The position numbers and the translations under genes were made by a program. 64,000 bases of DNA from positions 1,536,501-1,600,500 of the forward strand of contig NZ_CP045798.1 of the NCBI RefSeq assembly GCF_000746025.2, written 5' to 3'. The notes beneath the pieces were generated by a model. The model had not been told where the DNA came from. It was given only the letters and a program-made list of their open reading frames with translations, and searched no databases. Numbering within the stretch: the first letter of the stretch is position 1; each line of letters starts with the position of its first letter. This DNA comes from Thermanaerosceptrum fracticalcis. Its GTDB lineage: Bacteria; Bacillota; Peptococcia; DRI-13. Shown one piece after another: positions 1 to 64,000 of the stretch.

Positions 1-2217
<2,217 letters not shown>

Positions 2218-2295
2218 TTATATATAAACTTTCTAACAATCAGACTCCACCTTCCGGGTATAAGGACTGCACAATTCGCAGCCCAGAACCTCACA

Positions 2296-2328
2296 GAACC
2301 AGGTGTGCAGATCTCCCGCACCTAGCTC
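2296..2328 (-). ncRNA. Group II intron domain V-like hairpin (remnant)
   Basis: On the minus strand this 33-nt segment folds like group II intron domain V. It begins GAGC (the catalytic AGC triad), has a nine-pair lower stem closing with ACCTGGTTC, a 2-nt 3' bulge, and a short upper stem capped by GAGA. It is followed by TGTGAG, as is common after domain V. It is one base shorter than the usual 34. No complete intron surrounds it, so this is debris. Identification is by eye only. Confidence 0.45.
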
Positions 2329-2443
2329 TTCAGAAATTGATTCACAGCATTGCGTATTGCTTCATTTTCCCAAGCGGTATATAAATTTTCGGACGCAATA
2401 TCGGAAAACCTTTTAGTATTTCCAAGAATACATTCCACCTAAT

Positions 2444-2566
2444 GTATCCTCTCTATGGAAGCAGTGGGAAAAGTATAAAACGCGTCTACGTAATCTCCGT
2501 GCCTTGGGGGTACCCGAATGGGTGGCAACAAAATGGCAACTTCTCGGTAAGGTCCCTTTCATTATC
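2444..2566 (+). pseudogene. Degenerate C-terminus of a group II intron reverse transcriptase/maturase
   Basis: In the plus frame containing base 2456 the translation reads LWKQWEKYKTRLRNLRALG and then VPEW. This closely follows the maturase domain pattern (WKQWKK..KTR..NL..LGIP) of bacterial group II intron proteins. After one frame slip the next bases read ATSR-stop-GPF, matching the usual (N/A)TRKG(Y/P)W with a damaged codon. There is no start, no upstream RT domain and no downstream intron RNA on this strand. It sits opposite in orientation to the domain V-like hairpin nearby, so the intron has been scrambled. It fills the otherwise empty stretch between etfA and nifJ. Confidence 0.55.
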
Positions 2567-3790
2567 TTACTTAGTGGTGCAGGTCAAATCCATCGACCCG
2601 TTCCCTGATTCTTTAAGGGCCTCAATGAGTAAAGGCACTACCTGGTACAAATCGCCTACAATACCGTAATCAGCCACTTTGAAAATGGGCGCATTGGGAT
2701 TTTTATTGATAGCAATGATGATGTCCGAATGCTGCATTCCGGCCACGTGCTGAATAGCTCCGGAAATGCCGCAGGCAATATAAATCTTGGGATGAACGGT
2801 TTTGCCTGTCTGCCCCACTTGGTGGTTGGCGGGAATCCAGCCAGCATCAACAGCGGCACGGGAAGCGCCCACAACTCCACCCAGACTGGCTGCAACTTCT
2901 TCCAGCAGCTTAAAGCCTTCAGGTCCACCTACACCGCGACCACCGGCAACAATTACCTGTGCTTCTTCCAGGTTAACGATGCGGCTCGTTTCCCGGACAA
3001 TTTCCCTAACAGCCGTCCGCACTTTTACTGCAGCGGCGTCATATGTTATTTCCACGATTTTACCGGTCCGGCAGTAGTCGGGTATCATTTTTTTCATTAC
3101 CCCGGGGCGTACGGTGGCCATCTGGGGGCGGGTGTTGGGGCAGAGAATGGTAGCCATGATGTTGCCTCCAAAGGCGGGGCGGGTCTGCAGGAGGAGTCTC
3201 TGTTCGGGGTCGATTGCCAGTTCGGTGCAGTCTGCAGTGAGACCGGTATGAATTCTCCCGGCTATGCGGGGACCCAGGTCACGGCCTATGTTGGTAGCCC
3301 CGATTAATACAATCTCCGGCTTGTAGGCATTGATTGCTTTTTCCAGGGCGCCGCAGTAGGGCTCGGTACGATAGTTTTTGAGTTCAGGGTGGTCTATCAG
3401 ATAGACAACATCTGCACCGTAAGCGAAGAGTTCCTGGGCCTTTTCTTCTACCTTGTCTCCGATGAGGACTGCGCCCAGTTCCACCCCCAGGGTGTCAGCC
3501 AGTTTGCGGCCTTCACCCAAAAGTTCAAAGGCAATATTCATGATACTGCCCTGGCGCTGTTCAGCAAAGACCCACACCCCTTTGTAATCCTCTAGGGAGA
3601 AGTTTTCATCTTTTACCTTCTCTGAACGAGAAATTGCTTCTACGGGGCAGGATTCCAGACAGGCCCCGCATTCGGTGCACTTGTCGTTCATTTTTGCCAT
3701 GTTTCCGTCCATTTCAATGGCGCCAAAAGGACAAGAATCGACGCAGTTTCCACAACCTATACATTTTTCCTTATCAACCAATATGGCCAT
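2567..3790 (-). CDS. etfA: Electron transfer flavoprotein alpha subunit with N-terminal 2x[4Fe-4S] ferredoxin domain
   Basis: Alpha subunit of ETF, the FAD heterodimer that takes electrons from acyl-CoA dehydrogenase. It has 407 aa against about 320 for ordinary EtfA; the extra N-terminus (residues 1-55) holds two cysteine clusters, [12 protein letters not shown] and [12 protein letters not shown], typical of bacterial [4Fe-4S] ferredoxins. The C-terminal FAD domain includes [13 protein letters not shown] and the [19 protein letters not shown] region. The start at 3790 has AAGGAGG upstream, and the gene follows etfB by 12 bp. The ferredoxin extension occurs in many clostridial EtfA proteins and suggests direct exchange with an iron-sulfur partner such as ferredoxin. 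Whether this ETF bifurcates cannot be read from sequence alone. Confidence 0.96.
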
Positions 3791-3802
3791 CTGCTTGCCT
3801 CC

Positions 3803-4591
3803 TTATAAAACATGCTTATCGTGTAATTCCTGGACCAAGGTTTGGACTGCCTCCTTGACTGTGCCTGAAAGCATTTTGCCAGACCCCTTCTGAGGTGGGC
3901 TGAAGGTCCTCTTCACCTGTGTCGGTGATCCTTTAAGCCCCACTTTTTCCGGTTCAATGCCCAGGCTGTCTATTCCCCAGACCTGGACTTGCTTGATGTT
4001 AAAGGCATCTACGATGCCGCTTACAGAAGGATAACGGGGAACGTTCAGTTCTTTTACCGCAGTCAGGAGAACGGGCAGTTTGGCCTCAATAACCTCGTAA
4101 CCATCCTCCAGGGCTCTCTCCACAACCACTTTACCGGCATCCAGAGAAAGGATCTTCCTCACATAGGTTACCTGGGGAATGTCCAGGTGTTCCGCTATCT
4201 CGGGACCTACCTGGGCGGTGTCCCCGTCAATGGCCTGGCGCCCGCAGAAGATGAGATCAAAATCTCCTATTTTCTTGATGGCCTTAGCCAGGGTGAGGGA
4301 AGTAGCCCAGGTGTCCGCACCGGCAAAGGCCCGGTCGGATAGAAGAATGGCTTCATCGGCCCCCATGGCCAGGGCCTCCCGCAAAGCAAAATCGGCCTGG
4401 GGTGGGCCCATGGAGATGACAGTAACGGTGCCGCCCATTTTCTCCTTTAGTTTCAGGGCTTCTTCCAGAGCGTTTTTGTCGTCAGGGTTGATGATGCTGG
4501 GAACACCTTCCCGGATCAGAGTTCCCGTTTTGGGATCTATTTTAACTTCATTGGTGTTGGGTACTTGTTTGAGACAGACGATAATCTTCAT
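3803..4591 (-). CDS. etfB: Electron transfer flavoprotein beta subunit
   Basis: Partner of EtfA; the 262-aa length is normal for the family. The N-terminus MKIIVCLKQVPNTNEVKID and the segment DLIFCGRQAIDGDTAQVGP are characteristic EtfB signatures (AMP or second-FAD binding subunit). A GGGGGGAAGAG ribosome site precedes ATG 4591. It lies 13 bp after the acyl-CoA dehydrogenase stop and 12 bp before etfA, so the three are evidently one transcript and the complex acts in fatty or organic acid oxidation or reduction. Confidence 0.96.
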   Translation of the reverse strand: MKIIVCLKQVPNTNEVKIDPKTGTLIREGVPSIINPDDKNALEEALKLKEKMGGTVTVISMGPPQADFALREALAMGADEAILLSDRAFAGADTWATSLTLAKAIKKIGDFDLIFCGRQAIDGDTAQVGPEIAEHLDIPQVTYVRKILSLDAGKVVVERALEDGYEVIEAKLPVLLTAVKELNVPRYPSVSGIVDAFNIKQVQVWGIDSLGIEPEKVGLKGSPTQVKRTFSPPQKGSGKMLSGTVKEAVQTLVQELHDKHVL

Positions 4592-4604
4592 TTCTCTTCC
4601 CCCC

Positions 4605-5744
4605 TTATTTCAAGGTAGCGCCTGCGATAACCATGCGCTGGACTTCCGATGTTCCCTCATAAATCTCGGTTATTTTAGCATCACGCATCAAGCGTTCCAC
4701 CCTGTATTCCTTTATGAAACCGTAGCCTCCGTGGATTTGCACGGCTTTGTGACTAGCTCTCATAGCTGTTTCGGAAGCAAACAGCTTTGCCATTGCGGCC
4801 TCCTTGCTGTAAGGTTTATTATTTTCTTTTAGCCAGGCAGCCCTGTATACCAGGAAACGGGCTGCATCAATTTCCGTTGCCATGTCAGCAATCATCCATT
4901 GGATGGCCTGGTTGTTGGCAATGGGTTTGTTAAACTGGATACGTTCTTTAGAATATTTGACAGCTTCCTCCAAAGCAGCCTGGGCTATCCCCAGGGCCTG
5001 GGCCCCTATACCTATGCGTCCGCCGTCTAAAGTTGTCATGGCAATTTTAAAACCATCGCCTTCCTGTCCTAACAGATTTTCTTTGGGAATGCGGCAATCC
5101 TGGAAAATTAATTCAGTTTGTACCGAACCGCGAATACCCATCTTATTTTCTTTCTTACCGAAGGTGAAGCCAGGAGTTCCTTTTTCCACGATGAAAGAAC
5201 TAATGCCTTTTAGGCCCTTGCCAGGGTCGGTTACCGCCTGGACAACATACACATCAGCTATGCCACCGTTTGTTATGAATATTTTTGAACCGTTAAGCAC
5301 ATACTCATCGCCGTCAAAAACCGCCCTGGTCTGCAGGCCAGAAGCATCGGTACCAGCATTGGGCTCGGTTAAACCAAATGCTCCTAATTTTTTACCCGAA
5401 GCCAGAGGAATCAAATATTTTTCTTTCTGCGCCTGATTGCCATACTTATAAATGGGCCAGCAGCATAAAGAAATGTGTACAGAAAGGGTAACCCCGTGTG
5501 ATGCACAGGCTCGAGAAATCTCCTCCACGGCAAGGATATACGCCAGGTCACCAGCTGCTGCCCCACCATATTCCTTAGGATAGGGAATCCCCATAAAACC
5601 AAGTTCAGCCATTTTTTTCACTGTTTCAAAAGGAAATTCCATAGTCTCATCAATTTGCGCGGCGATTGGTACCAGCTCTTTCTCAGAAAATTCACGGTAC
5701 ATTGTCCTCAACATTTCGTGTTTCGGCGATAATGAGAATTCCAT
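4605..5744 (-). CDS. Acyl-CoA dehydrogenase (short-chain/butyryl-CoA type)
   Basis: FAD enzyme interconverting a short acyl-CoA and its 2-enoyl-CoA, exchanging electrons with the EtfAB encoded just downstream. Its 379 aa is standard. Family landmarks are FGLTEPNAGTDASG in the flavin and substrate region, QIHGGYGF near the C-terminus, and IYEGTSEVQRM, which carries the probable catalytic glutamate. AAAGGAGG lies seven bases before ATG 5744. The gene is first in the acd-etfB-etfA operon, and a canonical sigma-54 promoter lies about 340 bp upstream. Substrate chain length cannot be fixed from sequence; butyryl-CoA is likely from context. Confidence 0.93.
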   Translation of the reverse strand: MEFSLSPKHEMLRTMYREFSEKELVPIAAQIDETMEFPFETVKKMAELGFMGIPYPKEYGGAAAGDLAYILAVEEISRACASHGVTLSVHISLCCWPIYKYGNQAQKEKYLIPLASGKKLGAFGLTEPNAGTDASGLQTRAVFDGDEYVLNGSKIFITNGGIADVYVVQAVTDPGKGLKGISSFIVEKGTPGFTFGKKENKMGIRGSVQTELIFQDCRIPKENLLGQEGDGFKIAMTTLDGGRIGIGAQALGIAQAALEEAVKYSKERIQFNKPIANNQAIQWMIADMATEIDAARFLVYRAAWLKENNKPYSKEAAMAKLFASETAMRASHKAVQIHGGYGFIKEYRVERLMRDAKITEIYEGTSEVQRMVIAGATLK

Positions 5745-5966
5745 TTCATGACCTCCTTTAAATTGTTCTGAAAATTAAAAAAATGTTTTAATAACTTTGT
5801 GCGTTCTTGGTAAAACACCCCCTAAAGTTAATAAAAAAATTATATAGAGAGGGCTATTCTTAAGAAAGCTTTTAAGAATTTAACACCCCTCTGGCAAAAT
5901 CTTTCGCAAATCCCCGGGATAGTAGTTTTAGCCATACCAATGGCTGGTGTATAATCCTTTTGTTAG

Positions 5967-6026
5967 TTACTCACGCACCGCTTTTTTTAGCATTTCCTGT
6001 TCTTCGGTAAATTGGAAAAATTGCAT
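5967..6026 (-). pseudogene. 19-codon remnant of an acyl-CoA dehydrogenase N-terminus (or leader peptide)
   Basis: An ATG at 6026 with a strong AAAGGAGAG site opens a 19-codon reading frame, MQFFQFTEEQEMLKKAVRE, which then stops. That peptide looks like the first helix of an acyl-CoA dehydrogenase (compare MEFSLSPKHEMLRTMYREF in the intact gene downstream). It lies between the sigma-54 promoter and the intact ACAD gene. The simplest reading is the stump of an earlier tandem ACAD gene, since no later ACAD motifs survive before 5745. A translated leader is possible because the ribosome site is intact. Confidence 0.5.
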
Positions 6027-6080
6027 TGTTATCTCTCCTTTCAAAGTGAAAAAATTAACATATCTTCGATAGTTTTATAT

Positions 6081-6097
6081 TGCAAGAACCGTGCCAA
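6081..6097 (-). promoter_or_regulatory. Sigma-54 (-24/-12) promoter for the acd-etfBA operon
   Basis: Read on the minus strand the sequence is TTGGCACGGTTCTTGCA, an exact match to the consensus TGGCACR-N4-TTGCW with correct GG/GC spacing. Transcription would start near 6068, upstream of the ACAD remnant ORF and the intact ACAD gene. A sigma-54 activator gene lies immediately upstream, and repeated activator-like sites lie at 6164-6277. Confidence 0.85.
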
Positions 6098-6163
6098 TTA
6101 GAACGGCTTTCCCCTATCCCTTTCCCGACTCCGTCATTACATACAAAAAAGCCCGCTCCTCCT

Positions 6164-6277
6164 TGTCCTGTCTGTACTAAGGCATTCCCTTAATACCATA
6201 AACAGGAAAAACAAATAGCGGGTAATGTCCTGTGTATACTGTCAATAATTGTGACATGTTACAAAAATATACAGGAC
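6164..6277. promoter_or_regulatory. Probable upstream activating sites (TGTCCTGT-N-TATAC repeats and nested palindrome)
   Basis: Three copies of a TGTCCTGT motif are present: TGTCCTGTCTGTAC at 6164-6177, TGTCCTGTGTATAC at 6226-6239, and an inverted copy (TATACAGGACA) at 6267-6277. The last two form a perfect outer inverted repeat around a near-palindrome TGTGACATGTTACA (6250-6263). They sit about 70-180 bp upstream of the sigma-54 promoter, where enhancer-binding proteins normally bind. The likely binder is the AAA+/Fis protein encoded at 6290-8014. Confidence 0.6.
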
Positions 6278-6289
6278 AGCTGTATTCTT

Positions 6290-8014
6290 TTACATCAGAC
6301 CATACTTCTTAAGTTTTTGGTACAAGGAGGCTCTGGTTATGCCCAAAAGCTTGGCAGCTTTACTGCGGTTTCCCTGCACCTCTTTCAGGATGGTTTCAAT
6401 GGTGTTTTTTTCTAATTCATCTTTGGCCTGCAGGAGAGAAAGGCTTACCCCCTCCTTAATAGGAGTCCTGGGTGACATTTCCGCCAGGTATAAGGGCAAC
6501 GATTCTAAAGTAATACAATCACCTTCCGTTAAATTATAGGCTCTCTCAATGACGTTTTCCATTTGACGTACGTTACCGGGCCATTCATAGCTCAGCAGAG
6601 TCTCCATGACTTTGCTGTCAACTTTCCGGATCAGCCGGCCAAATTCCCGGTTGAATTTTTCAATAAAATAATTTACAAGAAAGGGGATGTCCTCCTTCCG
6701 CTCACGTAAAGGCGGAACTTCCAGGGTCATCACCTGCAGACGGTAGTATAAGTCCTCGCGGAACTCCCCTTTTTTTATTTTTTTGGGTAAATCCTGATTG
6801 GTAGCCGCAATGACCCGGGCATCAATGTGGCGGGTTTTGTTCTCGCCCAGGCGCTCCAGCTCTTTTTCCTGCAGAAAGCGCAAAAGCTTGGCCTGCATGG
6901 AAAAAGGCATATCCCCGATTTCATCGAGAAAAATAGTCCCCCTGTGGGCCAGTTCGAATTTACCTATTTTGCCACCCCGCTGGGCACCGGTAAAAGCCCC
7001 TTCGGCATAGCCAAATAACTCTGACTCCAGGATGTTTTCGGGTATGGCGGCACAATTGATGCGTACAAAGGGATGATGGCTGCGGTTACTGAGATTGTGG
7101 ATGGCATGGGCTACTAATTCTTTTCCCGTACCGCTTTCTCCCAGGATAAGTACGGTGGATGAAGACCGGGCAGCGCGGGCGATAAGGTCCTTTAGCTTTC
7201 TTATATGAGGACTATTACCTACAATATTTTCTATGGTATAACGCCCGCCCTGGGTCCGTCGCAGCTCTTCTTTGTAATATGCCAGTTCATCCTGCAAAGA
7301 TTTTAGATGTTTAAAGAGATTTTCCATATCCCGTAAATCTTTGAACCATATTTTTCCAACTCCCGCTACCACCTGGTCGTTAATTTTTATGGGGAGGCGC
7401 TGGACTACGGCATTATGCTTGCCAATACGCTGCAACTGCCCGATCTCAGCTATACCTGTTTTTATTACCTCATGCATCCGTGTGTTTTCTATAATCTCCG
7501 TGACATGACGGCCAATAGCATCCTCCGGCTTAATCCCCAAAAAATCGGCGTAAGCCCCGTTGAACATGATGATTTTCCCATCCCTGTCCACAATGACGAT
7601 ACCCTCGTAAGCATTCTCCAAGACGGCCTCCAGGATTTTTTTGTAGGCCGTAACTTCCTGAAGTTCAGTCTCGACTTTTTTGACTTTTGTTATATCCTCA
7701 AAAACAGCCACACCTCCGATAATCTCCTCCCCGTTTTTCAAAGGAAAATAATCGGCGAAAAAGATGCGGCCGTTTAGCTTATACAGATTCCTCGTCCTGG
7801 CTTGCCCCGAAGTCATAACAGTGCGAATTTGACACCTGGGCACCACTTCTTGAATATCCTTGCCCAGGACCTCCTCTTCACAAAGATTTAGTATTTCTGA
7901 AAAGACTTTATTCAGGACAATGATCTTCCCATCCTTATTAACTGCCAGGATGCCGTGGGGAATGGTATCACTTAAGGCGCGTAAAAAGTTCCGGGAAATA
8001 TCCTTATTGTTCAT
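6290..8014 (-). CDS. Sigma-54-dependent transcriptional activator with two PAS domains (AAA+/Fis)
   Basis: A 574-aa enhancer-binding protein that remodels sigma-54 RNA polymerase. Two PAS-type domains occupy about residues 10-115 and 125-240. The AAA+ core has Walker A GESGTGKE, the sigma-54 contact loop GAFTGA, Walker B FLDEIGDM and the PPLRERKEDIP segment. A Fis-type helix-turn-helix ends the protein (GNRSKAAKLLGITRASLYQK). ATG 8014 follows AAAGGGG. It belongs to the architecture often found beside fermentative and fatty-acid catabolic operons. It lies directly upstream of acd-etfBA, which carries a perfect sigma-54 promoter, so that operon is the expected target. The PAS ligand is unknown. 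Confidence 0.93.
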   Translation of the reverse strand: MNNKDISRNFLRALSDTIPHGILAVNKDGKIIVLNKVFSEILNLCEEEVLGKDIQEVVPRCQIRTVMTSGQARTRNLYKLNGRIFFADYFPLKNGEEIIGGVAVFEDITKVKKVETELQEVTAYKKILEAVLENAYEGIVIVDRDGKIIMFNGAYADFLGIKPEDAIGRHVTEIIENTRMHEVIKTGIAEIGQLQRIGKHNAVVQRLPIKINDQVVAGVGKIWFKDLRDMENLFKHLKSLQDELAYYKEELRRTQGGRYTIENIVGNSPHIRKLKDLIARAARSSSTVLILGESGTGKELVAHAIHNLSNRSHHPFVRINCAAIPENILESELFGYAEGAFTGAQRGGKIGKFELAHRGTIFLDEIGDMPFSMQAKLLRFLQEKELERLGENKTRHIDARVIAATNQDLPKKIKKGEFREDLYYRLQVMTLEVPPLRERKEDIPFLVNYFIEKFNREFGRLIRKVDSKVMETLLSYEWPGNVRQMENVIERAYNLTEGDCITLESLPLYLAEMSPRTPIKEGVSLSLLQAKDELEKNTIETILKEVQGNRSKAAKLLGITRASLYQKLKKYGLM

Positions 8015-8089
8015 GTGTATACCCCTTTAAGGTTTTATTGAATCCCTATTAATCCTATATTAACTTTTGCTTACCCCAGATTCAATATA

Positions 8090-8124
8090 AATAATCCCAC
8101 CAAAACCTGATGGGATTATTTTAA
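8090..8124 (-). terminator. Rho-independent terminator after the kinase gene
   Basis: The complementary arms AATAATCCCA and TGGGATTATT form a stem with a short loop just beyond the histidine kinase stop at 8129, followed by a weak T-rich run on the minus strand. Confidence 0.6.
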
Positions 8125-8128
8125 AAAC

Positions 8129-9496
8129 CTATCCTGTTGTAAGGGGTAACCTGATGGTAAATTCCGTCCCTTTGCCTGCATGACTTTCCACACCAATGGT
8201 GCCACCGTGGGCTTCCACAAATCCCTTGGCTATAGCCAGTCCTAACCCCGTCCCCCCGCTCATGCGGTTTCTGGACTTGTCTCCCCGGTAGAAACGATCA
8301 AAAATATAGGGGAGGTCTTCAGACTCAATGCCAGGGCCGTTGTCAGAGACTTTGATCAAGAGCTGGTTTTCTTCCCTTTTTAAATCCACAAAAATCCTAC
8401 CGCCTCGCGGAACATAACGGAGGGCATTACTGAGGAGATTGATGAGTACCTGCCGTATTCTACCTTTGTCCAAGTAAACAAAAGGCAGGTTATTTTCCGC
8501 CCGTAAACTCATCTCCACATCTTTTTCCTTTGCCTCTGCCTCAAACAGGGCGAGGGTCTCCTGGGCGAATTTGACCGTATTTACCTCCTGTTTAGAAAGG
8601 GGCAGCTGTTTTGCTTCTGCCAAACTCAACTGCTGCAAGTCATCGACCAGGCCACGCAGGCGTAAAACCTCGTCATGCAAAGAGGTGATGTTTTCCGGTG
8701 TAATCTCTTCAATACCTTCCTGCATGGATTCTAAATGCCCACTCAAAATGGTCAGGGGGGTTCTTAACTCATGAGCCACATCAGCTACCAGTTCCCGCCG
8801 CAGTTTTTCCTGGCGTGACAGGTTTTCCGCCATGTTATTGAAGGCGGCAAAAACCTCACCAAAATCGGGATTCCCTTTAACTTCCAGGCGATGGGTGAGA
8901 TTGCCCTGGGAAAATTCCCGGGCCGCCCTGACCAAATTCTGTAGCGGTGCTAAGAGAGCCCTGGATAAACCAAGCCCTAAAAGAACCGCAATGAAGATAG
9001 ACAAGGCTGTTCCCCAGACAATAGAACGAAGTACCGAAGTGGTAAACTGACTCTCCAGGTTCCTGCTCCCCCACAATTGAATATCCAGAGGCAAAAGATA
9101 AGCAATGGCCTCCCCCTTACTTTTTACGGGGTATTTTACTTTCTCATTTTCCAGGGAAACCCTTTCCCCTATTTCCCGCGCAAGAGGGTGCCAGAGGACA
9201 CGTCCGGCGGTGTCGCTAAGATAAAAAGATACTCCTCCCATGCCCCGCATCATGGGACCCCGGCCCATACCTCCCCGGGGCATTCCCAGGATTATTTCCA
9301 CCCCCTGAAAACTGCCGCTTTCCCCGTAATATTCTCCTAACTGTTCAGCAAGGCGCAGGGCTTGGGCTTCCTGTGCCTGTCCCACATAACGGTTAAACTG
9401 GGTGGTAGTATTATGAAGGGCCAGGCCTCCGCTTATTATCCCTGTAAGAAGGACCATACCTACTACCAGGAGAATCAACCGTGTGGACCATCTCAT
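8129..9496 (-). CDS. Membrane sensor histidine kinase with Met/Gly/Arg-rich periplasmic segment
   Basis: A 455-aa kinase of the OmpR/PhoR type. TM1 spans about residues 7-28 and the extracytoplasmic domain about 29-155. A second TM lies near 157-178, followed by HAMP, HisKA (H-box VAHELRTPLTIL) and HATPase (DNGPGI, GTGLGLAIAKG). Residues 71-88 read GMPRGGMGRGPMMRGMGG, very unusual for a sensor domain. A similar segment occurs in the secreted protein encoded upstream at 10285-10845. The start overlaps the response regulator stop (ATGA), so the pair is translationally coupled. Methionine-rich stretches often bind copper or silver, but metal sensing here is inference. Confidence 0.93.
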   Translation of the reverse strand: MRWSTRLILLVVGMVLLTGIISGGLALHNTTTQFNRYVGQAQEAQALRLAEQLGEYYGESGSFQGVEIILGMPRGGMGRGPMMRGMGGVSFYLSDTAGRVLWHPLAREIGERVSLENEKVKYPVKSKGEAIAYLLPLDIQLWGSRNLESQFTTSVLRSIVWGTALSIFIAVLLGLGLSRALLAPLQNLVRAAREFSQGNLTHRLEVKGNPDFGEVFAAFNNMAENLSRQEKLRRELVADVAHELRTPLTILSGHLESMQEGIEEITPENITSLHDEVLRLRGLVDDLQQLSLAEAKQLPLSKQEVNTVKFAQETLALFEAEAKEKDVEMSLRAENNLPFVYLDKGRIRQVLINLLSNALRYVPRGGRIFVDLKREENQLLIKVSDNGPGIESEDLPYIFDRFYRGDKSRNRMSGGTGLGLAIAKGFVEAHGGTIGVESHAGKGTEFTIRLPLTTG

Positions 9497-10185
9497 ACCT
9501 TTTCACCAAACTTATAACCAATACCATATACCGTTTGGATATAGTAAGGTTCGGCAGGATTGGGTTCAATCTTTTTACGTAAATTGCTCACATGAGTGTC
9601 AATAACTCTCTCATAACCCAGGTAGCTTTCGTCCAGGGCCATATTTAAGAGCTGCAGCCGGGAGTAGGGCCTCCCCGGGTGCCTGGCCAAAATGTATAAA
9701 ATGTTGTATTCCGTTGGCGTAAGGGGAATTAGTTCTCCCTTCACCTTAACTTCCCGTTTCACAGGGTCTATCTGCAAATCCCCCCGTATCATTACCTGTT
9801 CCTCTTGTTTTTCGCTATACTGCGTGGTACGCCGCAGCACCGCCCTTAAACGTGCCGATAATTCTTTGAGACTAAAAGGTTTGGTTATATAGTCATCAGC
9901 TCCCAGTTCCAGACCCAGGAGTTTATCAATTTCTTCTGTCTTGGCCGTCAACATGATAATGGGAACTGTAGAATTCTTCCTGATTTCCTTGCAGACATCC
10001 AGTCCATTCATACCGGGAAGCATTAAATCAAGGATCACAGCATGAGGCTGAGCCTGCCCGAAAAGGCGCAGGGCTTCATTACCTTCCTGAGCTGTAGTCA
10101 CTGTGAATCCCTCATTTTTGAGAAAATTTTCTATCATGGAAAGAATTTTAGGCTCATCATCAACAACCAGTACGTGATACTCCAT
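9493..10185 (-). CDS. OmpR-family DNA-binding response regulator
   Basis: A 230-aa two-domain regulator. The receiver carries the acidic pair in VVDDEPK, phospho-acceptor Asp in VILDLMLPG and Lys in ITKPFS. The C-terminal winged helix ends with the usual ERVIDTHVSNLRKKIEPNP and IQTVYGIGYKF. GGAGG precedes ATG 10185. It is coupled to the kinase by a 4-bp overlap. A 22-bp-spaced direct repeat TTAAGAAA at 10894-10923, upstream of the secreted-protein gene, is a plausible binding site. Direct repeats spaced by a multiple of 11 bp are typical for this family. Confidence 0.95.
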   Translation of the reverse strand: MEYHVLVVDDEPKILSMIENFLKNEGFTVTTAQEGNEALRLFGQAQPHAVILDLMLPGMNGLDVCKEIRKNSTVPIIMLTAKTEEIDKLLGLELGADDYITKPFSLKELSARLRAVLRRTTQYSEKQEEQVMIRGDLQIDPVKREVKVKGELIPLTPTEYNILYILARHPGRPYSRLQLLNMALDESYLGYERVIDTHVSNLRKKIEPNPAEPYYIQTVYGIGYKFGEKV

Positions 10186-10200
10186 TTTCCCACCTCCGGA

Positions 10201-10240
10201 AAGTCAGTTGATAGTTGATAGTTGGTAGTTGGTAGTACAA
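10201..10240. repeat. Degenerate 7-bp repeat (AGTTGAT/AGTTGGT)
   Basis: Five near-identical heptamers (AGTTGAT twice, AGTTGGT twice, plus partial copies) lie between the response regulator start and the preceding terminator. The same style of low-complexity words recurs in other gaps of this window (35979-36056, 53180-53245, 59045-59084). Confidence 0.6.
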
Positions 10241-10243
10241 AGA

Positions 10244-10270
10244 AGGTTCCCGCAAAGCGGGAACCTTGCT
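10244..10270 (-). terminator. Rho-independent terminator after the secreted Met/Gly-rich protein gene
   Basis: AAGGTTCCCGC and GCGGGAACCTT form a perfect 11-bp stem with a short loop, between the stop at 10285 and the response regulator start. On the minus strand it is followed by TTCTTTG. It may allow partial read-through into the two-component genes. Confidence 0.65.
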
Positions 10271-10284
10271 ATTTATACTTTAGC

Positions 10285-10845
10285 TTACAATCTTGCACCC
10301 GTAAACCCCTGGGGAGCAGTTCCAGTGGATCCTCCCCAGCAGCCGCCGCAGCCACCAAATCCTCTTCTGCCCCCAAAACCTTGGCCCGGCACAAATTTGT
10401 TCTCTAACATCACCTGTACACGTTCAGACATGAATTTTTGCATATCCTGGGCTTGTTCACTGGTAATCCTCTTGTCTTTAACCAGTTGATCTAAGTACTC
10501 TTGATGTTTGGCCAGAAGTTTAGTTTTCACTTCCTCCACGGACATACCTTTTTCCTTGGCAATATCCCCATAGGATTTTCCTTCTGCCAGTTTAGTTCTT
10601 AAGGTAGCCCAGTCCATTCCTAAAATGTCGGCAATCTGGCCTGGCATAAAACCAGCGCCCCTCATACCAGGTCCTCCCTGCATACCTCCGCGGCCCATAC
10701 CCGGAGTCCACCCATTACCAGTGTTCTGACGCCAGCCGGGAAACCAGGTATTATCTGCGGCTTTAGCTTTCATCGGGGGCAGAAAGGTTACCGTGAGGAA
10801 AAGTACCAGCAAAACAGCCAGAGCCCCGTAAATAAATTTTCTCAT
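10285..10845 (-). CDS. Secreted Met/Gly-rich protein, DUF2680-like
   Basis: A 186-aa exported protein with an ideal AAGGAGGTGA ribosome site. Residues 1-30 form a signal peptide ending AKAA. Residues 48-68 are Met/Gly/Arg-rich (GMGRGGMQGGPGMRGAGFMPG). The middle (70-150) is a charged helical region (LRTKLAEGKSYGDIAKEKGM...EQAQDMQKFMSERV) similar to small secreted DUF2680/YckD-like proteins. The tail is Gly-rich with a CGGC motif. It shares its Met/Gly/Arg signature with the sensor domain of the kinase two genes downstream. A role as a metal chaperone or accessory ligand for that kinase is inference; the function is unknown. Confidence 0.8.
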   Translation of the reverse strand: MRKFIYGALAVLLVLFLTVTFLPPMKAKAADNTWFPGWRQNTGNGWTPGMGRGGMQGGPGMRGAGFMPGQIADILGMDWATLRTKLAEGKSYGDIAKEKGMSVEEVKTKLLAKHQEYLDQLVKDKRITSEQAQDMQKFMSERVQVMLENKFVPGQGFGGRRGFGGCGGCWGGSTGTAPQGFTGARL

Positions 10846-10893
10846 TTTAGGTCACCTCCTTTTGTTCTTACTCTTATTTTAGCCCCTAACTCA

Positions 10894-10923
10894 TTAAGAA
10901 AGGTTCTGCCACTTCTTAAGAAA
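10894..10923. promoter_or_regulatory. Direct repeat TTAAGAAA, 22-bp period (candidate OmpR-type operator)
   Basis: TTAAGAAA occurs at 10894-10901 and 10916-10923, two helical turns apart, about 50-80 bp upstream of the secreted-protein start. The spacing suits tandem binding of an OmpR-family dimer, most simply the regulator at 9493-10185. Confidence 0.4.
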
Positions 10924-10985
10924 TTGTCAAGATTTTAAAATTTGCTTGGGAAGCAGGAATTTACCGAGGACTCCCGAATAACTAA

Positions 10986-11005
10986 GTGTGCAAATTAGTT
11001 CACAC
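10986..11005. promoter_or_regulatory. Candidate AtoC binding site upstream of atoS
   Basis: GTGTGCAAATTAGTTCACAC is an imperfect dyad (GTGTG...CACAC). It matches the 20-bp element GTGTGCAAAACCATGCACAC upstream of atoE at 14302-14321 in 14 of 20 positions, including both arms. A shared dyad in front of atoSC and atoEDA suggests binding by AtoC and autoregulation. Confidence 0.45.
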
Positions 11006-11072
11006 CTTATTTTCCTCGCCCCCCGATTTCCGAAAATTCATTAATTTAGTAATTACTGAAGGTGATATTACC

Positions 11073-12887
11073 ATGTATCGAAAAACATCGTTACGGGTTC
11101 GCCTGATTATCATCCTGCTCTTAACCGTAACTGTGCCTATCATCGTTACGGGCTACTTTATGATGAACAGAGCGAAAACAGCTTTACTCAACGAAAAACA
11201 AGCTAAACTCTTCGGTTATGCCCGCCTGCTGGATATTTATCTGGAAGGCACCTATGACGATATCCTGGCCAAAGAAGGGGCCCTTACCGCTGATCGAGCC
11301 ACCAAAATAAATATCCTTAACCAGGCCCTCCAGTCTTATACAGATCAGGTGGCTGCCGCTCACCCCGGATTGGGTATTGGTTATTATTCTAAAGATTTAG
11401 ACGCCATCCTAACCTATGGTCCCAGTACAGAGTTTGGCTATACCGTGGGCCAGTCTATCTTTCCCGGCCACCAGGGCTATACCGTCATGGCTACGGGAAA
11501 AGAAATGGTCCAGTTAGGGAAACTGGTGCGGGGTCCTATTATGAACTGCATGGTTCCTATTATTCGTAACGGGAAAATTATCGGATATATCTGGGCCAAT
11601 GAGTTATTAGAGGACATAGAAGGACAAATCGCCGGTATGGAGAGTAAAGTCTACGATACCATTATTATTGGGTTATTCTGCGCCTTGATCACGGCCTATT
11701 TTATGACCGGGAATATCGCCCGGGACGTAGAAGTCATCAAAAACGGGCTTAAGATCCTTCACAAAAATATGTCCCATCGCCTTCCTCCCTTACGGGGGGA
11801 AATGGGGGAAATAGCGGGTGCTATCAATGAAATGGCTGACGCCATGACCAATATGAAGCATCACACAGAAAACATCGTAGCCAGTACACCCAACGGCCTC
11901 TTTACCTTAAATGAGCAGGGCCACATTACCATTTACAACCTGCCCTGTGAACGGATTACCGGTATCCCTGCCAAAGACGCCATAGATAACCATTATCGTC
12001 ACGTATTTCAGCCCTGGTCGGAGATAATGAAAATCCTCGACCAATCCTTCGAGGGTGAATTATATCAAAACAAAGAATTGACTATAAGCGTAAATAAACA
12101 ACAAGTCCCTATCCTTTTCACTACGACACCCCTTCTAAACAATAAGAATGAACAGATGGGGATTTTGGTCATCATGCGTGATCTTACCGATACCAAAAAA
12201 TTAGAAGAACAAGTACGCCGTGCTGACCGCCTGGCCGTCGTCGGAGAACTGGCAGCCGGTGTAGCCCATGAAGTCCGCAACCCCCTGACCGCCATTACCG
12301 GTTATCTCCAGCTTTTGGCCGTAGATTATCCCGAAGACGATCCCCGCCAGGAATTTACCCGTATTATCAGCAAAGAAATAGACCGCTTAAATCACCTGAT
12401 TGACCAGCTTCTCTATTTTTCACGTCCCTTGCCTCCTCAGTTTACGCTGGTGGATATTCATAAGATAATACAAGAAACACTGCTTCTAATCAATAACCTG
12501 GCGATACGGAAAAAAGTCACTATTCATACGGCTTTCGCCTCCAACCTGCCTTTGGTAAAAGTTGACCCTGTCCAGATCAAACAGGTATTACTCAATATCA
12601 TTCTCAATGGCATTCAAGCCATAGAAAGTACGGGGACCCTGACCCTGTGCACCGGTTTTGATTCCTCCAGCCAGCATATTTGTATAGAAATTATCGATAC
12701 AGGCACAGGCATCCCGCCGGAAAATATTCCCCGCCTTTTTGACCCTTTTTACACCACGAAAGAAAAAGGAACGGGTTTGGGCCTGGCTGTGGCCGATAAA
12801 ATCATGGAAGTCCACCAGGGGTATATAGAAGTTACCAGCGAGTTAGGCACTGGCACTTGTTTTGCCCTTTACTTACCAGTCAAATAG
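11073..12887 (+). CDS. atoS: Sensor histidine kinase of the AtoS type
   Basis: Membrane kinase that would sense acetoacetate or short-chain acids and phosphorylate AtoC. I chose ATG 11073 (604 aa, AAGGTG upstream). A GTG at 10986 in the same frame lies inside the candidate operator and would add an unlikely N-terminus. Order: TM1 (residues 8-30), extracytoplasmic Cache-like domain (35-190), TM2 (about 200-220), HAMP-like region, PAS (270-385), HisKA with GVAHEVRNPLTAI, HATPase with DTGTGI and GTGLGLAVADK. It is followed 13 bp later by atoC. The match to AtoS rests on architecture and neighbours rather than a search. Confidence 0.85.
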   Translation: MYRKTSLRVRLIIILLLTVTVPIIVTGYFMMNRAKTALLNEKQAKLFGYARLLDIYLEGTYDDILAKEGALTADRATKINILNQALQSYTDQVAAAHPGLGIGYYSKDLDAILTYGPSTEFGYTVGQSIFPGHQGYTVMATGKEMVQLGKLVRGPIMNCMVPIIRNGKIIGYIWANELLEDIEGQIAGMESKVYDTIIIGLFCALITAYFMTGNIARDVEVIKNGLKILHKNMSHRLPPLRGEMGEIAGAINEMADAMTNMKHHTENIVASTPNGLFTLNEQGHITIYNLPCERITGIPAKDAIDNHYRHVFQPWSEIMKILDQSFEGELYQNKELTISVNKQQVPILFTTTPLLNNKNEQMGILVIMRDLTDTKKLEEQVRRADRLAVVGELAAGVAHEVRNPLTAITGYLQLLAVDYPEDDPRQEFTRIISKEIDRLNHLIDQLLYFSRPLPPQFTLVDIHKIIQETLLLINNLAIRKKVTIHTAFASNLPLVKVDPVQIKQVLLNIILNGIQAIESTGTLTLCTGFDSSSQHICIEIIDTGTGIPPENIPRLFDPFYTTKEKGTGLGLAVADKIMEVHQGYIEVTSELGTGTCFALYLPVK

Positions 12888-12900
12888 GAGGTTAAGAAAC

Positions 12901-14283
12901 ATGACTAGTACCACTTATAATATTTTAGTTGCGGACGATGAACCCAGCGTCCAGTCCCTGCTGGAAAACATCCTGTTAAAAGAAGGTTATAACGTAATCC
13001 TTGCCGGCAATGGACAGGAGGCCGTGAACCGCTTTCGTCAATATTCCCCGGAACTGATTCTCCTAGATGTCCGTATGCCAGTTATGGATGGCCTGGAGGC
13101 TTTTAAAATCATTCGCCAGGAAAACCAGGAAGTTCTGATTATCATGATAACAGCTTACGGTACCATTGAAACAGCAGTCCAGGCCATGAAAATGGGGGCC
13201 TTTGATTATCTTGTAAAACCTTTTAACCTGGAAGAACTTAAGGTTGTCATCAAAAAAGCCCTGGAAATGTACAGTATGAGTTCCGAGCTACGAACCCTGC
13301 GCCGGGAATTCGCCGATAAATACAATCTGCAAAACATAGTCTTTAAAAGCAAAGCCATGCAGGAAGTGCTAAACCTGGCTGACATTGTGAGTAAGAGCGA
13401 TGCCACGGTCCTTTTGCGGGGTGAAAGCGGTACAGGAAAAGACCTGTTGGCCCGTTACATTCATTCCCGCAGTGCCAGGGCCCAGGGCCCCTTTATCAAG
13501 ATCCACTGCGGCGCCTTGCCCGAAACCCTGGTAGAGAGTGAACTTTTTGGCTATGAAAGAGGCGCCTTTACCGGTGCCACCACACGGAAGCCGGGAAAAT
13601 TTGAACTGGCCCGGGGTGGAACCCTCTTTCTCGATGAAATTGGTGAAATCAGCCCCAGTATCCAGGTAAAACTTTTACATGCCCTGCAATATAAGGAATT
13701 TGAACGCCTGGGTGGCACGGAAACCTTAAAAACAGACGCCCGGCTCATCGCCGCCACCAATAAAAACCTGGAAGAAGCCATGTCGAAAAAAGAGTTCAGG
13801 GAGGACCTTTTTTACCGCCTCAACGTTATTCCGATCTATCTTCCGCCCTTACGGGAACGCAAGGAAGACCTGCCTCATCTTGTGGACTATTTCGTCGGGC
13901 ATTTTTGCCAAAAACTAAAGCGCCCCCCTTTAACAGTGAGCCAGGAAACCATCACCCTTTTAACGGCTTACGACTGGCCGGGGAATATCAGGGAACTGGA
14001 AAACACTATAGAAAGGGCCGTTATATTAAGCACAGGTCCCCAAATCACCCCTCAGGTCCTGCCGCGCAGCATCAACAAATATAAAGACAGCCAGGCTCAA
14101 TTTTTTATTACGCCCACTGAACGCCCTCTTAGAGATGTCATGGCCGATATTGAGAAACAGATTATTAAAAAAGTCCTTCAAGAAACAGGGGGAAACCGTT
14201 CCAAAGCTGCCGAGAAACTGGGGATCAGCCGGCGAGCCCTCCATTACAAACTGGTAGAATACGGTTTCCAAAGCGAAGAATAA
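12901..14283 (+). CDS. atoC: Sigma-54 response regulator AtoC
   Basis: A 460-aa NtrC-class regulator. I used ATG 12901 because AGGAGG lies nine bases upstream; an earlier in-frame ATG overlaps the end of atoS. The receiver has ADDEPS, phospho-Asp in LILLDVRMPVMDG and Lys in LVKPFN. AAA+ has GESGTGKDLLA, GAFTGA and LFLDEIGEI. The C-terminal Fis helix-turn-helix reads GNRSKAAEKLGISRRALHYK. It is expected to activate the atoEDA promoter immediately downstream, where a sigma-54 sequence and a dyad are visible. Confidence 0.92.
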   Translation: MTSTTYNILVADDEPSVQSLLENILLKEGYNVILAGNGQEAVNRFRQYSPELILLDVRMPVMDGLEAFKIIRQENQEVLIIMITAYGTIETAVQAMKMGAFDYLVKPFNLEELKVVIKKALEMYSMSSELRTLRREFADKYNLQNIVFKSKAMQEVLNLADIVSKSDATVLLRGESGTGKDLLARYIHSRSARAQGPFIKIHCGALPETLVESELFGYERGAFTGATTRKPGKFELARGGTLFLDEIGEISPSIQVKLLHALQYKEFERLGGTETLKTDARLIAATNKNLEEAMSKKEFREDLFYRLNVIPIYLPPLRERKEDLPHLVDYFVGHFCQKLKRPPLTVSQETITLLTAYDWPGNIRELENTIERAVILSTGPQITPQVLPRSINKYKDSQAQFFITPTERPLRDVMADIEKQIIKKVLQETGGNRSKAAEKLGISRRALHYKLVEYGFQSEE

Positions 14284-14301
14284 TGCAAAGTTTTTCTCGC
14301 A

Positions 14302-14321
14302 GTGTGCAAAACCATGCACAC
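14302..14321. promoter_or_regulatory. Candidate AtoC upstream activating site (also a possible atoC terminator)
   Basis: GTGTGCAAAACCATGCACAC contains perfect 7-bp arms (GTGTGCA/TGCACAC). It lies 60 bp upstream of the sigma-54 promoter, the expected place for an enhancer. Six T residues follow, so it could also act as the atoC terminator. The related dyad upstream of atoS favours a protein-binding role. Confidence 0.5.
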
Positions 14322-14380
14322 TTTTTTATTGCTATGCTGTAGTTTCCTTGTTTTCCTTGGGTTCCAGCCGGTTACATCAT

Positions 14381-14396
14381 TGGCATGATTTTTGCA
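14381..14396 (+). promoter_or_regulatory. Sigma-54 promoter for atoEDA
   Basis: TGGCATGATTTTTGCA keeps the invariant GG and GC at sigma-54 spacing, with one deviation (T for C) from TGGCAC. It lies about 95 bp before the atoE start and just downstream of the AtoC-like dyad. Confidence 0.8.
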
Positions 14397-14490
14397 ATAA
14401 TACCTTTTAAAGAGTCTGCTGCTTGTCCGAGGGCTGAAGGAGGTGACGGGGTAATCTCGGAAGCAAAAACTCAAAAAAGGAGGAGCCATC

Positions 14491-15807
14491 ATGAAGAATC
14501 TTACCAAATTTTTCGTTAACATTGCCCAGAAATATTTACCTGATGCCTATCTTTTTGCCGTCTTACTTACTTTCATTGCTTATGTTTTGGCATTGGGACT
14601 TACCGGAAAAGGTCCTATGGAAATTCTGAAAGCCTGGGGCGATGGGTTATGGGGAATCCTGGCTTTTGCCATGCAGATGACCTTGATCCTGGTTACCGGG
14701 CATGCCATGGCCGCCAGCCCCGCAGTGCACAGTATCCTCAAATCATTAGCTGGCACTGCGAAAACCCCTGTACAGGGTGTTATGCTGGCAGCTTTTGTCA
14801 CTGGTCTCGCCAGTTTCCTCAACTGGGGTTTTGGCCTGGTCGTTGGTGCCCTCTTGGCCAGAGAAATTGCTAAGAATGTCCGGGGCATCGACTATGGCAT
14901 GCTGGTTGCTTCCGCCTACTCGGGTTTTGTGATCTGGCATGGCGGCATTTCCGGTTCTATCCCTTTGGCTTTGGCTACCAAAGGCCACCTGGTAGAAAAG
15001 CAAATCGGCATTGTTCCCGTAAGCCAAACGATTTTTGCCCCCTACAACCTGATTATAACTTTTGCCATTATCTTTACTGTTCCTATTCTTTTTAAATTCA
15101 TTGCCCAGAGTAAAGACGATGTGATCGAGATCAACCCCGCCCTCTTGGCCGAGGAGCCTGCTCCTACCGTGGAAGCTAATCCTACACCTGCAACTAAACT
15201 GGAGAACAGCAAAATCGTCACCTGGATCTTATGCCTCATGGGCTTTATCTATCTCTTTAACCATTTTGCCACGAAAGGCTTTGACCTGAACCTGAATATT
15301 GTAATTATGATCTTCCTCTTCGTCGGTCTTTTGCTCCACGGTACACCTATCAGTTATGTACGGGCCGTCAACCAGGCCATAAAGGGTGCCGGCGGTATTG
15401 CCCTGCAGTTCCCCCTCTACGGCGGTATCCAGGGTATCATGGTAGGGACAGGTTTAGCCGGTATTATTGCCAAGTGGTTTATCTCCATTTCCACCGTAAA
15501 GACCTTCCCCTTGTTAACGTTCCTGGCCGGCGGTGTCATTAACTTCTTCGTTCCTTCCGGCGGCGGCCAGTGGGTAGTTCAAGGTCCCATCAATATCCCG
15601 GCGGCTTTAGAAATAGGCGTTGATCCCACTGTGGTAGCCATGAGCATTGCTTACGGCGACCAGTGGACCAACATGATCCAACCCTTCTGGGCTCTACCTC
15701 TCCTGGGTATTGCCGGTTTGGGCATCCGTGACATCATGGGTTACTGTGTGATGACACTCCTCTGGAGCGGTCTCGTTATTGCTCTCGGATTATTGCTGTT
15801 AGTATAA
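14491..15807 (+). CDS. atoE: Short-chain fatty acid transporter AtoE
   Basis: A polytopic inner-membrane carrier of 438 aa for butyrate, acetoacetate and similar acids. The sequence is dominated by hydrophobic segments (about 10-12 predicted helices). Conserved-looking loops include SFLNWGFGLVVGALLARE, SGGGQWVVQGPI and GDQWTNMIQPFWALPLLGI, typical of the AtoE family. AAAGGAGG precedes ATG 14491. It heads an operon with the CoA-transferase genes, coupling uptake to activation. Confidence 0.92.
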   Translation: MKNLTKFFVNIAQKYLPDAYLFAVLLTFIAYVLALGLTGKGPMEILKAWGDGLWGILAFAMQMTLILVTGHAMAASPAVHSILKSLAGTAKTPVQGVMLAAFVTGLASFLNWGFGLVVGALLAREIAKNVRGIDYGMLVASAYSGFVIWHGGISGSIPLALATKGHLVEKQIGIVPVSQTIFAPYNLIITFAIIFTVPILFKFIAQSKDDVIEINPALLAEEPAPTVEANPTPATKLENSKIVTWILCLMGFIYLFNHFATKGFDLNLNIVIMIFLFVGLLLHGTPISYVRAVNQAIKGAGGIALQFPLYGGIQGIMVGTGLAGIIAKWFISISTVKTFPLLTFLAGGVINFFVPSGGGQWVVQGPINIPAALEIGVDPTVVAMSIAYGDQWTNMIQPFWALPLLGIAGLGIRDIMGYCVMTLLWSGLVIALGLLLLV

Positions 15808-15873
15808 TATTTTTAGTATAATATGAAAAAAACGGCTTAAATACCAGAAACTTGTCAAAGGAAGTGTTTTAAG

Positions 15874-16521
15874 ATGAATAAACTAACCACCAGACAGGAG
15901 GCTATTGCGAAATTTGCCGACGGCCAGACCATTATGATCGGGGGCTTTCTGGGTACGGGGACACCGGAGAGTCTAGTAGACGGTCTTGTCGAACTTAATG
16001 TGAAAAACCTCACTGTGATTGCAAATGATACAGCTTTTGTCGGAAAAGGTATTGGAAAGCTGGTGGTCAATAAACAAGCCAAAAAAGTTATTGTTTCTCA
16101 CATCGGCACGAACCCTGAAACGGGAAGGCAAATGAACGCCGGAGAACTGGAAGTAGACCTGGTTCCCCAGGGCACCCTGGCCGAAAGAATTCGTTCTGCC
16201 GGTGCTGGTTTAGGCGGCATACTTACGCCCACAGGCATCGGAACCATTGTGGAAAAGGGCAAAGAAAAAATAACAGTGAACGGTAAGACCTATCTCTTAG
16301 AAACACCTCTTCGTGCCGATATCGCCCTCATTAAAGCGGCCAAGGCCGACACTTACGGCAACCTGGTCTATAACCGGTCCGCCCGCAACTTTAACCCCTT
16401 AATGGCTATGGCTGCCGACCTGGTCATCGTGGAAGCGGAAGAAATTGTGGATGTTGGCAGTCTGGATCCTGACGAAATCATGACTCCCGGCATCTTTGTT
16501 GATATGGTTATTAAGGGTTAA
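15874..16521 (+). CDS. atoD: Acetoacetate/butyrate CoA-transferase, alpha subunit
   Basis: Subunit A of the class I CoA-transferase moving CoA between acyl-CoA and acetoacetate or butyrate. It has 215 aa; the GGFLGTGTPESLVDGL segment near the N-terminus is the CoA-binding signature of alpha subunits. The ribosome site AAAGGAAG precedes ATG 15874. It is followed 15 bp later by the beta subunit. It would supply acetoacetyl-CoA or butyryl-CoA for the ACAD/Etf module encoded earlier in the window. Confidence 0.94.
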   Translation: MNKLTTRQEAIAKFADGQTIMIGGFLGTGTPESLVDGLVELNVKNLTVIANDTAFVGKGIGKLVVNKQAKKVIVSHIGTNPETGRQMNAGELEVDLVPQGTLAERIRSAGAGLGGILTPTGIGTIVEKGKEKITVNGKTYLLETPLRADIALIKAAKADTYGNLVYNRSARNFNPLMAMAADLVIVEAEEIVDVGSLDPDEIMTPGIFVDMVIKG

Positions 16522-16536
16522 AGGAGTGATCGAACA

Positions 16537-17193
16537 ATGGCAAATCCGCGGGAAATAATTGCTAAAAGAATTGCCCGTTTTTTCAAAGTCGGTGATGTTG
16601 TAAATTTAGGTATTGGCCTGCCTACGGCTGTAGCCAATTATATACCTGAAGGAGTCAATATCTTTCTCCATTCGGAGAATGGCTTTATCGGTCTTGGCCC
16701 TACACCCCCAGAAGGTCAAGAACAAAAAGACGTCGTTAACGCCGGAGGTCAGCCCGTAACCATTGTGCCAGGAGGAGCCTGTTTTGACAGCGCTATGTCC
16801 TTCGCCATTATCCGCGGCGGCCATCTGGCTGCCACTGTCTTAGGGGCCCTGGAAGTGGATGAAAAAGGAAACCTGGCTAACTGGATGATCCCCGGTAAAA
16901 TGGTACCCGGCATGGGCGGTGCCATGGACCTGGTAGCCGGTGCCCGTAAAGTCATTATTGCTATGGAACATACCACGAAGGAAGGAGCCCCCAAAATCCT
17001 CAAAGAATGTACTTTGCCCCTCACTGCCAGAGGTGAGGTAGATTACATTGTGACAGAATTAGGTTTAATGGAAGTAACCGAAGAAGGAATCGTCCTCAGG
17101 GAATTGGCTCCTGGAGTTACTGTGGAAGAAATTCAAGCCAAAACCCAGGCTACATTAATTATTCCCGACACAGTTCAGACAATGGAGTTTTAA
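16537..17193 (+). CDS. atoA: Acetoacetate/butyrate CoA-transferase, beta subunit
   Basis: Subunit B of the same enzyme, 218 aa. The active-site glutamate lies in the LHSENGFIGLGP segment, and GLPTAVANYIP precedes it, as in the family. AAAGGAGTG precedes ATG 16537. The last 33 bp of the gene (17161-17193) are the start of a 554-bp direct repeat found again at 28007. Only this copy of atoA is complete. Confidence 0.95.
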   Translation: MANPREIIAKRIARFFKVGDVVNLGIGLPTAVANYIPEGVNIFLHSENGFIGLGPTPPEGQEQKDVVNAGGQPVTIVPGGACFDSAMSFAIIRGGHLAATVLGALEVDEKGNLANWMIPGKMVPGMGGAMDLVAGARKVIIAMEHTTKEGAPKILKECTLPLTARGEVDYIVTELGLMEVTEEGIVLRELAPGVTVEEIQAKTQATLIIPDTVQTMEF

Positions 17194-17202
17194 TAAAAAA
17201 TT

Positions 17203-17225
17203 GGCAGGGAAATCTAACCCCTGCC
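17203..17225. terminator. Bidirectional terminator between atoA and trpA (left copy)
   Basis: GGCAGGG and CCCTGCC form a perfect 7-bp stem, with A/T tracts on both sides (AATAAAAAATT upstream, ATTATATTTT downstream). It would serve atoA on the plus strand and trpA on the minus strand. The identical copy is at 28049-28071. Confidence 0.7.
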
Positions 17226-17247
17226 GATTATATTTTCATAACAGTAT

Positions 17248-17714
17248 TTAGTTCATGGCAAAATGAGTATTTTCCACAGCTTTTTTTAGACTTGCGAAAT
17301 AAGCACAAACTTTATTAATTACCCTCTCAGGTTCATCCTTAACCAGAGGTAGATTTTCTTCAATCCGTTCAATCAGGGAACTGCCTACAATCACGCCATC
17401 GGCTATTGCGGCAGCCTTACCTGCCGTTTCGGGGCTTTTTATACCAAAACCCACTGCCAGAGGCAGATCAGTGTGAGAGCGTATTTGAGCCAAAAAAGCT
17501 TCTAAACCTGAAGCAATATTTTCTCTGCTGCCTGTTACTCCCGTCACCGAAACACAATAAATAAAACCGCGAGCCAGAGCCGCTATTTTTTCCATGCGTT
17601 CGGCAGTACTGGTAGGAGCTGCTAAAAAAATCAAGTCTATTTCAGCCGGATCCGTAATTTGCTTCAGAATCCTGGCTTCTTCCGGGGGAAGGTCAGGTAC
17701 AATGAGACCATCTA
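17248..17714 (-). pseudogene. trpA: Truncated trpA (C-terminal part only)
   Basis: The frame encodes the C-terminal 155 residues of tryptophan synthase alpha, nearly identical to the intact gene at 28094-28924. Upstream of 17714 the match stops abruptly and the sequence becomes a group II intron reverse transcriptase frame. No start with a ribosome site is present, so it is not expected to be functional. Two coding differences from the intact copy (ERVINK for ERVINE, KKAVEN for KKAMEN) show slight drift since duplication. Confidence 0.93.
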
Positions 17715-18044
17715 CTTCTTACCTTTGTTTGCTTTCACTCTTTCCCAGGCCAGTTTTAGGTTTGTGGGATGATAAACCTTGTCAATGAGTGAGTGAACTT
17801 TCTTGACTGTACCGTTTTTGGCAGAGGAATATTTCCAACTTTTCTTTAGAATCTTCATGGATTTCTTGATTTTACTTTCCGTATTCAAGTTGAAAGTTTC
17901 GGACGCGTTAACGGAAATACTTTCTTTAAGCTCTTTAACCTGCCAACGTCGTATTTCTCGTAAGGTCACCTGCATCTTACTCATACTTCGTTTCAGTCTT
18001 GTTTTCTCAGTCTTTCTGCCCACCATAAAGTTTTTTGGGTACAA
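17712..18044 (-). pseudogene. N-terminal fragment of a group II intron reverse transcriptase
   Basis: The 110-codon frame ends with KVHSLIDKVYHPTNLKLAWE followed by RVKANKG, the standard N-terminus of group II intron-encoded reverse transcriptases, where palm motifs would normally follow. It is cut at 17715, exactly where the 554-bp repeat begins, and terminates on a TAG at the junction. A terminator-like hairpin lies upstream (18056-18074). The truncation means no RT activity. The fragment marks the left edge of the inserted segment. Confidence 0.75.
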
Positions 18045-18055
18045 TAGTGAGAAAA

Positions 18056-18074
18056 ACCGAGGCTACGCCTCGGT
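18056..18074. terminator. Hairpin terminator-like element
   Basis: ACCGAGGCTACGCCTCGGT is a perfect stem-loop flanked by T/A-rich sequence on both sides. A related element (CCCGAGGCTTCGCCTCGGG) with similar flanks, including a CGTAC word about 45 bp away, occurs at 42290-42308. Read on the minus strand it follows the membrane protein gene at 18182-18997. Confidence 0.55.
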
Positions 18075-18181
18075 CCTTTTATCGTACATGCGTTATTTTG
18101 TGCTCGTACCTATGGATCCCCTTGTAGTACATTAATATATCGTATCCCAGGATGAAACCCTTACCCTCCACACGAGTAAAA

Positions 18182-18997
18182 TCACGTTGCCTGATTTTTC
18201 ATATGCCTTAATAAAATCATGAAAGAAATTAGACAGGCGATACTAAGAAAAATCCATAACGGTACCAGTGCTGCGGTTCCCTCAATACCAGCATTAGCCT
18301 GCAATAAAGAACCGGCAGTTAAAACCAGTGTATAAATAAAACCCTTGACATTGAACATCACTGCCAATACATATCCCCAAGGGCGGCGCTTCCACAACCA
18401 GATCGCTCCCAACACAAGACCCGACACTACAAGTGATAAATCCAGAGTAGCCACCAGTTTGAAACCATCCATATCTAAGCCACTCTGCGGAAGCTGTCCC
18501 GTTACAACAAAATTTAGCCATTGACCGATCCACGCTATCCCTAGTAAAATAGCCCATAACATCATGTAACTACTAACCCATTTGACAGGCGTCCTCGCCT
18601 GGAATTTCTGGCTGATTGAGTTGACATCAATGTTCGCCAGTCCAAAGATAAGTGCAAAAATCGACAACGTGAACAATGCAACATAAATCAAGAAAAATAG
18701 GTTTAAAGCAGCACCGAAAAGGTAAAAGGCGTAATTGTATAGCGTGTAATCTAGCATCCCTAGCCAGACCAGTTGTGCTCGCTGCGAACCGCGTATCGAC
18801 ATAATCAACGTTATAATCAACAGCGGGAAAGCGACAAAGAGTGTGACCAAGTCATTTCCATACCATCCTATCAGAATAAAGGTGGAGTTGTCCCGGTACA
18901 AATTGCCGATGAAAAGCCCACCTGCGGATGCAACCAAAGTTAAGACTGCGATAAAGATCGACAGAACATAAGCAGGTTTTAGTTTAGTATCCAACAT
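18182..18997 (-). CDS. Hypothetical polytopic membrane protein
   Basis: A 271-aa integral membrane protein with about seven hydrophobic helices and no soluble domain. The start MLDTKLKPAYVLS is supported by GGGAGGAG four bases upstream. I do not recognise the family. It has a charged loop (YRDNSTF...YGND) between the first helices and a KRRPWGY loop before the penultimate pair. It lies inside the 10.3-kb inserted segment, upstream of the intron fragment on the same strand and downstream of the flavodoxin fusion gene. No function is proposed. Confidence 0.75.
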   Translation of the reverse strand: MLDTKLKPAYVLSIFIAVLTLVASAGGLFIGNLYRDNSTFILIGWYGNDLVTLFVAFPLLIITLIMSIRGSQRAQLVWLGMLDYTLYNYAFYLFGAALNLFFLIYVALFTLSIFALIFGLANIDVNSISQKFQARTPVKWVSSYMMLWAILLGIAWIGQWLNFVVTGQLPQSGLDMDGFKLVATLDLSLVVSGLVLGAIWLWKRRPWGYVLAVMFNVKGFIYTLVLTAGSLLQANAGIEGTAALVPLWIFLSIACLISFMILLRHMKNQAT

Positions 18998-19180
18998 TTT
19001 CTCCTCCCTCTATCTACAAGCATATTGTCTTGCGCACTCCGCAAAACATACTCATAACCCCCTCGGACTCACAAGCGACATTCAGCCTGGGTAGCAACAA
19101 ATTAAAGAGAGACCAGTTTAAGCTGTTTCAGGTTTCTTGCACATAATACATCGGAGCCAATCTGAAATATGCAACGATTT

Positions 19181-20935
19181 TTATCTATGCTTGTTCCCAC
19201 CAGCTGCGATATATGCCGGGTACCAGTCGGGGAACCAGGCGGTGAATACGCCGGCCAGGAGCAGAGGTAGGTACCGCAAAACCATCCAGAGAATTTTGTA
19301 TTCCGGTATGAGATTCATCATCAATACCATTACAGCCATGAAGAGGTAGGCCTCGCCCCATACCGCTGTGATGATGGCATTGGTCCGCAAAAACATGGGA
19401 TTATCAGCGAGACTGGCCGGATAGTTCCACCTGGAATATTCTGCGGTAAGTGGTACTTCTTTGGCCAACGAGGCCAGCCATGTGGCACCCAGGACCAGGT
19501 TTCCGCTAAAATCTCCCGCTGCAGGTGACAGCGGGTAACCGGCTAGAGCAAAAACGCCGGCAACCAGGAAGTAAACGGCCGATATGCTATCCATCCAGGT
19601 GGGGCTGTTATAATATTTCCTGTAGCCCCATATGAGCAATGAACCAAGGGCAGGCACACCCCATTTTACAGCAGGATTCAATTCCATACCTGTGGCGATC
19701 CAGTTGAAAATCCATGGCAGGAAGGCTACCGTGAGCCACATCATGCCCGGTATGGGAAGCGGCCCCGCCGGGCATGCTGGTGCTTCGTCTTTGGAATCGG
19801 TACCTGAAAATAAATCCTTCATCTTAAGCATTATGCCAAAATCTCCTGTCACTTTATAAAGCCCCTGCATTAAGGCTCCGGCTCCGTCCAGTTTCCCCCG
19901 GGCTATGCTAAGCCACACATCCGCCGGCGACGTGATCACCGTTGTGGCATTTTCCGCTTTTCCCTCATGGACCGAACAACGGCCTTCTTGAATAACCATA
20001 TAAAATTCCCCACCGCCTTCCCCGGTGAGGTTTATCTGCAGCACAGCCTTCATATCTCCGGCGGCCCTGGGGTTAAAGACCATCACCATACCCATGACGG
20101 CTTCTCGGCAGTCGCGGGGAAGCATATTAGGCTTAGAAATTTGTTCTATTCGTTTTTCGCCAGCCTCATTCTTTCCGGAATCCCCAGTAAAATGCTCTTC
20201 TGATGTAAAATCGGATTTATTTCCCTCCACCCCCTCCGGAGTAATCTTGCTGTCCCAGAAAGCATTGGCCATATTGAGGAATGATTCCAGGGGCACCAAT
20301 TCCTTTGCTAAAATACTTTCAGTCTCGGAAGATAAGTGACCCATTTCTACTATCTCTCTCCCGGCCCTGCGCAGTGCATCATAGTACCACTTAAAACCAT
20401 CACCGCCAAACCGCAGCATTTCCCCGCCAGAACACAGGATGCTGGCCAAGAGGCTGCCCGGCCGATCCTTAGTTAGCTGACACATGTGCTCTTCCAGGGC
20501 TTTAAAATGGACTCTGTCCGGGAAACCGCAGTTGGCGATCAATACCATATCCATCCTATGTTCTTCCCGTCCCGGATGGGAAAAATGGTCGCCTTTCTTG
20601 ATTATGTGAGGGTCAGCTAGGGGCAGTGTGCGCTCCAACAGGCGCTTCAATCGGGCTGTCATGCCAAAATGATATAGGGGAGTAGCCAGCACTAAAATAT
20701 CGGCCTTTTTGATTTGTTCCAGCACTCCCTTCATGTCATCCTGTAAGATGCAGCGGCCCGGGGTCTTTGTCCAGCACATAAAACAGCCCTGGCAATCACG
20801 GATGTCCAAATCCACCACATATATGACATCCGTGGTGGCTCCTGCATCCCGGGCACCTGCTAAAAAAGGCTGTAGCATCCTGTCAGTATTGCTATCCCTT
20901 CCTCGGGGGCTGCCGTTTATGGCCAGGATATACAT
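19181..20935 (-). CDS. Flavodoxin-fold FMN reductase / SCP2 / membrane-domain fusion
   Basis: A 584-aa three-part protein. Residues 1-220 form an NAD(P)H-dependent FMN reductase-like flavodoxin domain: MYILAINGSPRGRDSNT is the phosphate-binding loop, followed by CQGCFMCW and ATPLYHFGMTARLKR. About 270-380 resemble an SCP2 sterol/lipid-carrier domain (MGMVMVFNPRAAGDMKAVLQ, then ADVWLSIARGKLDGAGALMQ). Residues 400-584 contain about five hydrophobic segments. I start at ATG 20935 (GGGAGG upstream) rather than seven codons earlier. Flavodoxin plus SCP2 suggests redox chemistry on a hydrophobic substrate at the membrane. That is inference, and I know of no named enzyme with this layout. Confidence 0.8.
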   Translation of the reverse strand: MYILAINGSPRGRDSNTDRMLQPFLAGARDAGATTDVIYVVDLDIRDCQGCFMCWTKTPGRCILQDDMKGVLEQIKKADILVLATPLYHFGMTARLKRLLERTLPLADPHIIKKGDHFSHPGREEHRMDMVLIANCGFPDRVHFKALEEHMCQLTKDRPGSLLASILCSGGEMLRFGGDGFKWYYDALRRAGREIVEMGHLSSETESILAKELVPLESFLNMANAFWDSKITPEGVEGNKSDFTSEEHFTGDSGKNEAGEKRIEQISKPNMLPRDCREAVMGMVMVFNPRAAGDMKAVLQINLTGEGGGEFYMVIQEGRCSVHEGKAENATTVITSPADVWLSIARGKLDGAGALMQGLYKVTGDFGIMLKMKDLFSGTDSKDEAPACPAGPLPIPGMMWLTVAFLPWIFNWIATGMELNPAVKWGVPALGSLLIWGYRKYYNSPTWMDSISAVYFLVAGVFALAGYPLSPAAGDFSGNLVLGATWLASLAKEVPLTAEYSRWNYPASLADNPMFLRTNAIITAVWGEAYLFMAVMVLMMNLIPEYKILWMVLRYLPLLLAGVFTAWFPDWYPAYIAAGGNKHR

Positions 20936-21000
20936 TTTATTACCTCCCTGGTTCAAAATTTATGTTCTACAAGCAAAGCATTTATTTAATTCACTTAATT

Positions 21001-21225
21001 CTATAAAAATTTCTTCGACCCCTGTTGTTTATCCTTCCTTTCTCGTTTTGCTACTCCAACGAAAGATATCCCTATTCCATCAGTAAAGTCAATATTGATA
21101 AATTCCCAGCCCTGCTCACCCAACTGGTTGAGATAGGCCTCAAGAACTCCCCTGCTTTTTCTCTTCAGAAACCTCTCCCTAGGGACTTCGTTAGAATCTA
21201 CTGGTTTATACTTCCATTTTAGCAC
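21001..21225 (-). CDS. Small DUF4177-like protein
   Basis: A 74-aa protein (from GTG 21225, preceded by GGTGGGAG) with the pattern KWKYKPV...YLNQLGEQGWEFINID, which resembles DUF4177 proteins (WEYK...LN..G..GWELV). The C-terminus is Lys-rich. An in-frame ATG at 21264 would give 87 aa but lacks a ribosome site, and the ATG at 21300 lies inside the preceding terminator. The function is unknown. Confidence 0.6.
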   Translation of the reverse strand: MLKWKYKPVDSNEVPRERFLKRKSRGVLEAYLNQLGEQGWEFINIDFTDGIGISFVGVAKRERKDKQQGSKKFL

Positions 21226-21290
21226 GACATATCTCCCACCGCCTAGGGCGGTTTTTCTTTTTGTCATAACAACAAAAGAGGAGGCACGAG

Positions 21291-21324
21291 GAAAAGCCAC
21301 AGCTACCTCAAGCTGTGACTTTTC
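21291..21324 (-). terminator. Terminator of the glp/ugp operon
   Basis: GAAAAGYCACAGCT and its complement form a 13-14 bp stem with a 6-base loop (one G/T wobble), ending in TTTTCC on the minus strand. It lies 30 bp after the GDPD stop at 21354. Confidence 0.7.
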
Positions 21325-21353
21325 TCCGTAAGCAACTTCCCTCTAAGCTCCCA

Positions 21354-22082
21354 TTACAATGATGACATGTGTTTTATGGCAAGCCCTGGATAATCAGAGG
21401 CAATATAGAATGTTCCTTTAAACTGTTTGATATAGTCATACTGCCACTCATGATTCAGTGTCCATAAAATAATCTCAATATTGTGAGCCGTTAATTCATC
21501 GACCAATTGTTGCGTGATATTACCAAAATAGATGGACGCAAAATTACTTCGAGTGTACTTCATTTGCTCCAGCAACAGTGTTACGTTATCGTGGAAAATT
21601 AGCCCTGTGCAAAGTTCAGAATCCTTTTCCTTAATGTTTTTCATCAAGGAATGGTCAAATGATTCGATCATGATCCTGTCTTTCGGATAATGTTTAATCG
21701 CTTCTAATAACTTATCGGCAATTTCTGGGTAAAGATTGGCAGTTGTTTTAATTTCTACCACCAGGCGCTTTTCCCCATCAACTAGCTCTAGTAGGTCTTT
21801 AAACAAAGGGATCTTTTCGTCCTTAAATTCTGCAGAAAACCAGCCGCCAAAATCAAATTGCAATAGTTCTTCATACGTGTAGTTTCTTACTAAACCTGTA
21901 CTGTTAGACGTTCTGTCGATAGTAAAGTCGTGAATTACGACAATTTCCCCATCTTTAGACAACTGGATATCACACTCGATAGCATCTACAGTAGGATCAT
22001 TAACCGCCATCCGGAAAGAAGCCATAGTGTTTTCCGGGGCAACACCACACCATCCACGGTGTGCTAGCACATAGTTTTGCAT
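21354..22082 (-). CDS. ugpQ: Glycerophosphodiester phosphodiesterase, cytoplasmic (UgpQ/YqiK type)
   Basis: Hydrolyses glycerophosphodiesters to glycerol-3-phosphate plus an alcohol. It has 242 aa and no signal peptide, so it acts on substrate already imported. The GDPD landmarks are AHRGWCGVAPENTMASF at the N-terminus (catalytic His, Arg and Glu), ECDIQLSKDGEIVVIHDF (metal ligands and catalytic His) and EIKTTANLYPE. It is the last gene of the glpP-HAD-ugpCAEB operon and follows ugpB by 24 bp. Confidence 0.94.
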   Translation of the reverse strand: MQNYVLAHRGWCGVAPENTMASFRMAVNDPTVDAIECDIQLSKDGEIVVIHDFTIDRTSNSTGLVRNYTYEELLQFDFGGWFSAEFKDEKIPLFKDLLELVDGEKRLVVEIKTTANLYPEIADKLLEAIKHYPKDRIMIESFDHSLMKNIKEKDSELCTGLIFHDNVTLLLEQMKYTRSNFASIYFGNITQQLVDELTAHNIEIILWTLNHEWQYDYIKQFKGTFYIASDYPGLAIKHMSSL

Positions 22083-22106
22083 CTGAATTTACCCGCCTTT
22101 ATCTCC

Positions 22107-23426
22107 TTAATTGTTTTTATTTAGCAAATCCTGTACTTGTTTGGCTGCATTCTTTACCGCTTGTTCAGGGGTAATAGAAGTATCAAGCATAGCCCTTTTC
22201 AGTTCATCCTGAATTTTAACCGTCATTTCGCGGTAGCCTTTAATCATCGGCCTAGCTTGAGCATATTGCAACTGTTCCAAAGCAGTTTTGTATTGAGGGT
22301 ATTTGTCGTACAGTGCCTTGATCTTTTCAGATTCAACCGCTTCTTTGGTAACCGGCATATAACCAGACCACTCGCTGAAAAAGGCCGCATTTTCTTTGTT
22401 GGTGAGCCATTTGATAAATTCTACTGCAGCTTTCTTTTCAGCTTCAGAGGACTTTTGCAATACAGCCAGATTGGCCCCACCTGTAGGCACACCGAATTGT
22501 TTCCCTGCCGGCAAGAACGCGGTACCTAATTCGAACTTCCCTTCGGTAGACTTGATTAAACCGCCTAAGCTGGCTGTAGAAACCTGAATCATGGCCACTT
22601 TCTGATTGACAAAATCGTTAGTGGCAACATCCCATGCATTATAGTCCTGCCCCGGAGGGGCTTTCATGGTTCCTTCCTTGACCATTTCCTGCCATAGCCT
22701 TACGATGCCATAACCTGCTTCACTATCAAAGGCTACATGTTTTTCATCATCCGAAAAAATCTTGCCACCTTGTTGGAATACCCCGGCTTCATAGAACCAA
22801 ATATCAATCGGCGTTTCAAAGCCATAGACTCCTTGATCCTTGTTCGTTAATTTTCTGGCATACTCCTTTAATTCATCCCAGTTTTTAGGACCGGCAGGAT
22901 CTAAACCGGCGTTTTTCAGCATGGTTTTATTAACATAGAGAATCGGTGTACTTCTATTAAAGGGCACGGCTACAAACTTGTTATTGACATAAGAATTTTT
23001 CAGTAGACCTTCATGAAACTTGCTTATCTCATCTTGGGAAAAGTATTGACCAAGGTCAGCCAAGGCGCCAGAATAACCAAATTGTCCTACCTGAGCAATT
23101 TCCAGCATCACAACATTGGGCTGATTCCCGGATACGAGGGCTGCCTGCAGTTTTGTCGCATTTGCATAGTAGTCACCCTGGTGCGTAGCTTTGACGACAA
23201 TATTGGGATGAGAAGCATTAAAGTCCTTAACTAACTTCTCAACACCCTCGCCGTTACGTCCGCCGATGGCATACCAGAAATCAATGGTTACAGGACCGTT
23301 ATTTGAGGATTGACTTTGTGAAGAGTTGTTGACATTTAAGGCTCCAGCACCGCAACCTGCTAATAACAATGTACTGGCGATAACCATCAAGAGAATTCCA
23401 GCAATGATTTTCTTAGAGTATTTCAT
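22107..23426 (-). CDS. ugpB: Glycerol-3-phosphate/glycerophosphodiester ABC transporter, substrate-binding lipoprotein
   Basis: A 439-aa extracellular binding protein. The N-terminus is a lipoprotein signal (hydrophobic run then LLAGCG, Cys near residue 25) followed by a Ser/Asn-rich linker. The type 1 solute-binding fold is seen in ITIDFWYAIGG-like and QKVAMIQVSTASLGGL segments. It resembles UgpB, including WSGYMPVTKEAVESEK near the end. Context (GlpP, GDPD, UgpACE) supports glycerol-3-phosphate or glycerophosphodiester uptake. Confidence 0.9.
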   Translation of the reverse strand: MKYSKKIIAGILLMVIASTLLLAGCGAGALNVNNSSQSQSSNNGPVTIDFWYAIGGRNGEGVEKLVKDFNASHPNIVVKATHQGDYYANATKLQAALVSGNQPNVVMLEIAQVGQFGYSGALADLGQYFSQDEISKFHEGLLKNSYVNNKFVAVPFNRSTPILYVNKTMLKNAGLDPAGPKNWDELKEYARKLTNKDQGVYGFETPIDIWFYEAGVFQQGGKIFSDDEKHVAFDSEAGYGIVRLWQEMVKEGTMKAPPGQDYNAWDVATNDFVNQKVAMIQVSTASLGGLIKSTEGKFELGTAFLPAGKQFGVPTGGANLAVLQKSSEAEKKAAVEFIKWLTNKENAAFFSEWSGYMPVTKEAVESEKIKALYDKYPQYKTALEQLQYAQARPMIKGYREMTVKIQDELKRAMLDTSITPEQAVKNAAKQVQDLLNKNN

Positions 23427-23471
23427 TGTTTATCTTCCTTTCTGTTCAATAATTTCCTTGATTAGGGAGGA

Positions 23472-24392
23472 CTATTTGATACCGCTGTAGGTAAAGGCAG
23501 ATTTTATATACTTGTTGGCTAGAGAGTAGATAAAAAGGATCGGGGCTACCAAGATCATATTTCCTGCCATAATAACATGCCATGATTTAATGCTTTCCGT
23601 ATCTTTCAGATTGACAATTCCCACAGGCAGAGTCCGGATCGCATCCGAATTTGTCATGGTCAAAACCCAGAAGTAATCATTCCAGTGGGCGATGAAAGAA
23701 AAGAGCGCAAATGTGAGAATGGCCGGTTTTGCCATAGGCAGCATGATTCGGAAAATAATTTTAAACTCTGAAGCTTTATCCAGTTTTGCGGCTTCAATGA
23801 TTTCATCGGGGATTTGCTTAAAATTCTGTGTCAAAAGAAAGATACCGAACGAAGAAGAAGCAAACGGAAGAATCAGAGCCGCAGGAGTATTAATCAACCC
23901 CACCTTACTAAACAGCAAGTAGATCGGCAAAAAAGTCACCTGGGTGGGAATCATCAATCCCAACAAAATCATCCCGAATAGGAGTTTGGAACCTTTGAAG
24001 CTTTTCTTGGCAAAGGCATAGGCTGCCGGAATGATGACTGCAAATTGCAAAATCAAAATTGCGACGGCAATATAAATACTGTTAAAGAGATAAGTTGGAA
24101 AAGGCCCTGACCGCCATGCTTCCATATAGTTTTGGGACATCCACTGTTGAGGCAGTAACGTTGGAGGAAACAACATGGTTTCCGGCAGTGTCTTAAAAGA
24201 CGTGGTAAACATCCAGAAAAACGGGAAGATAAAGATTAAGGATAAAGCAACCAAAAAAATAGTTTCAAGTAATTTGCCTAGTGATAATTTCCTGGCTAAT
24301 ATGGCTAATGCTCGGGACACCAGAGTATTAGCATTGGACAGAGGTATCCTTTGGGAAAAAGACTTTTCCATAGGGGTTGATATATCTCGCAT
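23472..24392 (-). CDS. ugpE: ABC transporter permease UgpE
   Basis: A 306-aa permease with six predicted membrane helices after an N-terminal cytoplasmic tail. The coupling loop EAAKLDKASEFKIIFRIMLP is the EAA motif that docks on UgpC. AAGAGGAGTG precedes ATG 24392. Pairing with UgpA (spacing 73 bp) and UgpB defines the importer. Confidence 0.92.
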   Translation of the reverse strand: MRDISTPMEKSFSQRIPLSNANTLVSRALAILARKLSLGKLLETIFLVALSLIFIFPFFWMFTTSFKTLPETMLFPPTLLPQQWMSQNYMEAWRSGPFPTYLFNSIYIAVAILILQFAVIIPAAYAFAKKSFKGSKLLFGMILLGLMIPTQVTFLPIYLLFSKVGLINTPAALILPFASSSFGIFLLTQNFKQIPDEIIEAAKLDKASEFKIIFRIMLPMAKPAILTFALFSFIAHWNDYFWVLTMTNSDAIRTLPVGIVNLKDTESIKSWHVIMAGNMILVAPILFIYSLANKYIKSAFTYSGIK

Positions 24393-24465
24393 GTGTTCAC
24401 TCCTCTTTATAGTTTTTTATACCAGGTAGCAAGCTCCCTGTCCGCTCTCACCCCCCTACCTAAGC

Positions 24466-25347
24466 TTATTGATAATGAATCTTACTTGCCAGCAACTTAA
24501 AGTTGGCAAAGGTGGCAAGCGCTACAATGATGAACAGGAGCACGGAACCGGTTGCTGCTTCTCCGATACGGTAAAATTCAAAGCCCGTCTGGTAAATCCA
24601 GTGTACAAGGACATTGGTAGAATTAACCGGTCCTCCCTGAGTCATGACCCTAACTGAATCGAAAACCTGAAAAGACGATGTAATGTTTACAATGAGCAAG
24701 AAAAACAGTGTTGGCGAAAGAAGGGGAATGGTTATCTTAAAAAAGGTTGTAACCCTGTTAGCTTTGTCAAGTTTCGCTGATTCATAAATATAGGAAGGAA
24801 TGCTTTGCAAACCAGCGATCAAAATCAAAACATTGTAACCTATAACTTTCCATATCCCGACAATAATCACAGAAAGCAAGGCGGTATCAGGATTATCAAT
24901 CCATTGTAATCCGGGTATCCCCAACCAGCCCAAGATGTAATTTAAAAGTCCGTATTCCGGGTCCATAATCCACATCCACAGCATGGCGACCGAAACCAAA
25001 GAAATAATATGGGGAGTAAAAATCGATGTTTGCACAAAGTTATGAAGTTTCGTACGCTTATTCAGCCACACAGCCAAAACCAATGCAATGCTGATGGATA
25101 CCGTCACCATAACTAACATGTAAGTGGCACTGTTAATGAGAACTTGCTGGAATTCCGGCGAGGTGAGTAATCGTTTGTAATTATCCAACCCCACAAACGT
25201 TTTATCCGGGCTAATCAAATCCCAGGACAGCGTACTCAAGTACATAACATAAACAACTGGATAGATCGTGAATACAAGGCATCCGATGACAGCAGGAAGT
25301 ACATACAAATAAGCGGTATCAATTTTTTTCGTTCTGGAGATTGCCAT
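24466..25347 (-). CDS. ugpA: ABC transporter permease UgpA
   Basis: A 293-aa permease with six helices. The EAA loop is YESAKLDKANRVTTFFKITI. It overlaps the end of ugpC by 29 bp, indicating tight coupling. It belongs to the MalF/UgpA family. Confidence 0.92.
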   Translation of the reverse strand: MAISRTKKIDTAYLYVLPAVIGCLVFTIYPVVYVMYLSTLSWDLISPDKTFVGLDNYKRLLTSPEFQQVLINSATYMLVMVTVSISIALVLAVWLNKRTKLHNFVQTSIFTPHIISLVSVAMLWMWIMDPEYGLLNYILGWLGIPGLQWIDNPDTALLSVIIVGIWKVIGYNVLILIAGLQSIPSYIYESAKLDKANRVTTFFKITIPLLSPTLFFLLIVNITSSFQVFDSVRVMTQGGPVNSTNVLVHWIYQTGFEFYRIGEAATGSVLLFIIVALATFANFKLLASKIHYQ

Positions 25348-26386
25348 TGTGCATCACCACTTCTTGATAAAGTCCCTCTATCTCTTTCTGGCTATAAATT
25401 CGGTTTTCTTCCCGGTCAAAGAAATATAAATTTGTTTTCTCAACATAGAGCTTGACCGTATCGTCAGGCTGGTAGGTTTCATTATTGGTTTTAAGCATGA
25501 TTTTACCTAAGGTTGTGTCGATACAGTACAAAACCTCTGAGCCCAAAATTTCCCGGGTCAGCACCATTCCATTGAACTCAATGCCTTCTAATTCACTCGT
25601 TGCTTGGAAAACCACCTTTCTAGGCCTGAATCCGAAATAATTCCCACTTTTGAGCTTTATCACATTCATCCCCGGATCACCAATAAATTGTGCAACAAAA
25701 ATACTTTGGGGATTGCTATATATTTCCCTGGGAGACCCGACTTGCAACACTTTCCCTTCGTTCATAATGACAATTTTGTCTCCCATGGTCATGGCCTCTA
25801 TCTGGTCATGGGTTACATAAATAAAGGTGGATTTTAACTTGTGATGCAGTTGAATCAGCTCGGTGCGCATCTGGTTTCTCAATTTGGCATCCAGATTGGA
25901 TAAAGGTTCATCCATTAGAAATACCCTGGGTTTCTTAGAAATGGCCCGTGCCAGAGCCACACGCTGCCTTTGTCCTCCCGACAACTTAGACGGTTTAACG
26001 CTCTCATACCCATCAAGCCCTACAAGTTGAATCACATCTTTTACAATTTGCTGACGCTCCTCTTTAGGAACTTTGGCATTTTTTAATCCAAATTCGATAT
26101 TTTCACGGACTGTCATATGGGGATATATGGCATAGTTTTGAAACACCATAGCAATACCCCTGTCGCCTGGTTCTTTGAACGTAACATCCTCATCCCCGAT
26201 AAAAATATTTCCCTTAGTTACCTCTTCCAGACCGGCCACCATCCGTAAAGCGGTTGTTTTTCCGCAACCCGAAGGTCCTACCAGAACAGTGAAAGAACCA
26301 TCCTCTATCTCCAAGTTAAGATTTTCAATAACTGTCTTTTTGTTATCATAAATTTTCGTAACATCTTTGAATTGTATTTTGGACAT
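25319..26386 (-). CDS. ugpC: ABC transporter ATP-binding protein UgpC
   Basis: A 355-aa ATPase of the MalK/UgpC group. Walker A is GPSGCGKTT, the signature LSGGQRQRVALARA and Walker B VFLMDEPLSNLD, with a C-terminal OB-type regulatory domain from about residue 240. ATG 26386 is preferred because GGAGG lies eight bases upstream; an ATG five codons earlier overlaps that site. It energises UgpAE. Confidence 0.94.
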   Translation of the reverse strand: MSKIQFKDVTKIYDNKKTVIENLNLEIEDGSFTVLVGPSGCGKTTALRMVAGLEEVTKGNIFIGDEDVTFKEPGDRGIAMVFQNYAIYPHMTVRENIEFGLKNAKVPKEERQQIVKDVIQLVGLDGYESVKPSKLSGGQRQRVALARAISKKPRVFLMDEPLSNLDAKLRNQMRTELIQLHHKLKSTFIYVTHDQIEAMTMGDKIVIMNEGKVLQVGSPREIYSNPQSIFVAQFIGDPGMNVIKLKSGNYFGFRPRKVVFQATSELEGIEFNGMVLTREILGSEVLYCIDTTLGKIMLKTNNETYQPDDTVKLYVEKTNLYFFDREENRIYSQKEIEGLYQEVVMHNGNLQNEKN

Positions 26387-26437
26387 CACCGTTACCTCCA
26401 TGAATTGCGTTCTTGAAATTAAATCTTCGGATGACTT

Positions 26438-27130
26438 TTATGTTTGCCGAGTCCTGGCTCTCAGCTCACAGATTCTGTTAACATGTAGGATTTTTTCAGA
26501 AAACTTGTGGAAATTAGGGAAACGATAATCAGGAAGGGGCTCCTGCCATTTCTCCTGTCCGTACCATTCCAGGATTACACTTTTTACCCGGGCTGCACGT
26601 GCTGCCAGCACGTCATACCTGCTGTCCCCAACCATAATGGTTTCATCCGGCTTCACTCCCAGAAAATCCATTGCTTTGACAATGGGTTCCGGGAAGGGTT
26701 TTCCCATTGTTACGTCATCAAGGGTAACAACAGTGTCGAAAAGATTAAGAATATTGACAGACTGCAAACCCTCAAGCACAAGTTCCCGCTGTTTATTCGT
26801 GACAATTCCCAACTGGTATCCCAATAGTTTCAAATCCTCAAGCCCTTCACGCACAAACGGAAAGAGTTTTAGTTTTTCACCATGATAAATCTTCATATAG
26901 TCAAGATACGTAATAAAAAATTGTTCTCGTGTAACTCCACTTGGTAGTTCTGGTGAGATTCGCCGAAAAAAATCGTCAAAGGACTCACCGAAGCGCCGCA
27001 AGAGATCCTCTCGCGCAAACATGCCGGGCTGGTACTTTTGAACGGTAGCATAGACGGCATCAACAATAGGCTCTCGGCTGTCTAGCAAAGTTCCATCAAG
27101 ATCAAAAAGAAGACAACGGGTATTATTCAT
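26438..27130 (-). CDS. HAD-family phosphatase (PpaX/Gph-like)
   Basis: A 230-aa haloacid dehalogenase-superfamily hydrolase. Motif I is LLFDLDGTLLDSREP (nucleophile Asp and acid Asp), motif II Thr in GIVTNKQ, and motif IV MVGDSRYDVLAA. The cap domain lies between. It overlaps the glpP stop by 8 bp. In this operon glycerol-3-phosphate or a related phosphoester is a plausible substrate, but members such as PpaX act on pyrophosphate and Gph on phosphoglycolate, so the substrate is not established. Confidence 0.88.
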   Translation of the reverse strand: MNNTRCLLFDLDGTLLDSREPIVDAVYATVQKYQPGMFAREDLLRRFGESFDDFFRRISPELPSGVTREQFFITYLDYMKIYHGEKLKLFPFVREGLEDLKLLGYQLGIVTNKQRELVLEGLQSVNILNLFDTVVTLDDVTMGKPFPEPIVKAMDFLGVKPDETIMVGDSRYDVLAARAARVKSVILEWYGQEKWQEPLPDYRFPNFHKFSEKILHVNRICELRARTRQT

Positions 27131-27716
27131 AATTCAAATCTTCCTTCCATAATTGGCAATTTCCCATTGAGACAGCAGTAGCCCCATGTCTTATAGCTTC
27201 TCTCATCTGATCTTTTGTCCTTATCAACCCTCCGGCGATAATAGGAAGATCAATTTCTTTTCTGAATTCAGCAATATAATCCGTAACTAAAGCAGGCATA
27301 AATTCCACTGCATCAGGTTGTGTCTCTTGGATTGATTGAAGTCCAGATTTGACTGCATCACTATCGACCAGGAATAAACGTTGAATCGTCAACAACCCTT
27401 GTTTTTTAGCCTGGATAATTAAGTTATTACGGGTACTCACGATACCGACAGGTTTTACATAATGGGCAATAAAATCAACACCATCTTTGTCATGGCTGAT
27501 CCCTCCAATTCTTTCAATGTGTAAGAATACCGGGAAATTAGACCGTTTAAAGAGGTCCACATAACGCTTAATCACAGCAATGTTACCGATCGAAAGCACG
27601 ACTGCACTTAGCTCAGCTTCTAAAGCCTTTTCTAGGTATTTGGGTTCTTTAATGGCAGCAATTTTCTTGATGCTAGCCAGTCTCTGATAAAATTGTGCTT
27701 TGTTGATGGACATCAT
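27123..27716 (-). CDS. glpP: Glycerol-3-phosphate-responsive antiterminator GlpP
   Basis: A 197-aa TIM-barrel-like RNA-binding antiterminator that, with glycerol-3-phosphate, lets polymerase pass leader terminators (known from Bacillus glpD and glpFK). Family features are LHIERIGGISHDKDGVDFI and VEFMPALVTDYIAEFRKEI, plus PIIAGGLIRTKDQMREA. GGGGAG lies just before tandem ATGs at 27716/27713. It is the first gene of the operon, directly behind a terminator-like leader at 27752-27824, so autogenous control is likely. Confidence 0.93.
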   Translation of the reverse strand: MMSINKAQFYQRLASIKKIAAIKEPKYLEKALEAELSAVVLSIGNIAVIKRYVDLFKRSNFPVFLHIERIGGISHDKDGVDFIAHYVKPVGIVSTRNNLIIQAKKQGLLTIQRLFLVDSDAVKSGLQSIQETQPDAVEFMPALVTDYIAEFRKEIDLPIIAGGLIRTKDQMREAIRHGATAVSMGNCQLWKEDLNYE

Positions 27717-27751
27717 CTCCCCAATGTCACCTTGTTCTAGACTCTGAGCTA

Positions 27752-27824
27752 TAAAAAAGAAACCTTAACTAAATCCCAAAAACTTGCCCGTTTTCCGTTT
27801 CTGGAACTTTGTTTAAGGTTTCTC
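27752..27824 (-). promoter_or_regulatory. Leader attenuator, probable GlpP target
   Basis: On the minus strand GAAACCTTAA (27813-27822) pairs with TTAAGGTTTC (27759-27768), followed by TTTTTT, giving a terminator with an unusually long loop of about 45 bases. It lies 35 bp before glpP. GlpP acts on such leader hairpins in Bacillus, so uptake genes would be expressed only when glycerol-3-phosphate is present. Confidence 0.6.
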
Positions 27825-28006
27825 CTTAACTCCACCCACAACATATCTACTTTTGCCTTAAATCATAATACACAATTATAAAGCTATAATTAAAATATCT
27901 TTAAATTTATGTAGAAATTCGGTTTACAGTTGGTTTTAAGTCACTAGCGTTACATAATGGTATTGACGCAAAAGTCAAATTTTAAACAAGGAAGAAATCA
28001 AGAAAA

Positions 28007-28560
28007 ATTCCCGACACAGTTCAGACAATGGAGTTTTAATAAAAAATTGGCAGGGAAATCTAACCCCTGCCGATTATATTTTCATAACAGTATTTAGTTC
28101 ATGGCAAAATGAGTATTTTCCATAGCTTTTTTTAGACTTGCGAAATAAGCACAAACTTCATTAATTACCCTCTCAGGTTCATCCTTAACCAGAGGTAGAT
28201 TTTCTTCAATCCGTTCAATCAGGGAACTGCCTACAATCACGCCATCGGCTATTGCGGCAGCCTTACCTGCCGTTTCGGGGCTTTTTATACCAAAACCCAC
28301 TGCCAGAGGCAGATCAGTGTGAGAGCGTATTTGAGCCAAAAAAGCTTCTAAACCTGAAGCAATATTTTCTCTGCTGCCTGTTACTCCCGTCACCGAAACA
28401 CAATAAATAAAACCGCGAGCCAGAGCCGCTATTTTTTCCATGCGTTCGGCAGTACTGGTAGGAGCTGCTAAAAAAATCAAGTCTATTTCAGCCGGATCCG
28501 TAATTTGCTTCAGAATCCTGGCTTCTTCCGGGGGAAGGTCAGGTACAATGAGACCATCTA
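28007..28560. repeat. Right copy of the 554-bp direct repeat
   Basis: Its first 33 bp (28007-28039) duplicate the last codons of atoA without the rest of that gene. It continues with the shared terminator (28049-28071) and the 3' 467 bp of trpA, which here runs on into the intact gene. The sequence before 28007 has no similarity to atoA. Confidence 0.93.
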
Positions 28561-28924
28561 TGCCCGCTTCTTGAGCCCTGGAAACATATTTTTCCAGGCC
28601 AAAACGATAAATAGGATTGTAATAAGTCATTAAAATCAGGGGTGTTTCCACCCTTGACCGCAAACGGGCTGCCAGTTGGAATATTTTTTCTAATGTGATG
28701 CCCCCTGCCAGTGCCCGCTGGGAAGCTTTTTGAATGGTGGGGCCGTCTGCTACCGGGTCTGAATAGGGGACCCCTAATTCCACCAGGTCAGCCCCGGCTT
28801 CTACTAGTTTTAAGACTAATTGTTCTGTAAACTCCAAACTCGGGTCACCGCAGCTGACATAAGGGATTAAGGCTTTCTGCCCCTTTAGCCTTAAATTAGT
28901 AAAGGTTTCGGCAATTCTACTCAC
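28094..28924 (-). CDS. trpA: Tryptophan synthase alpha subunit
   Basis: Cleaves indole-3-glycerol phosphate to indole and glyceraldehyde-3-phosphate. It has 276 aa. [21 protein letters not shown] carries the catalytic Glu/Asp region, and [11 protein letters not shown] and [13 protein letters not shown] form the phosphate site. GTG 28924, with GGGAGG upstream, overlaps the trpB end by 8 bp. It is the last gene of the trp operon; its 3' half is duplicated at 17248-17714. Confidence 0.97.
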
Positions 28925-30104
28925 GAGCTCTACCTCCCAGCAATTTACTGACTGTTTCTACATCCTTATCGCCCCGCCCGGATAAATTCACGACAATTAC
29001 CTGTTCAGGGGACAAAGTGGGAGCTAATTTCCTGACATAAGCAAGAGCATGGGCACTTTCCAGGGCAGGGATAATCCCTTCCAGGCGCGATAACATCTGA
29101 AATGCCTCTAAGGCTTCCTCATCCGTAATAGCCTCATACTGGGCACGGCCGCTGTCTTTATAATAACTGTGTTCAGGCCCCACCCCAGGATAATCCAAAC
29201 CTGCGGAAACGGAATGGGCAGGTATTATCTGGCCGTCGCTATCCTGGAGGATATAGCTTAAGGCCCCGTGCAAAACTCCTTTACTCCCGGCGGTTAAGGA
29301 GGCTGCATGCTGGCCGGTATTTACGCCACAGCCGGCTGCTTCCACACCCACCATTTTTATCTCACGATCATGGACAAAGGGATGAAACAGGCCCATGGCA
29401 TTACTTCCCCCGCCCACACAGGCCACCAAATAGTCAGGCAGCCGGCCTTCTTTCTCTAAGATCTGCTGTTTGGTTTCCTCCCCGATGATACTTTGGAAAT
29501 CCCGGACCAGGGTGGGGTATGGATGGGGTCCAACCACAGAACCAATAACATAGTGGCTGTCTCTCACCGTGGCTACCCAGTGGCGCAAGGCCTCGTTAGT
29601 GGCGTCTTTAAGGGTTTGTGTGCCAGATGTAACTTCAATGACCTGGGTTCCCAGTAATTTCATACGGAAGACATTTAAGGACTGGCGTTTAACATCTTCT
29701 GCCCCCATGAAAACCGTACATTCACAACCCAGGAGAGCAGCAGCCGTGGCCGTGGCCACGCCGTGTTGCCCTGCTCCCGTCTCCGCGATAATTTTCTTTT
29801 TCCCCATTTTCTTAGCCAGCAGGGTTTGTCCCAGGCTGTTATTAATTTTGTGGGCACCCGTGTGGTTTAAATCTTCCCTTTTCAGATAGATCTTGGCACC
29901 GCCCAGGTATTCGGTCAATCCCCGGGCAAAGTATAAAGGCGTGGGCCTTCCCACATAGGTTGTCAAATAATACCGGAGCTCTTCTTTAAAGTCAGAATCA
30001 TCTTTATACTGCTCATAGGCCGCTTCCAATTCCAGAAGGACCGGCATTAAAGTTTCCGGGACAAATTGACCGCCAAATTCCCCAAAATAGCTGTTTTTTC
30101 TCAC
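28917..30104 (-). CDS. trpB: Tryptophan synthase beta subunit
   Basis: PLP enzyme condensing indole with serine, 395 aa. [19 protein letters not shown] holds the PLP lysine, [13 protein letters not shown] the substrate loop and [12 protein letters not shown] the phosphate-binding loop. It starts with GTG 30104, overlapping the trpF stop (GTGA), with GGGGG upstream. Confidence 0.97.
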
Positions 30105-30730
30105 TTTTCTAACCCCCTTGCCTTTTCGATAAAAGCTTTTAGTTTTACCGGGTCTTTTTTGCCAGGCTCCTTTTCCACGCCGCTCGCCACATCAACACCA
30201 AAGGGTTTTCCCAGCCGGACGGCCAGAGCTGCATTGCCGGCATTCAGCCCCCCTGCAATGATAACCGGTACTTCCCATTCCTGCTCTCCAACTATTTCCC
30301 AGGGAAAAGTTTTCCCTGTGCCACCCAGTTGCTGGGGAACATAAGTATCCAGCAGGATTTTGTTGATACATTGATTAACTACATAAGGTTTAATACTCTG
30401 CCAGTCTATATAGTTACTGACTCGAAAAGCCTTGATGACGTCATAATTTCGAAAATAGCTGCAGTAGTCCGGCGACTCCTCACCATGGAGCTGTAAACCC
30501 GTCAGGCCGCAATAGTTGGCAATTTCCTTTACTCTAGCAACTTCCTCATTAACAAATACACCTATCTTCTCCACCTCTGGCGGGAGAGCCTTGATGATTT
30601 GCCTGGCGGTATCGGGCTCCACCTTTCTTTTACTGGGTGCGAAGACAAACCCTAAAGCATTGGCCCCAAAGGCTGTGGCCGTCTCTGCATCAGCCAGGTT
30701 TGTAATCCCACAGATCTTAATCCATACCAT
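30101..30730 (-). CDS. trpF: Phosphoribosylanthranilate isomerase
   Basis: Converts phosphoribosylanthranilate to CdRP. It has 209 aa from ATG 30730 (GCAGGTGAG upstream); a longer frame opening at 30817 runs back into trpC and is not credible. The N-terminal [14 protein letters not shown] holds the catalytic Cys, with the Asp in [17 protein letters not shown], and [10 protein letters not shown] forms the phosphate loop. Confidence 0.95.
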
Positions 30731-30734
30731 AAGC

Positions 30735-31511
30735 TCACCTGCCTGCCAGTTCTCGTACTTTAAGGCCCAGATCAGAGCTGGTAACCAGGGCCTCTCCCAC
30801 CAGAACAGCATCCACACCTGCTTCAGCCAGCCGTTTTAGATCATGAACCGTCGAGATCCCGCTTTCACTTACCAGCAAACACCGGTCAGGCACTAATCCT
30901 GCCAGTTCAAAGGTAGTCTGTAAGTCTGTCTTAAAGGTCTTTAAATCCCGGTTGTTAATGCCTATGATTTCCGCCCCGGCCCATAATGCCTTTTCTAATT
31001 CTTGTGGGCAATGAACTTCTACCAGAGCAGCCAGTTCCAAATCGCGAGCCAGCTTAAGAAAGGAAGTTAACTCTTCTTTTTGTAAAACTGCGGCAATTAA
31101 TAAAAGGGCATCGGCGCCATAAGCTTTTGTCTCATATATTTGATAAGGGTCAATGATAAAATCCTTGCGTAAAACGGGTAACCGGACTGACTGCTTAATC
31201 TTCTTTAAATGGTCCAGGCTCCCCTGGAAAAATCCCACATCCGTCAACACCGAGATGGCTGCCGCCCCATTTGCTTCATAACAGGCAGCAATTTTCACAG
31301 GATCAAAGTCTTCCCGCAACACCCCCCTGGAAGGCGAAGCTTTTTTCACTTCTGCAATAAGGCTCACACCCTCCTGGGCCAGAGCCTGCTGAAAGCTTTT
31401 TTTCCCATGGGGTAACACGGCTAACTGTCTTTTTAATTCATCCAGGGGAACCAGCTTTTTCTTTTCGCTTACTTCACTTTTTTTATGCGTAATAATCATA
31501 TCCAGGATCAT
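30735..31511 (-). CDS. trpC: Indole-3-glycerol phosphate synthase
   Basis: A 258-aa TIM barrel that closes CdRP to indole-3-glycerol phosphate. EVKKASPSRGVLREDFDPV, LRKDFIIDPYQIYE and GINNRDLKTF are diagnostic. GGGGGAG precedes ATG 31511. It sits 4 bp before trpF and is not fused to it, as is usual in Firmicutes. Confidence 0.96.
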   Translation of the reverse strand: MILDMIITHKKSEVSEKKKLVPLDELKRQLAVLPHGKKSFQQALAQEGVSLIAEVKKASPSRGVLREDFDPVKIAACYEANGAAAISVLTDVGFFQGSLDHLKKIKQSVRLPVLRKDFIIDPYQIYETKAYGADALLLIAAVLQKEELTSFLKLARDLELAALVEVHCPQELEKALWAGAEIIGINNRDLKTFKTDLQTTFELAGLVPDRCLLVSESGISTVHDLKRLAEAGVDAVLVGEALVTSSDLGLKVRELAGR

Positions 31512-31522
31512 TGATACTCCCC

Positions 31523-32542
31523 CTAATGCTTTATCCCGTTAGTAGCCTCAATTAATTGCTCCAGTTTTTCCAGGGCCTGGCCCGAGTCAATACTATTCCC
31601 AGCCATTTTGACGCCAAAAGCCAAGTCTTTAGCTATCCCAGCGGCTACAAAGGCGGCAGCTGCATTCAAAAGGACAATATCCCTGTAGGGACCTTTCTTC
31701 CCGGCCAGGACACTCCTGGTGATTTGGGCATTATGGTGAGCATCTCCCCCTTGGAGGTCCTGCAGGGTAACCCTGGCCAAACCAAAATCTTCGGGATAAA
31801 TTGTAAAAGTTTTAATAGAACCTTGCTGCAGGCAGCTTATCTTTGTAGGTCCCAGGGTGGAGATTTCATCCAAACCGCCGGCCCCATGAACAACATAGGC
31901 ACTTTCCACTCCCAGACGTTCCAGCACCTGTGCCATAATCTCCGTTAAGTCAGGGTCATAAACCCCCAGTACCTGAACTTTGGCCCGGGCCGGATTAGTC
32001 AGGGGACCCAAAATATTAAAGATACTGCGGATACCCACTTCCCGCCTGGGACCAATAGCGTGCTTCATGGCCTGGTGGAAAACAGGCGCATATAAAAAGC
32101 CGATGCCGATCTCATTTAAGATAATTTCTACTTCACTGGGGGAAAGGTCAATTTTTACTCCCAGGGCTTCCAAGAGGTCAGCACTGCCGCTTTTGCTGGA
32201 TACGGAACGATTACCGTGTTTGGCTACGGGTAAGCCCGCACCGGCTACGACAAAGGCCACGGTTGTAGAAATATTGAAGGTACCGCTGCCATCCCCGCCT
32301 GTGCCGCAGGTATCAATTAAGGTACTGTGCTTGCTGGTTATGGGTAAGGCTTTTGTTCTCATAGTTTCGGCACAACCGGCAATTTCCTCAACGGTTTCGC
32401 CTTTCATTCTCAAGGCTGTAAGCAAACTGCCGATCTGGGCCGGCGTTGCCTTGCCTTCCATGACCTGCTCCATCACATCTCTGGCCTCGGTAAAACTCAA
32501 ATTTTCCCCCATCACGACCTTGTGGATAATCTCTTTGATCAT
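31523..32542 (-). CDS. trpD: Anthranilate phosphoribosyltransferase
   Basis: Transfers phosphoribose from PRPP to anthranilate; 339 aa. The glycine-rich PRPP loop [18 protein letters not shown] and [21 protein letters not shown] are classic. GGGGAG precedes ATG 32542. Confidence 0.97.
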
Positions 32543-32605
32543 TTTGTCTCCCCTCTCATCTCTACTAAACTCAGCTCATCAGGCCGGAAATTTTTTCACC
32601 CTTAT

Positions 32606-33463
32606 TTATCCCTCTGTGCCTGTTTTCTTTAAGACACCAGATGTCCTGAAATTTCTTCCCACACATAATGCAATTTGTTCCAATTCTTTCATTAATTGCA
32701 TATATCTTTCCGGTTTAAGGGACTGGGGCCCATCTGACAAGGCCTCACTGGGCTGGGGATGTACTTCAATGATCAGTCCATCTGCACCGGCTGCGATAGC
32801 GGCTTTAGCCATAGGATTAACTAATTCCCACCTTCCCGTTCCATGACTGGGGTCCACGATAACGGGCAGATGAGTCAGTTGTTTGATAACAGGTACTGCA
32901 GATAAATCCAGGGTATTGCGGGTAAAGGTTTCAAAAGTTCTAATGCCTCTTTCACAGAGGATTACCTGACTGTTGCCACCTGCTAAAATATACTCAGCTG
33001 CCATAATCCATTCCTCAATCGTTGCTGACAGGCCCCGTTTTAAAAGGACAGGCTTATTACTCTTCGCTACTTCCCGCAGCAGAGCAAAGTTTTGCATATT
33101 CCTGGCCCCTATTTGTAAAATGTCGACATAATTTGCTATCAGATCTACACTTCTGGTATCCATAACTTCACTAACTAATAATAAACCCGCAGCTCTGCCG
33201 GCTTCAGCCAAATACTCTAAGCCCTTTTCCTCCAAACCCTGGAAAGAGTAGGGTGATGTGCGGGGTTTATAAGCCCCTCCCCTCATAATACGGGCCCCAC
33301 CTTTTTTAACTATTTTGGCAATTTCCAAAGCCTGCTCCCGACTTTCTACGGCACAAGGACCGGCCATGACCTGTAACTCCCGACCGCCTATGGTCACATC
33401 TCCTATACAGATAACCGTATCTTCCGCCTGAAACTCCCTGCTGGCTAACTTATAAAGTCCCAT
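32606..33463 (-). CDS. aroF: 3-deoxy-7-phosphoheptulonate (DAHP) synthase, type I-beta
   Basis: First step of aromatic biosynthesis (PEP plus erythrose-4-phosphate). At 285 aa it has the catalytic barrel with MAGPCAVES and [31 protein letters not shown], and [10 protein letters not shown] for metal and substrate binding. The N-terminal extension is short (about 30 residues), so no separate ACT or chorismate mutase domain is evident. Its place inside the trp operon puts aromatic precursor supply under tryptophan T-box control. Confidence 0.94.
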
Positions 33464-33505
33464 ATTTTCCTCTCTCCTCTCTGCTCATCTCCGCTACCTT
33501 TCCTC

Positions 33506-34069
33506 TCAAAAAGCCAGGAAATTTTTTAATATATCAAGACCATACTCCGTGGCAATGGATTCCGGATGAAACTGTACTCCGAAAGTGGGATGGTTTTGAT
33601 GTTGTACCGCCATAATGGTCCCATCCCCGGTCCTGGCTATAATGTGCAAATCCTTTGAAGTATGGTCCTTTTCCAGTACCAGTGAATGATAACGGGTTAC
33701 CCGGATACCCTGGGGAATACCGGAAAAAAGTCCCTTACCCGTGTGATAGATGGGAGAAGTCTTACCATGAACCAGTTCCTGAGCCGGTACAACGGGAAAA
33801 CCAAAGACCTCACCGATACACTGGTGTCCCAAACAAACCCCCAAGATAGGAATTTTTCCGGAAAATCTTTTAATCACTTCCTTGCAGATTCCAGCATCAT
33901 CAGGAGTCCCAGGTCCGGGAGAAATTACGATTTTTTCCGGCTGAAAAGTGATAATATCCTGAATACTGGCCTGGTCATTCCGTACCACTTTGCTGTCCGC
34001 CCCCAATATCCCCAGGTACTGTACTAAATTATAGGTAAAAGAATCATAGTTATCGATGACCAGCAACAT
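33506..34069 (-). CDS. trpG: Anthranilate synthase glutaminase component
   Basis: A 187-aa class I glutamine amidotransferase. The nucleophile Cys lies in GVCLGHQCIGE, the oxyanion region in SPGPGTPDDAG, and the His/Glu pair in GVQFHPESIAT. Its start overlaps the trpE end by 20 bp. It may also serve para-aminobenzoate synthase, which is common in Firmicutes. Confidence 0.95.
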   Translation of the reverse strand: MLLVIDNYDSFTYNLVQYLGILGADSKVVRNDQASIQDIITFQPEKIVISPGPGTPDDAGICKEVIKRFSGKIPILGVCLGHQCIGEVFGFPVVPAQELVHGKTSPIYHTGKGLFSGIPQGIRVTRYHSLVLEKDHTSKDLHIIARTGDGTIMAVQHQNHPTFGVQFHPESIATEYGLDILKNFLAF

Positions 34070-35546
34070 AGGCTTCCCCCCTTTCTGCCATTTCCACCGC
34101 CCTTAAAAGGGCCCTGGCTTTATTTTGGGTTTCCTGGTATTCTTTCAAGGGATCCGAATCGGCCACAATCCCCGCTCCGGCCTGGATATAACCTGTGTCC
34201 TGCTTTACAACGAGAGTACGAATGGTGATACATGTATCCATATCTCCCCCATAACTGATATACCCTACAGCCCCGGCATAGGGTCCCCTGGGCGTGGGTT
34301 CCAGTGTGTCAATAATCTCCATAGCCCGGATTTTAGGGGCTCCTGATACTGTACCTGCGGGAAAACAGGCCCTCAAAGCATCAAAGCAGTTACAACCGGG
34401 TAATAGCGTCCCTTTTACTCTGGAAACCAGGTGCATGACATGGGAATACTTTTCAACTTCCATAAAATTTTCTACTTTTACAGAACCATACCTGGATACC
34501 CTGCCCAAATCATTACGCCCTAAGTCTACCAGCATGAGATGTTCTGCTTTTTCTTTCTCATCGGCTAACAACTCTTTTTCCAACTGGTGTTCAGTAAACT
34601 CATCTTTACCCCGGGGCCGGGTTCCGGCAATGGGTCTAACCTCAACTTTTTCCTTTTCCACCTTAACCAGCAGTTCCGGTGAAGAACCTACAAAGCGAAT
34701 ATCGTCCAGATGTAAATAAAACATGTAGGGAGAAGGATTTAGGGAACGTAACATCCGGTAAATTTTCAGGGGCTCCGTCTCCAGTTGGATGTTGATACGC
34801 TGGGATAAAACTACCTGAAAAATATCTCCCTTCTTAATGTAGCTTTTGGCCTCATTGACCATCTCCTGGAATTGCTCTGAAGTAAGATTATAACTATAAT
34901 TTAGATTTTTTTGAGGTCTAGCCGTGTTACTTAGTTGACACAAAGGCAAGGGATCGTTTAGCCTGGCGCTAACAAACTTAATTTTTCTTACGGCTTCCCG
35001 ATAATCATGATGCGGATTATCTGTCACCCTGACGTTTACCACAACCTGTATGGTCTGCCGGACATGATCGAAGATTACCAAGGTATCGGTAAACATAAAC
35101 ATGCAGTCCGGGAAACCCGTATCCTCTTCTTTTTTGGGAGGCAGCTTTTCAAAATAACGAACCATGTCATAACCCAAATATCCTACCGCTCCTCCCGTAA
35201 AACCTGGAAGACCCGGAACTTTTACGTGGTGATACCTTTTAAAAATCTTTTCTAATTCCAGCAAAGGATCTGAAGAGGCAAAGTCAATTATCCTCCCATT
35301 TTCCTGAATGGTCACTTTCCCATCCTTAGCGCTAAAAAGCAGGTAAGGCTCCGAACCTATGAAGGAGTAGCGTCCCAGGCTTTGCCCCCTCTCTACACTT
35401 TCCAGCAAAAACCCATAAGGGCCTCTTCTCATTTTCATGAAGACGGATAAGGGTGTCTCCAGGGCTGCCGAATATTCCTCATAAACTGGAACAATATTTC
35501 CTTTTTGAGCTAGTTTGATAAATTCTTCTACACAGCACGGATACAT
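34050..35546 (-). CDS. trpE: Anthranilate synthase component I
   Basis: Converts chorismate and ammonia to anthranilate. From ATG 35546 (GAGGGG about ten bases upstream) it has 498 aa; an ATG three codons earlier touches the ribosome site. The N-terminus has the LLES feedback element (FLLESVERG). The C-terminal chorismate-binding domain shows PSPYMFYL, PIAGTRPRG, FPAGTVSGAPKIRAMEI and YAGAVGYI. It is the first gene after the T-box. Confidence 0.96.
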   Translation of the reverse strand: MYPCCVEEFIKLAQKGNIVPVYEEYSAALETPLSVFMKMRRGPYGFLLESVERGQSLGRYSFIGSEPYLLFSAKDGKVTIQENGRIIDFASSDPLLELEKIFKRYHHVKVPGLPGFTGGAVGYLGYDMVRYFEKLPPKKEEDTGFPDCMFMFTDTLVIFDHVRQTIQVVVNVRVTDNPHHDYREAVRKIKFVSARLNDPLPLCQLSNTARPQKNLNYSYNLTSEQFQEMVNEAKSYIKKGDIFQVVLSQRINIQLETEPLKIYRMLRSLNPSPYMFYLHLDDIRFVGSSPELLVKVEKEKVEVRPIAGTRPRGKDEFTEHQLEKELLADEKEKAEHLMLVDLGRNDLGRVSRYGSVKVENFMEVEKYSHVMHLVSRVKGTLLPGCNCFDALRACFPAGTVSGAPKIRAMEIIDTLEPTPRGPYAGAVGYISYGGDMDTCITIRTLVVKQDTGYIQAGAGIVADSDPLKEYQETQNKARALLRAVEMAERGEAYVAGHR

Positions 35547-35575
35547 TTCCACCATTCCCCTCTTTATAATAGACT

Positions 35576-35865
35576 AAAAAAAGACCCACCCCTCGAAGGG
35601 GCGAGTCTTTTTCCCGCGGTACCACCCAACTTAGACCAAAAGATAAATCCCCGGTCTCTCTTTACATCCGCCACCGACATGTGCCGAAGGCTTTGCTCTA
35701 TAACGGGAGCTCCCGTTCCAGCCTACTAGATTTTCAGCCTGCAACTCCAGGGCCCATTCAGTGAAAAGCTTCGGGCAAGGCTTCCAGCCATGGCCTTGCT
35801 CTCTGTACCTGGCTTTTACTTCACTTACTCTTCCCTTTCATAGTCTTTCACTTTATTTTAAATTG
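35576..35865 (-). promoter_or_regulatory. Tryptophan-specific T-box riboswitch
   Basis: Minus-strand leader of trpE. The T-box AAGTTGGGTGGTACCGCGGG spans 35632-35613, followed by a G+C-rich terminator (35612-35576, arms joined by TTCG, then TTTTTTT). Upstream, Stem I shows AGTA opposite GAA, with the specifier codon TGG (Trp) at 35756-35754 directly after GAA. Uncharged tRNA-Trp would stabilise the antiterminator and turn on trpEG-aroF-trpDCFBA. Confidence 0.95.
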
Positions 35866-35869
35866 GACC

Positions 35870-35903
35870 TAAAAAACAAAATCCAAGGCTGACCGCCCTG
35901 GAT
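35870..35903 (-). terminator. Hairpin upstream of the T-box
   Basis: ATCCAGGG and CCTTGGAT form a stem, followed on the minus strand by TTTTGTTTTTT, just ahead of the T-box. It could stop transcription entering from upstream, although darG has its own terminator. Confidence 0.4.
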
Positions 35904-35978
35904 GTGCTCCGCAATTGAGTATTTAAGGGTAAAAATATCATAACAAAAATGGTAAATGTACATCAAAACCCCTTAAAT

Positions 35979-36056
35979 CTAAACTCAACTCATCTCATCT
36001 CGGCTTACTTCAGCTCAACTCAACTAAACTAAAACTCAACTAATTTAACTAACTTA
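35979..36056. repeat. Low-complexity CTCAACT/AACTAA words
   Basis: A run of degenerate 6-8 bp words (CTCAACT, CTCATCT, ACTAAACT, AACTAA) with no coding potential fills part of the 690-bp gap between trpE and darG. It is similar in style to 10201-10240 and 53180-53245. Nothing else is recognised in 35904-36211. Confidence 0.5.
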
Positions 36057-36211
36057 TCATACTATATTCTTAGAATTTACATAATGTGTTGTTTTAGATT
36101 ATACCTCCCTTTTGCAATATAGTAAAGAGAAAAATTGCAAGTAGGTATAATTTTTTATTTAAATTTACCTTCACCGTAACAGGTCAAAGGGCGAAATTTT
36201 TTGACCCCTTG

Positions 36212-36250
36212 ATAAAAAAATGTCATCCCGTCATTCTGAGACGACATTTT
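36212..36250 (-). terminator. Terminator of the darTG operon
   Basis: AAAATGTC and GACATTTT pair across the darG stop, and a T-rich run (TTTTTTTATC) follows on the minus strand. Confidence 0.55.
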
Positions 36251-37313
36251 AGAGTTCACAGTTTTCGGCCTTTCTATCAAAAAGCACATCAAACTTTTTG
36301 AGGTGTTCCCAGGCTTTTTGCACATGCTCATACTTGAATAATTCACGTTTTCGTTCATTCCACTCCTGAATACTTAGAAAAATCGTCTGTAAATCGGTGC
36401 ATTTTCCCTGATTTTCGTTTGCAACCCAATGCACGGTAGAAAGCAATTCTAAACCGTAAGGTGTTTCAAAGCCAAAAATGATTTTTTCTACATTCTCAAG
36501 CCTTTTTCTGCTTTCTGGCTCCGCCTGCAAAAACTCTTCTGCCTCTTGATAGGCTTTAGGCAATAACCTGATCTGAGCATTCCTACTGCGATCCCCATAA
36601 CCACGGATATAATGCCCTTCCAAATTCTGAAGGACAAAATTTAGGTTTTCCGCGTAAGGTCCATATTTCCCTTTGACAAAATTCAAACGCAATGGTTCGC
36701 CAACCGCTTGGAGAAAATAAGCAAGTTTCTGAATTTCGAGCAAAGAGAGCCTGTATCCAGGCACTGTATATTTTTCCATTAGTGCGATGAACAAAGCCCT
36801 CGCCCTAGTCATCCTAGGCCGTTTCGTATTGACCTTCATTGCTTCGTTGTCAGGACTTCCAGCAGGTACATACAAATGCACACACACCTCTGGCAACTGA
36901 GCAAAAGCCGCTTCAATCTTTGGCTTCACAACTTCCCAATCCAGGCCGCCGTTTCCGCACCCTAAGGGGGGAATGGCAATAGACCTAATTCCTAACCGCT
37001 TGACCTCTTTAACCAGTTCATGCAATCCCAGTTCAATGTCTTTCAAAAAAGCCTTCCCCCGCCAATGCCGCTTAGTCGGAAAATTGATAATATATTTGTG
37101 TTTGAATAAATTTCCTGTATCATGTATAAGCATTTTGCCAGGCTGCACTTCTTCCTTGCGGCATGCCTTCTGATATTCAAGAAAATTCTGGGGAAACGCT
37201 TGCTTGAACTGAAGCGCAATCCCTTTCCCCATTACGCCAACACAATTGACGGTATTCACTAGCGCCTCTGCTTCATCTTCAAGCAAGTTGCCTCTTTTAT
37301 ACTCGATCACCAT
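36249..37313 (-). CDS. darG: DarG antitoxin: DNA ADP-ribosyl glycohydrolase (macrodomain)
   Basis: Removes ADP-ribose from thymidine in DNA and neutralises DarT. It has 354 aa from ATG 37313 (GGAGGTGG upstream); an in-frame start nine codons earlier lacks a site. Residues 1-155 form the macrodomain: GNLLEDEAEALVNTVNCVG and VMGKGIALQFK, with IPPLGCGNGGLDW. The C-terminal part (170-354) matches the DarG-type toxin-binding extension (EIQKLAYFLQ, KYGPYAENLN). It starts 14 bp after darT. DarTG systems act in phage defence and as toxin-antitoxin modules. Confidence 0.93.
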   Translation of the reverse strand: MVIEYKRGNLLEDEAEALVNTVNCVGVMGKGIALQFKQAFPQNFLEYQKACRKEEVQPGKMLIHDTGNLFKHKYIINFPTKRHWRGKAFLKDIELGLHELVKEVKRLGIRSIAIPPLGCGNGGLDWEVVKPKIEAAFAQLPEVCVHLYVPAGSPDNEAMKVNTKRPRMTRARALFIALMEKYTVPGYRLSLLEIQKLAYFLQAVGEPLRLNFVKGKYGPYAENLNFVLQNLEGHYIRGYGDRSRNAQIRLLPKAYQEAEEFLQAEPESRKRLENVEKIIFGFETPYGLELLSTVHWVANENQGKCTDLQTIFLSIQEWNERKRELFKYEHVQKAWEHLKKFDVLFDRKAENCEL

Positions 37314-37327
37314 TCCACCTCCTTCTC

Positions 37328-37966
37328 TCAATAATACCATTCCCGATTTACACGTATTTTAGTAGTCATTTCGCCATTTAGAAGCATTTTTCCTACTTGC
37401 TCGGCAATTTTCCCGTCATACACTGCAATCCCGCCAATCAAGCTCCACGGGAAAAACTGATATACCAAAAATTCCGCCTGCCTTCTTCTGCGCCTGTCAT
37501 TATCGTCTTCTGTATCAGCCCAATACCTGGCCTGCATAACCTCCCAGTCAATTTGGCAGAGTTCAGAAACATTATTGTAGTAATTTGACAAGTGCATAAT
37601 TGCGTGCCCATCAGTGAAAACAAACGGCAAACCCGCTTCCTCCACCTTTTGTACGGTAGACACCAAATAAACAATCGGGCGTTGACCGCCACGATAACCA
37701 TCTACATTCCCTCTATAAATACTATATAACATTGGTGACCTGGGTGCAAAATAAAATGGCACATAGTCATGAACGGTTCCATAAGGAGGTAAAGGGACAG
37801 GAAAAATGTGACGGCGATCCTGAATTCTTTGGTGAGCAATATTAAAATGACCGTCTGTTGCTTCATTTGAACATGCAAACAGGCCACCTTTCTCAATAAT
37901 CGAAGGCAGATTATCAATATGGGTGATGTGGTAAATATTAGTAGGAACAGGAACCACGCAAGCCAC
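37328..37966 (-). CDS. darT: DarT toxin: DNA ADP-ribosyltransferase
   Basis: Transfers ADP-ribose from NAD to thymidine bases in single-stranded DNA. It has 212 aa. Family landmarks are TNIYHITHIDNLPSII at the N-terminus, HDYVPFYFAPRSPMLYSIY for NAD binding, and QAEFLVYQFFPW carrying the probable catalytic Glu. The start is probably GTG 37966 (AAAAGGAT just upstream); the GTG three codons later is also possible. The toxin-then-antitoxin order is standard. Confidence 0.93.
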   Translation of the reverse strand: MACVVPVPTNIYHITHIDNLPSIIEKGGLFACSNEATDGHFNIAHQRIQDRRHIFPVPLPPYGTVHDYVPFYFAPRSPMLYSIYRGNVDGYRGGQRPIVYLVSTVQKVEEAGLPFVFTDGHAIMHLSNYYNNVSELCQIDWEVMQARYWADTEDDNDRRRRRQAEFLVYQFFPWSLIGGIAVYDGKIAEQVGKMLLNGEMTTKIRVNREWYY

Positions 37967-38000
37967 ATCCTTTTAGAAGGCAATAATATTGGTACTCCCT

Positions 38001-38462
38001 CTAAAGCAAATCTCCGTTAAATGCTCTAGCCAAAATAGACGGAAGTAATAAATCCAACTCTACTTTAGTGTTATTTTGAATTTTGATAAACGTACTAATC
38101 TTTGCACAAAGATTATCTATATATGAAACTATTTGTTTTAGTGAAAATCTCGCGTACTTTTTCCGCCGTGTAGAGTAGGCAAACTTGAGCCCCAGGGTTT
38201 GGGCATAGTCCATGGCCTGCTGGAGCCCGTCCCCCGCGCTTTTGTAAGTCGCCTTGGCCTCAACCACGGAAATCATGAGGTCCCGCGTATAGTTTAGAAT
38301 GTAGTCGGCCCGTTTCGGTTTTTGTCTTGTGGCCTTGTTCCCAGCCACAACGATTTTCCCGTCCGTGAATGTCTTCTGTTCGCTGATTTGATCGTCAGTC
38401 CAACCAGCCGCATAGAACTTTGGCAGGACGTATCTTCTGCAGGTGTCAGCCTCATTTGGCAT
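38001..38462 (-). pseudogene. HsdR-HsdS chimera: remnant of a type I restriction-modification locus
   Basis: A 153-codon frame. Residues 1-98 match the N-terminal nuclease domain of type I restriction subunit HsdR (NEADTCRRYVLPK, DGKIVVAGNKATRQKPKRAD, ISVVEAKA with the PD-(D/E)xK Glu-x-Lys). From about residue 100 the sequence instead resembles the C-terminal coiled coil and tail of specificity subunit HsdS (TKVELDLLLPSILARAFNGDL). An internal deletion from hsdR through hsdM into hsdS would yield this fusion. The open frame may be expressed. Nuclease activity without the motor domain is unknown. Confidence 0.75.
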
Positions 38463-38557
38463 GTTCGCACCTCCATAAAAGGTTTCCCCTTGAAATTATT
38501 CAATAGTGCATATTCATATAGTTTTCTCCAAATTTTTGTAAAAACCTAAGGCAGTGA

Positions 38558-38797
38558 TGGGACGGTTCCGATGAGGTGCTGAGAAGCGCCCCTCCAGAGC
38601 AACGCAAAACCCTCTTGCATCTGGTGGTGAAACGGATATCCGTGAACGCCGAACACAAGATTGACAATGTGGAACTAACCTTCGATGAAAGCTTACAAAA
38701 ACATTTTTTTGAGTTAGACCCTTCTGCAGAAAATGAAGAAGGGTCTTTTCGTTATGCAAGGAAAGCCCCCCTGCGGAAGTTCTCCCTTGCCATCTGA
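38558..38797 (+). pseudogene. C-terminal remnant of a large serine recombinase
   Basis: The open frame reads APPEQRKTLLHLVVKRISVN then a segment with DNVELTFDESLQKHFFE, the usual C-terminal end of Firmicute large serine recombinases (PPEERKKLLHLVV..I.V....I..IEL.F). A stop at 38555 and the absence of catalytic and zinc domains show it is a stub. It suggests past insertion and loss of a mobile element beside the defence genes. The rest of this gap (38798-38930) shows nothing recognisable. Confidence 0.65.
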
Positions 38798-38930
38798 AAG
38801 ACCCAAACAGCGTGCAGTAGGCTCTAAACGCAAGTTTTCCTCAAATCCCGACCTACAGAAAGGCCACAGGCCAAAAACGCTGTATAGCGTCCCCTGCGGC
38901 CTCTTCTTCAATTTGCTCAAAATTTCGCCG

Positions 38931-39473
38931 TTACTTGTGGTATGGTTCACTGCTGTTTATCTTTATTCCCCATTTACCCAACTCCGTTAAAATTTTCTCT
39001 ACAGCTTCCTGAATATTGATGTTAGAGGTATCTACATAAAAGTCGGCACAGCGGTAGTAAGGCTCCCTCGCCTTTAACAAGTCTCTAATATGTTCTAGTG
39101 GATTGGGCCCTCTTAATAAGGGACGGGAATTATCCCCGCCAACCCGCTCGTAAATCACATCGGGAGAAGCTTCTAAGCATATTAAGACAGAATTCTTTCG
39201 CAAACAGTCAATATTCTCTTTATCTAAGACTACACCGCCGCCCGTAGAAATTACTTGCTTTACTTTCCGGGCAGCTTCGGCTATCACTTCTTTTTCTTCT
39301 AAACGAAAACGTTTTTCACCAAACTCCTTAAAAATATTGGCAATGCTCATACCCATCTTCTGCTCAATCAAGCTGTCAGTATCCACAAAATCCCAACCCA
39401 AGGCGCAAGCCAGCCCCAGCCCGATGGTAGTCTTGCCTGTACCCATAAAACCTAATAAACTTATGTTTTTCAT
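38931..39473 (-). CDS. aroK: Shikimate kinase
   Basis: Phosphorylates shikimate, 180 aa. I start at ATG 39473 (AAAGGATGG upstream); a longer frame to 39548 overlaps the transketolase gene. Walker A is GFMGTGKTTIG. The shikimate-binding Asp (FVDTDSLIE), Arg (EKRFRLEEKE) and glycine loop (VISTGGGVVL) are present, as is the lid RPLL. It supplies chorismate for the trp operon. It lies downstream of tkt on the same strand. Confidence 0.95.
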   Translation of the reverse strand: MKNISLLGFMGTGKTTIGLGLACALGWDFVDTDSLIEQKMGMSIANIFKEFGEKRFRLEEKEVIAEAARKVKQVISTGGGVVLDKENIDCLRKNSVLICLEASPDVIYERVGGDNSRPLLRGPNPLEHIRDLLKAREPYYRCADFYVDTSNINIQEAVEKILTELGKWGIKINSSEPYHK

Positions 39474-39531
39474 TGAACCATCCTTTCCGTACTGCCTCAT
39501 TTCCTGGACATTAAGCATGGGCCTTTTCACT

Positions 39532-40470
39532 TTATTTTTTTCTCCCAAGTACTCTTTCTGCCGCTTGCATTATATCCCTGGCCGTCAGCCCGTATTTCTC
39601 TGCCAGCTCCTCGGGGGTACCCGACTCGCCGAAGGTGTCGTTGATACCCACCATCTCCACAGGCACAGGCTTATGCTTAACTAAAACCTCAGCTACGGCT
39701 CCGCCTAACCCGCCTATGATCTGGTGCTCCTCGGCGGTGACAATGGCCCCCGTCTCGGAAGCAGCCTTAAGGATAGCTTCCTCATCCAAAGGCTTCACCG
39801 TATGCATGTTAATGACCCTGGCCTCTATTCCCTTTTCCTGCAAACGCTCACCGGCCAGCAAAGCCTCATAAAGAATAGGCCCACAGGCAATGATGGTGAC
39901 ATCGCTGCCCTCTCTTAATGTATTGGCCTTACCGATAACAAATGGATCTTCCTCTCTGGTAAAAACAGGGGTTGCTTCCCGGGCAAAACGCAAATAACAT
40001 GGGCCGTTAATCCCTGCGGCAGCAATAGTAGCCTTTTTGGCTTCTACGGCATCGGCCGGTATGATCAAAGTCATTCCGGGAAGAACCCTCATCAGGGCAA
40101 TTTCCTCCAAAGCTTGGTGAGTAGCACCATCAGGCCCCACAGAAATACCGCCGTGGGCACCGCCGATTTTTACATTCAATCCCGCATAGGCTACGGTTGT
40201 TCTGATTTGATCCCAGGCCCTGCCGGCCACGAAAACACCATAGGTGGTCACAAAAGGAATCTTGCCGCCCAGGGCTAAACCGCCCGCTGTTCCCAGCATA
40301 TCCTGTTCCGCGATTCCCATATCAAAAAATCTGTCGGGATATTGTTTCATAAACCATTCCGTGCGTGTAGATTTAGCCAAATCTGCATCTAACACGACCA
40401 CATCGGGGTTGGTTCTGCCCAGCTCCAATAAGCCTTCACCATAACCGTCCCGGGTTGGTTTCATTTTCAT
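39532..40470 (-). CDS. Transketolase, C-terminal subunit
   Basis: A 312-aa half of split transketolase covering the pyrimidine-binding and C-terminal domains. GIAEQDMLGTAGGLAL has the catalytic Glu, and GGAHGGISVGPDGATHQALE follows. ATG 40470 overlaps the N-subunit stop (ATGA). It provides erythrose-4-phosphate for aromatic synthesis and pentose interconversion. Confidence 0.95.
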   Translation of the reverse strand: MKMKPTRDGYGEGLLELGRTNPDVVVLDADLAKSTRTEWFMKQYPDRFFDMGIAEQDMLGTAGGLALGGKIPFVTTYGVFVAGRAWDQIRTTVAYAGLNVKIGGAHGGISVGPDGATHQALEEIALMRVLPGMTLIIPADAVEAKKATIAAAGINGPCYLRFAREATPVFTREEDPFVIGKANTLREGSDVTIIACGPILYEALLAGERLQEKGIEARVINMHTVKPLDEEAILKAASETGAIVTAEEHQIIGGLGGAVAEVLVKHKPVPVEMVGINDTFGESGTPEELAEKYGLTARDIMQAAERVLGRKK

Positions 40471-41306
40471 CTCGGCCCCTCCTCTCCATAAATATCTTGC
40501 AAAGCCCGCTCAAGTTCTGCTTTGTTTGGTGCCTTGCCATGCCATTCGGCGGCATTTTCCATAAAGGAAACACCTTTTCCTTTAATAGTATGAGCGATAA
40601 TTACCGTAGGCTTGCCTTTTTGGCTTTTAGCTTCTCTATAGGCTTCCAGGACCTGGCTTAAATCATGCCCGTCTATTTCGATTACATGCCAGTTAAAACT
40701 CTGCCATTTAGCGCTCAAAGGCGCTATATTTTTTACATCTTCCACTTTACCGTCAATCTGCAGGTTATTGTAATCAACCAGGGCGCAAACATTATCTAAC
40801 TTGTAGTGGGCAGCAGTCATAGCTGCTTCCCAAACCTGACCCTCCTGGAGTTCACCGTCACCCATCAGGCAGTAGACCCGAAAAGATCGGCCATTCAGCC
40901 TGGCGGCCAGAGCCAAACCGTTGGCAATGGATAAACCTTGCCCCAAGGAGCCACTGGAACTTTCCAATCCGGGCAAAGCTTTCATGCTGGGATGTCCCTG
41001 CAGCCTGCTGCCCATTTTGCGAAAAGTCAAGAGCTCCTCTACAGGGAAATAACCGGTACGGGCCATCACCGAATAAAGCACAGGTCCTACATGTCCTTTA
41101 GAGAGAATGAACCGATCCCTCTCCGGCCAGTCCGGCTGGGAAGGCCTGTGGTTTAAGACATTAAAATAGAGGGGTACAAGCAACTCCACGGAAGAAAGGC
41201 TGCCCCCCGGATGGCCGGAACCCGCTTCGGCCGTCATCCGTACAATATCGGCCCGTACATCCCTGCAAATGTCTTTTAACTCTTCTATACTTAGCGTCTT
41301 CTGCAT
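40467..41306 (-). CDS. Transketolase, N-terminal subunit
   Basis: A 279-aa half with the TPP pyrophosphate domain: the MGDGELQEGQVWEAAMTAAH motif through DYNNLQIDG coordinates Mg2+ and TPP, and SGHPGGSLSSVELL opens the enzyme. AAGGAG precedes ATG 41306. Split transketolases are common in Clostridia and archaea. Confidence 0.95.
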   Translation of the reverse strand: MQKTLSIEELKDICRDVRADIVRMTAEAGSGHPGGSLSSVELLVPLYFNVLNHRPSQPDWPERDRFILSKGHVGPVLYSVMARTGYFPVEELLTFRKMGSRLQGHPSMKALPGLESSSGSLGQGLSIANGLALAARLNGRSFRVYCLMGDGELQEGQVWEAAMTAAHYKLDNVCALVDYNNLQIDGKVEDVKNIAPLSAKWQSFNWHVIEIDGHDLSQVLEAYREAKSQKGKPTVIIAHTIKGKGVSFMENAAEWHGKAPNKAELERALQDIYGEEGPR

Positions 41307-41412
41307 AAAATCACTCCTTTGCGCTCCAGCTTATTATTGATATTCCCCACCTGTCGTTATTTTCCTGCCAAAAATTTACCTGCATTAGTCAAATCTTATT
41401 TTGGTAATTAAA

Positions 41413-41446
41413 AACCGTATAACAGGTATTTACCCGCCATACGGTT
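41413..41446 (-). terminator. Terminator after the orphan response regulator
   Basis: AACCGTAT and ATACGGTT form an 8-bp stem across an 18-base loop, with TTTTTAATTA following on the minus strand. Confidence 0.5.
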
Positions 41447-41477
41447 AAAGATTATCTCATTTTCCAAAATTGAATCT

Positions 41478-42173
41478 TTAGGAGCTCCGGAAACGGTAAC
41501 CAACACCCCGAACTGTTTCAATATAAACAGGATCATCAGGATTATCTTCCAGCTTACAGCGCAAAAAACGCACATGGACATCTACGGTACGTGTTTGGTC
41601 CAAAAAATCATATCCCCAGACTTCTTTGAGGAGGAATTCCCTTTTTAAGACTTTTCCTTTATGAGACATGAGTACTTGTAACAGCTCGAATTCTTTAGGG
41701 GATAGTTCTAAACGTTGGCCTTTTTTTAAGACTTCATATTCGCCTACCCGTAATTCTAATTCCCCTACTTTAATGACTTTAGGCTCAGTTTCAACAGCTT
41801 CGTTTTTTTTGTTGCGAAGACGCACCTTTATCCGGGCTTGTAACTCACGGAGACTGAAGGGTTTGGTAAGATAGTCCTCTGCACCCAGTTCTAAAGCGAC
41901 GACCTTATCCAGTTCTTCCCCTTTGGCTGACAGGATCAAAATAGGTATATCTTTTAAAGCCTTATCACCCTGCATTTGGCGACATACTTCCAGCCCGTCC
42001 ATGTATGGCAGCATCATATCCAGAAGCACAAGATCCGGGTAAAATTCTCTTGCCATTTCCAGAGCTTGTCGTCCATCACCGGCTATTCTTATATAATGGC
42101 CTTCCTTCTCCAGGTTGTACTTTAGCAGTTCTTGTATATTCTCATCATCATCCACGATCAGTATTTTAGCCAT
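41478..42173 (-). CDS. OmpR-family response regulator without an adjacent kinase
   Basis: A 231-aa regulator resembling PhoP/WalR. The receiver has LIVDDDENIQ, LVLLDMMLPYMDG (phospho-Asp) and YLTKPFS; the winged helix has DVHVRFLRCKLEDNP and ETVRGVGYRF. ATG 42173 (AGGTGG upstream) is preferred over an ATG four codons earlier. No histidine kinase is encoded nearby and a terminator follows, so its partner is elsewhere. Confidence 0.93.
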   Translation of the reverse strand: MAKILIVDDDENIQELLKYNLEKEGHYIRIAGDGRQALEMAREFYPDLVLLDMMLPYMDGLEVCRQMQGDKALKDIPILILSAKGEELDKVVALELGAEDYLTKPFSLRELQARIKVRLRNKKNEAVETEPKVIKVGELELRVGEYEVLKKGQRLELSPKEFELLQVLMSHKGKVLKREFLLKEVWGYDFLDQTRTVDVHVRFLRCKLEDNPDDPVYIETVRGVGYRFRSS

Positions 42174-42289
42174 CTCGTCAACCACCTATCATAACAACTT
42201 ATTGCTTCTACTATATCTTCTTCATGTTTAGAGACAATTCTTTTTGGGTAAAAGATTTGTTAATTCCTCTTTAACTAAAACTAAGAAAA

Positions 42290-42308
42290 CCCGAGGCTTC
42301 GCCTCGGG
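42290..42308. terminator. Bidirectional terminator
   Basis: CCCGAGGCTTCGCCTCGGG is a perfect stem with a short TTCG-type loop; CCTTTTTG follows on the plus strand and TTTTCTTAG on the minus. It lies between the orphan regulator start and dinB. Its flanks resemble the element at 18056-18074. Confidence 0.65.
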
Positions 42309-42337
42309 CCTTTTTGTCTAGCGGATATTCCGTAATT

Positions 42338-42475
42338 TTATATTCGTACTTTCCTTAACAAAGGATACCCGGCCATAATCGTAAGCAGGGAAGACAGGCT
42401 CAAGAGGGTATGGGAATCTACTCCATATTTACCATCTAAGTAATATTTGACGAACGTATGTTTGGGTTGTATCAT
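42338..42475 (-). CDS. Possible 45-aa small protein divergent from dinB
   Basis: A short frame from ATG 42475 (AAAGGTG nine bases upstream) to TAA 42338: MIQPKHTFVKYYLDGKYGV, then a hydrophobic stretch LLSLSSLLTIMAGYPLL and a basic end. A strong terminator follows. The LexA-like site of dinB lies inside the frame. I do not recognise it. The size makes chance possible; the ribosome site and terminator are the only support. Confidence 0.3.
   Translation of the reverse strand: MIQPKHTFVKYYLDGKYGVDSHTLLSLSSLLTIMAGYPLLRKVRI
42451..42464. promoter_or_regulatory. LexA/SOS box
   Basis: CGAACGTATGTTTG fits the Gram-positive LexA consensus CGAACRNRYGTTYC except for its last base. It lies 45 bp upstream of the Y-family polymerase start, so DNA damage induction is expected. 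Confidence 0.75.
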
Positions 42476-42508
42476 AGAGATACACACCTTTAGGAGGAAT
42501 CCCCACGT

Positions 42509-43714
42509 ATGTTTGGTGATGTTATGAAGCGATCAATTTTATTGTGTGATATGAACAGTTTCTTTGCTAGTTGTCATCAAGCCATCCATCCAGAACTTAA
42601 AAATAAAGAAGTTATAGTAGCCGGTGACCCTGCAAAGAGGACTGGAATTGTACTCGCCGCGAGTTATCCTGCAAAAGCCAAGGGTATTAAAACCGGTATG
42701 GCGCTTTGGGAAGCAAAGCGACTTTGTCCAAACGGGTACTTTTTCAAACCTAATTATCCTCTTTATATAGATTTTTCCACCAGGATTTTAAAAATAGCTC
42801 GTGAATTTACCGATTTAATTGAATGTTTTAGTATAGACGAGTTTTTTGCCGATGTTACCGGTGTAACGCATCTTTTTGGCCAACCGAAAGAAATAGCAAT
42901 AAAAATAAAAGAACGTATAAATTTAGAGGTGGGAGTATTATGCAGCATCGGTATAGGTCCTAATAAGTTAATTGCAAAAATGGCAGCTGACCTTCAAAAG
43001 CCCAATGGTCTTACCATGGTTGAAAGCATAAATCGCTTTAAGGAAATTTTCTGGCCCATGCCCGTCAGGGAATTATTTGGTATTGGCTCCAGATACGAAA
43101 AGCACCTTTATAGTTATAACGTCAAAACCATTGGGGACCTGGCCAACTTTCCCGTAGACATTTTAAAAAAACGCTGGGGCAAAAACGGTGAAATGTTATG
43201 GTTTTGCGCCAACGGGATTGACTATAGCCCGGTAGTTCCCAATTCACTGGACATTTCCAAAAGTATTGGCCACCAGAAAACTCTCCCCCGGGACCTGCGA
43301 GGCTTTCAAAATATTAAGATCATCATGCTGGAACTCAGTGAAATCGTTGCTAGACGCGTCCGCCAGGGCGAGTATGCCGGTCGTACAGTGCATTTAACTT
43401 TACGAGATACGCAACTTAACTTTCTTACAAGATCCATGAGCATGAAAGAATACACTGACCTCCCTGACGATATATATAAAACCTCATGTACGCTCCTGGA
43501 AAAGCACTGGAACCAATCTCGGCCAGTGAGGTTAGTTGGTATTACTATTAGTAACCTAATAAAGAAAGAGCATGAGCAATACGATTTATTTGGAGAAAGA
43601 GAACGCCAAAGAAAGTTAGTAATGGCTTGCGATGAAATCCGTGACCGGTTTGGGGAAAAGGCTATTTTCAGAGGTATTTCACTAAACGAGGCGAGCTTGC
43701 ATGGTATTAAATAA
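42509..43714 (+). CDS. dinB: Y-family DNA polymerase (DinB/Pol IV or UvrX-like)
   Basis: A 401-aa translesion polymerase. The palm has LLCDMNSFFASCHQ and ECFSIDEFFADVTG with the catalytic acidic residues, followed by SIGIGPNKLIAKMAADLQKP and the thumb and little-finger region. The GIGSRYEKHLY helix-hairpin segment is present. AGGAGG lies 11 bases before ATG 42509. An SOS box precedes it. The next small gene overlaps its end by 14 bp. The relation to UvrX/UmuC rather than classic Pol IV is suggested by CDMNSFFASC. Confidence 0.93.
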   Translation: MFGDVMKRSILLCDMNSFFASCHQAIHPELKNKEVIVAGDPAKRTGIVLAASYPAKAKGIKTGMALWEAKRLCPNGYFFKPNYPLYIDFSTRILKIAREFTDLIECFSIDEFFADVTGVTHLFGQPKEIAIKIKERINLEVGVLCSIGIGPNKLIAKMAADLQKPNGLTMVESINRFKEIFWPMPVRELFGIGSRYEKHLYSYNVKTIGDLANFPVDILKKRWGKNGEMLWFCANGIDYSPVVPNSLDISKSIGHQKTLPRDLRGFQNIKIIMLELSEIVARRVRQGEYAGRTVHLTLRDTQLNFLTRSMSMKEYTDLPDDIYKTSCTLLEKHWNQSRPVRLVGITISNLIKKEHEQYDLFGERERQRKLVMACDEIRDRFGEKAIFRGISLNEASLHGIK

Positions 43715-44012
43715 CAAAAATGTCCTATGGGAAAAACACCGAATGTACCTGCCCGATATGAGAAAGAAGGCTATTCATCGCTGTAGGGATTGTAAGTTTT
43801 TCGTAGCAATAAAAGGTAAAACGGAAACTAAATATGGTTGTGTAGTTAATATTAAGGCCTATGGAAATCTGGAAAAGAGAATTCCTTCCGTTATTCCCAT
43901 AATGGAAATCATTAAACGGGTTGGTTTAGAAGGTTTAGAAGACTGCTTAAAATTTAATGACCCTGATGCCCAAAGTTGTGGTAGGTTTGACAAAAAATGC
44001 GCAACACCATAA
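43701..44012 (+). CDS. Small Cys-rich protein coupled to the translesion polymerase
   Basis: A 103-aa protein beginning inside the last codons of dinB (GAGGCGAG upstream of ATG 43701), so translation is coupled and expression should follow the SOS response. It has a possible metal site: RCRDCKFF near residue 28, a further Cys (YGCVVN), and later DCL and SCGRFDKKC. It is not the YolD-like partner often next to UvrX. The function is unknown; a polymerase accessory role is inferred from coupling alone. Confidence 0.75.
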   Translation: MVLNNKNVLWEKHRMYLPDMRKKAIHRCRDCKFFVAIKGKTETKYGCVVNIKAYGNLEKRIPSVIPIMEIIKRVGLEGLEDCLKFNDPDAQSCGRFDKKCATP

Positions 44013-44028
44013 TTAACCGGTGTTGTGC
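44000..44028 (+). terminator. Hairpin at the end of the dinB operon
   Basis: GCGCAACACC and GGTGTTGTGC pair across the stop codon of the Cys-rich gene. The following T-tract is weak (ATATTGTT). Confidence 0.4.
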
Positions 44029-44044
44029 ATATTGTTAAAAATGA

Positions 44045-44212
44045 TACGTAAGTCGACACTCTCATTATGCTATACAAGTCGTAATTACTGTCTATCAACA
44101 AAACGGCCTTGTTCTGGCAACCATTCACGAAGCCAATGCTGCCATCCAGTCTTTATATACGTTTATTGGAGAACTTCGGGAAGAAGCCGAAAGTCTAAGT
44201 CAAGAACAATAA
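44045..44212 (+). pseudogene. Start-less coding fragment
   Basis: An open frame of 55 codons ending at TAA 44212 reads like genuine protein (VITVYQQNGLVLATIHEANA, then a Glu-rich amphipathic helix) but has no start codon or ribosome site after the upstream stop at 44042. It is probably the C-terminal stub of a lost small gene. I do not recognise the family. Confidence 0.35.
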
Positions 44213-44303
44213 TTTTATACCCTTTTTGTCCTTTCCCTCATATCATAGTAGTGGACAATATAATATAAATAACAGTTGTAGTTATAATGAAGGAGGGATT
44301 TTA

Positions 44304-44441
44304 ATGAACAACTGGATTTGGGTCTGTAAAAATGTAATTGATTATGAAAAGGTTACTACTGAACCGCTGCGGGAGAAGTGGATATATTCAATTAAACCAA
44401 AACCTGTTCCCACTTCCCCCGAGCCAAAAGCAAAGGAATAG
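44304..44441 (+). CDS. 45-aa hypothetical small protein
   Basis: ATG 44304 follows GAAGGAGGGATTTTA, one of the strongest ribosome sites in the window, and a clear terminator ends the unit. The peptide is MNNWIWVCKNVIDYEKVTTE, then a basic stretch and a Pro/Lys-rich tail (KPKPVPTSPEPKAKE). There is no membrane segment and no known family. A TATAAT-like box (ACAATATAATATAAATAAC) lies about 35-50 bp upstream. Confidence 0.65.
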   Translation: MNNWIWVCKNVIDYEKVTTEPLREKWIYSIKPKPVPTSPEPKAKE

Positions 44442-44451
44442 CAAGATAAAA

Positions 44452-44477
44452 AGAGCGGTTGGCTAAACCGCTCTTTT
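44452..44477 (+). terminator. Terminator of the 45-aa gene
   Basis: AAGAGCGGTT and AACCGCTCTT form a perfect 10-bp stem with a 6-base loop, followed by TTCC. Confidence 0.8.
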
Positions 44478-44552
44478 CCATGTCTTCTCCACTATCCGTA
44501 TATCTTTGCCAAATAAAGTGTTACAATAAGATATATTAAAGGGAGGTGCCTT

Positions 44553-45236
44553 ATGATACCATTACGAGACAGTACCCGTTCCCGTAGTTTCCCTCTCATC
44601 ACCATTTGCCTAATTGTTATTAATCTCTACATATATTTCGTGCAGGCCACCAGTTCACGCGTTGAACTCCAGTCAATTATCGTCAATTATGCCCTCATTC
44701 CGGCCCACCTTACGGAACGGTTGCAAGAGTTATCCTGGACAGGTATTCTTTATCCCCCTCTGATTACATCGACTTTTTTGCACGGCAGCTGGTTTCACGT
44801 ACTCTTTAATATGCTTTATCTTTGGGTCTTTGGCGATAATATCGAGGATAAACTGGGACGTTTCCGTTTTCTCATCTTTTATCTTTTATCTGGTATTGGG
44901 GGTAATATTGCCCACATTTTAACCAATCCCGCTTCACCCATTCCTTTAGTGGGGGCCAGCGGAGCCATTGCCGGAGTACTGGGCGCCTATTTTATTACCT
45001 TCCCCCGGGCCAGGGTAACCTCTCTCATTTTCATTCTTTTCTTTATAACCATTAAAGATATCCCGGCAGTGATTTTCCTTTTCATCTGGTTTGTCATTCA
45101 GGTGTTGAACGGCATCGCCAATTTAGGCATGATGGGAAATCCCGTAGCCTACTGGGCTCACATCGGCGGTTTCGTCGTAGGTATTTTGCTCATGCTGATT
45201 TTACGGAAAAAACCAAGACCTTACATTTACCCCTAA
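44553..45236 (+). CDS. Rhomboid-family intramembrane serine protease
   Basis: A 227-aa membrane protease with about six or seven helices. Catalytic Ser in GASGAIAGVLGAYF and His in AHIGGFVVG; the first loop has HGSWFHVLFNMLYLWVFG, a rhomboid hallmark. GGGAGGTG precedes ATG 44553. It cleaves transmembrane substrates; the substrate is unknown. Its 3' end overlaps the convergent EamA gene by 4 bp. Confidence 0.94.
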   Translation: MIPLRDSTRSRSFPLITICLIVINLYIYFVQATSSRVELQSIIVNYALIPAHLTERLQELSWTGILYPPLITSTFLHGSWFHVLFNMLYLWVFGDNIEDKLGRFRFLIFYLLSGIGGNIAHILTNPASPIPLVGASGAIAGVLGAYFITFPRARVTSLIFILFFITIKDIPAVIFLFIWFVIQVLNGIANLGMMGNPVAYWAHIGGFVVGILLMLILRKKPRPYIYP

Positions 45237-46144
45237 TTTTCCATCGGGTTTTCCTTAGACTGGACTAATTGTCTATTTTTTCCCGGATACTGCAAGACAA
45301 AAACCCCAAGTATAATCAAAGCACCTCCCACCAGTTGCACCGGTGACAGCATTTCGTCAAATGCGAGCCAGGCCAAAACCACCGTAACCAACGGTTCGAT
45401 GGTGCTGATGATGCTGGCCCTGGCCGCCCCTATGAGTTGCACACCTAACCAGAAAAAGAGAATCGCTACTATGGTAGAAATTAGCGCTATTCCAGCAATC
45501 GTTAACCAAGCCAGGGATGTAAAGTTAAAAGACAAATTTCCCGTTGTTACTCCAAAAATTATATATGTACTGGCTGCTCCCGTAATGATATAGGTCGTAG
45601 CTTTAATGGGCTCCAATACACGCAGTACATTACTACCCGTGACAATATAGACAGTGTAGGTGCAGGCAGCGCCTATGCCAAACAAGATACCAAGAAAATC
45701 AATTCCCTCAAAAGAGGTACCCAGGACTAAAAGCAGTCCCAGAGAGGTAATGAGTAAAGCTAAGCCCTTTTGCCTTGTATAGGTTTCCTGCTTAAGAACA
45801 ATGGTGGTTATGGTTACCAAAGCAGGATAAAGGTAGAGGAGCATCCCGGCCAGTGAGGCCGGGATGCGGCTTACAGCTAAAAAGAAACAGGCCGACATGC
45901 TGCCGTAACCTAGGGCGCCCAACAAAAAAAGTTTTGACGTAACAACAAAGGGATATGGTTTTAAATCCCTTTTTATAAAGGACAAGTAGCCCCAAAAAAA
46001 GAGAAATGCTAATGTGAAGCGTAAGAAGAGTACGGTGGGAACATTAGCCCCTCCATCATAAGCAAATTTGGCAAAAATGGACATAGCACCAAAGGATGCT
46101 GCTGAGATTGTAGTAACGATGAGCCCTAACCTGTCTGCAGGCAT
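45233..46144 (-). CDS. EamA/DMT-family transporter
   Basis: A 303-aa carrier with two repeated five-helix EamA domains (ten hydrophobic segments). The second repeat has IISTIEPLVTVVLAWLAFDE, a typical DMT signature, and the first AGMLLYLYPALVTI. AGAGGTGG precedes ATG 46144. The substrate (amino acid or metabolite export) is not predictable. It diverges from the RpiR regulator gene. Confidence 0.92.
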   Translation of the reverse strand: MPADRLGLIVTTISAASFGAMSIFAKFAYDGGANVPTVLFLRFTLAFLFFWGYLSFIKRDLKPYPFVVTSKLFLLGALGYGSMSACFFLAVSRIPASLAGMLLYLYPALVTITTIVLKQETYTRQKGLALLITSLGLLLVLGTSFEGIDFLGILFGIGAACTYTVYIVTGSNVLRVLEPIKATTYIITGAASTYIIFGVTTGNLSFNFTSLAWLTIAGIALISTIVAILFFWLGVQLIGAARASIISTIEPLVTVVLAWLAFDEMLSPVQLVGGALIILGVFVLQYPGKNRQLVQSKENPMEN

Positions 46145-46312
46145 ATGTCCACCTCTTAATAGGCTTTTAGTCTTACTTTTAATTTTAATGGATATGATAT
46201 CTTTTTACTACTTTTCTTTATAACAGTTCTCAATTTATAGGCCCCTAGCCCAGAACATGTTAATATGCTAATATTTAAATGCAATCAATAGCACCAATAC
46301 GAGGAGATAGTT

Positions 46313-47158
46313 ATGAACCTTTCTTTGAGCAAACGTATCCAGGAAAAGTTCCCCACTATGAGCACCAACCACCGTAAACTGGCAGAATTTATCTTACAGC
46401 ACTATGATAAAGCAGCTTTCCTTACGGCTCTGGAATTGGGACAAACCCTGGGTATGAGTGAATCAACAGTCATACGTTTTGCCACTATGCTGGGCTACGA
46501 CGGCTATCCCCAACTTAACAAAGCATTACAGGATATGATCAAAAATAAAATTACCACAGTGGAAAGACACCGGCTATCCCTCAAAGAAGATAGCAATGTT
46601 CTGGAATGGGTTTTTCACACAGATATGGAAAACCTGAGAAAAACCATGGCAGACGTGAATGTCCAGGATTTCCGCTCCGCCGTCCAGGAAATCATTCAGG
46701 CCCGCAATATCTATATCATTAGCCTGCGCAGCGCCACCGCCCTGGGACAATTCTTGCATTTTTATCTTCATCTCCTCTTAAAGAACTCCCGTCTAATCTC
46801 CGGGACCGGTACTCTTTTTGAAGAATTGCTTGCTGTAGGACCAAAAGACGTGGTCATCGGTATTTCCTTTCCCAGGTACAGCCGTCAAACTATTGAAGGA
46901 CTCAAGTATGCCCAGGAAAAAGGTGCCCACACCCTGGCCATTACCGACTCCGTGACCTCTCCTCTTTCCCAGTACAGCAAACGCCTCCTGGTAGCCCACA
47001 GCCATATGGGGTCCTTTATCGACTCCTTTGTGGCACCGTTAAGCCTGATCAATGCCCTGATTATTGCCGTGGGCACAGCGGAATCGGAGAAAACTACCCA
47101 GGCCTTAAGCCAGTTGGAAGATATCTGGGCCCGGTTTAAAACTTATTACTCGGAATGA
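46313..47158 (+). CDS. MurR/RpiR-family transcriptional regulator
   Basis: A 281-aa regulator with an N-terminal helix-turn-helix (AAFLTALELGQTLGMSESTVIRFATMLGY) and a C-terminal SIS sugar-phosphate-binding domain (GPKDVVIGISFPRYSRQTIE). GAGGAG precedes ATG 46313. It probably senses a phosphorylated sugar or related ligand. The divergent EamA gene is a candidate target. Confidence 0.93.
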   Translation: MNLSLSKRIQEKFPTMSTNHRKLAEFILQHYDKAAFLTALELGQTLGMSESTVIRFATMLGYDGYPQLNKALQDMIKNKITTVERHRLSLKEDSNVLEWVFHTDMENLRKTMADVNVQDFRSAVQEIIQARNIYIISLRSATALGQFLHFYLHLLLKNSRLISGTGTLFEELLAVGPKDVVIGISFPRYSRQTIEGLKYAQEKGAHTLAITDSVTSPLSQYSKRLLVAHSHMGSFIDSFVAPLSLINALIIAVGTAESEKTTQALSQLEDIWARFKTYYSE

Positions 47159-47160
47159 AA

Positions 47161-47208
47161 AATATAGCCCCTGCCAAATTATCTGTGGAACTGGCAGAGG
47201 GCTATATT
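47161..47208. terminator. Bidirectional terminator between the RpiR gene and thiC
   Basis: AATATAGCCCCTGCCA pairs with TGGCAGAGGGCTATATT, with T-runs on both strands, placed between convergent genes. Confidence 0.8.
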
Positions 47209-47210
47209 TT

Positions 47211-48509
47211 TTAGCAGCCTGTAAATGTAGTCCCCAGGTATTCGCTAATCAACTTATATGCACAGAATTTTCCGCACATGGTACAACATTCCTGGCTGTC
47301 TTCATTTTTAGCTTTGCGCATTTTTCCTGCTTTTTCAGGATCAATAGACAACTCGATCTGTTTTTGCCAGTCTAATTTTTTCCGGGCCTTAGCCATTTCT
47401 AAGTCCCACTCCCAGGCCCCTTTAATACCCTTGACAAGATCGGCAGCATGGGCCGCAATCCTGGCCGCGATGACGCCCTCCTTCACATCTTCCACCGTGG
47501 GCAGTCCCAGATGTTCCGCCGGTGTTACATAACATAGAAAATCGGCGCCTGCCGAAGCTGCTATGGCTCCACCAATAGCGGAAGTAATATGGTCATAACC
47601 CGGAGCCACATCTGTAACTAATGGCCCTAAAACATAAAAAGGCGCATTATGGCACAAGGTCTTTTCCAGCTTCATATTGGCTTCTATTTGATCTAAAGGA
47701 ACATGACCAGGCCCTTCCACCATGACTTGTACCCCGGCTTCCCTGGCCCGTTTTACTAATCCACCCAGAATAATTAATTCTTTAATTTGCGGGGAATCAG
47801 TAGCATCGGCGAGACAACCTGGCCTTAAGCCATCACCCAGACTTAAGGTTACATCGTACTTTTTGGCAATGTCCAAAAGACGGTCGAATTGCTCAAACAA
47901 AGGATTTTGTTTCTGGTGATGTAACATCCAGGCTGTGATAAAGGATCCGCCCCGGGAAACGATATCCATAACTCTACCTTTTTCTTTTAGTTCCTGGATA
48001 ACTTCCAAGGTAACGCCGCAGTGAACAGTGATAAAATCAGCCCCATCCTCACAGTGCTTCTCGATGCCGGCAAAAATGTCATCGGCCGTCATTTCCACCA
48101 TACCTTTACCCTTTTTCTGGGTGTCTACCAGGACTTGATAGAGAGGAACGGTCCCTACCATCACAGGACTGGCCTCAATAATTTTTTTGCGAACGAGATT
48201 AATATCTCCCCCTGTACTTAAGTCCATGACAGAATGGGCACCTGCCTTAAGGGCCACACTCAATTTTTCCAGCTCTTTTTCTAATTCTGGATAGGCATCA
48301 GACGTGCCGATATTGGCATTTACTTTGGTAGATAAGCCCTTACCCACAGCCATTGGGCGAATCCCTTTGTGATTTACATTACAGGGTAGAACGGCTTCGC
48401 CTGAGGCTATTTTTTCCCGTAATTCTTCCGGCGTTATTTTTTCCAGTTGGGCCGCCTCTTCCATTTCCTTTGTCACAATACCTTTTTTGGCAGCTTCTAA
48501 TTGTGTCAT
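47211..48509 (-). CDS. thiC: Phosphomethylpyrimidine synthase
   Basis: Radical SAM enzyme turning AIR into HMP-phosphate for thiamine. It has 432 aa from ATG 48509; a GTG four codons upstream is possible. The C-terminal cluster motif reads ECCTMCGKFCAYK, that is C-x2-C-x3-C, whereas many ThiC proteins have C-x2-C-x4-C. MVEGPGHVPLDQIEANM and CHNAPFYVLGPLVTDVAPGYDHI are diagnostic. At about 430 residues it is the short clostridial/archaeal form. It follows thiM by about 50 bp. Confidence 0.96.
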   Translation of the reverse strand: MTQLEAAKKGIVTKEMEEAAQLEKITPEELREKIASGEAVLPCNVNHKGIRPMAVGKGLSTKVNANIGTSDAYPELEKELEKLSVALKAGAHSVMDLSTGGDINLVRKKIIEASPVMVGTVPLYQVLVDTQKKGKGMVEMTADDIFAGIEKHCEDGADFITVHCGVTLEVIQELKEKGRVMDIVSRGGSFITAWMLHHQKQNPLFEQFDRLLDIAKKYDVTLSLGDGLRPGCLADATDSPQIKELIILGGLVKRAREAGVQVMVEGPGHVPLDQIEANMKLEKTLCHNAPFYVLGPLVTDVAPGYDHITSAIGGAIAASAGADFLCYVTPAEHLGLPTVEDVKEGVIAARIAAHAADLVKGIKGAWEWDLEMAKARKKLDWQKQIELSIDPEKAGKMRKAKNEDSQECCTMCGKFCAYKLISEYLGTTFTGC

Positions 48510-48561
48510 ATTTTTCCACACCTTTCCTTTACCTAAATTAAATCTCTCTTTCTAAGGGCTC

Positions 48562-49374
48562 TTATTGAACATCTAATTTAGCCCCTTCCATCATCTCATC
48601 TGGAGAAAGATTAAAAATATAATCAAATAATTTCTCTTTAAAGGTGCCAATACCGTCCTGACCCCTCAGAGCTTGATAAGCTTTTTCCCCGGCCAGACCC
48701 ATTGTCATGATTCCTGCCACAGCGGCCAAAAAGTAATCTTTGGTAACACCACAGTAGGTTCCCACTAAAGATGTAGCCATGCAGCCGGTTCCCGTGACTT
48801 TCGCCAGCATGGGGTGTCCATTTTCGATAAAGGCTGTTTTAATGCCATCGGAGATAATATCCTTTGCTCCCGTGACGGCTACTGTGCAGTTTAATTTTTG
48901 GGCAAGATTAATGGCAATTTCCCTGCCTCCCTGGAGGTCATCCCCGGAGTCCACCCCTCTTGTTTTGGCGGCCAAACCTGAGAGCACTTTTACTTCTGAC
49001 ATATTCCCTCTGAGCACGGATATTTTAACTTCCTGTATGATTTCTTGAGCAGTTTTGGTTCTCAATTGTGTAGCCCCTATCCCCACGGGATCGAGAATGA
49101 CGGGGATCCCCAGCTTATTGGCCTGTCTCCCTGCCAGGATCATGGATTCAATAGTTCTACTGTTTAATGTTCCGATATTAATCACTAAAGCAGAAGCTAT
49201 GGCCACCATTTCTTCTACTTCATTTTTATCATCAGCCATAACGGGAGAACCTCCCAGGGCCAAAACAACATTGGCACAGTCATTTACAGTAACGTAATTG
49301 GTAATATGATGGACCAGCGGTTTTTGTTCTCTTACCTCATGCAAAAGTTGGGTAAAAGCTTTCTTAAACTCCAT
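48562..49374 (-). CDS. thiM: Hydroxyethylthiazole kinase
   Basis: Salvage kinase for the thiazole moiety of thiamine, 270 aa. VHHITNYVTVNDCANVVLA at the N-terminus and VTGTGCMATSLVGTYCG with the catalytic Cys/anion hole are characteristic. GGAGGTG precedes ATG 49374. It is directly controlled by the TPP riboswitch upstream. Confidence 0.96.
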   Translation of the reverse strand: MEFKKAFTQLLHEVREQKPLVHHITNYVTVNDCANVVLALGGSPVMADDKNEVEEMVAIASALVINIGTLNSRTIESMILAGRQANKLGIPVILDPVGIGATQLRTKTAQEIIQEVKISVLRGNMSEVKVLSGLAAKTRGVDSGDDLQGGREIAINLAQKLNCTVAVTGAKDIISDGIKTAFIENGHPMLAKVTGTGCMATSLVGTYCGVTKDYFLAAVAGIMTMGLAGEKAYQALRGQDGIGTFKEKLFDYIFNLSPDEMMEGAKLDVQ

Positions 49375-49398
49375 ATAAAATACACCTCCAGGTAATAT

Positions 49399-49440
49399 TT
49401 AAAAAATAAAAAGCACAAATCCCAGGATGGGGATTTGTGC
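49399..49440 (-). terminator. Riboswitch expression-platform terminator
   Basis: GCACAAATCCC pairs with GGGATTTGTGC and is followed on the minus strand by TTTTTATTTTTT, between the TPP aptamer and thiM. Confidence 0.85.
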
Positions 49441-49475
49441 CCGTAATTCCATATACAAATCTGTATATGTATGAC

Positions 49476-49570
49476 ATCACTTCCCTACGCTGGTATTATC
49501 CAGATCAGGTAAAAGGGTTAAAGAATTTAGCGGTCCTTAATCTCAGCCGGCCTTATCCAGCTCCCCTAGT
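49476..49570 (-). promoter_or_regulatory. TPP riboswitch (THI element)
   Basis: The minus strand shows the conserved aptamer parts: GGGGAGCTGG, GGCTGAGATTAAGGACC, ACCTGATCTGGATAATACCAGCG and TAGGGAAGTG. With the terminator at 49399-49440 it would switch off thiM-thiC when TPP is high. Confidence 0.97.
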
Positions 49571-49718
49571 GTTTAAATATTTTATTGTAATAACTCTTTT
49601 TAGATTTATAGTAATACAATTTCAAAGACAAAATCAAGTAAAAATTGACGCAAAACGCAAAAGACTTTTTTTCACAGTAAATCAGTAATCAACTGATCCG
49701 TTTTGACAAACCAATCTT

Positions 49719-50549
49719 TTACTTATGCAGTATTTCTAAACCTAAAATTTGCCGCGCCTCTTCTGGTGTGGCAATTTCTTTTCCCATAGCCAGAGCGATA
49801 TTTTTAATTCTTCGCACCAGACTAACATTGGTAGCTAAAACACCTTTACTGTAATAAATGTTATCTTCCAAGCCCACGCGCACATTGCCGCCTAAGGCCA
49901 GCGCCATGGTCGATAACGGCACATGGTCTTTCCCAATGGCAGATACGGTCCACGTAGCACCTTGGGGTAGATTCTGATACAGAAAGAAAAGCTGTTGGAA
50001 ACTAGCGGGTTGGGAACCAGGCACACCGAGAACAAGGTTAATTTGCAGGGGCCAGTCGATGACACCCTGTTTGACAAGCTGCATGGCATTTGCCAGCATC
50101 GCTGTGTCAAAAACTTCTATTTCAGGTTTCACACCATAAGCTCGCATTTGTCCCGCCAAATAAGCAATAGTCTCAGGGTCGTTCAAATTTGCCTTGGTCG
50201 GAAAATTGGATGACCCTGTAGCCAGACTGGCCATCTCGGGTTTAAGACAAATCATTTGTCCCCTTTCCAGGTAAGAGTTTCCTGCCCGGCCCCCTGTAGA
50301 GAGCTGTGTAATAATGTCACAATCCTTTTTCTCCGCCAAACGCTCTAAAATCTCCCTGTAAACATTCACATCCGAGGTTGGTTTGCCTTCTTTGTCCCTG
50401 GCATGAATATGGGCAACTGACGCTCCTTCTTTCCAGCATTCATATATTTGATCTGCAATTTCTTGGGGCGTTACGGGGAGATGGGGATTCATCTCTTTGG
50501 TTGGCACATTGCCTGTTGGCGCTATCGTTATAATTACTTTGTTTCCCAT
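49719..50549 (-). CDS. kce: Beta-keto acid cleavage enzyme (BKACE/Kce family)
   Basis: A 276-aa zinc TIM barrel that condenses a beta-keto acid with acetyl-CoA to give acetoacetate and a new acyl-CoA (3-keto-5-aminohexanoate in lysine fermentation). Key segments are VIITIAPTGNVPTKEMNPHL, ASVAHIHARDKEGKPTSD (HxH zinc ligands) and QLSTGGRAG. ATG 50549 has GGAGG nine bases upstream; ATG 50555 is an alternative. It follows an aminotransferase and no diaminohexanoate dehydrogenase is nearby, so the substrate is open. Confidence 0.88.
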   Translation of the reverse strand: MGNKVIITIAPTGNVPTKEMNPHLPVTPQEIADQIYECWKEGASVAHIHARDKEGKPTSDVNVYREILERLAEKKDCDIITQLSTGGRAGNSYLERGQMICLKPEMASLATGSSNFPTKANLNDPETIAYLAGQMRAYGVKPEIEVFDTAMLANAMQLVKQGVIDWPLQINLVLGVPGSQPASFQQLFFLYQNLPQGATWTVSAIGKDHVPLSTMALALGGNVRVGLEDNIYYSKGVLATNVSLVRRIKNIALAMGKEIATPEEARQILGLEILHK

Positions 50550-50575
50550 TTGCATCTTCCCTCCTGTGCTAATCC

Positions 50576-51913
50576 TCACTTATACTGAGAGATCCTTTTT
50601 TCAAACTCACGGAAGCCCCCTTCCATCCGCTCCACCAGTTCATCGGCTTCCGCCCTGGTCATAATCAGGGGAGGTGCCAATAAGAACTGGTCGCCATTCT
50701 CTCCATCGGCCATACCGTTGCCGGGATATACGATGACGCCGAAATCCATCAAAGTTACGGTAAGTTTCTCAGCAATATTCAGGGAAGCAGGGAAAGGTTC
50801 CTTAGTATCTTTATTCTTAACGATTTCTACCCCTTGCATCAGGCCTTTACCACGTACATCACCCACATACCAGAATGGCAGTAATTTTTCCTGTAGTTGT
50901 GTTAAGAGATACTCTCCCACGTTGCGGGAATTTTCTACCAGATTATCTTCCAGGATGGTCTTGACTACAGCCACAGCTACGGCAGCCGATAAGGGATTTC
51001 CGCCGTAAGTATGGCCGTGGACAAAGGAACCCGAACCGTTTTTAAAAACCTCGTAAATCTCATCTTTAGCAATAACACCGCCCAGGGGTGAATATCCGGC
51101 GCTCATGCCTTTGGCCACACAAATCAAATCAGGCACCACTCCCCACTCCTCTATGGCGAACATGGAACCGGTGCGGCCAAAACCGGTCATTACTTCATCG
51201 GCAATGAACAGGATATCGTAATGATCGCAAATCTGCCGGATTATTTTAAAATAGTCCTTATGAGGCACCAGGGCCCCGCAGGCCGCACCCACAACGGGCT
51301 CGGCTATAAAGGCGGCAATGGTATCGGCCCCTTCCAGCTTTATTGCTCTCTCTAAATCCAGGGCACATTCCACACTGCATGTTTCTTGGTCTTTATCAAA
51401 GGAGCAGCGATAACAGTAGGCCGGCGCCACATGGGGAAAATTCAGAAGTAAAGGCGAATATTTTTTGCGCCGTTTATCGCCTGTCATGGAAAGGGCGCCT
51501 ATGGTGTTGCCATGAAAACTCTGCCAGCGGGAAATGATGCGGTACTTAGACGACTTGCCGTCCCGTTCCAAATAGTACTGACGTGCCATTTTGAGGGCTG
51601 ATTCGGTGGCTTCAGAACCACCCGAGACCAGATATAACTTGTTTAATGAACCGGGAGCCAGGTGAGCTACAAGATCGGCCAGTTCTTTGACAGGACCGGA
51701 GGTCCATCTGGATAAATGGGTAAAAGCTACTTTTTCGGCCTGCTCTGTCATGGCTTTTATTACACGGGGATGTCCATGGCCCAGGTTGGCCACGGCTGAA
51801 CCTGAACAGGCGTCAATATACTTTTTCCCCTCCTTATCATATAAATATATACCTTTACCGTAGTCAACTTCCGGATAGCTTTTGCGCAAGTTCCGGTAAA
51901 AAACATTATCCAT
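50576..51913 (-). CDS. Class III (omega) aminotransferase
   Basis: A 445-aa PLP enzyme. The PLP lysine lies in CVAKGMSAGYSPLGG, the cofactor Asp in FIADEVMTGFGRTG, with WQSFHGNTIGALSMTG before it. AGGGGGAAG precedes ATG 51913. An unusual CX2C-type insert (CYRCSFDKDQETCSVEC) lies near residues 165-185 and is seen in some class III members acting on beta- and omega-amino acids. Coupled with the BKACE gene, it may make the beta-keto acid substrate from a beta-amino acid (inference). Confidence 0.92.
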   Translation of the reverse strand: MDNVFYRNLRKSYPEVDYGKGIYLYDKEGKKYIDACSGSAVANLGHGHPRVIKAMTEQAEKVAFTHLSRWTSGPVKELADLVAHLAPGSLNKLYLVSGGSEATESALKMARQYYLERDGKSSKYRIISRWQSFHGNTIGALSMTGDKRRKKYSPLLLNFPHVAPAYCYRCSFDKDQETCSVECALDLERAIKLEGADTIAAFIAEPVVGAACGALVPHKDYFKIIRQICDHYDILFIADEVMTGFGRTGSMFAIEEWGVVPDLICVAKGMSAGYSPLGGVIAKDEIYEVFKNGSGSFVHGHTYGGNPLSAAVAVAVVKTILEDNLVENSRNVGEYLLTQLQEKLLPFWYVGDVRGKGLMQGVEIVKNKDTKEPFPASLNIAEKLTVTLMDFGVIVYPGNGMADGENGDQFLLAPPLIMTRAEADELVERMEGGFREFEKRISQYK

Positions 51914-52040
51914 ACTACTTCCCCCTTTGTTTATGATTTTTTTCCTTCATTATACTATATATTATGCAGGAATTGCATCATTATTTTATAAACACTTTTT
52001 ATGTAATAAAATCCTTGCTAACATAAATTGCGCGAAAATA

Positions 52041-52050
52041 CTGTATACAG
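52041..52050. promoter_or_regulatory. Palindrome CTGTATACAG in the divergent promoter region
   Basis: A perfect 10-bp palindrome between the aminotransferase and TAXI genes, with TGTATACA at its core as in many GntR-family operators. It overlaps the region just upstream of a TATAAT box at 52075-52080. No GntR gene is in the window. Confidence 0.35.
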
Positions 52051-52123
52051 GTGGATTTCCTGCATATTATAGGTTATAATGAATAATAACATGCAAAAGA
52101 AGATTTTAAAAGGAGGAGAGAGA

Positions 52124-53146
52124 ATGAGGAAGAAAAGTATTGCAATGCTAGTCCTGGTTATCTTCGCTATAAGCATTGCCCTCACCGGCTGCAGCGGCGG
52201 CAGTAAAAGCCAGCCGCAGAAGGAAGAGAAACCCAAGGTAGCTCAATTGTTCCTGCTTACCGGTTCCACAGGGGGTACCTACTATCCTTTAGGGGGAGCC
52301 ATGGCCAATACCTGGAACAAGCATCTGGCCGGTAAAGTCCAGGTTACTTCCCAGCCTTCCGGCGCCTCGGTAGAAAACCTCAAACGGATTGGTAAAGGTG
52401 AAGCCCAGTTGGGTATGGCCATGAACAACATCGCAGACCAGGCCTGGAAAGGTGAAGGTGATGCCTTCAAGGATACAGGAGCTATTAAGAACTTCCGCAC
52501 TATCGGTGTTATTTATCCCGAAGTATATCAAGGGATTGCCGCAGCAGATAGTAAAATTGAATCCATTGCTGATTTAAAAGGAAAGAAAGTGGCTATCGGT
52601 CCTACGGGCAGCGGTACAGCCGTCATTTCCAAGGATATTTTTGCTGAATATGGACTTAAACTTGAAGATTTCAAACCCGAATACGCCGGTTTTGGTGATG
52701 CGGCAGGTAAGTTTAAAGACGGCCATATTGATGCCAACTTTGGTGTACTGAGTGTACCGGCAGCCGCTATCCAGGACGTTATGACTGTACGCAAGATCAA
52801 GATTATTGAAATCAAAGGCGACATGTTTGAGAAGCTAAAAGCTAAATACCCCTTCTTCAGCCAGTATGTGATTCCCGCCGGTACCTACGGTAATGAGAAA
52901 GATGCTTACACCATTAACATGCAGGCGGCCTTATACTGTAAAGCAGACCTGCCTGAAGACCTGGTCTATGATTTAACTAAAGTTTTCTATGAACAAAGTG
53001 CCGAAATTGCTGCCGCCCATGCTGCAGGTAAGTACATTAAACTGGAAAAAGCTTTGGACGGTATCACTACTCCTCTTCATCCCGGTGCGGTAAAGTACTA
53101 TAAAGAAAAAGGGATTAAGATTCCTGACAATATTATGCCGAAATAA
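52124..53146 (+). CDS. TAXI-family TRAP transporter substrate-binding lipoprotein (set 1)
   Basis: A 340-aa extracellular receptor. The signal ends in LTGCSGG (lipid Cys). FLLTGSTGGTYYPLGGAMAN is the TAXI ligand-pocket signature, and GKKVAIGPTGSGTAVISKDI follows. ATG 52124 with AAAGGAGG is preferred over ATG 52079, which precedes that site. TAXI receptors typically bind dicarboxylates or amino acids such as glutamate. It pairs with the permease at 53450-55420. Confidence 0.93.
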   Translation: MRKKSIAMLVLVIFAISIALTGCSGGSKSQPQKEEKPKVAQLFLLTGSTGGTYYPLGGAMANTWNKHLAGKVQVTSQPSGASVENLKRIGKGEAQLGMAMNNIADQAWKGEGDAFKDTGAIKNFRTIGVIYPEVYQGIAAADSKIESIADLKGKKVAIGPTGSGTAVISKDIFAEYGLKLEDFKPEYAGFGDAAGKFKDGHIDANFGVLSVPAAAIQDVMTVRKIKIIEIKGDMFEKLKAKYPFFSQYVIPAGTYGNEKDAYTINMQAALYCKADLPEDLVYDLTKVFYEQSAEIAAAHAAGKYIKLEKALDGITTPLHPGAVKYYKEKGIKIPDNIMPK

Positions 53147-53161
53147 ATAATTCTCCTAAAT

Positions 53162-53325
53162 TGGGGACATTCCCGTCCATTTTCCGACTTCCGAAGTCCG
53201 ACCCAAATCACTAGTAACTAACAACTAATAACTAGTAACTTCTCAGATAAGCAGGTGTGTCCATTACCGATGGGGACATTCCCGTCCCCAAAGAACGGCT
53301 AATACTTCAGCGGGTGTGTCCCCTT
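53162..53325. repeat. Short REP-like palindromic words (TGGGGACATTCCCGTCC)
   Basis: TGGGGACATTCCCGTCC occurs at 53163-53179 and 53264-53280, the second followed by CC to make GGGGAC...GTCCCC arms, and GTGTCCCC at 53312-53319 is related. Between them lies a low-complexity stretch of ACTAGTAACTAACAACTAAT-type words (53211-53240). There is no gene in this 300-bp gap. Confidence 0.5.
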
Positions 53326-53449
53326 TCCTTTGCCGAAGAGGCCGGTGCCTTGCCTGGTGCAGGTGGCCGGTCTTTTCTATAAACATATTTTCCTGCTAAA
53401 ACATGCTCCGCTTCCTGTAACACTTTTATATAAAGAAAGGGGTATGAGA

Positions 53450-55420
53450 ATGAAATGCAATAAAGATGAGGTTACAAATGTAGGAATTAATTTAAAAGCA
53501 GGAACGGCGGAAGAAATCATGGCTAAATACGATCGTGAATTTGCCTTTCGTAAGTTCCAAGGACCCTGGGCCCGTATCATCACAATAATATGTGTAATTT
53601 GGTCCCTGGGGCAATTATATACGGCTGCTTTTGGTATCTTCCCTTCCACCCTGCAAAGAGCCCCTCACGTCGGTTTCGCACTGGTCCTGATTTTTCTTTT
53701 GTATCCAGCCATGCGCAAAAGTAAAAGTATAAAAATTCCCTGGTATGACTACATACTGGCTATACTCTCTGCCTTAGTATCCTTGTACCATGTGATTTTT
53801 TATGAAGACCTTATCAACAGAGCAGGAAATTTTAATGACATGGATATGTGGATATCTGTTATCGCAGTTCTCCTGATCATCGAAGCTACACGTAGAATTG
53901 CCGGCCCTGTCATCACTTCTTTGGGAGTTGTTTTCCTGTTATACGCTTATTTTGGTCCAGAATTTTCCGGGTTTTTAGCCCATCCGGGCTTTACTGTGAA
54001 AAGAATTGCTACCTTTCAGTGGCTGAGCACTGAAGGTATCCTGGGCATTCCCATAGATGTTTCGTCCACTTTTATCTTTCTTTTTATGCTCTTTGCCGCA
54101 TTTTTAAAGAAAACGGGTATCGGTGACTGGATGACCAATGTGGCCGTAGGTTTAACCGGCAGTGCTACAGGGGGACCTGCCAAAGCCGCGGTAGTGGCCA
54201 GCGCGACGCAAGGCACCATTTCCGGCAGTTCCGTAGCCAATACGGTGGGTACGGGATCCGTGACCATCCCTTTAATGAAAAGTATCGGATACCGCCCAGA
54301 ATTTGCCGGAGCTGTAGAAGCTGCCGCCTCCACAGGCGGGCAGTTGATGCCGCCAATCATGGGTGCAGCAGCCTTTGTGATGACAGAGTTTCTCAATATT
54401 CCCTATTATAAGATAGCCCTGGCCGCTGCTATACCGGCTCTCCTGTACTTTACAGGCATCTTTATCACCGTTCATTTGGAAGCTAAAAAAACGGGGCTTA
54501 AGGGCCTTCCCAGAGAACAACTGCCTGACTGGAAACATCTGCTCAAGACGAAATGGTTTTTATCCCTGCCCCTTTTCGGCATTATCGTCATGCTGGTTAA
54601 AGGATTTACTCCTATGCTGGCAGCCCTTATCGGCATCTTAATGATAATTGCCGTAGCCATGATCCTCCCCGAAACCCGGCTGAATCTTGAGGATTTAGTC
54701 CAAGGATTGGAAGATGGGGCCCGCTCCGCCCTGCCTGTAGTGACAGCATGCGCCACAGCAGGTATCATTGTGGGCGTCATTACCCTTTCCGGACTGGGAT
54801 TGAAGATGGCCGGCGGCATTGTGGGTTTAGCCGGAGGTAACGTTTATTTAACCCTCCTTTATACCATGATTGGTTCTCTTATCCTGGGCATGGGTGTACC
54901 TACTACTGCGAACTATATTATCCAGGCGACGGTTTCTGCCCCCGCTTTGGTACAGGTAGGCATCAATCCCTTGGCCGCCCATTTGTTCGTTTTCTATTTC
55001 GGTATCGTCGCCGATATCACTCCCCCGGTAGCCTTAGCAGCCTTCGCGGGTTCGGGGATTGCCAGGTCTGACCCCTTTAGGACCGGTTTTGAGGCCTTTA
55101 AGCTGGGATTTGCTGCTTACCTTGTACCTTATATCTTTGCCCTCTCCCCTGTTTTAATCCTGGTTAATGTTACACCTTTAGCCATCACCAAGGCACTAAT
55201 TACAGCCCTCATCGGTATGTTTGGCATAGGGGCCAGCACCACCGGCTTCTTTGTTACCCGCTGTTACTGGTGGGAAAGGCTCCTTCTCTTCCCGGCAGGT
55301 GTCTGCTTGATTGACCCCGGCTCTTTTACCGATACTATCGGTTTAGTCATCATCGTAGTGATTTATGGCCTGCAAAAGTTGCGCAGCCGTTCTCCTAAAA
55401 GGCCATACGTAAATACTTAG
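53450..55420 (+). CDS. TRAP transporter fused permease (DctQM type, set 1)
   Basis: A 656-aa polytopic permease combining small and large TRAP membrane subunits, as usual for TAXI systems. ATG 53450 (AAAGGGG seven bases before) is preferred; the 40-codon upstream extension lacks a site. TQGTISGSSVANTVGTGSVT and ASTGGQLMPPIMGAAAFVM are core DctM signatures, with VPTTANYIIQAT and FGIVADITPPVALAAFAGSG later. It is cation-driven. It ends at a strong terminator. Confidence 0.95.
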   Translation: MKCNKDEVTNVGINLKAGTAEEIMAKYDREFAFRKFQGPWARIITIICVIWSLGQLYTAAFGIFPSTLQRAPHVGFALVLIFLLYPAMRKSKSIKIPWYDYILAILSALVSLYHVIFYEDLINRAGNFNDMDMWISVIAVLLIIEATRRIAGPVITSLGVVFLLYAYFGPEFSGFLAHPGFTVKRIATFQWLSTEGILGIPIDVSSTFIFLFMLFAAFLKKTGIGDWMTNVAVGLTGSATGGPAKAAVVASATQGTISGSSVANTVGTGSVTIPLMKSIGYRPEFAGAVEAAASTGGQLMPPIMGAAAFVMTEFLNIPYYKIALAAAIPALLYFTGIFITVHLEAKKTGLKGLPREQLPDWKHLLKTKWFLSLPLFGIIVMLVKGFTPMLAALIGILMIIAVAMILPETRLNLEDLVQGLEDGARSALPVVTACATAGIIVGVITLSGLGLKMAGGIVGLAGGNVYLTLLYTMIGSLILGMGVPTTANYIIQATVSAPALVQVGINPLAAHLFVFYFGIVADITPPVALAAFAGSGIARSDPFRTGFEAFKLGFAAYLVPYIFALSPVLILVNVTPLAITKALITALIGMFGIGASTTGFFVTRCYWWERLLLFPAGVCLIDPGSFTDTIGLVIIVVIYGLQKLRSRSPKRPYVNT

Positions 55421-55424
55421 TGAC

Positions 55425-55448
55425 AAAGGGAGCTTCGAGCTCCCTTTT
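55425..55448 (+). terminator. Terminator of TRAP set 1
   Basis: AAAGGGAGCT and AGCTCCCTTT pair around a TCG-centred loop, with T-rich sequence after. Confidence 0.85.
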
Positions 55449-55523
55449 AATTTATTTCATTTATTTGTATATTGTATTTTGTATGACAAATACAAAATAT
55501 TCGCAACTTATCCCTCTCTTGTC

Positions 55524-55552
55524 TTGAGTTAGCCCGGATAGTGTTATATAAT
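55524..55552 (+). promoter_or_regulatory. Sigma-A promoter of TRAP set 2
   Basis: TTGAGT (55524-55529) and TATAAT (55547-55552) are separated by exactly 17 bp, 45 bp before the TAXI gene at 55597. Confidence 0.7.
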
Positions 55553-55596
55553 AGTAAACGGGGTTTGACCCCTAAAAAGTTAGGGAGGGTAAAAAG

Positions 55597-56547
55597 ATGA
55601 ACAAAAAAGTTGTTGCTCTTGTCTTATGTGTTTTCATGTTTGCAGCACTGGCAACCGGTTGCGGTGAAAGTAAAAAATTTGTAAACATCGCTACCGGTGG
55701 AACCACAGGTACTTATTTCCCCTTAGGTGGAGCTTTGGCTGATATCTGGAACAAAAATATTAAAGGTATGAATGCTACTGCGCAAAGTACCGGTGCCTCT
55801 GTAGCCAACGTTAACCTCTTAAGAGACGGTAAAGTAGAAGTTATTTTTGTACAAAACGACATCGCTTACTATGCCGCTAACGGGACAGAATCCTTTAAAG
55901 ACAAGAAGTATGAAGAAATCAGAGGTTTTGCTACCCTGTATCCCGAAAATATCCAAATCGTAACCAGGGCTGACAAAGGGATTAACACTTTAGCTGATCT
56001 CAAAGGTAAGAAAATCGCCGTAGGCGCTGCCGGAAGCGGTACAGAAGCCAATGCCCGTCAAATTCTTGAAGCCGCCGGTATTACTTATAACGATATCACT
56101 GTGCAGTACCTCTCCTTCGGTGAAGCAGCCAACAACCTGAAGGACGGTAACATCGACGCCGCCTTCGTAACCGCCGGTTATCCCACCGCCGCTATCTCCG
56201 ACATCGCCGCTCAGCATAAAATTGTTTTAATCCCTGTTGATGATGCTACTGCCGATAAACTCATCCAAAAATATCCTTTCTATGCCAAAGATACTATCCC
56301 CGCCAACACTTATAAAGACCAGACCACAGAAGTGAAAGGCGTCGCCGTTATGGCTATGCTGGCTGTAAGTTCCAAAATGGATGAGAAAACAGCATACAGC
56401 CTCATTAAAACTATGTATGAAAATCAAGAAAGATTAAAAGCAGCCCATGCCAAAGGCGCTCTCATCAAACCGGAAACCGGTAAAAAAGGTATGGGGATTA
56501 AACTCCATCCTGGTGCAGAAAAGTTCTTTAACGAGCAAAAGAAATAG
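55597..56547 (+). CDS. TAXI-family TRAP substrate-binding lipoprotein (set 2)
   Basis: A 316-aa receptor with a lipoprotein signal (LATGCG). The pocket signature reads IATGGTTGTYFPLGGALADI, and GKKIAVGAAGSGTEANARQI follows. AGGGAGGG precedes ATG 55597. It resembles the set 1 receptor but is clearly diverged, so the two systems probably have different ligands. Confidence 0.93.
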   Translation: MNKKVVALVLCVFMFAALATGCGESKKFVNIATGGTTGTYFPLGGALADIWNKNIKGMNATAQSTGASVANVNLLRDGKVEVIFVQNDIAYYAANGTESFKDKKYEEIRGFATLYPENIQIVTRADKGINTLADLKGKKIAVGAAGSGTEANARQILEAAGITYNDITVQYLSFGEAANNLKDGNIDAAFVTAGYPTAAISDIAAQHKIVLIPVDDATADKLIQKYPFYAKDTIPANTYKDQTTEVKGVAVMAMLAVSSKMDEKTAYSLIKTMYENQERLKAAHAKGALIKPETGKKGMGIKLHPGAEKFFNEQKK

Positions 56548-56561
56548 TCTGAAGGGGGAAA

Positions 56562-56589
56562 CTGAGCATTGGAGCAATCCAATGCTCAG
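56562..56589 (+). promoter_or_regulatory. Intercistronic stem-loop between TAXI and DUF1850 genes
   Basis: CTGAGCATTGG and CCAATGCTCAG form a perfect 11-bp stem with a 6-base loop, ending five bases before the DUF1850 start. With only ATTTT after it, it could end some transcripts or stabilise the receptor mRNA, giving more receptor than permease. Confidence 0.6.
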
Positions 56590-56594
56590 ATTTT

Positions 56595-57122
56595 ATGAAA
56601 AGACACCTGGTAAAAATTTTTCTCGCAGCGTTTATCCCGGCTGTATTGTTGATGCTTTGGGGGATGGAAAAAGATACAGTATTGACGATTCGCGATGTGG
56701 AACACAAAATAGAAAAGGAACTTTCTGTACCCGGAAAAGAGTTTACCTTGATTTACACACACTCGGTGCATAAAACCCCTGTCTATGAAACTTTTATCAT
56801 TAGTAAGGATAACCGCTTCATTTTAAAAGAAGTACGCTACTCTTCCCTGGGAGTAGGTATGCCTTTTACCGATGAAGGCGGTGTCTTTACCAACGAAAAC
56901 GGGCAATTTGTTTTACGCTTCGACCGGACCTTACAAGCTATTCCTATCAGGGTTTCGCCAATACCTGACCACGCTATTCAAATAGATAATGCAACATATC
57001 CCCTGCTGGCTTTTGCAAAACCGGAAAGTCTCCTGGAAATCAGGGCCAAGCAAAAATTGGTCTTAAAAAACATTAATTACGTAGATAAAGGGGCGAAAAA
57101 ATGGCTGACAACCTCAAATTAG
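56595..57122 (+). CDS. DUF1850 protein
   Basis: A 175-aa protein with one N-terminal membrane segment (LVKIFLAAFIPAVLLMLWG). The extracytoplasmic domain begins EFTLIYTHSVHKTPVYETF, typical of DUF1850 proteins found between TAXI receptors and TRAP permeases. No ribosome site is visible before ATG 56595 because the hairpin sits there, so translation may depend on reinitiation. It overlaps the permease gene by 22 bp. It is a presumed accessory or assembly factor. Confidence 0.85.
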   Translation: MKRHLVKIFLAAFIPAVLLMLWGMEKDTVLTIRDVEHKIEKELSVPGKEFTLIYTHSVHKTPVYETFIISKDNRFILKEVRYSSLGVGMPFTDEGGVFTNENGQFVLRFDRTLQAIPIRVSPIPDHAIQIDNATYPLLAFAKPESLLEIRAKQKLVLKNINYVDKGAKKWLTTSN

Positions 57123-59044
57123 AAAGCGTCGACAACAGCGAAGAAATTCTTAAAAAATATGATAAAGAATCTGACTACCGGAAATTGACGGGTTTCGGGG
57201 CAAAACTCGTATCCGCCATTGCCATAACCTTTTCGCTTTTTCAAATTTATACGGCAGTGTTTGGCGTTTTAGATGCGATGATCCAGAGATCTGTCCATAT
57301 CGCCTTTGGTTTCTGCCTGATTTTCCTTTTGTATCCGGCCAAGAAAAGCTGGCCCCGGCATAGCGTCCATCCGGTGGATATGATTTTTTCCGTGCTGGGG
57401 GCCGCAGTGCCCATGTATATCGTCGTGTTTTACCAGGACCTGGTGTCCAGGGCAGGAACAGTAACCACCCTTGATTTTATGGTAGGTTTATTAGCAGTGG
57501 TACTCGTCATTGAAGCGGCCCGCCGTGTGGTCGGGTGGCCTATGGTGACCATTGCCCTCCTCTTCATTGCCTATGCGCTCCTGGGCCCTTATATCCCGGG
57601 GGAACTGGCCCACAGGGGAGCAGACCTGGATACACTGGTACAGCATCTTTTCTATACCACTGAAGGCATCTTTGGTATTCCCATCGGTGTCTCTTCTACC
57701 TTTATCTTCCTTTTCATCTTATTTGGGGCCTACCTGGAGAAGACGGGTATGGGACAATTCTTTATCGACATTGCCAATGCCATTGCCGGTTGGGCTTCCG
57801 GCGGTCCCGCAAAGGTAGCCGTACTTTCCAGCGGACTCATGGGTACTGTTTCCGGTAGCTCCGTGGCTAACGTTGTGGGAACTGGCAGTTTTACCATCCC
57901 CATGATGAAAAAGTTAGGGTACAAACCGGAATTTGCCGGCGCCGTAGAAGCAACTGCCTCTACCGGTGGCCAGCTGATGCCCCCCATTATGGGGGCCGCT
58001 GCCTTCCTGATGTCAGAGTTTACCCAAACTCCCTATGTTACGATAATCGCCGCTGCCGTTATCCCGGCCCTCCTTTATTATTTTGGTGTCTGGACCGGCG
58101 TTCACCTGGAAGCCAGGCGTTTGGGCCTGCGAGGCTTGAACCGTGACGAGCTTCCCAAGTTTAAAAGCCTGGTGGTGGAAAGAGGACATTTGATCGTTCC
58201 CCTATTGGCTATCATCTACTTGCTGGTTTCCGGGTTTACGCCTATGAAGGCGGCTCTTTACGCCATCGTGTTATCAATCGGTGTCTCTATGCTTAAAAAG
58301 AACACCCGGATTGGTCTAGTGGATATAATTGAGGGCCTGGAGCAAGGAGCCAGGGGTGTGCTGGGAGTCCTGGCCGCCACTGCCTGTGCCGGTATCATCA
58401 TTGGAGTAGTAACCATGACCGGTCTGGGTCTGAAACTGGGTACTACTCTGGTGGACCTGGCTCAAGGACAATTACTTCTCACCCTCTTCTTTACCATGAT
58501 TACCTCCATCATCCTGGGGATGGGTGTACCCACCACAGCCAACTACGTCATAACTTCCACCATAGCTGCTCCCGCCCTTGTCCTCATCGGCGTGCCTGTC
58601 CTGGCGGCCCACATGTTTGCCTTCTATTTCGGTATTATCGCCGACGTTACGCCACCGGTAGCGCTGGCTGCCTTTGCCGGAGCGGGGATTGCCAAGGCCG
58701 ACCCGCTAAGAACAGGCTTTAACGCCTCCAAACTGGCTATCGCAGCCTTCCTGGTACCCTATATCTTTGTTTATAACCCGGCCCTGCTGATGATTGATGT
58801 ACACGCCTGGGAAATGGTCCAGATTACCATTACTTCCGTCATCGGCATTATCGGTGTCAGTGCGGGGGTTGCCGGTTTTTTACTCACCAACCTATCATTT
58901 ATTGAGCGCATTGCGTTCTTTGTTGGCGGGATCATGCTGGTAACGCCGGGTACCTATACAGACATTATAGGTGCAGCAATCCTGGTAATTGGCTATCTCA
59001 TACAGAAGAAAAAAGAATTGGCGCAAAAGAAAGCCCGTGCTTAA
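57101..59044 (+). CDS. TRAP transporter fused permease (DctQM type, set 2)
   Basis: A 647-aa permease paralogous to set 1 (GTVSGSSVANVVGTGSFTIP, ASTGGQLMPPIMGAAAF, GVPTTANYVITSTIAAPALV, FYFGIIADVTPPVALAAFAG). AAAGGGG precedes ATG 57101. Set 2 has the full receptor-DUF1850-permease order; set 1 lacks DUF1850. Confidence 0.95.
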   Translation: MADNLKLESVDNSEEILKKYDKESDYRKLTGFGAKLVSAIAITFSLFQIYTAVFGVLDAMIQRSVHIAFGFCLIFLLYPAKKSWPRHSVHPVDMIFSVLGAAVPMYIVVFYQDLVSRAGTVTTLDFMVGLLAVVLVIEAARRVVGWPMVTIALLFIAYALLGPYIPGELAHRGADLDTLVQHLFYTTEGIFGIPIGVSSTFIFLFILFGAYLEKTGMGQFFIDIANAIAGWASGGPAKVAVLSSGLMGTVSGSSVANVVGTGSFTIPMMKKLGYKPEFAGAVEATASTGGQLMPPIMGAAAFLMSEFTQTPYVTIIAAAVIPALLYYFGVWTGVHLEARRLGLRGLNRDELPKFKSLVVERGHLIVPLLAIIYLLVSGFTPMKAALYAIVLSIGVSMLKKNTRIGLVDIIEGLEQGARGVLGVLAATACAGIIIGVVTMTGLGLKLGTTLVDLAQGQLLLTLFFTMITSIILGMGVPTTANYVITSTIAAPALVLIGVPVLAAHMFAFYFGIIADVTPPVALAAFAGAGIAKADPLRTGFNASKLAIAAFLVPYIFVYNPALLMIDVHAWEMVQITITSVIGIIGVSAGVAGFLLTNLSFIERIAFFVGGIMLVTPGTYTDIIGAAILVIGYLIQKKKELAQKKARA

Positions 59045-59123
59045 CTTAACGATATCCGATAACCGACGTCCGACTACCGACTTATGTTAATTCTGTCGGG
59101 TAATGAGATAGGCATAAGCTGTG

Positions 59124-59147
59124 AAGACCTGGTGAAAACCAGGTCTT
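59124..59147 (+). terminator. Terminator of TRAP set 2
   Basis: AAGACCTGGT and ACCAGGTCTT form a perfect 10-bp stem closed by a GAAA tetraloop; the T-tract is weak (TAGATTGTT). Confidence 0.6.
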
Positions 59148-59381
59148 AGATTGTTAACAAAGTATACGACAAAGGTATTTGCCGGAGGGGATTTAAAGCC
59201 TTTGTTCAAGAGAGCGATCGAAGGCGATGTGGTGAGGGCGTGTACCCCGGGTGGGGCTGGGAGTCCCCTCATTGTCTTGCATAGCGAACCCGAGCCTGAG
59301 AGAGCTTTTTCCCACATCAGGCATCATGAGCCGGAGGAAAGTACCTTTGTCAGCGGTCTTCATTTTACTCTGTGAGTTTAT
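59148..59381. other. Unassigned GC-rich stretch between TRAP set 2 and the alcohol dehydrogenase
   Basis: An open plus frame (59151-59375) reads VFAGGDLKPLFKRAIEGDVV, then RACTPGGAG, but has no ribosome site and only a TTG at its left end. Its composition is closer to the dehydrogenase gene that follows than to the TRAP genes. I recognise neither a protein family nor an RNA motif. Confidence 0.3.
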
Positions 59382-59432
59382 ACAAGTGACATTATCATAG
59401 AATAATCACAAGTGCATTATCATAGAATAATC
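59382..59432. repeat. Tandem 25/26-bp repeat with internal dyad upstream of the alcohol dehydrogenase
   Basis: The unit ACAAGTG(A)CATTATCATAGAATAATC occurs twice back to back (59382-59407 and 59408-59432), differing by one inserted A. Each contains ATTAT-CATAGA-ATAAT, an inverted repeat. Tandem dyads 90-140 bp before a start are typical of operators. Confidence 0.6.
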
Positions 59433-59488
59433 ACAATAACAAAAGTTCTACTTTACAGGGCGAAGAAAGTATGGTACCATCTGGGCAA

Positions 59489-59500
59489 GTAACATGTTAC
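59489..59500. promoter_or_regulatory. Perfect palindrome GTAACATGTTAC
   Basis: A 12-bp perfect palindrome 25 bp before the dehydrogenase start. The core ACATGTTACAA is also at the centre of the upstream activating region of acd-etfBA (6254-6264), which may indicate a shared regulator. Confidence 0.45.
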
Positions 59501-59524
59501 AATTTTCACAAACCGGAGGTTAAG

Positions 59525-60745
59525 ATGATCATGTGGGAAGCTAAAATCAATCCGTTCAAGGTATTCGAACTCCGCTGCAAGAATACCACCTATTTAGGAA
59601 TAGGAGCCATAAACAAAATCGGTGACATCCTAGATGTGCTTAAGAGTATGGGTATCTCAAGGGTATTTCTCATCACCGGCAAAAACTCGTATAAGACCAG
59701 CGGTGCATGGGATGTGGTCAAACCGGCCCTTGAAAAAGCAGGTCTCGAGTATGCAATTTATGACAGGGTTGGCCCTAACCCCACGGTTGACATGATCGAC
59801 GAAGCCGCGGCGATGGGCCGCCAAATGGGTGCCCGGGCAGTGATAGGCATAGGTGGCGGGAGCCCAATAGATACCGCCAAAGGAGTGGCAATCCTATTAG
59901 AGTACAAAGACAGAACGGGAAGGGACCTCTACGAGCAGAAATTCATCCCTGAAAAGGCAGTCCCCATCATAGCCATAAACCTCACCCACGGCACCGGCAC
60001 GGAGGTCGACAGGTTCGCGGTGGCCACAATCCCAGAAAAGAACTACAAGCCCGCCATTGCTTACGACTGCATTTATCCCCTTTTCGCCATCGATGACCCC
60101 GAGCTCATGACAAAACTGGATGGGATCCAGACTGTGGCCGTCACAGTGGATGCCCTGAACCACATTACCGAGTCCTCAACGACCCTTGCCGCATCCCCTT
60201 ACAGCATTTTAACCGCAAAAGAGACGGTAAGGCTCATCGCCCGCTACCTGCCGGTTGCAATAAATGAGCCCGACAACCTGATAGCCCGCTACTATCTACT
60301 GTATGCTTCGGCCCTGGCCGGTATCTCTTTCGACAACGGCCTCCTGCACCTCACCCACGCTCTGGAGCATCCTTTAAGCGCCGTAAAGCCGGAATTGCCT
60401 CACGGCCTAGGACTGGGCGCGCTGCTACCTGCCATAATCAAGACCATCTACCCTGTGGCAGCCGAAGTGCTGGCCGATATTTACAACCCGATAGTGCCTG
60501 AGCTGAAAGGTCTGCCCGGCGAGGCAGAGTACGCGGCCAGGAAGGTAGAAGAATGGCTCTTTACCGTGGGGTGCACCAAAAAGCTGGCGGACTTCGGATT
60601 TACCGAAAAGGACATCCCGATGCTGGTCGAACTGGCCATGACGACCCCGTCCCTGGGGTTGCTGCTTTCACTTTCACCCGTAAAGGCCACCGAGGAGGTA
60701 ATAAGGCGGATATATGAAGAATCGCTCCATCCCATGAGCAAATAG
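59525..60745 (+). CDS. Iron-containing alcohol dehydrogenase (group III)
   Basis: A 406-aa NAD(P)-dependent dehydrogenase. The nucleotide-binding loop is IGIGGGSPIDTAKGVA. Metal ligands are Asp in GTEVDRF and His residues in LTHALEHPLSAVKPELPHG. ATG 59525 is chosen because CGGAGG lies five bases upstream; a longer frame from 59471 spans the palindromic operator. It probably interconverts an aldehyde and alcohol. Base composition is richer in G+C than the flanking genes, and a transposase remnant follows, so acquisition by transfer is possible. Confidence 0.9.
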   Translation: MIMWEAKINPFKVFELRCKNTTYLGIGAINKIGDILDVLKSMGISRVFLITGKNSYKTSGAWDVVKPALEKAGLEYAIYDRVGPNPTVDMIDEAAAMGRQMGARAVIGIGGGSPIDTAKGVAILLEYKDRTGRDLYEQKFIPEKAVPIIAINLTHGTGTEVDRFAVATIPEKNYKPAIAYDCIYPLFAIDDPELMTKLDGIQTVAVTVDALNHITESSTTLAASPYSILTAKETVRLIARYLPVAINEPDNLIARYYLLYASALAGISFDNGLLHLTHALEHPLSAVKPELPHGLGLGALLPAIIKTIYPVAAEVLADIYNPIVPELKGLPGEAEYAARKVEEWLFTVGCTKKLADFGFTEKDIPMLVELAMTTPSLGLLLSLSPVKATEEVIRRIYEESLHPMSK

Positions 60746-60793
60746 CTTAAATCCAAAACCAGAGGAAATTTTTTAAAATAAAACGACGTAACT

Positions 60794-61000
60794 ATGTTTT
60801 CCACACCCCAATATTTTGCTAATATTTTAGCAAAACGTTTCGGGGTGATTTTTTTGGTATTAATATGGGACTTTAACTTATTTCTCGATGAATATATAAA
60901 CCTAGGTAAATCAAACGACTTCCCGGAAGTAGAATCTTGTCCTGTTTGTCGGGGAATAGTGCGTCTATTGAGGCACGCAGGTGCCCTAGACTGTGCCTAG
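60794..61000 (+). pseudogene. Truncated transposase-like protein (DUF6431-like N-terminus)
   Basis: A 68-codon frame ends in ESCPVCRGIVRLLRHAGALD, resembling the zinc-ribbon start (CPVC...LLRHG) of DUF6431/IS-type transposases, then stops. No catalytic domain follows before cobO. It is the remains of an insertion sequence. A GTGCGAC/GTCGCAC hairpin (61003-61021) lies just after it. Confidence 0.45.
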
Positions 61001-61072
61001 AGTTGGTGCGACTGCCTGTCGCACAAAAAGGGAACTTCCCGGCTCCCAAAACTTATACTTTCCGATATATTT

Positions 61073-61105
61073 AAAAAGAGTATGCTTTAATGGCATACTC
61101 TTTTT
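61073..61105. terminator. Bidirectional terminator before cobO (3' side)
   Basis: AAAAAGAGTATGC and GCATACTCTTTTT form a long perfect stem that carries its own T-tract on both strands. Confidence 0.85.
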
Positions 61106-61115
61106 ATGTTTCCTG

Positions 61116-61703
61116 TTAATTTTCTATCCCCATCCTGGCCTCTACACCTTTTGTATAGTAATGTTTAATTTCCTTCATTTCCGTGACCAGGTCAGCCTTT
61201 TCAATTAGCTCTGGAGTGGCCCCCCGCCCCGTTAGCACCAGTTCCACATCATCTCTCTTGCTGTCAATTAAGTCTTCCACCTGTTCCCAGGTCACCAGGC
61301 CAAAATGTAAAGCCACGTTAAGCTCATCCAAGACCACCAGTTGATATTCCCCGCTGGTTAAGGCCTCCTTCGCCATCTTAATCCCTTTTTCCATCAGTTC
61401 TACATACTCCCTGGGCGGTTGTCCCGGGGAAAAGATAACAACTTTATCACGCCACTTGGCCAGTTCCTCTTCCGGCATACTCCCTTCTTTTACTACAAAA
61501 AAGGGTTTACCCATGGTTTCCAAGGTCAGGTTAGGAGAAATACCCGGTAAAATCTTATGCTCGCTGTAAACCTTCGCTTTCATAAACTGCAGGAATAAAA
61601 CTTTTTTACCCGCTCCCAGGGCACGAATGGTTAAGCCGATGGCCGCTGTGGTTTTCCCTTTGCCGTCACCTGTATAGACTTGTACATATCCTTTGAACGC
61701 CAC
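61116..61703 (-). CDS. cobO: Cob(I)yrinic acid a,c-diamide adenosyltransferase
   Basis: Transfers the adenosyl group of ATP to reduced corrinoids to make the coenzyme B12 form. It has 195 aa, P-loop TGDGKGKTTAAIGLTIRALG at the N-terminus and LVVLDELNVALHFGL as Walker B. The start is GTG 61703 with GGAGG upstream. The family is CobO/BtuR/CobA. It is a single-gene unit here. Confidence 0.95.
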   Translation of the reverse strand: MAFKGYVQVYTGDGKGKTTAAIGLTIRALGAGKKVLFLQFMKAKVYSEHKILPGISPNLTLETMGKPFFVVKEGSMPEEELAKWRDKVVIFSPGQPPREYVELMEKGIKMAKEALTSGEYQLVVLDELNVALHFGLVTWEQVEDLIDSKRDDVELVLTGRGATPELIEKADLVTEMKEIKHYYTKGVEARMGIEN

Positions 61704-61871
61704 AAAAAACCCTCCTTTTAATCTATCTAATTTTATTTTACCGTAATCTCACAGTTTCACCGCATTTTCCGGAAAACTTTTTCGGAGTTTTATGGTTTAT
61801 CTGAGACGATATATTCGTTTAATATAGATAAAAAGGACATACAGCGCATAGCTTTACGTCCTCTCTTCTTT

Positions 61872-62537
61872 TCATATTCCTGCTTTTCCCGAAGACGGAT
61901 ACTTATCATTTTCCTGACGTGGTAATTTTTCCAGGCCTAGTATAATCCCTTTTTGCAGATATTTTTCACTCTCGCCCGTTAATCCCAGGCTTTTATACAC
62001 AAATCCCAGATTATAGTAGGCCAGGCCATAATTAGGGTCCAGTTCCAGGGTATTTTTTAAATATTGGCCGGCACTTTTTAAGCATTCGTCACCTTCTGTC
62101 ATTTTCCCCTGCTTACGCAGCTTCAAACCCAGTTCATAAAAAGCCAGCCCCAGGTTATAATGGGCCGACGCTTCTTCGGGCTGGAGCAGGACTGCTGCCT
62201 GTAAAAGCCAGATGGCATTCTCCAATTCACCCTTAGAAGCCTGGCCGGCTCCGTCGTAATTCAACTCCTTGGCTAAGGACGGATTATATGAATTCAGCCA
62301 ATGGACATACATAGAAACCTGAGGATGTCCCGGCTCGTGCCCTATCACATAAACCATGGCTCCCGCTGCTGCCTGCCAAAACATTTCCCCTTTAACTCCC
62401 TGGGCGATGGCTCCCAAAAACATGGGGCAGGAGAAATCGGAGGGCATCTCTACAGGAGCCTCAACCTGATAAGGTATGGTGATATAAACAATCTGCTGGC
62501 GCCAAGTATCATCCCAAGGCTGATAACTTCCCATCAT
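61872..62537 (-). CDS. TPR-repeat protein
   Basis: A 221-aa soluble protein. The first 85 residues (MMGSYQPWDDTWRQQIVYIT...) match nothing I know and include GHEPGHPQVSMYVHWLN. Residues about 100-210 hold three tetratricopeptide repeats (EEASAHYNLGLAFYELG, PNYGLAYYNLGFVYKSLG), which usually mediate protein contacts. AGGGGAG precedes ATG 62537. It is monocistronic; its partner is unknown. Confidence 0.8.
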   Translation of the reverse strand: MMGSYQPWDDTWRQQIVYITIPYQVEAPVEMPSDFSCPMFLGAIAQGVKGEMFWQAAAGAMVYVIGHEPGHPQVSMYVHWLNSYNPSLAKELNYDGAGQASKGELENAIWLLQAAVLLQPEEASAHYNLGLAFYELGLKLRKQGKMTEGDECLKSAGQYLKNTLELDPNYGLAYYNLGFVYKSLGLTGESEKYLQKGIILGLEKLPRQENDKYPSSGKAGI

Positions 62538-62649
62538 AAACTCCCCTCTCTCCCGAAGCTTATTTCTTATTACAAACAGGAAACTATATTCCTCCTTAAT
62601 ATATCAGTTTCCGTCGTTTAATGTATATGATAAATTCGCCGGTTTTTTG

Positions 62650-63624
62650 TTATATCCTCTTTGCCAAAACTGTATTTCTTAAGGCACTGCCGTTTAAATA
62701 ATTAAATTTTTTTCCCTGAAAGGAACCCATCTCCCGCATCTCCTCTTCAATCAAGGCTTTAATTTTCCACCAGCTGGTGTCCCAGTTGCAGAAGTACATA
62801 TTACCCTGGGGCCCTTTGCCCACCAGCCTTTGGATAACAATTTCGGGAGAAAGATATTCCAAAAATAGAATAACCCTTTCTACATATTCCTCCAGGCTGA
62901 TGATTGTAAACTCCCCTTGCGCATACATGCGGCCCAGGACCGTATCCTTGACAATATAAAGAGAATGCAGCTTGACATACTCAATTTCTAAAGCTGAAAG
63001 CAGCTTGGCATTTTCAATGACATCAAACTCATCATCCCATGGGAGGTTAAGGATTAAGTGTACACAGATAGGGAAACCATACTTTTTGATTCTTAAGACG
63101 GCGTCAACAAATTCGGCCAGGGTATGGCCCCGGTTTATCTTTTTCAGGGTACGATAATTGACTGTCTGCAGTCCCAGTTCGATATTGATATCAAGGGGCC
63201 TTTCTTTCTGAAGATCACTGAGAACAGCCAAATAGTCCTCGTTAATGCAATCGGGGCGCGTCGAGATAGAAATACCCACCAGGTCCTCTTCCTGGGAGGC
63301 GGTCAGCATATTGGCTTTAAAATCCTCCAATCCCAGATAGGTATTAGTAAAAGCCTGAAAATAAGCGATGAACTTTTTGGCATTAAAACGTTTCTTGAAA
63401 AACTCTTTATTTTGTGCAATCTGCCTGGAAATAGAAAGAGTATTAGGCAGGCATTCAAAGCCTGCGCCTGCTTCGTCGCAGAAAATACACCCTCCGTATC
63501 CTACGGTACCATCACGGTTGGGACAGGTACCGGGAAGATTCACAGGCAGTTTATAGATTTTCTCTCCATATTTCTCCTGCAAGTGTTCTGCATAACTCCT
63601 GTATAAATTTCGGGACTCAGCCAT
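62650..63624 (-). CDS. Radical SAM protein, YtqA/TIGR01212 family
   Basis: A 324-aa Elp3-like radical SAM protein. The cluster cysteines lie in LPGTCPNRDGTVGYGGCIFC. Other family segments are SISTRPDCI, IELGLQTVNYRTLKKINRGH and VHLILNLPWDDE. ATG 63624 has CGGAG eight bases upstream; a TTG two codons earlier is less likely. The substrate is not established for the family, though a tRNA or small-molecule modification role is commonly assumed. Confidence 0.92.
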   Translation of the reverse strand: MAESRNLYRSYAEHLQEKYGEKIYKLPVNLPGTCPNRDGTVGYGGCIFCDEAGAGFECLPNTLSISRQIAQNKEFFKKRFNAKKFIAYFQAFTNTYLGLEDFKANMLTASQEEDLVGISISTRPDCINEDYLAVLSDLQKERPLDINIELGLQTVNYRTLKKINRGHTLAEFVDAVLRIKKYGFPICVHLILNLPWDDEFDVIENAKLLSALEIEYVKLHSLYIVKDTVLGRMYAQGEFTIISLEEYVERVILFLEYLSPEIVIQRLVGKGPQGNMYFCNWDTSWWKIKALIEEEMREMGSFQGKKFNYLNGSALRNTVLAKRI

Positions 63625-63851
63625 TTTCAAAGCTCCGTTCCTAATGTATTAATGTTATACTCTATTCTTATTTTACATTATCCAGTGTTACTTGACAAAA
63701 TCTCTCCCTCATAGCACACTAAATGACAATTCTTTATTTTTATTTTACGGAAATAACCAGCGGGAAAGGGATTTGCCAAAGTTCTGGCGTACTATCATAT
63801 ATGGTAAAAGGGAATGCCGCACAATAGGCACCCCCTTTTTGACACTCTTAT

Positions 63852-64000
63852 TTAGGAAATATTCGCGCCCTTTAAGAGACCCAACTGGCCTTCCAAGAAA
63901 TCCACAAACTGTTTAGCCGTGCGCGGTGAGCGGCCGTTGCCGTTAATCTCCCACTGCAGGGCCCGGCGTTCCAGTTCCTGCACGCTGATTTCCAGTTTTC
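63852..64000 (-). CDS. C-terminal end of an unidentified gene (5' part outside window)
   Basis: An open minus frame enters from the right edge and ends at TAA 63852. Its last residues read VQELERRALQWEINGNGRSP and then FVDFLEGQLGLLKGANIS. It has an amphipathic helical look but is too short to assign. Continuation beyond 64000 is expected. Confidence 0.6.
   Translation of the reverse strand, partial: KLEISVQELERRALQWEINGNGRSPRTAKQFVDFLEGQLGLLKGANIS

Follow-up and report, generated by a model that had tools for sequence, protein, structure and literature searches.

The locus and its Gly/Met/Arg-rich segments

The window, a 64 000-nucleotide stretch of Thermanaerosceptrum fracticalcis DNA (NZ_CP045798.1, positions 1,536,501 to 1,600,500), carries a trio of genes on its minus strand, read from 10845 to 8129, that encode an exported protein of 186 aa, an OmpR-type response regulator and a histidine kinase of 455 aa (Table 1). 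A first-pass annotation of this DNA had placed the secreted protein just upstream of the kinase; the two are indeed neighbours, but the response regulator gene intervenes. The exported-protein gene has its intergenic region in common with a divergent NtrB/NtrC-like pair. This pair consists of a sensor and a sigma-54 regulator; a gene for a short-chain fatty acid transporter-like protein comes next (window 10986–15807), giving an AtoSC-like layout.

Table 1. Features of the trio and of its upstream region, in window coordinates.
Feature	Position	Strand	Basis or remark
Exported protein, 186 aa, assigned to the DUF2680 superfamily	10285..10845	-	ORF, leave-out profile and AlphaFold
Order of parts in the exported protein			signal peptide, disordered G/M/R segment, helical core 68–148, disordered Gly-rich tail with CGGC
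G/M/R-rich segment of the exported protein, GMGRGGMQGGPGMRGAG, residues 49–65	10651..10701	-	predicted disordered
CGGC of the exported protein, residues 166–169	10339..10350	-	kept in sister species only
OmpR/PhoB-type response regulator	9493..10185	-	Pfam Response_reg and Trans_reg_C; BLASTP, 42% identity to E. coli BaeR
BaeS-like sensor histidine kinase: ectodomain, HAMP, HisKA, HATPase_c	8129..9496	-	
Sensor loop of the kinase, GMPRGGMGRGPMMRGMGG, residues 71–88	9233..9286	-	predicted disordered
Putative regulator box TCTTGACAATTTCTTAA, 11-bp direct repeat	10916..10932	-	some 87 bp ahead of the exported-protein gene
Additional repeat TTTCTTAATGAG, in register with TTTCTTAAGAAG at 22 bp	10890..10901	-	
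Terminator-like hairpin in the gap that separates the exported-protein and regulator genes	10243..10267	-	

The loop of the kinase reads exactly as the annotation had given it and lies between two transmembrane segments, and the secreted protein carries both its G/M/R-rich segment and CGGC. Of the products that the ORFs of the window encode, 57 reach 100 aa, and these two proteins alone contain a 20-residue stretch with at least 11 G+M+R, their best counts being 16 (kinase) and 15 (exported protein). The G/M/R match of the two exceeds chance. When the whole genome was examined, one of 14 HAMP-domain matches had such a stretch in its ectodomain, and this was the kinase of the trio (16/20); the others scored 3–7 G+M+R per 20 residues where the ectodomain could be delimited.

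The likeness of loop and tail is one of overall composition and not of residue order. CGGC is kept only in the sister species (92% identical), and a 42%-identical homologue has a single Cys at that place. Loss of the motif in orthologous kinase/DUF2680-like pairs was among the conditions under which the annotation would have given up its proposal; it did not occur, the pairs keeping the composition, though not the precise residues. Met is absent from the R/G-rich loops of some family members (for example PRPGWGRGGPGFPGRGG in L124), and in a second class of kinases the rich segment occupies a different position in the ectodomain.

Two further loci carry segments of this kind. In the genome of the window, a 162-aa exported protein with a C-terminal FRGPMGRGMMGR is encoded close to a HAMP kinase, with more G/M-rich small proteins nearby (L066, 2148000–2157000). 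The kinase of this locus (2.15 Mb) was rejected as part of a second loop/partner pair, its ectodomain having no G/M/R loop. At the other locus (L028:4159–6811), a G/M-tailed DUF2680 protein is encoded after a kinase of another type that has SMMMHHNMHQENF in its ectodomain; RND efflux genes are near, and there is no class A operator.

The exported protein is a remote relative of DUF2680 proteins

The exported protein scored 13.2 bits against Pfam DUF2680 (PF10925), below the gathering cut-off of 25, and did not match Pfam LTXXQ. A profile of DUF2680-like proteins, built without the exported protein and its two closest homologues, found it at E=1e-24, and found the helical core alone at 4e-22; none of 300 shuffled sequences matched. 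The DUF2680-like identity proposed by the annotation thus stands with a profile from which the protein itself had been left out, and by profile evidence the exported protein is a remote member of the DUF2680 superfamily.

AlphaFold predicted helical core blocks (pLDDT 88–96), with values below 50 for residues 23–64 and 157–186. A Foldseek search of the PDB with the core returned no CpxP/Spy match and no match to known proteins. Sequence matches in the PDB to designed repeat proteins were discarded, as they rest on generic helical repeats. Among 35 partners scanned in related loci (see below), 21 matched DUF2680 (PF10925), five LTXXQ and three Metal_resist.

The kinase and the regulator are BaeSR-like

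The kinase aligns with E. coli BaeS from residue 33 over 433 columns, ectodomain included, at 30% identity; the regulator aligns with BaeR (Table 1). Both fell below the NCBIfam equivalog cut-offs (BaeS, 270 bits versus 500; BaeR, 225 versus 380), and they are therefore classed as BaeSR-like rather than as orthologous BaeSR. Structural matches of the sensor-domain model (mean pLDDT 80) included a WalK model, CitA and the BaeS crystal structure, 5wvn, which ranked among the best (E=0.014, TMq 0.31). The G/M/R loop, with a pLDDT below 50, connects the first helix to the first strand, at the same spot as the loop EHDNSEDKPGPGMPPHGW of E. coli BaeS. His45, 65, 87 and 101 of BaeS have been reported to be jointly needed for copper binding and response (PMC4780735); two of these four, His87 and His101, fall within the EHDNSEDKPGPGMPPHGW loop.

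A Peptococcaceae metagenome-assembled genome encodes a 93% identical sensor; by a single-protein search this is apparently the same contig as that of the sister genome.

The trio recurs across Bacillota

A profile of the sensor domain, searched in 398 Bacillota genomes, gave roughly 100 strong relatives, each of which was examined in its gene neighbourhood. Kinases with at least eight G+M+R in 20 ectodomain residues were counted as loop-bearing. An exported partner that was G/M/R-rich or DUF2680-like was found near 46 of the 71 loop-bearing kinases, a count that includes six partners added by hand from outside the automatic distance rule, as compared with two of the 30 others (Fisher 4e-8); the other 25 loop-bearing kinases had no linked partner. 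After correction for the kinase tree the co-occurrence was not significant (PGLS p=0.24), and independent contrasts gave three concordant cases, no discordant case and 10 ties. The association of loop and partner is clade-level only, and co-occurrence was dropped as stand-alone proof because the Fisher value loses significance under phylogenetic correction.

An association confined to clades would fit the view that the G/M/R segments are ordinary flexible linkers, alike by convergence, in an ordinary BaeSR-like envelope-stress system, and G/M-rich DUF2680 tails do occur in genomes without a loop-bearing kinase. Against this, only one of 14 HAMP-domain matches has such a loop, and of 139 non-partner exported ORFs at these loci only four are G/M/R-rich. 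A neutral origin also conflicts with the covariation described below, which is specific to Met and vanishes in the control proteins. We consider such an origin rather unlikely.

A DUF2680-like protein was present in all 24 chosen genomes with the kinase class and partners and absent from four genomes whose f10-family kinases lack the loop, a comparison that is descriptive since the 24 were picked partly for known partners. At two f10 loci (L102, L103), a lipoprotein with a TRAP/TAXI-type solute-binding look is encoded 0–30 nt ahead of the regulator of the loop-less kinase, as if the sensor had swapped its partner.

A common putative operator and a terminator-like hairpin

Direct repeats in the upstream regions of the partner genes peak at a spacing of 11 bp (z=3.4), and also at 22 bp (2.0). 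With up to three mismatches, the BaeR-like motif TCTTRASAATTTCTTRA precedes 34 of 48 partners (16 of 22 families) as compared with 7% of 751 other ORFs; it was derived partly from these same promoters, so that tests outside this set are the stronger ones. In the genome of the window, the only exact site is that of the exported-protein gene of the trio, and a second G/M-tailed DUF2680 gene, present twice (124 and 137 kb), has the only two sites with one mismatch, one ahead of each copy. No metal gene was present among the targets with zero or one mismatch in this genome. Sites with two mismatches were set aside as no more frequent than expected by chance (a total of 21 matches, against 19 when the pattern was reversed). 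Across genomes, the operator was found before seven of seven unlinked G/M-rich DUF2680 genes where the loop-bearing kinase class is present, as compared with four of 21 in controls (hypergeometric estimate p ~0.0003, some of the entries being related).

The two copies of the second G/M-tailed DUF2680 gene, which have the same predicted operator, are about 12.9 kb apart (around 124.2 and 137.1 kb; L002, L003, L032, L067) and represent a repeat of at least part of that region. A fourth DUF2680-like gene (128 aa, L068:4515–4898) encodes no rich tail and has no operator; it is divergent from another two-component system.

The more general motif TCTYNANAA was present ahead of 37 of 47 partners and 69 of 704 controls, and the BaeR box TCTNCANAA ahead of 13 of 47 and 25 of 704, respectively. 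The main class, including the window, has TCTTRANAA. TCTNCANAA is the published BaeR consensus, and the E. coli spy promoter has three such boxes. The exact site partly contains TTGACA, and a −35 element could add to the conservation in some loci.

A terminator-like hairpin separates the partner and regulator genes in 25 of 33 related loci, as compared with about 2% in shuffles. With this hairpin between the genes, the exported protein should be made in excess over the two regulators.

The annotation had suggested a three-gene sensing unit. Recurrence across Bacillota, the common operator, the paralogues apparently regulated in trans and the terminator between partner and regulators all speak for it, and a regulatory unit is well supported by sequence.

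Methionine content of loop and tail covaries

In an exploratory test, the best 24-residue G/M/R segment of the ectodomain was compared with that of the partner. Over 48 kinase–partner pairs, the Met fraction of the former predicted that of the latter (PGLS slope 0.46, p=0.00016), while none of nine other residues covaried in the same PGLS on the same pairs. The covariation held when local Met and GC were entered as covariates (p=0.0003), between family means (n=22, r=0.54, p=0.009) and within the main class (n=35, p=0.002), and was borderline among the 13 pairs of the second class (p=0.05). It faded as segments were widened to 30 (p=0.024) and 40 residues (p=0.09), and the value for whole domains was p=0.057. 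Met of the cytoplasmic part of the kinase and Met of other proteins of the locus, used as controls, gave null results. An initial test on family means (40 pairs) had shown Arg, His and Trp to covary, which PGLS did not bear out.

The annotation had read the repeated motif as a sign of a common ligand, of copper or silver type, or of direct interaction. The Met covariation supports this disjunction indirectly; on the other side, the neighbourhood shows no sign of metal transport, and none of the 25 commonest Pfam families of 81 proteins near trios is a metal-transport family.

Were the interaction direct, the exported protein would bind the ectodomain in feedback, as CpxP does with CpxA, and the matched segments would be the contact itself or competitors for the same dock, with no small ligand in common. 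Matched Met could then reflect co-evolving contact surfaces; both segments are predicted to be disordered, and the regulator seems to have the exported protein as its chief target. A contact is harder to reconcile with a match of composition that does not extend to residue order, with a DUF2680 core fold that found no CpxP/Spy counterpart in the PDB, and with the 25/71 loop-bearing kinases that have no linked partner. On balance we regard direct contact as unlikely.

A proposed circuit

The reading that we prefer, and to which we give slightly less than an even chance, is a BaeSR-type envelope-stress two-component system that has an abundant exported DUF2680-type protein, or several of them, as its main output, with loop and tail engaging the same extracytoplasmic agent. 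That they would meet the same agent is inferred from the matched composition and the Met covariation. Binding of the agent to the loop would activate the kinase, the regulator would then raise production of the exported protein, and the exported tails would absorb the agent and turn the signal off. In Met-rich members, the most likely agent would be a soft ligand that binds thioethers, Cu(I) or Ag(I) for example.

A copper- or silver-type ligand is plausible, a soft metal being the leading candidate because of the thioethers and of the copper data on BaeS. Since some members have Met-free R/G loops, no metal bound through Met can serve as ligand throughout the family. Arg beside Met is not known to be typical of a cuprous site. 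More tentatively, the kinase loop may imitate in its composition the tail of the regulon product, the two competing for one agent, so that feedback would be tuned by lineage through Met content; this extension is possible, if doubtful.

Methionines in loop and tail could alternatively be targets or sponges of oxidants, to which the system would respond. E. coli BaeSR responds to chlorite and the disordered N-terminal Met cluster of Spy has been proposed as an oxidant sponge, but the N-terminal Met of Spy can be replaced and function kept (PMC12503329). Oxidation would leave the Gly/Arg richness unexplained, and the hosts appear to be clostridial and, from their inferred lifestyle, probably anaerobic. 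We hold oxidant sensing to be improbable.

Relation to known systems

The nearest described analogue of the trio is E. coli BaeS–BaeR–Spy. The two are alike in full-length kinase and regulator homology, in the position of the loop in the ectodomain, in a small exported target with a disordered Met-rich segment and possibly in TCTNCANAA-type boxes at the target promoter. They differ in that the target here is mostly of DUF2680 type and not of the Spy fold, is usually encoded in the same operon and is separated from the regulators by a terminator; the main-class operator here is TCTTRANAA at 11-bp spacing, and the window has no linked efflux genes. As in CpxP–CpxR–CpxA, a small helical exported protein is encoded with a two-component system and feedback is probable; unlike that system, the kinase is BaeS-like, the partner fold is not that of CpxP in most loci, and the feedback is putative. 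ZraP–ZraS–ZraR likewise combines an exported accessory protein with a two-component system, and the Metal_resist matches (3/35 scanned partners) recall it, but ZraR is of sigma-54 type whereas the regulator here is of OmpR type, and nothing points to zinc. The metal sponges SilE and PcoE share a disordered Met-rich exported protein under two-component control; here, in contrast, there are no His motifs and no linked efflux genes, and metal binding is only putative.

The unit had been called possibly undescribed, which holds in part, its regulatory core being of BaeS/BaeR type. BaeSR–Spy and CpxP-type circuits are known already; no Bacillota counterpart of BaeSR–Spy was found in the literature searched. 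As far as the literature searched shows, three things are new: a Bacillota version whose targets are DUF2680 proteins, an operator that they have in common, and the Met match between sensor and product.

DUF2680, a family of unknown function that a single paper in the literature searched mentions, would thereby gain a regulatory role and a testable partner. The signal read by BaeS-type sensors is still debated, and the matched loop and tail single out a specific, mutable element in them. The Met covariation makes the idea of a shared ligand directly testable.

Follow-up and report, generated by a model that had tools for sequence, protein, structure and literature searches.

Layout of the gene and its surroundings

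The window analysed here is a stretch of 64,000 nucleotides from Thermanaerosceptrum fracticalcis. It carries one intact minus-strand gene at positions 19181-20935 (584 codons and a stop), and these coordinates, proposed by an earlier sequence-only reading, proved exact. The gene encodes a flavodoxin-fold head that resembles iron-sulfur flavoproteins (Isf), an SCP2 domain, and a six-helix membrane module in a single chain. The head comprises residues 1-226 (20258-20935, minus strand) and is defined by Pfam, a four-cysteine motif, and the structural model. The SCP2 domain follows at residues ~273-383, also placed at ~276-382 (19787-20119, minus strand), and is supported by Pfam and by fold matches. 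The membrane module occupies residues 397-577 (19205-19747, minus strand) and is delimited by the model, regional conservation, and its occurrence in CrtISO-like proteins. The gene probably starts with the ATG at 20935, which has a GGGAGG ribosome-binding site 7 bases 5' of it; translation could also begin at a TTG at 20956, though this is less likely.

Pfam assigns FMN_red to residues 1-103 (E 5.8e-19; 68.6 bits against a cut-off of 24) and SCP2 to residues 295-376 (E 3.6e-13; 50.2 bits against 21.3), and finds no family for the last 190 residues. An AlphaFold model of the whole protein, made with 78 aligned rows (mean pLDDT 84, pTM 0.66), contains a flavodoxin fold, a disordered linker at residues 235-270, an SCP2 region, and membrane helices. 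The three domains recognised by eye in the earlier reading are thus real, two of them by Pfam and all of them, membrane helices included, by predicted structure. On the single 3.8-Mb contig that makes up the genome, the full-length gene occurs once; a second match is confined to residues 3-107, with 30% identity.

The gene had also been described as part of an integrated segment, and its surroundings bear this out. It is flanked on both sides by a 554-base direct repeat, whose copies at 17161-17714 and 28007-28560 are identical at 552 of 554 positions. The repeat holds the 3' part of trpA, the intact copy of which lies at 28094-28924. The two copies bracket ~10.3 kb that carries the fusion gene, a membrane protein (18182-18997), a GDPD gene, and a sugar-type ABC transporter. 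The neighbouring membrane protein does not match the membrane-module profile, and neither a PadR gene nor a CrtISO-like gene adjoins this copy of the fusion. The stretch 18132-19255 is 95.2% identical in DNA, over 1126 columns, to a region in a genome of another family (G250, locus L145, 5020-6143). This stretch spans the neighbouring membrane protein, whose protein sequence is 93% identical, and reaches 75 bases into the 3' end of the fusion gene. Those 75 bases are all that remains of the fusion gene in that G250 region, beside the same membrane protein, and G250 differs beyond them. The GC content of the fusion gene is 0.49-0.51 vs 0.40-0.43 in its direct flanks, though windows at 12-17 kb reach 0.45-0.50. 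Because repeats flank the gene, G250-like DNA adjoins it, and its GC content exceeds that of its direct flanks, it is likely that this copy was acquired by recent horizontal transfer.

Other details of the region were noted in passing. The repeat also holds the tail of a gene at 16537-17193, by eye a CoA-transferase subunit, which in a genome of the same genus (G001) matches another contig. In G001 (L216), the G3P-antiterminator and trpA regions that correspond to 27615-28600 of the window are adjacent, in 99% identical blocks with 126 bases fewer between them. A short ORF at 17712-18044 ends at the repeat junction and by eye resembles the beginning of a reverse transcriptase of the group II intron kind, with no Pfam match at E 0.01.

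The flavodoxin-type head and the SCP2 domain

The head contains an FMN phosphate loop, NGSPRGRDSN, and a compact cysteine motif, C48-X2-C51-X2-C54-X7-C62 (CX2CX2CX7C). All 78 aligned rows contain cysteines 48, 51, 54, 62, 136, and 168, and 77 of them match the FMN-loop pattern. Because the search seeds for the 80 loci behind this alignment included the first three of these cysteines, the conservation of those three is biased in this set. Fusions found via the membrane module alone were examined for this reason; among their eight readable heads the motif is present in all and the loop pattern in seven (missed in L150). Known Isf proteins are soluble and are not known to have SCP2 or membrane parts. 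The Isf family is described as having an FMN-binding, flavodoxin-type domain with the compact motif CX2CX2CX5-7C (PMC3164229), and the head shares both the fold with its phosphate loop and the motif. By its motif the head would therefore be of the iron-sulfur-flavoprotein type, and the presence of an Fe-S cluster is not certain.

The uncertainty about the cluster comes from the nearest solved relative by sequence, 7d38, which aligns with residues 2-108 (E 7.9e-10, or 9.3e-12 with the family profile). This structure is the flavone reductase FLR, a flavin ene-reductase from gut bacteria which was assayed without oxygen and converts apigenin to naringenin (PMC7862272). FLR has four cysteines at the same place, with a wider spacing before the last in the alignment, and the main text of its paper does not mention "iron-sulfur" or a cluster (PMC7862272). 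FLR and the head share a fold (VIA Z 16.4, rmsd 3.8, 170 residues aligned). The 310-residue FLR chain, however, is matched in the head only, and the homology is too distant for its substrate to be transferred. A profile of the family's SCP2-membrane part did not find FLR, but this profile hardly recovers even genuine SCP2 chains, so the test is a weak one.

By structure, the VIA ranking of the head is led by an archaeal NAD(P)H:quinone oxidoreductase (4r81; Z 17.7, rmsd 2.9, 184 aligned), followed closely by human NQO1 (16.8), with which 7d38 is level, and by azoreductases (~16). Named reductase families fit poorly: SsuE and MsuE FMN reductases score 21 and 20 bits against NCBIfam cut-offs of 164.05 and 212.5, and FMN-dependent NADH-azoreductase (NF002370) 17.6 bits against 143. 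The sequence-only reading had called the head an FMN reductase of flavodoxin type. The flavodoxin fold stands, but the head does not belong with true FMN reductases of the SsuE kind; its nearest solved sequence relative is a flavone ene-reductase, and its cysteine motif is that of iron-sulfur flavoproteins.

For the SCP2 domain, a second model was made of the SCP2 and membrane parts (pLDDT 90, pTM 0.83). Its SCP2 part matches solved structures, with 3cnu in Foldseek (E 9.5e-6) and 8af3 as the best SCP2 protein in VIA-align (Z 13.9, rmsd 2.6, 108 aligned). An SCP2 fold, the absence of which would have undone the earlier description, is therefore present. A sequence search with the window protein alone finds 3cnu at E 3e-6, while the family profile of the SCP2-membrane part reaches only E 0.66 with the same chain. 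Among the family members scanned, 61 of 64 match the SCP2 Pfam family (E 0.01). Among known proteins, the alkylsulfatases SdsA1 and Pisa1 carry a C-terminal SCP2-like domain of the same fold (Pisa1 4axh; Z 15.3, rmsd 1.8, 105 aligned), likewise built into an enzyme with an alkyl substrate. UbiJ, an SCP2 protein of ubiquinone synthesis, also shares the fold (VIA Z 9.4). In contrast to the fusion, these comparators are hydrolases or accessory proteins, not flavoenzymes.

Distribution, regulator, and a second use of the membrane module

A scan of genome contigs with a two-row profile confirmed 206 relatives; a scan seeded by the window protein alone gave none, its patterns being too specific. The best 80 of the 206 were kept, and these align with almost the whole query. 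Judged by record title, Lachnospiraceae and other Clostridia predominate among them, alongside Erysipelotrichia, Coriobacteriia, two Chloroflexota, and a single archaeal MAG, and many bear animal-gut titles; many relatives are metagenome assemblies, so taxon names may err. Among plasmid records there are 18 partial matches, the best covering residues 3-245, and none reaches 80% coverage. Within the window's own order, the SCP2-membrane part occurs in 2 of 25 genomes, the other being G007 of the Peptococcaceae, whose contig is L112. The only genome of the same genus, which is 80% complete, has no SCP2-membrane part.

Three of the 80 loci were dropped before alignment (L051 for an odd C-terminus, L103 and L104 for stops), leaving 77 rows, or 78 with the window protein. 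A further alignment (A5) holds 63 of the 77 loci and the window protein, and the family tree was built from 21 of the 77, seven regions, and the window protein. In this tree the window protein groups with G250 (67% identity) and G274 (64%), which are genomes of another family. The group adjoins one with Chloroflexota proteins, while the other clade, which is mostly gut, stands apart (100/100). Some copies of the fusion are broken: L103 has several stops, L104 has one, and L153 is in two frames.

At 51 of the 80 loci, the fusion is immediately preceded on its own strand by a gene from a single similarity cluster, identified as PadR from the one member scanned (L046). Thirty-two of these genes overlap the fusion (26 by exactly 4 bases), 10 lie within 4 bases of it, and 9 are further off. 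In L036 and L037, a PadR gene, recognised by similarity, lies one gene further upstream, and L055 has no gene upstream of the fusion. In 13 genomes the number of PadR-like genes ranges from 1 to 11 per genome, so chance adjacency would be rare.

The membrane module has predicted helices at residues 397-414, 421-442, 447-464, 471-491, 513-542, and 544-577, and conserved stretches PLTAxYS, RTNxIxT, and FTAWFxxWYP. Conservation in the membrane part is highest in the loop at 492-512 (0.75), followed by helix 5 (0.72), helix 1 (0.70), and helix 6 (0.69). With the N-terminus in the cytosol, this loop and the end of helix 6 would be cytosolic as well. The membrane part has 10 lysines and arginines, of which 7 by manual count are on or close to the side of the loop and the helix 6 end. 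The VIA lists for the models are filled by head and SCP2 matches; for the membrane part they hold only ArnT rows with Z 7.5-7.7, which are too weak to use.

A stand-alone membrane protein, L139 (1438-2091), links the module to small membrane proteins of the IspA/DUF3159 type. It matches IspA (E 4.2e-5) and DUF3159 (E 7.4e-5) without reaching either cut-off, and aligns with the module over 161 columns (Prob 93.5). An IspA-family member, on the other hand, reaches only Prob 69 over 60 columns against the module, and none of 64 fusion members matches IspA (PF04279, also YciB) or DUF3159 at E 0.01. A scan of 199 genomes of the phylum found one IspA member, too few for a family profile.

The module is not confined to the fusion. 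A module profile of 22 rows matches in 26 of 398 genomes sampled from the phylum; one row is CrtISO-like (G031), which matches by construction, though it is also found by the window protein alone. The flavodoxin-SCP2-membrane fusion is present in ten of the 26 genomes, and in one (G179, L153) it is split into two frames. In 11 of the 20 regions fetched, the module forms the N-terminus of a flavoenzyme of ~700 residues of the CrtISO/phytoene-desaturase type; G358 is a twelfth case by end sequence only. G250 has both architectures on different contigs, and five of the 26 genomes hold only fragments or small stand-alone proteins. The NCBIfam carotenoid isomerase model matches the two CrtISO-like proteins scanned (E 3.1e-47 and 8.8e-58), both below the family cut-off. 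The CrtISO/CrtI-type FAD oxidoreductases thus resemble the fusion in that some carry the same module and a PadR of the same lineage. They differ in having an unrelated flavoenzyme head and an N-terminal module, and in scoring below the NCBIfam cut-offs of named carotenoid enzymes. The CrtISO family acts on polyene C=C bonds.

The regulator recurs with the second architecture. Among the regions fetched from the phylum sample, only 2 of 8 with the fusion and 4 of 11 with a CrtISO-like gene have PadR immediately upstream of it. In a tree of 38 PadRs, the 21 operon PadRs (17 from fusions, 4 from CrtISO-like loci) fall on one side of a 99/97 branch, vs 17 other PadRs from the same genomes. The 17 from fusions are 13 of the 51 clustered PadRs, taken by even steps, together with those of L036, L037, L150, and L154. 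The 17 others include many short or long-branched sequences, and the tool warned of long branches meeting, so part of the split may reflect PadR subfamilies.

Each of the two Chloroflexota loci has PadR, a CrtISO-like gene that lacks the module, and the fusion side by side in this order. Among the 80 loci, 42 came from genomes that were searched for the module: 41 of these 42 have one module and the remaining one has a second, weaker module. The two architectures therefore rarely co-occur, and the idea that a module-bearing CrtISO-like protein is an obligate partner of the fusion is weakened. The window's own genome gave no CrtISO-like match in a search run without a positive control. In L161, a 176-aa ORF at 12603-13133 near the module-CrtISO gene matches the CrtISO-like protein P0002 (E 2e-35) without a Pfam match, and is perhaps a gene fragment.

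Proposed function and its alternatives

We consider it somewhat probable that the fusion acts as an iron-sulfur flavoprotein reductase tethered to the membrane, with a hydrophobic molecule as its substrate and, in its relatives, under PadR control. Reduction of such a molecule at the membrane, as suggested in the sequence-only reading, appears to be the best reading of the three parts together. In the proposed mechanism, the head, the SCP2 domain, and the conserved loop 492-512 would face the cytosol, and NAD(P)H or reduced ferredoxin would load the Fe-S/FMN head. The SCP2 domain would take a hydrophobic substrate from the membrane module and present it at the inner membrane face, where the head would reduce it. 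In the relatives, a PadR repressor would switch the gene on when the substrate is present, which may serve detoxification or electron disposal. Since a CrtISO-like FAD enzyme also occurs with this module and with PadRs of this lineage, the module appears to be a common platform for substrates of one lipid-like class. Points against the proposed function are the uncertain cluster, the missing PadR beside the window copy, the minority of fetched phylum-sample regions in which PadR adjoins the gene, the lack of a CrtISO-like match in the window's own genome, and the quinone reductase at the top of the VIA ranking.

The bond reduced is somewhat more likely to be a C=C bond than a quinone, because the nearest solved sequence relative is an ene-reductase and the CrtISO-type family acts on C=C bonds. 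Fold similarity alone would favour quinone reduction in these models. The head would then reduce membrane or toxic quinones in the manner of NQO or AzoR, with the SCP2 domain and the module handling the isoprenoid tail. This is in keeping with the quinone oxidoreductase at the top of the VIA ranking, with the best Foldseek match of the head (PaAzoR1 with ubiquinone-1, E 2.7e-8), and with UbiJ among the SCP2 fold matches. It is nevertheless rather unlikely, as the head is nearer to FLR in sequence and the CrtISO-like enzyme on the same module and PadR lineage points to C=C chemistry. Moreover, NQO and AzoR are not known to need the Isf-type cysteines.

An Fe-S/FMN head could also act as an electron donor that feeds a second flavoenzyme in the membrane, for example the CrtISO-like protein, as the adjacent PadR, CrtISO-like, and fusion genes of both Chloroflexota loci might suggest. 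The single module in 41 of 42 fusion genomes speaks against such a role and makes it decidedly improbable; a module-bearing CrtISO-like protein is usually absent, the search having covered the module-bearing form only. Virtually no weight falls on an artefact in which a sequencing or frame error joined two or three adjacent genes, an outcome named earlier as one that would overturn the fusion. The 80 kept loci match approximately the full query with the domains in the same order (77 translated without internal stops), and eight further module-found regions repeat that order, seven of them in one frame. Nothing in the window hints at such an error; the one relative in two frames (G179) is what error or decay would give.

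The reading of the fusion as a reductase of a hydrophobic molecule may be extended, quite doubtfully, to an anaerobic lipid-reduction system. Here one PadR lineage and one six-helix platform would be combined with two unrelated flavoenzyme heads, saturating double bonds of membrane-inserted lipids. In gut Lachnospiraceae such a system could include a step of unsaturated-fatty-acid biohydrogenation, a process that has been argued to be detoxification (PMC2836310). The biohydrogenation reductase of Butyrivibrio was reported as not found in KEGG, COG, or Pfam though its sequence had been reported, and it is called membrane-associated, not integral (PMC4478896), which counts against the fatty-acid reading. 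By record title, there is no Butyrivibrio among the best 80 of the 206 relatives.

Each of the parts is known. What seems to be new is how they are combined, in that a membrane module has been swapped between two flavoenzymes that are unrelated but have related regulators. The description of the fusion as unusual holds in one respect: among the matches listed in open-licence PMC, no paper on the fusion or the shared module was found, an absence that is weak evidence. It does not hold for its occurrence, given 206 confirmed relatives, and the family is widespread but apparently unstudied. These relatives, many of them gut-derived by title, appear to carry electrons to a greasy molecule. The shared module and the linked regulator offer a handle on the substrate, since the compound that releases PadR should be the compound that is reduced. 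If that substrate were an unsaturated fatty acid, a prenyl lipid, a sterol, or a dietary compound, the family would explain a lipid transformation in anaerobic communities through a testable gene.
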